A stretch of DNA of 15,778 bases from DASVDK01 sp036381125 [NCBI: Thermodesulfobacteriota bacterium] (lineage in GTDB: Bacteria; DASVDK01): contig DASVDK010000008.1 in assembly GCA_036381125.1 (NCBI GenBank), positions 1 through 15,778 of the forward strand. The letters run 5' to 3'. The translations under genes were made by a program, and so were the position numbers. A model generated the notes under the pieces. The model ran no database searches. It saw nothing but the letters and a program-made list of their open reading frames with translations, and was not told the DNA's origin. Below, one piece after another: positions 1 to 15,778 of this stretch (within the stretch, counting starts at the first letter, position 1; the number at the start of each line of letters is the position of its first letter).

Positions 1-282
1 GCCGACGGCGCCGACCTCGTCCTCGGCCCGGCCGACGACGGCGGCTACTACCTCATCGGCCTCCGGTCGCCACAGCCCTCCCTCTTCGAGGGGATCCCCT
101 GGAGCACCGGCGCGGTGCTCGCGGAGACCCGGCGCCGCGCCGAGGCCTCCGGTCTGCGGACGGCGCTCCTGCCCGCGTGGTTCGACCTCGACACCGCCGC
201 CGATCTCGAGCGGCTCCGGAGGAGCCTCGGCGGCGACGAGGGACGGCGGACCGGCGCCTTCCTGGCACGGACGCCCCGCTGA
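1..282 (+). CDS. DUF2064/TIGR04282-type glycosyltransferase, C-terminal part (5' truncated by window)
   Basis: Only the last 93 codons are present, and the start lies outside the window. The fragment opens with VLGPADDGGYYLIGL (residues 7-21), followed by LFEGIPWSTGAVL and a closing WFDLDTAADLERL stretch. This succession is typical of the C-terminal half of DUF2064/TIGR04282 proteins, which are GT-A-fold nucleotidyltransferase-like glycosyltransferases related to CofC/MobA. The paired Asp residues in PADDGG are the conserved acidic, probably metal- or nucleotide-binding positions of the fold. The sugar donor and acceptor are not known for most members, and the arsenosugar label attached to the family should not be taken as function here. 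The stop TGA (280-282) overlaps the ATG of the Nudix gene, so the two are probably translationally coupled. Confidence 0.8.
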   Translation, partial: ADGADLVLGPADDGGYYLIGLRSPQPSLFEGIPWSTGAVLAETRRRAEASGLRTALLPAWFDLDTAADLERLRRSLGGDEGRRTGAFLARTPR

Positions 283-821
283 TGCCGCCCCGTCCCTGGC
301 GCACGAAGACCTCCCGCGAGGTCTACCGCAACCGGTGGATGTCGGTCCGCGAGGACGTGGCCGTGATGCCCGACGGCCGGGAGACCCTGTACGGGGTGAT
401 CACGACCGGCGAGTGCGTCGGCGTGCTCCCGTTCCTCGACCGCGACACCGTCGTCATGACGCAGCAGTACCGGTACGTCTCGAAGCGCCTCACCTGGGAG
501 ATGCCGACCGGCGCCATGCACGCCGGCGAGTCGCGCGAGGCGGCGGCCAACCGCGAGCTGGCCGAGGAGGCCGGGTATCATGCCGGCCGCCTCACCTACC
601 TCACGACCTTCCACTCGAACAAGTCGATCATGGACGAGACCTGCCACGTCTTCGTCGGCGAGGAGCTGATCCCGGCCACGGCGCCGCCGGACGAGACCGA
701 GTTCATCGAGGTGCGGACCTTCCCCTTCGACGAGGTGCTCCGCATGGTGACGGCGGGCGAGATCACCGACGCGATGACCGTCATCGCCGTGCTCGCGGCG
801 GCACGACGGCTGGGGCGCTGA
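282..821 (+). CDS. Nudix hydrolase, ADP-ribose/ADP-sugar pyrophosphatase-like
   Basis: This 179-residue cytosolic protein has a complete Nudix box at residues 77-99: GAMHAGE, seven residues, then RELAEEAGY. This matches GX5EX7REUXEEXGU with all catalytic Glu residues intact (E92, E95, E96). The preceding QQYRYVSKRLTWEMPTG resembles the QxR...WExPaG lead-in of ADP-ribose/ADP-sugar pyrophosphatases, which hydrolyse nucleoside diphosphates linked to another moiety. The length fits that subgroup. I chose ATG 282 because it overlaps the upstream stop (TGATG). An open frame continues upstream to GTG 177, but that extension is Arg-rich out-of-frame reading of the glycosyltransferase. Coupling to a sugar-nucleotide-type transferase would suit clearance of a sugar nucleotide, but the exact substrate is not determinable. 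Confidence 0.9.
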   Translation: MPPRPWRTKTSREVYRNRWMSVREDVAVMPDGRETLYGVITTGECVGVLPFLDRDTVVMTQQYRYVSKRLTWEMPTGAMHAGESREAAANRELAEEAGYHAGRLTYLTTFHSNKSIMDETCHVFVGEELIPATAPPDETEFIEVRTFPFDEVLRMVTAGEITDAMTVIAVLAAARRLGR

Positions 822-949
822 GCCGGCCGCCCGCGCTACCGGCGCAGTCGGTGCTAACATGGGTTGGGTGGCCGTGAGACGCTCCCCGCAGGACCGGGCC
901 GGCGTCCCCAACGGGACCCCGTTCGAGGGGATCCGGCCGGTCAACGTCC

Positions 950-1270
950 TCTGAGGAGATCCTCGACCGGGTCCACTTCGGCTCGGTCGTCGTCGATCGC
1001 GACGGGATCGTCACCTTCCTCAGCCAGCCCCACGCCGAGTTCCTCATCCCGCCCTTACGGGAGCGCCGCGAGGACATCCCGGCGCTGGCCGGCCACGTCC
1101 TGCGCCGTCTCGCCGAGGAGATGGGACGCCCGCCGGCCGCGTCGCGCCGGCGGCCATGCGCGCCCTGCAGGACCGCCGCTGGCCCGGCAACGTCCGAGAG
1201 ATGGTCAACGTGCTCGAGCGGGTGCTGAACGCCCTCACGCGAGCCTCTACCGCAAGCTCGGCCGAAAGCC
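950..1270 (+). pseudogene. Relic of a sigma-54-dependent activator (PAS + AAA+ + Fis-type HTH)
   Basis: Three frames each carry a recognisable piece of one protein in the correct order. Frame 2 (953-1140) reads EEILDRVHFGSVVVDRDGIV, a PAS-like N-terminus. It runs directly into PPLRERREDIPALAGHVLRR, the late part of the sigma-54 AAA+ domain, so Walker A, Walker B and GAFTGA are missing. Frame 1 (1141-1238) continues with APAAMRALQDRRWPGNVREM and VNVLERVLNAL, the canonical WPGNVRE end of AAA+. Frame 3 (about 1238-1268) gives SLYRKLGRK, the second helix of a Fis-type HTH. At least one large internal deletion, a second deletion before the HTH and two frame changes make this non-functional. It probably once regulated a neighbouring gene, perhaps the arylsulfatase (inference). 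Confidence 0.75.
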
Positions 1271-1344
1271 CCAGGCTCCAGCCGACGACGCCGGGGCGCT
1301 CTCTTGCGCCTCGAGAGCTTGCCTCCCTTCCAGAATGTGCCCGA

Positions 1345-1372
1345 TTGACCGGGCCCACCCCCGCCCTAACGT
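1345..1372 (+). promoter_or_regulatory. Candidate sigma-70-type promoter for the arylsulfatase
   Basis: TTGACC (1345-1350) lies 16 bases upstream of TAACGT (1367-1372). The -35 matches five of six consensus positions and the -10 only three of six. It sits about 70 bases before the arylsulfatase ATG and just after the activator relic. No sigma-54 -24/-12 element was recognised in this gap. Confidence 0.35.
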
Positions 1373-1410
1373 GTCCTGAGTCCTGGGCGAACGACCCGTC
1401 GTACGGCGTA

Positions 1411-1440
1411 CACCCGGCCACGCGGCCGGGTGAGGAGGAG
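1411..1440 (+). promoter_or_regulatory. Perfect 9-bp hairpin abutting the arylsulfatase Shine-Dalgarno
   Basis: CACCCGGCC (1411-1419) and GGCCGGGTG (1424-1432) are perfect reverse complements around a four-base ACGC loop. The 3' arm ends exactly where the purine-rich Shine-Dalgarno run AGGAGGAG (1433-1440) begins, two bases before ATG 1443. In mRNA this would place a very stable GC stem against the ribosome-binding site. It could limit initiation or protect the 5' end. It has no U-tract, so it is a poor intrinsic terminator. Confidence 0.5.
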
Positions 1441-1442
1441 CC

Positions 1443-3817
1443 ATGCCGAAGAATCAGGCGAGCGCGGGCGGCCACATGAAGACCTACCCGGAAGGATCGA
1501 CGTTCACCGGCCGCGTCGGGCGCACCTGGCGCGACTCCGAGCCGGCGTTCCCGGTCGAGCCCAGGGCGCCCCCAACGTCGTCTACATCGTCCTGGACGAC
1601 GTGGGCTACGGCTGGTGCGATACCTTCGGCGGGTTGGTCGAGACGCCGAACATCACCCGCCTGGCCGACAACGGCCTGCGCTACACCAACTTCCACACCA
1701 CTGCGCTCTGCTCGCCCACGCGCGCCTGCCTCCTCACCGGGCGCAACCACCACTCGGTCGGCATGGCCAACATCACCGAGTTCGCTACAGGCTTCCCGGG
1801 CTACAACGCCCGCCAGCCGATGGACAAGGCCGGCATCGGCGCCATGCTCCGCACCCACGGCTACAACACCTTCGCGGTGGGCAAGTGGCACAACACCCCC
1901 TCGGAGGAGGTGGGCCCCACCGGCCCCTACGACCGGTGGCCCACCGGCCCACTGTTCGGCTTCGACCGCTTCTACGGCTTCATGGCCGGCGACAACAACC
2001 AGTGGTACCCGAAGCTGCACCGCGACAACACCCCGGTCGACCCGCCCGCCACTCCTGAGGAGGGCTATCACCTCTCCGAGGACCTGGTGGACCGGTCGAT
2101 CGAGCTGATCGCCAACAACGAGTCCGTCGACCCGGAGAAGCCCTGGCTGCTCTACCTCGCCTTCGGCGCCTGCCACGCCCCGCACCACGTCCCCAAGGAG
2201 TGGATCGACAGGTACACGGGCAAGTTCGACATGGGCTGGGACCGGTACCGCGAGGCGGTGCTCGCCCGCCAGAAGCAGGCGGGTACGGTCGCCGAGCGCG
2301 CCGTGCTCTCACCCATGATGGAGGGGATCCCCAGGTGGGACGACCTGTCGGCCGAGCAGAAGCGCCTGTACGCGCGCATGGCCGAGGTCTACGCCGGCTT
2401 CCTCTCGCACGCCGACCATCAGATCGGCCGGCTGGTCGACTTCCTCCGGGAGGCGGGCGACCTCGACAACACGCTGATCTTCGTCTTCATCGGCGACAAC
2501 GGCTCGTCCGGCGAGGGCACGCTCGACGGGCTCTTCAACGAGATGAGCCTGGCCGCCAACGCCCCCGAGACGCTCGAGTTCAAGCTCCAGCGCATCGACC
2601 GGCTCGGCCTCCCCGGCTCGTACAACCACTACCCGGTCGGCTGGGCGATGGCCGGCAATACCCCCTTCAAGTTCTGCAAGCAGTACGTGCACTTCGGCGG
2701 CATCCGCAATCCGCTGGTGGTGCACTGGCCGAAGGGCATCGCGGCCAGGGGGGAGATCCGCCGCCAGTTCCACCACGTCATCGACATCGTGCCGACCATC
2801 CTGACGGCGGCCGGCGTCGAGCCCCCGTCGATCGTCAACAGCGTGCAGCAGGCGCCCATCGAAGGGGTGCCGATGAACTACTCCTTCGACGACGCCGGCG
2901 CGCCGACCACGCACCCGGCGCAGTACTTCGAGATGCTGGGCAATCGCGGTCTCATCCAGGATGGCTGGAAGATCGTGACGTACAACGGCCGGCTGCCGTG
3001 GGAGAGCCGCTCGAAGTTCGCCAGCATCGACGAGCAGCGCTGGGAGATGTACCACATCGACGAGGACCCGGCGGAGGCGAACGACCTGATCAAGGGCCGC
3101 AGCCTGGGCGATCTCAACGATCCGATGGTGCAGAGGTTCGTCGATCTGGTCGGCCTGTGGTGGGCGGAGGCGGGCCGGTACGACGTCCTGCCGCTGGACG
3201 ATCGCTTCCAGGAGCGGTTGCTCGGCCGCGGCGACCTCTACTCCACTCGCGAGCAATTGACCTTCTACCCCGGCGCGGTGCGCATCCCGGAAGGGAACGC
3301 GCCCGACACCAAGAACCGCTCCTGGACCATGACCGCGCACGTGGAGATCCCGAAGGGCGGCGCCGAGGGGCCGATCTGCGTCATGGGCGGCGATACCGGC
3401 GGCTGGTCGCTCTACGTGAAGGACGACAAGGCGGTCTACTGCTACAACCTCGCCGCCTCGCAATTCACCTACATCCGTGCGGCCAACGCGCTCACGCCCG
3501 GGCGGCACGCCATCCGGTACACGTTCGAGAAGACCGGCCAGGAGCCGACCGGCGCCGGCGGCGTGGGCCGCCTGTACGTCGACGACACGCTGGTCGCGGA
3601 GGGACAGATCCCCCGCACAGCGGCCTTCGGCTACTCGCTGGACGAGACCTTCGACGTGGGCTGCGACACCGGGGCGCCGGTGACCGACGAATACCCGGCC
3701 ATGGCGGCGTTCACCGGCAGTATCCTCAAGATCGGCTTCGACCTGAAGCCCGACCTGACGCTCGATCGCGAGGCGCATCGGGAGGTGACGGTGAAGGCCG
3801 CGATGATCAGGCAGTAG
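1443..3817 (+). CDS. Arylsulfatase (type I, formylglycine-dependent), frameshifted near the N-terminus
   Basis: A large sulfate-ester hydrolase of the alkaline phosphatase superfamily. The metal-binding pair is in VLDDVGYG (Asp codons 1595-1600). The sulfatase signature CSPTRACLLTGRN starts at the Cys codon 1709-1711, the residue converted to formylglycine. FIGDNGSSGEGT (near 2485) is the second metal-site region. After about 3290 comes a beta-rich, concanavalin/LamG-like C-terminal domain common in this roughly 780-residue subgroup. No signal peptide is visible. The family N-terminus (MPKNQASAGG through FPVEPRAP) reads from ATG 1443, behind a perfect Shine-Dalgarno, but the rest (GAPNVVYIVLDD onward) is in the next frame, so there is a shift near 1560-1572. 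The catalytic frame can be opened only from GTG 1430, which lies inside the upstream hairpin. Restoring 10 bases gives a 794-residue protein. No formylglycine-generating enzyme is in the window. Confidence 0.85.
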
Positions 3818-3838
3818 CATCCCGCCGACCCACCCACT

Positions 3839-3877
3839 GCACGCGTGCGACACGTCGCAGCGTTGCGACATGTCGCG
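3839..3877. promoter_or_regulatory. Cluster of alternating GTCGCA/TGCGAC half-sites (operator array or terminator hairpin)
   Basis: Four alternating half-sites follow one another: TGCGAC (3846-3851), GTCGCA (3854-3859), TGCGAC (3864-3869) and GTCGCG (3872-3877), with spacers of 2, 4 and 2 bases. A perfect 10-base palindrome, GCACGCGTGC (3839-3848), overlaps the left edge. As RNA, 3847-3859 and 3864-3876 would form a 13-bp stem with one mismatch and a GCGT loop, starting about 30 bases after the arylsulfatase stop. It is therefore either a terminator-like hairpin without a U-tract or a multi-site binding region for a dimeric regulator. The sequence alone does not decide. Confidence 0.5.
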
Positions 3878-3900
3878 GCGCGCCATTCGACCCCTACCAT

Positions 3901-3932
3901 GATCGAGGTTGAGCAGGACGATCGAGGTTGAG
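3901..3932. repeat. Direct repeat of 13 bases, period 19
   Basis: GATCGAGGTTGAG occurs at 3901-3913 and again at 3920-3932, separated by CAGGAC. The second copy encodes the IEVEE residues of the acyl-CoA synthetase relic. The first copy lies at its broken 5' edge, so the repeat probably marks the deletion or duplication scar that created the relic. Confidence 0.7.
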
Positions 3933-4020
3933 GAGGCGGTGGCGCGGCACCCGGCCGTGCTCGAGTGCCCCGTCGTGGCCGTCCCCGACGAGGAGTGGGG
4001 TGAGCGGCCGCCCGGGTACA
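3912..4020 (+). pseudogene. Relic of an acyl-CoA synthetase (AMP-binding C-terminal domain)
   Basis: The reading SRTIEVEEAVARHPAVLECP then VVAVPDEEWGERP is the well-conserved start of the AMP-binding enzyme C-terminal domain (AMP-binding_C). In intact fatty acid or aromatic acyl-CoA ligases it follows the ISGGENIS segment. Here everything upstream, including the ATP-binding motifs, is absent, and the catalytic Lys region downstream is lost. It runs in one open frame into LivM-like sequence. It is a scar of a former gene and cannot encode an active ligase. Confidence 0.75.
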
Positions 4021-4058
4021 TCGTCGAGACGGCCGGCCGGATCTTCTACAAGGGCGAG

Positions 4059-4200
4059 GCGATCCTCGTGACGCTCATCCTGGCCCAGCTCCGCCCCTGG
4101 GTGACGATCATCCAGGGGGCGATCGTCGTGGTCTGCGTGCTCGCCTTCCGCAGCGGCATCGTCGGCGAGCTCCTCGAGCTGCGGGCCCGCGCGCGCCGAC
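4059..4200 (+). pseudogene. Relic resembling the C-terminus of a LivM-type branched-chain amino acid ABC permease
   Basis: The reading AILVTLILAQLRPWVTIIQG, then AIVVVCVLAFRSGIVGELLE, is two hydrophobic stretches ending in FRSGIVGELL. That pattern resembles the last membrane helices of LivM-type permeases, which commonly end in a GxxGLL-like motif. No ATPase, LivH or binding-protein gene is adjacent. The fragment continues in frame from the acyl-CoA synthetase relic, so a deletion appears to have joined two genes of a former acid-catabolism locus. Short hydrophobic segments are poor markers, so the family call is moderate. It ends without its own stop, shortly before the convergent YbaK gene. 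Confidence 0.45.
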
Positions 4201-4222
4201 GGCCCCCTGCCGCGGGCGCCGC

Positions 4223-4717
4223 CTACTCGTCCTTGCGCGTCTCCCGGGCATGGAGGCAGAACTCCCCGGCGATCGGCTGCACGAGCCGCTCGAAGTCGGG
4301 GTACCCCATCCGCACGACCTCGTGGTGGTTGCCGGCCCGGAAGAAGACGTCGGCGCTCCTCGGCAGGCAGGCGTCGACGTAGACCGGCAGGTTGTAGAGG
4401 TTGCCGAAGGGCGGCATCGCGCCGGTCTCGCAGTCCGGGAAGAGTTCCGCGATCTCCCCCTCGGAGGCGAGCGAGAGCTTGCGCGTGCCCCGCTCCCGCC
4501 CGAGCGCCGCGAGGTCGATCCGGCAGGGGGCCGGCAGCACCACCATGAGGTACCGCGCGCCGTCCTCCCGGACCACGAGCGCCTTGGCCAGCTCCCGGCC
4601 GGGAACGTGGCTCGCCTGCGCCACCTCCTGAGCGGTGAACGCCTCCCGGTGGGGCAGGAGCTGGTAGTTGACGCGCTGCTCGTCCAGGAATCGCCTCAGT
4701 CGTTCGGTGAGCGCCAT
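4223..4717 (-). CDS. YbaK/EbsC-family aminoacyl-tRNA deacylase (proofreading domain)
   Basis: A 164-residue single-domain cytosolic protein of the YbaK/ProX/INS fold, whose members hydrolyse mischarged aminoacyl-tRNAs in trans. Visible signatures are the N-terminal LLPHREAFTAQEVAQASHVPG (residues 20-40), the conserved Lys of ELAKALVV (K45), and GAMPPFG (99-105), the substrate-loop motif of the family. The C-terminal FFRAGNHHEVVRMGYPDFER is typical of a subgroup often annotated as YbaK/prolyl-tRNA editing-related. I chose ATG 4717 because GGAGG lies about six bases upstream on the minus strand. The open frame continues to 4813, but that extension is Arg-rich and has no such site. It stands alone and convergent to the relic region. 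Which mischarged tRNA it clears cannot be told. Confidence 0.85.
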   Translation of the reverse strand: MALTERLRRFLDEQRVNYQLLPHREAFTAQEVAQASHVPGRELAKALVVREDGARYLMVVLPAPCRIDLAALGRERGTRKLSLASEGEIAELFPDCETGAMPPFGNLYNLPVYVDACLPRSADVFFRAGNHHEVVRMGYPDFERLVQPIAGEFCLHARETRKDE

Positions 4718-5391
4718 GGCGATCCTCCCTCTGTCTTCCGCGACGAAGGACCGTCTGCGCAGGCTCCGTACCCGCAAACGGCCAGTCCTGGCCGCCCCGG
4801 ACGCGGTTCCCACACGACTCCGGCGATCGGCACGGCGGGGTGGTCGATCCGTTCGCCCGCGCGGCGACGTTCAGGCGGCGACCGGCGCGACGTCGGCGGC
4901 TACCGGGGCTTCTTCCTCACCCCGGTGCAGGAGGAGGACGGCAACTTCATCGTGGACGCGGGGCAGACACGGCTCGGCATAGGCGCCTCGGGACCCGGCA
5001 GCTTCGAGGGCGGCAGGCTCTCCGGTCTCCTCTCCGCCGACGTCCCGAAGCGCGGCGAGAGCGGGACCGCGCGGGACTCCACCCGGATGGACTACGACCC
5101 GGTTCGGCACGAGTCGGGGCCGGCGCCGTTCGGCAGGCTTCGGATCCGGGTCGGCCGAACGACGGCGTCTTCGGCACCGGCGTCACGAACGATCGAGCCG
5201 GTGGCATCCTCTGGCAGTCGCGGACCTCGGACCGGGCGTCGTGGCCGCCAGCGGCGTCGCCGGACGGGAGCGGTTCGGGGCCGCGGTGATTCCTCTCCGA
5301 GAGGGCGAGCGCCTGTGCCATTGGCGGCCACCGGCCGGCCGATCACCCCCGCTGCGCCGGCGCCGCCGGCGCGCGGGGCCAGGTCCCCTCC
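4718..5391. other. 674-base gap with a frame-hopping coding trace, no intact gene
   Basis: No gene with a convincing start and family match lies here. On the plus strand there is a run of protein-like, G/C-third-position sequence that changes frame twice. About 4900-5140 (frame 2) reads GFFLTPVQEEDGNFIVDAGQ and GIGASGPGSFEGGRLSGLLS. About 5150-5220 (frame 1) reads PNDGVFGTGVTNDRAGGILW. About 5226-5320 (frame 3) reads LGPGVVAASGVAGRERFGAA then VIPLREGERLCHW. The order and codon style suggest one decayed gene, but I do not recognise the family. The first ~180 bases (4718-4890) show nothing beyond the upstream region of the minus-strand YbaK gene. Confidence 0.4.
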
Positions 5392-5841
5392 TTACGCGGC
5401 CGGCGCCAGCGCCGACGTGCAGAAGGGACAGCGCCGTGCCTTGACGGCCACGCTCGAGAGGCACTCGGGGCAGGCGCGCGTCGTGGGCGTTGCGGCGGCC
5501 GGGGCCGGGCTCTCGCGCTTCAACCGGTTGATCTGCTTCACCACCAGGAAGAGCGCGAAGGCGACGATCAGGAAGCTGATGACGGCATTGACGAAGAGGC
5601 CCAGGTTGAGCGTCGGCGCGCCCGCCACCCTCGCGGCTTCCAGCGTCGGGTAGCTCTCGCCGTTCAGGGCGATGAAGAGGTTCGTGAAGTCGATCCCGCC
5701 TACCAGAAGCCCGAGCACCGGGTTGATCAGGTCGTCGACCAGTGAGGTCACGACCCTGCCGAAGGCGGCCCCGATGACCACGCCGATCGCGAGGTCGATC
5801 GCGTTGCCTTTGATCGCGAACTCGCGGAACTCCTTGAGCAT
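5392..5841 (-). CDS. mscL: Large-conductance mechanosensitive channel MscL with C-terminal zinc ribbon
   Basis: A 149-residue inner-membrane channel that opens under membrane tension to release solutes during hypo-osmotic shock. The N-terminus [20 protein letters not shown] (1-20) and the pore-lining [19 protein letters not shown] are the classic MscL TM1. The second helix is at about residues 82-102 ([20 protein letters not shown]), followed by KQINRLKRE. Typical MscL ends in a short charged helix. Here a Pro/Ala-rich linker leads to CPEC (C124, C127) and CPFC (C138, C141), a four-Cys zinc-ribbon-like tail seen in some bacterial MscL proteins. The start is supported by AAGGAG (5848-5853 on the minus strand), five to six bases upstream. 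It is transcribed away from the MFS gene, with 254 bases between the two starts. Confidence 0.95.
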
Positions 5842-5918
5842 CGGCTTCTCCTTCCCCCTCGGATCTCGCTACGCTCACCGCGTCCGCGTCCGGGGCCCGC
5901 CGTCCGACGGGTGAGGGC

Positions 5919-5940
5919 CGGACGCCGGTCGGACGCCGGC
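5919..5940. repeat. 11-base tandem repeat in the mscL/MFS intergenic region
   Basis: CGGACGCCGGT (5919-5929) is followed at once by CGGACGCCGGC (5930-5940), two copies differing only in the last base. It lies in the 254-base divergent gap between mscL and the MFS gene, about 80 bases upstream of the mscL start. It could be a direct-repeat regulator site or simple GC-rich slippage. Confidence 0.5.
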
Positions 5941-6095
5941 CGAGGCGGCGGCGACTCTGGTGCGGTAGGCGTAGTCGGAGCAGGAACCGGATGGGAGACC
6001 GGCGACATGGCGCGGAGCGGCCTGGACGGCATCGCGACCTCCGAAGGCATTCTAGCCCCGCGCGGGACCGGGCGGATCCGAAAGACCGACGGCCG

Positions 6096-7571
6096 ATGCC
6101 CGTGAAGCGCGGCTGGGTCCTCGCCGCCACCATCCTCGGCTCGACCCTCGGCTTCCTCGAGAGCTCCATCACCAACATCGCCCTCCCCGCCATGCAGCAG
6201 GCGTTCGGCGCCGACGCGGCCGAGATGCAGTGGGTCGTGAACGCCTACATGCTCGCCTTCGGCGCGCTCATCCTCGTGGGCGGCGCGGCGGGCGACCGCT
6301 TCGGGCGTCGGCGCGTCTTCGGCCTCGGGGTCGTCGTCTTCACCGCCGCCTCCGTGGCCTGCGGGCTCGCACCGGGCGTCGCCCTGCTCCTCGCCGCACG
6401 CGCCGTGCAGGGCCTCGGAGCGGCGCTCCTCGTCCCGAGCAGCCTCGCCATCCTCACGGCCGCCTTCCCGCCGGAGCGCCGTGGGCGGGCCATCGGCACC
6501 TGGTCGGGCGCCTCGGCCATCGTGACCGCGGGCGGGCCGATCCTCGGGGGTCTCCTCGTCGACGTCGTGTCGTGGCGGGCCGTCTTCTTCGTCATCGTGC
6601 CGGTGGCGCTGGCGACGCTGGCCGTGGCCGAGCGGCACGTGCCGGAGAGCCGCGCCGCGGGCGTCGCGGGGCCGCTCGACCTCCCGGGGGCCGCGCTGGC
6701 CATCGCCGGCTTCGGGGCGGTGACCTTCGGTCTCATCGAGCGGTCGCCCCTGGTATTCGCGGTCGGCCTCCTCCTCCTCGGCGCCTTCCTGGCGGTCGAG
6801 GCGCGGGCAAGGGCGCCGATGATGCCGCTCTGGCTCTTCCGGTCGCGCGTCTTCGCGGGCGCGAACCTCCTGACCTTCCTCCTCTACGGGGCCCTCGGCG
6901 CGGCGGTGTTCTTCCTCCCCTTCGACCTCGTCCAGGTGCAGGGGTACTCCGCCACCGCCACCGGCGCGGCCTTCCTGCCCTTCGCCCTGATCGTCGGTGT
7001 CCTCTCGCGATGGTCCGGGGGCCTGCGCGACCGCTACGGGGCCCGTGGGCCGCTCGTCGCGGGGCCGGCCGTCTCGGCCGTCGGCTTCGCCGGCCTCGCC
7101 TGGCCCGGGATCGGCGGCTCGTACTGGACGACGTTCTTCCTCCCCATGGTCGTCCTCGGCCTCGGCATGGCCGTGACCGTGGCGCCCCTCACCGCCGCCG
7201 TCATGGGCGCCCAGGACGAGGCGCACGCCGGCGTCGCCTCGGGCGTCAACAACGCCGTCGCCCGGCTGGCGTCCCTCATCGTCGTGGCGCTCGCCGGCCT
7301 GCTCGCCCTCGCCGTCTTCGTGCCCGCCCTCGAGTCGCGCGTGGCGTCGCTCGGCGTTCCGCCCGACGTGGCGCGGGCCCTGCTGGCCGAGGCGCCCCGC
7401 CTGGCCGACGCCGGGCCGCCCGACGGCGTGACGGGCGCCCTTCGGGCCGCCCTCGAGCGGGCGGTCGACGAGGCCTTCGTGGAGGCGTTCCGGTCGGTCG
7501 CGGGCCTCTGCGCCGCGATGTCGGCCGGCAGCGCGCTCGTCGCGGCGCGCCTGGTCGACGCGCGGCGATAG
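6096..7571 (+). CDS. MFS transporter, DHA2 (EmrB/QacA-like, 14-helix) family
   Basis: A 491-residue inner-membrane transporter, probably a proton-driven exporter of drugs or metabolites. Motif A, GGAAGDRFGRRR (residues 62-73), sits in the loop after TM2. The antiporter motif C region, TAGGPILGGLL (144-154), is followed by WRAVFFVIVP (160-169), the WRxxFxxNxP-like pattern of 14-helix DHA2 proteins. The N-terminus ATILGSTLGFLESSITNIALP is the usual TM1 with an acidic residue. I chose ATG 6096; GTG 6102 is an alternative. Neither has a good Shine-Dalgarno, and the open frame extends to 5991 without family-like sequence. The C-terminus carries an unusually long hydrophilic segment (about residues 420-470) before the last helix. 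The substrate is unknown. A close paralogue begins at 15713. Confidence 0.9.
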   Translation: MPVKRGWVLAATILGSTLGFLESSITNIALPAMQQAFGADAAEMQWVVNAYMLAFGALILVGGAAGDRFGRRRVFGLGVVVFTAASVACGLAPGVALLLAARAVQGLGAALLVPSSLAILTAAFPPERRGRAIGTWSGASAIVTAGGPILGGLLVDVVSWRAVFFVIVPVALATLAVAERHVPESRAAGVAGPLDLPGAALAIAGFGAVTFGLIERSPLVFAVGLLLLGAFLAVEARARAPMMPLWLFRSRVFAGANLLTFLLYGALGAAVFFLPFDLVQVQGYSATATGAAFLPFALIVGVLSRWSGGLRDRYGARGPLVAGPAVSAVGFAGLAWPGIGGSYWTTFFLPMVVLGLGMAVTVAPLTAAVMGAQDEAHAGVASGVNNAVARLASLIVVALAGLLALAVFVPALESRVASLGVPPDVARALLAEAPRLADAGPPDGVTGALRAALERAVDEAFVEAFRSVAGLCAAMSAGSALVAARLVDARR

Positions 7572-7594
7572 CGCCGACCGGAACGGCGGCTCAT

Positions 7595-7624
7595 TTGTTT
7601 CAGATTCCGTGGACCTGATATAGT
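7595..7624 (+). promoter_or_regulatory. Sigma-70-like promoter of the RpiR-aminotransferase-BKACE-TRAP cassette
   Basis: TTGTTT (7595-7600) and TATAGT (7619-7624) are separated by 18 bases. The -10 matches five of six consensus positions. This AT-richer patch stands out in a GC-rich window and sits in the 91-base gap between the MFS stop and the first plausible RpiR start, so initiation near 7631 is expected. Confidence 0.65.
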
Positions 7625-7628
7625 TGTT

Positions 7629-7638
7629 GCAGGCCTGC
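7629..7638. promoter_or_regulatory. Palindrome at the predicted transcription start, candidate regulator site
   Basis: GCAGGCCTGC is a perfect 10-base palindrome placed just downstream of the -10 and over the predicted start site. That position is suited to repression by the adjacent RpiR protein. A looser TCAG/CTGA dyad lies between the -35 and -10. A 10-base palindrome can occur by chance in GC-rich DNA. Confidence 0.35.
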
Positions 7639-7692
7639 CCCGGCCGGTGTACCGTGCCGGACATGGGAGGCCAGGCATCGGAGCCGTCGCCC

Positions 7693-8610
7693 ATGGAGTT
7701 CGCCGAGCTCAGCCGATCGATCGCGCAGCGGTTCCCCGCGCTCAGCCGGGAGCTGCAGCGGTCGGCGCGCTACCTGGTGGACCACCCGGACGACGTCGCC
7801 CTCCTGTCCATGCGTCGCGTCGCCGCGAGCGCCGGCGTCCAGCCCGCCACCCTGCTCAGGCTCGCCCGCCGCCTCGACTTCGACGGGTACCCCGCGCTCC
7901 GGCAGGTGTTCGTCGAGCGGCTCAGGCGCCGCACGACGAGCTACTCGCGCCGCGCGCTCGAGCTGCAGGGTCGCGGCTCGGGGGACAGGGCCGAGACGGC
8001 CGTGCGCGAGACCATCGCGGGGCACCTGCGCAACCTCCAGGCGAGCCTCGACCGCAACGGCGTCGACCGGTTCCTGGCCTGCGCGGCGGCGCTCGAGGGG
8101 GCGCGCACCCTCTACGTCCTCGGCCTTCGGAGCTGCTTCCCGCTCGCCTTCTTCTTCCACTACGTCCATCGGCTGTTCCGTGACAACGGCGTGCTCCTCG
8201 ACGGACGGGGCGGCACGTTCCCCGACGACCTGCGCGGCATCGGGACCCGGGACGTCCTCCTCGCCATCAGCCTCGCGCCGTACACGCGCGACACCGTGAG
8301 GGCGGTCGAGTTCGCGGTGGGGCGGGGCGCGACCATCGTGGCGCTCACCGACAGCCCGGTCTCCCCGCTCGCACGACTGGCGCGGCATACGCTGCTCTTC
8401 ACCACGGACACGCCGTCGTTCTTCCACTCGGTGACCGCCGCCATGTCGATCGTCGAGGCGCTGCTCGCGCTCCTCGTCGCCAGGGGGGGCGACAGGGCCG
8501 TCGCCGCCATCTCCGCGAGCGAGGCGCAGCTCGCCTCGTTCGCGGCCTACTGGCGCGAGCGCGCGCCGAAGCGCCCGGCGAGGCGGACGCGGCGTCGACG
8601 GACCGGTTAG
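7693..8610 (+). CDS. MurR/RpiR-family transcriptional regulator (HTH + SIS)
   Basis: From this start the protein has 305 residues, normal for the family. Residues 1-80 form the HTH_6 domain, with VAASAGVQPATLLRLARRLDF (43-63) as the recognition region. Residues about 128-260 form a SIS domain (RTLYVLGLRS, then DVLLAISLAPYTRDTVRAVE and GATIVALTDS), which in characterised relatives binds phosphosugars or other small acids. ATG 7693 has GGAG nine bases upstream. ATG 7663 is an in-frame alternative without a Shine-Dalgarno. The gene directly follows the promoter and precedes the aminotransferase by 31 bases, so it probably controls the cassette and itself. The Arg-rich C-terminal tail (PKRPARRTRRRRTG) is unusual. 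The SIS ligand is likely the imported substrate or an early intermediate (inference). Confidence 0.88.
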   Translation: MEFAELSRSIAQRFPALSRELQRSARYLVDHPDDVALLSMRRVAASAGVQPATLLRLARRLDFDGYPALRQVFVERLRRRTTSYSRRALELQGRGSGDRAETAVRETIAGHLRNLQASLDRNGVDRFLACAAALEGARTLYVLGLRSCFPLAFFFHYVHRLFRDNGVLLDGRGGTFPDDLRGIGTRDVLLAISLAPYTRDTVRAVEFAVGRGATIVALTDSPVSPLARLARHTLLFTTDTPSFFHSVTAAMSIVEALLALLVARGGDRAVAAISASEAQLASFAAYWRERAPKRPARRTRRRRTG

Positions 8611-8641
8611 CCACGAACGCAGAGGGTACGGGAGCCACAGC

Positions 8642-9976
8642 ATGAGCCACGTCCTCCACCGCCACACCCGCCTCGACCCGCCGGTCGCCGTCGGCGGCGA
8701 AGGGGTCTTCCTCTTCGACGCGACCGGCAAGCGCTACCTCGACGCCTCCGGCGGCGCGGCGGTCTCGTGCCTGGGTCACGGCCACCCGGCCGTGATCGCC
8801 GCGATCCGGGCGCAGGCCGAGCGGCTCGCCTACGCGCACACGAGCTTCTTCACGACCGAGCCGGCCGAGGCGCTGGCCGACCGCCTCGCGGCCGGCGCCC
8901 CGCCGGGGCTCTCGCACGTCTACTACGTCTCGGGCGGCTCCGAGGGGGTGGAGGCGGCGCTCAAGATGGCCCGCCAGTACTTCGTCGAGATCGGCGAGCC
9001 GGAGCGCCGCCACGTCATCGCCCGCTGGCAGAGCTACCACGGCAACACGCTCGGCGCGCTGGCGGTCGGCGGCAACCGGTGGCGGCGCGAGCCGTTCGCG
9101 CCGCTCCTGATCGACGCGCCGCACATCGCCCCCTGCTTCGCCTATCGCTTCAAGCGGGAGGACGAGACGGAGGAGGCCTACGGCCGTCGCGCCGCCGACG
9201 AGCTGGAGGCCGAGATCCTCCGCCTGGGGCCCGGGACGGTCGCCGCCTTCATCGCCGAGACCGTCGTCGGCGCCACCGCCGGCGCGGTGCCGCCGGCACC
9301 CGGCTACTTCCGGCGAATCCGCGAGATCTGCGACCGCTACGGGGTCCTGCTGATCCTCGACGAGGTCATGTGCGGCATGGGCCGGACCGGCACGCTGCAC
9401 GCCTGCGAGCAGGAGGGGATCTCCCCCGACCTGCTCGTCGTGGCCAAGGGGCTCGGCGGGGGCTACCAGCCGATCGGCGCCGTCCTCCTCGCCCGGAAGA
9501 TCTACGAGGCGTTCGAGCGCGGCTCCGGGTTCTTCCAGCACGGCCACACCTACATCGGCCACCCCATCGCCTGCGCCGCCGCCCTCGCGGTGCAGGAGAC
9601 GATCGAGGCGGAGGGGCTCCTGGGCCGCGTCCGGACGATGGGGCGCCGGCTGCGGGAACGGCTCGAGGCCCGCTTCGGCGGCCATCCCCACGTGGGGGAC
9701 ATCCGGGGGCGCGGCCTCTTCCAGGCGATCGAGCTGGTCCGGGACCGGGCCACGAAGGCGCCGTTCGACCCCGGCCTTGCCGTGCACAACCGGATCAAGC
9801 GCGAGGCGATGGCGCGCGGGCTCCTCGTCTACCCCATGGGCGGGACGATCGACGGCCGGTCGGGCGACCACGTCCTCCTCGCGCCGCCCTTCGTCGTCGA
9901 GGAGGCGCACCTCGAGACGATCGTCGAGCGGCTCGGCGACGCGGTCGACGCCGCGCTCGCGGCGGCCCGGACATGA
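8642..9976 (+). CDS. Class III (fold-type I) PLP-dependent aminotransferase
   Basis: A 444-residue cytosolic PLP enzyme of the omega/beta-amino acid transaminase group. [18 protein letters not shown] is the phosphate-binding and helix region, and WQSYHGNT follows it. D240 in [14 protein letters not shown] binds the pyridine nitrogen. K269 in [16 protein letters not shown] is the Schiff-base lysine. The length is as expected for the family. GGGAG lies seven bases upstream of ATG 8642. Its stop overlaps the ATG of the BKACE gene (ATGA), which argues for coupled synthesis. Class III enzymes act on amines away from an alpha-carboxylate, so a beta-amino acid donor would give exactly the beta-keto acid a BKACE enzyme uses. 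This is inference, and homologues are often labelled only as aspartate aminotransferase family. Confidence 0.93.
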
Positions 9977-10812
9977 CGCCGGTCATCGTGGCCGTGGCGC
10001 CCAACGGCGCCTCGAAGACCAGGGCCGACCACCCGGCCCTGCCGATCACGGCGGAGGAGATCGCAACGTGCGCCCGCGCCTGCCGCGACGCCGGCGCCGC
10101 GATGATCCACCTCCACGTGCGCGACCGCGAGGGACGCCACACGCTCGACGTCGACGCCTACCGCGAGGCGACGGCGGCGATCCGCTGCGCCGTCGGGGAC
10201 GGGCTGGTCATCCAGGCGACCACCGAGGCGGCCGGGGTCTACGGGCCCGAGGCGCAGATGGCCCTCGTCCGGGCCCTCCGGCCGGAGGCGGTGTCGCTCG
10301 CGATCCGGGAGATCCTGCCGCCGGGGCGGGACGAGCGGGAAGCGGCCGCGTTCCTGGCATGGCTGGCGGCCGAGCGGATCGTGCCGCAGTACATCCTCTA
10401 CTCGACCGAGGACCTCACGCGCTTCCGGGAGCTGCGCAGGCGGGGCCTGATCCCCGGCTCGCGGCCGTTCGCGCTCTTCGTCCTCGGCCGCTACACTGTC
10501 GGGCAAGAGTCCGATCCGCGTACCCTTCTGCCCTTCCTCGCCTCCCTGGACGAGGCGGAGGAGATGGTCTGGGCGGTCTGCGCCTTCGGCCGCCGGGAAG
10601 CCGCCTGCGTGCTGGCGGCGGCGGCCCTGGGGGGACACGCCCGGGTCGGTTTCGAGAACAACCTGCTGCTCGCCGACGGACGGCGGGCGCCCGACAACGC
10701 CGCCGTCGTGGCGCAGCTGGTCGATGGCCTTCGCGTCATCGGGCGCCCGCTGGCGGACGCCGCGGGCGCTCGCGCGCTGCTCGGCGGATCGGGGGGCGCG
10801 TCCACCCCGTGA
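9973..10812 (+). CDS. BKACE (DUF849) beta-keto acid cleavage enzyme
   Basis: A 279-residue TIM-barrel enzyme of the family first known from Kce, 3-keto-5-aminohexanoate cleavage enzyme. Members convert a beta-keto acid plus acetyl-CoA to acetoacetate plus a new acyl-CoA. The metal ligands are in IHLHVRD (H46, H48) and GFENN (E228), matching the Zn site of characterised members. The N-terminus [20 protein letters not shown] carries Ser at residue 14, where Kce has a functional Glu in its TGAExxR stretch, so a substrate other than 3-keto-5-aminohexanoate is likely. The ATG overlaps the aminotransferase stop, and the TAXI binding-protein gene follows after 11 bases. A generic DUF849 role is well supported. 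The actual beta-keto acid is unknown. Confidence 0.92.
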
Positions 10813-10823
10813 GAGGAGGGAGC

Positions 10824-11804
10824 ATGACCGCAAGACCTGTAGCCACGATTCTCGCCACGGCATTCGCCGTCGCCACGGTCGCCGCCGGCGCCCCCGAGGC
10901 CTCGGCGCAGCAGCGGTTCGTCACGATCGGGACGGGCGGCGTCACCGGCGTCTACTACGCGGCCGGCGGCGCGATCTGCCGCCTCGTCAACAAGGACCGC
11001 CGCGAGCACGGCATCCGCTGCTCGGTCGAGTCGACCGGCGGCTCCGTGTTCAACGTCAACACCATCCAGACCGGCGAGCTGGACCTCGGCATGGCCCAGT
11101 CCGACGTGCAGTTCCAGGCGTACAACGGCACCGCCGGGTTCCAGGGGAAGCCGTTCAAGGAGCTTCGGGCCGTCTTCTCTCTCCACCCCGAGCCGGTCAC
11201 GATCGTCGCCCGCCGCGACTCCGGGATCAAGACGCTGGCCGACCTCAAGGGCAAGCGCTTCAACGTCGGCAACCCCGGCTCCGGCACCCGGGCGCTCTCG
11301 GAGCAGCTCATCGCCGCCCTCGGCTGGAAGATGAGCGACTTCGCCCTCGCGTCGGAGCTCAAGGCCGACGAGCACGGCCAGGCGCTCTGCGACAACAAGA
11401 TCGACGCGTTCCTCTACGCCGTCGGCCACCCGGCCGGCAACATCCAGGACGCGACGACGTCGTGCGACAGCGTCCTCGTCCCCGCGACCGGGCCGGTCGT
11501 CGACGGCCTGCTCAAGCAGCACCCGTACTTCGCCAAGGCCACCATCCCGGGCGGCATGTACCGGGGCAACCCGAACCCGACCGAGACCTACGGCGTGCTC
11601 GCCACGTTCGTCACGTCGACCCGGACGCCCGACGAGGTCGTCTACCGGATCGTCAAGGCGGTCTTCGACAACTTCAACGAGTTCAAGAGCCTCCACCCGG
11701 CCTTCGCGAACCTCGAGCCGGCGCGGATGATCACCGACGGCGTCTCGGCGCCGCTGCACGACGGCGCGCTCCGCTACTACAAGGAAAAGGGCTGGGTCAA
11801 GTAA
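10824..11804 (+). CDS. TAXI-family TRAP transporter solute-binding protein
   Basis: A 326-residue periplasmic binding protein. Residues 1-28 form a Sec signal peptide with a hydrophobic core [16 protein letters not shown] and an A-x-A site (ASA before QQRF). The mature start [20 protein letters not shown] is the diagnostic TAXI (TRAP-associated extracytoplasmic immunogenic) motif. [19 protein letters not shown] is the mid-domain ligand loop, and the C-terminus YYKEKGWVK is typical. It captures an organic acid or amino acid and delivers it to the fused permease. AGGAGGG lies just upstream of ATG 10824, the strongest ribosome site of the operon, as suits an abundant binding protein. It is separated from its permease by the structured gap at 11805-11996. 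TAXI ligands known in other systems include glutamate and 2-oxoglutarate, but none can be assigned here. Confidence 0.95.
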
Positions 11805-11810
11805 GACGTC

Positions 11811-11846
11811 GGCCGATCGCGTCCGGGGCCGGTCGCGCGATCGGCC
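11811..11846 (+). other. Intercistronic hairpin I, 11-bp perfect stem
   Basis: GGCCGATCGCG (11811-11821) and CGCGATCGGCC (11836-11846) are exact reverse complements around a 14-base loop, starting six bases after the binding-protein stop codon. There is no U-tract. The position and strength suit a 3'-end stabiliser or partial terminator that would leave more binding-protein mRNA than permease mRNA. Confidence 0.65.
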
Positions 11847-11866
11847 CCGGCGGCGTCCCGTCGACG

Positions 11867-11886
11867 GCGGCGCCGCAAGGCGCCGC
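11867..11886 (+). other. Intercistronic hairpin II with GNRA-type GCAA tetraloop
   Basis: GCGGCGCC (11867-11874) pairs perfectly with GGCGCCGC (11879-11886) around GCAA, an exceptionally stable GNRA tetraloop. It is the second of several dyads in the same short gap. Confidence 0.6.
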
Positions 11887-11899
11887 TCGGGCGAGGCGC

Positions 11900-11983
11900 C
11901 ACCGGCTCTTGCGGCGCGAAGCGCCGCGGTGAGCGGAGCGCGGGCTTGCCCAGCGCGGAGCGAAAGCTGGCGCCGAGCCGGTG
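11900..11983 (+). other. Predicted three-way-junction RNA directly upstream of the TRAP permease ribosome site
   Basis: CACCGGCTC (11900-11908) and GAGCCGGTG (11975-11983) form a perfect 9-bp closing stem. Between them lie GCGGCGC-GAA-GCGCCGC (11911-11927) and GCGCGGG-CTTG-CCCaGCGC (11938-11956, one bulge). The 3' closing arm ends one base before the Shine-Dalgarno AAGGAGG (11984-11990), so folding could tune permease translation. The region also repeats GCGGAGCG/GCGAAGCG-like words, a look also shared by dispersed intergenic repeats. Confidence 0.5.
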
Positions 11984-11996
11984 AAGGAGGCTCGTC

Positions 11997-14615
11997 ATGG
12001 CCGAAGAGACCACCACGAAGCCGCCGCTCGGCGCGGCGGACCTCGAGCAGCTCGTTGCCGAGGCCGACACCGGCGGTCGCAAGCCGACCGGCGTCGCCCG
12101 CCGGGTGCTCTTCGTCGTCGCCGTCGCCTGGTCGGCGTTCCAGCTCTGGTACGCCTCGCCGCTCCCCTTCGTCCTCGGCGTCGGGATCCTGAACGACACG
12201 CAGGCGCGGGCGATCCACCTCGCGTTCGCCTTCTTCCTGGCCTTCCTGGCCTACCCAGCGTCGAAGCGGGCGCCGCGGACGCGGATCCCGATCGCGGACT
12301 GGGTGCTCGCGCTGGTCGCGGCCGTCACCTCGGCCTACCTGTTCGTGTTCCACCGGGAGCTCGCGCTCCGCCCCGGCATGCCGACCGCGGCCGACCTCGT
12401 GACTGCGCTCCTCGGGATCGTCCTGCTCCTCGAGGCGACCCGCCGGGCCCTCGGGCCGCCCATGGTGGTCGTGGGGCTCGTCTTCCTCGCGTACACGTTC
12501 CTCGGCCCCTACATGCCCGAGGTCATCCAGCACAAGGGCGCCTCGCTCACCAAGACGCTGACCCACCAGTGGCTGACCACCGAAGGGGTGTTCGGCACCG
12601 CGCTCGGCGTCTCGACGAGCTTCGTCTTCCTCTTCGTCCTCTTCGGGTCGCTCCTCGAGAAGGCGGGCGCCGGCAACTACATGATGCAGGTCTCCTTCGC
12701 CCTCCTCGGGCACCTGCGCGGCGGGCCGGCGAAGGTCGCGGTCGTCTCCTCCGCCCTGAACGGCGTCGTCTCCGGCTCGTCGATCTCCAACGTCGTCTCG
12801 GGCGGCATCTTCACCATCCCGATGATGCGGCGGACCGGCCTCAGCGCCGTCAAGGCCGGCGCCATCGAGACCGCCTCCTCCATCAACGGGCAGATCATGC
12901 CCCCCGTCATGGGGGCCGCCGCCTTCCTGATGGTGGAGTACGTCGGGATCCCGTACTCCGAGATCATCCGGCACGCGTTCCTGCCGGCGGTGATCTCGTA
13001 CGTCGCGCTCTTCTACATCGTGCACATCGAGGCGCTGAAGCTCGGCACGCAGCCGCTCGCGCGCCGGACGAGCCGGCCGCTCCCGATGCGGCTCCTCAGG
13101 CTCGGCCTCGGGATCGCCGGCACGATCGTCCTCGCCGGGGTCGTCTACTACGGCGTCGGCGCCCTCGAGGCGCTCCTCGGCTCCGCCGCCGGCCCGGTGC
13201 TCGTCGTCCTCCTCGTCGCCGCCTACGTCGCCTCGGTCTGGTACGCCTCGCGCTTCCCCGACCTCGAGCTGGACGACCCGAACGCGCCGGTGTTCCACCT
13301 GCCGGAGACCTGGCCGACGGTCCGCACCGGCCTCCACTTCCTCCTCCCGCTGGCCGTCCTCCTCTGGTGCCTGATGGTCGAGATGCTCTCGCCCGGGCTC
13401 TCGGCCTTCTGGGGCACGGCGGCCATGATCGCCATCGTCCTCACCCAGCGGCCGCTCTTCGCGTGGTTCCGCGGGCAGGGCGCCGTCCCGGCCTTCCGGC
13501 AGGGGTGGCGCGACTTCATCGAGGGGATGGAGCTCGGCGCGCGCAACATGATCGCCATCGGCATCGCCACCGCCACGGCCGGGATCGTCGTCGGCACGAT
13601 CACGCTCACCGGCCTCGGCTTCATGATGACCGACTTCGTCGAGTTCATCTCCGGCGGCAACGTCATCCTCATGCTCGTGCTCACGGCGATGATCAGCCTC
13701 GTCCTCGGCATGGGGATCCCGACGACCGCCAACTACATCATCGTCGCCACCCTCATGGCGCCGGTCATCGTCGAGCTGGGGGCGCAGGCGGGGCTCGCCA
13801 TCCCGCTGATCGCCGTCCACCTCTTCGTCTTCTACTTCGGGATCATGGCCGACGTGACGCCGCCGGTCGGCCTCGCGTCGTACGCGGCGGCCGCCATCTC
13901 GGGCGCCGACCCGATCAAGACCGGTCTCCAGGGCTCGGTCTACGCCCTCCGCACGGTGCTCCTGCCGTTCTTCTTCATCTTCGAGCCGACCCTCCTCCTG
14001 ATGGACCTGCACTCCTGGGGGGAGACGCTGCTCGTGATCGCCGCCGCCACGCTCGGGATGCTCGTCTTCGCCGCCGCGACCATGGGCTTCTTCCTGACCC
14101 GCAGTCGGCTCTGGGAGACCGCGGCCCTCCTCCTCGTCACCTTCACGCTCCTTCGGCCCGGCTTCTGGATGGACCGGATCGCCCCGCCCTACGAGGACGC
14201 CTCGCCGGCGCGGCTCGAGGAGGTCGTGGCCGCGACCCCCCCGAAGGGGCGGTTGCAGATGCGCGTCGAGGGGCTCAGCATCGAGGGGGACGACGTGCGG
14301 AAGGTGGTGAGCGTGCGCCTCGACACGGCCGGGACGCCGGCCGAGCGCCTCGCCGCCGCCGGCCTCGCGCTCCGGCGGACCGGCGAGGACCTGCAGGTGG
14401 CGCAGGTGCGGTTCGGCAGCTACGCCGAGCGGCTCGGCCTCGAGCCCGGCTTCCGGATCACGGCGGTCAGGGTTCCGACCGCCCGCCCGCCGGCGGCGCT
14501 CTTCTACATCCCGGCGCTCCTGCTCCTCGGCGTCGTGGTCGCCGCGCAGCGCGCGCGACGCGGGGCTCGTCCGGCGGCGACCCCGGGCGTTCCCGATCGG
14601 CCGGCGGCGGCTTGA
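11997..14615 (+). CDS. Fused TRAP transporter permease (small + large subunits) with DUF3394 C-terminal domain
   Basis: An 872-residue inner-membrane protein that uses a cation gradient to import the solute delivered by the TAXI protein. The first ~190 residues carry helices corresponding to the small DctQ-like subunit. The DctM-like body follows, with the fused-TRAP signatures GVVSGSSISNVVSGGIFTIP (256-275) and SSINGQIMPPVMGAAAF (294-310). The more usual second motif has ASTGG rather than SSING, a mild deviation in the likely substrate/ion region. From about 720 to 835 lies DUF3394 (RLEEVVAATPPKGRLQMRVE through FRITAVRV), a PDZ-like extension known from TRAP permeases, followed by one more helix (836-856). 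ATG 11997 has an ideal AAGGAGG six bases upstream. A strong hairpin follows the stop. Confidence 0.95.
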   Translation: MAEETTTKPPLGAADLEQLVAEADTGGRKPTGVARRVLFVVAVAWSAFQLWYASPLPFVLGVGILNDTQARAIHLAFAFFLAFLAYPASKRAPRTRIPIADWVLALVAAVTSAYLFVFHRELALRPGMPTAADLVTALLGIVLLLEATRRALGPPMVVVGLVFLAYTFLGPYMPEVIQHKGASLTKTLTHQWLTTEGVFGTALGVSTSFVFLFVLFGSLLEKAGAGNYMMQVSFALLGHLRGGPAKVAVVSSALNGVVSGSSISNVVSGGIFTIPMMRRTGLSAVKAGAIETASSINGQIMPPVMGAAAFLMVEYVGIPYSEIIRHAFLPAVISYVALFYIVHIEALKLGTQPLARRTSRPLPMRLLRLGLGIAGTIVLAGVVYYGVGALEALLGSAAGPVLVVLLVAAYVASVWYASRFPDLELDDPNAPVFHLPETWPTVRTGLHFLLPLAVLLWCLMVEMLSPGLSAFWGTAAMIAIVLTQRPLFAWFRGQGAVPAFRQGWRDFIEGMELGARNMIAIGIATATAGIVVGTITLTGLGFMMTDFVEFISGGNVILMLVLTAMISLVLGMGIPTTANYIIVATLMAPVIVELGAQAGLAIPLIAVHLFVFYFGIMADVTPPVGLASYAAAAISGADPIKTGLQGSVYALRTVLLPFFFIFEPTLLLMDLHSWGETLLVIAAATLGMLVFAAATMGFFLTRSRLWETAALLLVTFTLLRPGFWMDRIAPPYEDASPARLEEVVAATPPKGRLQMRVEGLSIEGDDVRKVVSVRLDTAGTPAERLAAAGLALRRTGEDLQVAQVRFGSYAERLGLEPGFRITAVRVPTARPPAALFYIPALLLLGVVVAAQRARRGARPAATPGVPDRPAAA

Positions 14616-14630
14616 GCGGCCGAACGACCA

Positions 14631-14669
14631 GGCGGGGGCGGCCCTCCGGTTCGAGGCGCCGCCTCCGCC
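14631..14669 (+). terminator. Hairpin terminator candidate ending the TRAP cassette
   Basis: GGCGGGGGCGGC (14631-14642) pairs with GCCGCCTCCGCC (14658-14669) over 12 positions including one G-U. The loop itself closes further by CCTC (14643-14646) with GAGG (14653-14656), leaving a single bulged base. It starts 16 bases after the permease stop. There is no T-run, so termination would have to be of the U-less kind or aided by Rho. Confidence 0.5.
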
Positions 14670-14703
14670 ACGAGACCATGACCCTGCGTCCCTCGTCCCG
14701 ACC

Positions 14704-15552
14704 GTGACTGCCGACGCGCGTGGCGCCCTCTACCTCACCGGGGCGGTCGCGGCCCTCACCGTGGTGTCCGCGATCATCAAGCACCTCACGGCCGACCTGC
14801 CGGTCGCGGTCGTCGTCTTCTTCCGGCACCTGGCGGCGACGCTCTGCTTCCTCCCGATGGTCGCCCGATCCGGCTTCGGGCTCCTCCGGACCGAGAACCT
14901 CCCCGGCCACGTCTGGCGAGCCACGCTCGGGTACACGAGCTTCATGGCGTTCGCCTACGCCCTGGAGCAGCTCCTGCTGGCGGACGCGATCGCCCTCGCC
15001 TTCACCGCGCCGCTCTGGTCCACCCTGCTCGCCGTCGTCGTCCTGCGCGAGGCGGTCTCGCGCGGCCGCGTCCTCGCCCTCCTCGCCGGCCTCCTCGGCG
15101 TCCTGCTGATCGCCCGGCCGGCCGGGCAGTTCGAGCCCGCGTCGGTCGTCGCCGTCGCCGGTGCGGGCTGCACGAGCCTCGCGATGCTCGCCGTGAAGCA
15201 GCTCTCCCGCACCGAGCCGCCCGAGCGGATCGCGTTCTACTTCATGGCGATCGGCTCGGTGCTGAGCGCCGTGCCGGCGGCCTTCGCCTGGCAGACGCCG
15301 GCCGTCGCGACGGTTCCGTGGTTCGTCGTCATCGGCGTGCTGTCGTGGGCGGGGCAGATCTGCCTCTCGCGCGGCTACGCCATCGGGCAGTTCTCCCGGA
15401 TGGCCCTCGTGGACCTCCTCCGGCTCCCGTTCTCGCTGCTCCTCGGCCTGGTCGTCTTCGGCGAGGCGCCCGACCTCCTCGCCGCGGCCGGGATGGCCCT
15501 CATCGGGGCCGCGTCCGTGTACACGGTCATCGAGGGGCGACGGAGCGGCTGA
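14704..15552 (+). CDS. DMT-superfamily (EamA) transporter
   Basis: A 282-residue inner-membrane protein with about ten hydrophobic helices arranged as two EamA repeats. The first repeat ends with the typical DAIALAFTAPLWSTLLAVVV, LREAVSRGRVL and LLGVLLIARP. The second ends with GLVVFGEAPDLLAAAGMALI then GAASVYTVIE. Members export amino acids, purines or other metabolites; the cargo here is unknown. I chose GTG 14704 because the first helix follows about ten residues later; no Shine-Dalgarno is evident. A nine-codon open frame (ATG 14678, stop 14705-14707) overlaps this start as GTGA. The upstream hairpin suggests a transcript separate from the TRAP cassette, but the same orientation and an 88-base gap leave read-through possible. 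Confidence 0.88.
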   Translation: MTADARGALYLTGAVAALTVVSAIIKHLTADLPVAVVVFFRHLAATLCFLPMVARSGFGLLRTENLPGHVWRATLGYTSFMAFAYALEQLLLADAIALAFTAPLWSTLLAVVVLREAVSRGRVLALLAGLLGVLLIARPAGQFEPASVVAVAGAGCTSLAMLAVKQLSRTEPPERIAFYFMAIGSVLSAVPAAFAWQTPAVATVPWFVVIGVLSWAGQICLSRGYAIGQFSRMALVDLLRLPFSLLLGLVVFGEAPDLLAAAGMALIGAASVYTVIEGRRSG

Positions 15553-15579
15553 CGCGCCCGGCTCCCCCCGGAAGCCGGC

Positions 15580-15585
15580 TACACT
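15580..15585 (+). promoter_or_regulatory. TACACT, possible -10 element upstream of the second MFS gene
   Basis: TACACT matches four of six -10 positions and stands in an otherwise GC-only gap (15553-15712). No -35 is recognisable 16-18 bases upstream. A GTG codon (15592) lies six bases downstream, a spacing that would suit a leaderless start. Confidence 0.3.
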
Positions 15586-15712
15586 GACGGCGTGACGTCG
15601 CGCCGCCTCGCGCCGCTCGGGAGCGCTCACCGGTCCGGCGCCGCGGCCCTCGCGCGCCGCGGGGAGCCCTGCACGCTCGCCGGCCGGCGCACGGCGGCCG
15701 GGTGAGCCGCGC

Positions 15713-15778
15713 GTGCGGGTCCGCGGGGTACTGCTCGCCACCATCCTCGGCTCGAGCCTGGAGTTCCTCGAGGCGTCC
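15713..15778 (+). CDS. MFS transporter, DHA2-like, N-terminal part (3' truncated by window)
   Basis: Twenty-two codons are visible from GTG 15713: VRVRGVLLATILGSSLEFLE then AS. This matches the start of the MFS exporter at 6096 (RGWVLAATILGSTLGFLESS) at most positions, so a second 14-helix exporter of the same subfamily begins here. The characteristic first helix with an acidic residue in FLE is present. The GTG is the only reasonable start in frame near the helix. A weak GGGTGAG sits a few bases upstream. The rest lies outside the window. Confidence 0.72.
   Translation, partial: MRVRGVLLATILGSSLEFLEAS

What the first reader, a model, noticed from the sequence alone, without database searches (positions are those of the whole stretch)
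7595..14669. Self-contained RpiR / aminotransferase / BKACE / TAXI-TRAP catabolic cassette with an unassigned substrate
The sequence shows one promoter, a regulator, two enzymes joined by ATGA, a TAXI binding protein 11 bases later, its fused permease and a terminal hairpin, all on one strand. From family knowledge, class III transaminases can make beta-keto acids from beta-amino acids, and BKACE enzymes cleave beta-keto acids with acetyl-CoA. Inferred pathway: TRAP uptake of an amino acid, transamination to a beta-keto acid, then BKACE cleavage to acetoacetate plus a new acyl-CoA, with RpiR sensing the substrate. I know no described system with this exact composition.
Basis: partly seen in the sequence, partly recalled or inferred. 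Interest (0 to 1): 0.7.

Follow-up and report, generated by a model that had tools for sequence, protein, structure and literature searches.

The report
Amino-acid uptake operon with atypical BKACE
This is a real, widely conserved bacterial gene set that seems to import an acidic amino acid and break it down, but its supposed carbon-carbon cleaving enzyme belongs to a branch that lacks two residues reported as needed for that reaction, so its last step is probably something not yet described.

Summary
The gene set is as described: RpiR regulator, class III aminotransferase (AT), DUF849/BKACE protein, TAXI receptor and fused TRAP permease on one strand. No sigma-70 promoter or U-tailed terminator was found; two operator-like palindromes 29 bp apart precede RpiR (26 of 31 AT-linked RpiR genes have such a site, against 40 of 6012 control stretches).
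Synteny is real: of 36 alphaproteobacterial genomes with this kind of DUF849 (289 searched), 28 have the AT within 1.1 kb. The same order is annotated on a Thalassospira plasmid.
In this DUF849 clade Kce Glu143 and Asp231 are Ile and Asn (87 of 87 aligned, window included); in BKACE15 the Glu143 equivalent is the proposed base and Glu-to-Leu abolished activity. Zinc ligands and Arg226 remain.
In 25 of 85 loci a 3-hydroxyacyl-CoA-dehydrogenase-type gene takes the AT's place (fused once), which favours a beta-keto acid intermediate. The TAXI pocket resembles a glutamate receptor (10 of 13 sites). Best guess: catabolism of an acidic beta-amino acid ending in non-canonical DUF849 chemistry; substrate unproven.

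The parts
7587..7602 (+). distal operator-like site CGGCTCATTTGTTTCA (predicted RpiR site 1)
   Evidence: 4 mismatches to TGAAACANNTGTTTCA, at -76 from the RpiR ATG; weak alone, in register with relatives
7616..7631 (+). proximal operator-like site TGATATAGTTGTTGCA (predicted RpiR site 2), 29 bp after site 1
   Evidence: only match with up to 3 mismatches in the window; 2 of 200 shuffles have one; 26 of 31 AT-linked RpiR genes have a site, 40 of 6012 control stretches
7663..8610 (+). RpiR-family regulator (HTH_6 + SIS), 315 aa
   Evidence: Pfam over cut-off; ATG shared with relatives
8642..9976 (+). class III aminotransferase, PRK07483 type
   Evidence: NF005685 793.6 bits, cut-off 485
9973..10812 (+). 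DUF849/BKACE-family protein, 279 aa, of the I143/N231 ('ENN') clade; ATGA overlap with the AT
   Evidence: PF05853 247.2 bits; clade signature; AF2 model pLDDT 94.5, best solved match Kce 2y7f Z 35.7, rmsd 2.3, 266 aligned
10108..10116 (+). codons 46-48, zinc ligands His46 and His48 (kept)
10225..10227 (+). codon 85, Glu replacing Kce Gly84
   Evidence: 87 of 87 in the clade
10306..10311 (+). codons 112-113, Arg-Glu replacing Kce Gly110-Thr111
   Evidence: R 83 of 87, E 87 of 87
10393..10395 (+). codon 141, Ile in place of Kce Glu143 (BKACE15 Glu171)
10657..10659 (+). codon 229, Asn in place of Kce Asp231
10824..11804 (+). TAXI-type TRAP solute-binding protein with a glutamate-type pocket
   Evidence: TIGR02122 361.8 bits, cut-off 84.35; pocket residues
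11805..11996 (+). structured TAXI-permease gap (GC-rich hairpins), possibly lowering permease expression (inference)
   Evidence: z -3.31, 0 of 200 shuffles; repeats
11997..14615 (+). fused TRAP permease with C-terminal DUF3394 domain
   Evidence: TIGR02123 714.6 bits, cut-off 320.65; DctM and DUF3394
14631..14669 (+). GC-rich hairpin after the permease, no T run
   Evidence: 10 of 200 shuffles fold as well

Best explanation
An RpiR-controlled uptake and catabolic operon for an acidic (glutamate-like) amino acid, most likely a beta-amino acid. RpiR binds twin sites upstream of its own gene (predicted). The TAXI-TRAP importer, with a glutamate-type pocket, brings in the substrate (predicted). 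The class III aminotransferase removes the amino group to give a beta-keto acid (inferred). The DUF849 protein, a zinc TIM barrel in which two BKACE catalytic acids are replaced by Ile and Asn and which has gained Glu85, Arg112 and Glu113, then processes that beta-keto acid by a reaction other than the standard acetyl-CoA-dependent BKACE cleavage, for example decarboxylation or a hydrolytic or rearranged cleavage (inferred).
For: Shown: gene order and coupling; AT and this kind of DUF849 within 1.1 kb in 28 of 36 genomes; the AT stop overlaps the predicted DUF849 start in 25 of 30 same-strand relatives, 15 of them by exactly 4 bases. Operator: 26 of 31 against 40 of 6012. Signature: I at 143 and N at 231 in 87 of 87 clade rows, window included; the 35 other rows (34 DUF849 proteins and Kce) all have D231 and 30 have E143; the register is the same in phmmer, MAFFT and hhalign. 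E171L of BKACE15 (= Kce E143) has no activity (PMC11961710 section 9). Beta-keto acid: a 3HCDH-type gene replaces the AT in 25 of 85 loci, with one natural fusion, L075. Acidic amino acid: TAXI keeps 10 of 13 pocket residues of the glutamate receptor VcGluP, among them Y45 and Q93, whose change to Ala costs 213- and 990-fold (PMC11574862, passages); three rhizobial loci (L002, L065, L077) have a GlnH-type ABC receptor gene near the AT and no TAXI found; site 14 of the DUF849, where Kce uses Glu to hold its substrate's amino group (PMC10470551, passage), is Arg or Lys in 31 of 31 AT-linked loci counted besides the window.
Against: No biochemistry exists. The window itself has Ser, not Arg, at site 14. 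The base in BKACE is disputed: earlier work proposed the Arg226 equivalent, which is kept (PMC11961710), and the new Glu85 might replace Glu143. Tyr45 and Gln93 are common in TAXI proteins (78% and 54%, PMC11574862). In up to 59 of 87 places the AT stands without this DUF849 at the cut-off used (at least one of these, L144, has a more diverged member), so DUF849 is not obligatory. Of 69 distinct clade proteins from genome contigs, 20 had neither partner found within 3.5 kb, short contigs among them. One pattern used to find most members contained GFENN, so their invariance is partly built in. The partner swap is only one or two events on the tree.
Confidence: 0.5

Rival explanations
1. One reading: the DUF849 is a working BKACE that condenses the beta-keto acid with acetyl-CoA to acetoacetate plus a shorter acyl-CoA; another residue (for example the new Glu85) replaces Glu143.
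For: PF05853 247.2 bits; best solved match is Kce itself, Z 35.7; zinc ligands and Arg226 kept in 87 of 87; Glu85 in 87 of 87. The same two-step logic (beta-alanine transaminase plus BKACE) works in an engineered strain (PMC11961710, passages).
Against: E143 and D231, named crucial in Kce (PMC5741869, passage), are Ile and Asn; E171L of BKACE15 is inactive; none of the four NCBIfam models that match reaches its cut-off (best 138.9 against 382).
Confidence: 0.25
2. Specific form of the best explanation: beta-glutamate (3-aminoglutarate) is imported, transaminated to 3-oxoglutarate, and decarboxylated by the DUF849 to acetoacetate and CO2; the dehydrogenase-linked cousins do the same from 3-hydroxyglutarate imported through a tricarboxylate-type receptor.
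For: [quoted passage not shown] glutamate-type TAXI; Arg or Lys at site 14 in AT-linked members besides the window; a TctC-like receptor near 17 of 21 dehydrogenase-linked ones (Pfam run on one); 3-oxoacid CoA-transferase genes beside one AT.
Against: Whether this clade is G6 could not be checked (paper not held; supplements not available). The window has Ser14; dehydrogenase-linked members mostly have Tyr14 (21 of 22). Beta-glutamate is described mainly as a methanogen osmolyte (PMC1224877, passages); the one search made listed no title on its catabolism.
Confidence: 0.15
3. The transporter and aminotransferase handle an ordinary alpha-amino acid such as glutamate, and the DUF849 acts on an unrelated metabolite as another zinc enzyme, as cis-epoxysuccinate hydrolase does within the same fold family.
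For: TAXI pocket close to VcGluP; AT with TAXI and permease but without DUF849 in 6 of 12 such loci fetched (L133, L136, L138, L139, L142, L143); cis-epoxysuccinate hydrolase structures match the model at Z 32.
Against: Tight AT-DUF849 adjacency and overlap; a 3HCDH-type gene replaces the AT in 25 of 85 loci.
Confidence: 0.1

Closest known systems
Thalassospira marina CSC3H3 plasmid genes CSC3H3_RS21250-RS21270 (L005)
   Same: Same five genes in the same order; RpiR 44%, AT 65%, DUF849 57%, TAXI 65%, permease 60% identical
   Different: Only annotated, no function given; a UspA gene follows; Arg at site 14
Kce and BKACE enzymes (2y7d-g; BKACE15/PdKce 8rio, 8rip, 9hnf)
   Same: Fold (Z 35.7 to 2y7f), zinc ligands, Arg226, Tyr145
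   Different: Glu143 is Ile, Asp231 is Asn, Gly84 is Glu, Gly110-Thr111 is Arg-Glu
BsfD of the flavophos pathway (PMC12871164 section 8)
   Same: A DUF849 protein whose changed active site goes with a different reaction
   Different: BsfD lacks the Tyr, which is kept here; different gene context
VcGluPQM, glutamate TAXI-TRAP (PMC11574862, passages)
   Same: 10 of 13 pocket residues; the paper describes a C-terminal extension of the permease, and the window's permease has DUF3394 there (equivalence not tested)
   Different: Met201 is Ala, Ser40 is Gly, Asp157 is Thr; here it sits with catabolic enzymes
Engineered beta-alanine transaminase plus BKACE module (CORE cycle, PMC11961710, passages)
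   Same: Transaminate a beta-amino acid, then pass the beta-keto acid to a DUF849 enzyme
   Different: Synthetic; canonical BKACE; makes formyl-CoA and acetoacetate
Pseudomonas beta-lysine pathway (6-N-acetyl-beta-lysine transaminase, EC 2.6.1.65; recalled; one search found no paper)
   Same: Transamination of a beta-amino acid, then acetoacetate-releasing cleavage (recalled)
   Different: Genes and sequences not compared here

Membership tests
DUF849/BKACE fold family (PF05853) | profile match over curated cut-off | tested here: met
   247.2 bits, cut-off 24.8
Functional BKACE (acetyl-CoA-dependent beta-keto acid cleavage) | zinc ligands His46, His48, Glu230 | tested here: met
   kept in 87 of 87 clade rows, window included
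Functional BKACE (acetyl-CoA-dependent beta-keto acid cleavage) | Arg226 | tested here: met
   87 of 87
Functional BKACE (acetyl-CoA-dependent beta-keto acid cleavage) | Tyr145, said to be in all BKACE sequences (PMC12871164) | tested here: met
   Tyr in 87 of 87; but 14 of the 35 other rows have Phe there, so it is a weak criterion
Functional BKACE (acetyl-CoA-dependent beta-keto acid cleavage) | Glu143 (BKACE15 Glu171, proposed catalytic base) | tested here: not met
   Ile in 87 of 87, window included
Functional BKACE (acetyl-CoA-dependent beta-keto acid cleavage) | Asp231 | tested here: not met
   Asn in 87 of 87, window included
Functional BKACE (acetyl-CoA-dependent beta-keto acid cleavage) | acetoacetate formation from acetyl-CoA | not testable with these tools
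   needs purified enzyme
DUF849 group G6 (decarboxylating, not BKACE) | active-site signature of the group | not testable with these tools
   original paper not held; only its summary in PMC4922564 section 22 was seen
TAXI-TRAP transporter | TAXI receptor plus fused permease | tested here: met
   TIGR02122 and TIGR02123 over cut-off
Glutamate-type TAXI receptor | key ligand residues Tyr45 and Gln93 | tested here: met
   Met201 is Ala
Glutamate-type TAXI receptor | binding of L-glutamate | not testable with these tools
   needs a binding assay
PRK07483 class III aminotransferase | NCBIfam equivalog cut-off | tested here: met
   793.6 bits, cut-off 485; the model name gives no specific substrate
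RpiR regulator | HTH_6 and SIS domains | tested here: met

The most novel reading that the evidence does not exclude
The I143/N231 clade of DUF849 is a separate enzyme kind with rebuilt catalysis (Glu85, Arg112, Glu113), for instance a zinc beta-keto acid decarboxylase or hydrolase, and its RpiR-AT-DUF849-TAXI operons encode an undescribed route for an acidic beta-amino acid such as beta-glutamate in proteobacteria, with a sister route that starts from the matching 3-hydroxy acid.
Probability: 0.3. Interest if true: 0.7.

Novelty: new variant of a known kind. Interest (0 to 1): 0.5.

Why it matters
A conserved operon with a predicted operator and two alternative partner enzymes gives a short list of substrates to test. 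It shows that PF05853, named 'beta-keto acid cleavage enzyme', includes a distinct clade without two catalytic acids, so automatic names such as '3-keto-5-aminohexanoate cleavage protein' (used for its members) are doubtful for it. If the beta-amino acid reading is right, it would assign genes to the breakdown of acidic beta-amino acids, for which I know none (recalled).

Tried and rejected
Rfam at gathering thresholds: no hit. No host genome is held, so the rest of the pathway in this organism was not examined. Long ORFs in L067, L081 and L082 looked like dehydrogenase-DUF849 fusions, but an in-frame check kept only L075. AT-DUF849 fusions suspected in L020 and L060 were ruled out. Operator scan of 11 genomes with up to 1 mismatch: 7 of 11 have a match, 4 have none; beside cassette sites there are a few others, two of them next to a different RpiR gene (L188, L192), so the palindrome may be shared by several RpiR proteins and no wider regulon is claimed. 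Site 14 against partner enzyme: strong in counts but only one or two switches on the tree, so not used as independent proof. Model coordinates were not in the Python box, so active-site distances were not measured. The upstream gene was first tested in a wrong frame and repeated in frame. In one search the stretch for L012 was wrongly long; one search repeats the count without L012 and without the duplicate L105. Papers not held: the BKACE family study and the Kce structure paper. A search for the beta-lysine precedent found nothing.
Full report
What is there. The window holds five genes on the + strand between an MFS gene that ends at 7571 and an EamA gene that starts at 14704: RpiR regulator 7663-8610, class III aminotransferase (AT) 8642-9976, DUF849/BKACE protein 9973-10812, TAXI receptor 10824-11804 and fused TRAP permease 11997-14615. 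AT and DUF849 overlap as ATGA (9973-9976). The end hairpin is matched by 10 of 200 shuffles, while the TAXI-permease gap is strongly structured (0 of 200).

Is the set conserved? A scan of genome contigs with a six-protein DUF849 alignment returned 80 loci, the best of 542; with 5 plasmid loci, 36 of 85 carry the AT. All five genes occur in 13 of the 85 (L005, L008, L012, L036, L040, L048, L053, L058, L060, L069, L071, L072, L083); 9 of them are collinear as in the window (L005, L008, L040, L048, L053, L060, L071, L072, L083, of which L008 and L060 have a second TAXI gene; counted by eye). Many contigs are cut short. The Thalassospira marina plasmid is annotated with this exact order. As a wider test, 289 alphaproteobacterial genomes were searched: the AT family is in 78 (87 places, E at most 1e-150), DUF849 proteins like this one in 36 (E at most 1e-70), and 28 of the 36 lie within 1.1 kb of an AT. 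Of the 8 others, 5 genomes have no AT at that cut-off and 3 have it elsewhere; 28 of the 31 genomes with both have them together. Up to 59 of 87 AT places lack this DUF849; 59 is an upper bound, because L144 is among them and has a more diverged member beside the AT.

Regulation. Upstream of RpiR in four Thalassospira loci, sites like TGAAACA-NN-TGTTTCA stand about 29 bp apart. Of 31 AT-linked RpiR genes, the window included (L012 cut off, L105 dropped as a duplicate; four of the 31 lie in loci without DUF849: L134, L136, L140, L142), 26 have a site with at most 3 mismatches between 200 bases upstream and 30 bases downstream of the start, against 40 of 6012 random stretches of the same loci. 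The motif was read off L005, L040, L048 and L071, so those four are circular; the other 22 are not, though some are close relatives of each other. Five of 31 lack such a site (L134, L140, L144, L150, L151). In L145 the sites lie between divergent RpiR and enzyme genes. That RpiR binds there is a prediction.

The DUF849 protein. An AlphaFold2 model (pLDDT 94.5) matches Kce 2y7f best (Z 35.7, rmsd 2.3, 266 residues). In an alignment of 122 rows (window, Kce and 120 DUF849 proteins of the loci), 87 rows including the window have Ile at Kce 143 and Asn at Kce 231. The other 35 all have Asp231; 30 have Glu143 and the rest Gln (3), Ala (1) or Gly (1). The register agrees in phmmer, MAFFT and hhalign. 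The 87 form one side of a branch (SH-aLRT 98; quick tree with the three trait columns left out and some long branches among the 35). Eight more diverged proteins (42-51% identical to the window) share the signature: seven found by profile and one beside an AT (L144). Other clade-wide changes: Gly84 to Glu85 (87 of 87), Gly110 to Arg112 (83 of 87), Ser/Thr111 to Glu113 (87 of 87), Glu141 to Gln139 (86 of 87). Bias to note: one of the two patterns used contained GFENN.

What that means. One paper, citing a study of the family, lists H46, H48, E143, R226 and D231 as crucial in Kce (PMC5741869, one passage). In BKACE15, E171 is proposed as the catalytic base for its reaction with malonate semialdehyde; E171L has no activity and E171D 5% (PMC11961710, section 9). 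Tyr173 of that enzyme equals Kce Tyr145 (PMC12871164, section 8), which places E171 at Kce E143, as does the alignment. The original family study divided DUF849 into groups of which two are 'not BKACE', one of them with decarboxylation activity (as reported in PMC4922564, section 22). So membership in PF05853 does not make this a cleavage enzyme, and two tested residues of BKACE are absent. It may still act on a beta-keto acid, and Glu85 might take over as base.

Partner enzymes. In 25 of the 85 loci a 3-hydroxyacyl-CoA-dehydrogenase-type gene lies upstream on the same strand instead of the AT (tblastn with the L075 domain; Pfam run on L075 and L014), and in Acidovorax facilis (L075) the two are one 617-residue protein. 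Among 69 distinct clade proteins from L006-L085, 28 have the AT, 21 the dehydrogenase and 20 neither within 3.5 kb; 17 of the 21 have a Bug/TctC-like receptor nearby (Pfam run on L004 only). Some without either partner have an NMT1-type ABC receptor (L009) or, in L006, an EamA gene overlapping the DUF849 start. Site 14, where Kce Glu14 holds the substrate's amino group (PMC10470551, passage), is Arg or Lys in 31 of 31 AT-linked loci counted besides the window and Tyr in 21 of 22 dehydrogenase-linked ones; the window has Ser, and the tree shows only one or two switches.

Substrate hints. The TAXI receptor matches VcGluP at 10 of 13 pocket sites, including Tyr45 and Gln93 (PMC11574862, passages). 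In four loci (L002, L065, L077, and L140, a second AT copy of the genome of L053) a GlnH-type receptor gene and a C45-type hydrolase gene lie near the AT (NCBIfam run on L140). In L144 and L145 a DAO-GCV_T protein stands beside AT and DUF849; such proteins include N-demethylating dehydrogenases (family knowledge). Of 12 fetched AT loci without DUF849, 6 have TAXI and permease genes, and single ones have 3-oxoacid CoA-transferase genes (L135), a thiolase (L152) or an enoyl-CoA hydratase (L141). Together these point to a glutamate-like amino acid, taken up free or as an N-methyl or N-acyl form, and to a keto acid that needs CoA or C-C chemistry. Beta-glutamate is one candidate among several; nothing here proves it.

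Verdict. Observation mostly right; interpretation half right. The cassette is real and conserved, and five searches of an open-access library listed no title about it; subscription papers are not covered. Its named key reaction is doubtful. Novelty: a new variant of a known kind of catabolic operon, with an enzyme clade that may be more.

Noticed in passing
window 6096-7571 and about 15714-15778: An MFS transporter gene (MFS_1 180 bits) lies upstream of the cassette; by eye, the reading frame at the window's right end begins with a similar sequence, so the cassette may be flanked by two MFS paralogues.
   Followed up: partly
window 1430-3817: Sulfatase-family protein (PF00884 214.8 bits plus SGSH_C).
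   Followed up: no
window 4223-4813 (-): Aminoacyl-tRNA editing domain protein (PF04073).
   Followed up: no
window 5392-5841 (-): MscL mechanosensitive channel.
   Followed up: no
window 294-821: NUDIX-domain protein.
   Followed up: no
window 14704-15552: EamA transporter on the same strand, 88 bases after the permease. A search with this protein found nothing beside the AT-bearing cassettes, but in L006 a different EamA gene overlaps the start of a clade DUF849 gene, so a link is not excluded.
   Followed up: partly
window 11805-11996: Strongly structured TAXI-permease intergenic region (z -3.31).
   Followed up: partly
L008, L020, L028, L060, L080: Two or three TAXI receptor genes in one cassette, some with quite different pocket residues.
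   Followed up: no
L075 8957-10810: Natural fusion of a 3-hydroxyacyl-CoA dehydrogenase and an I143/N231-type DUF849 in Acidovorax facilis.
   Followed up: yes
L188, L192: A different RpiR gene in two Thalassospira genomes has a similar TGAAACA-NN-TGTTTCA site near its own start.
   Followed up: partly
L012 3119-4387, L058 10819-12099: A DAO-domain gene on the opposite strand sits between DUF849 and TAXI (Pfam run on the L012 copy).
   Followed up: no
G022 contig C115: An AT of this family lies about 2 kb from a DUF849 protein with a high score to the general family model, possibly a canonical one; its signature was not checked.
   Followed up: no
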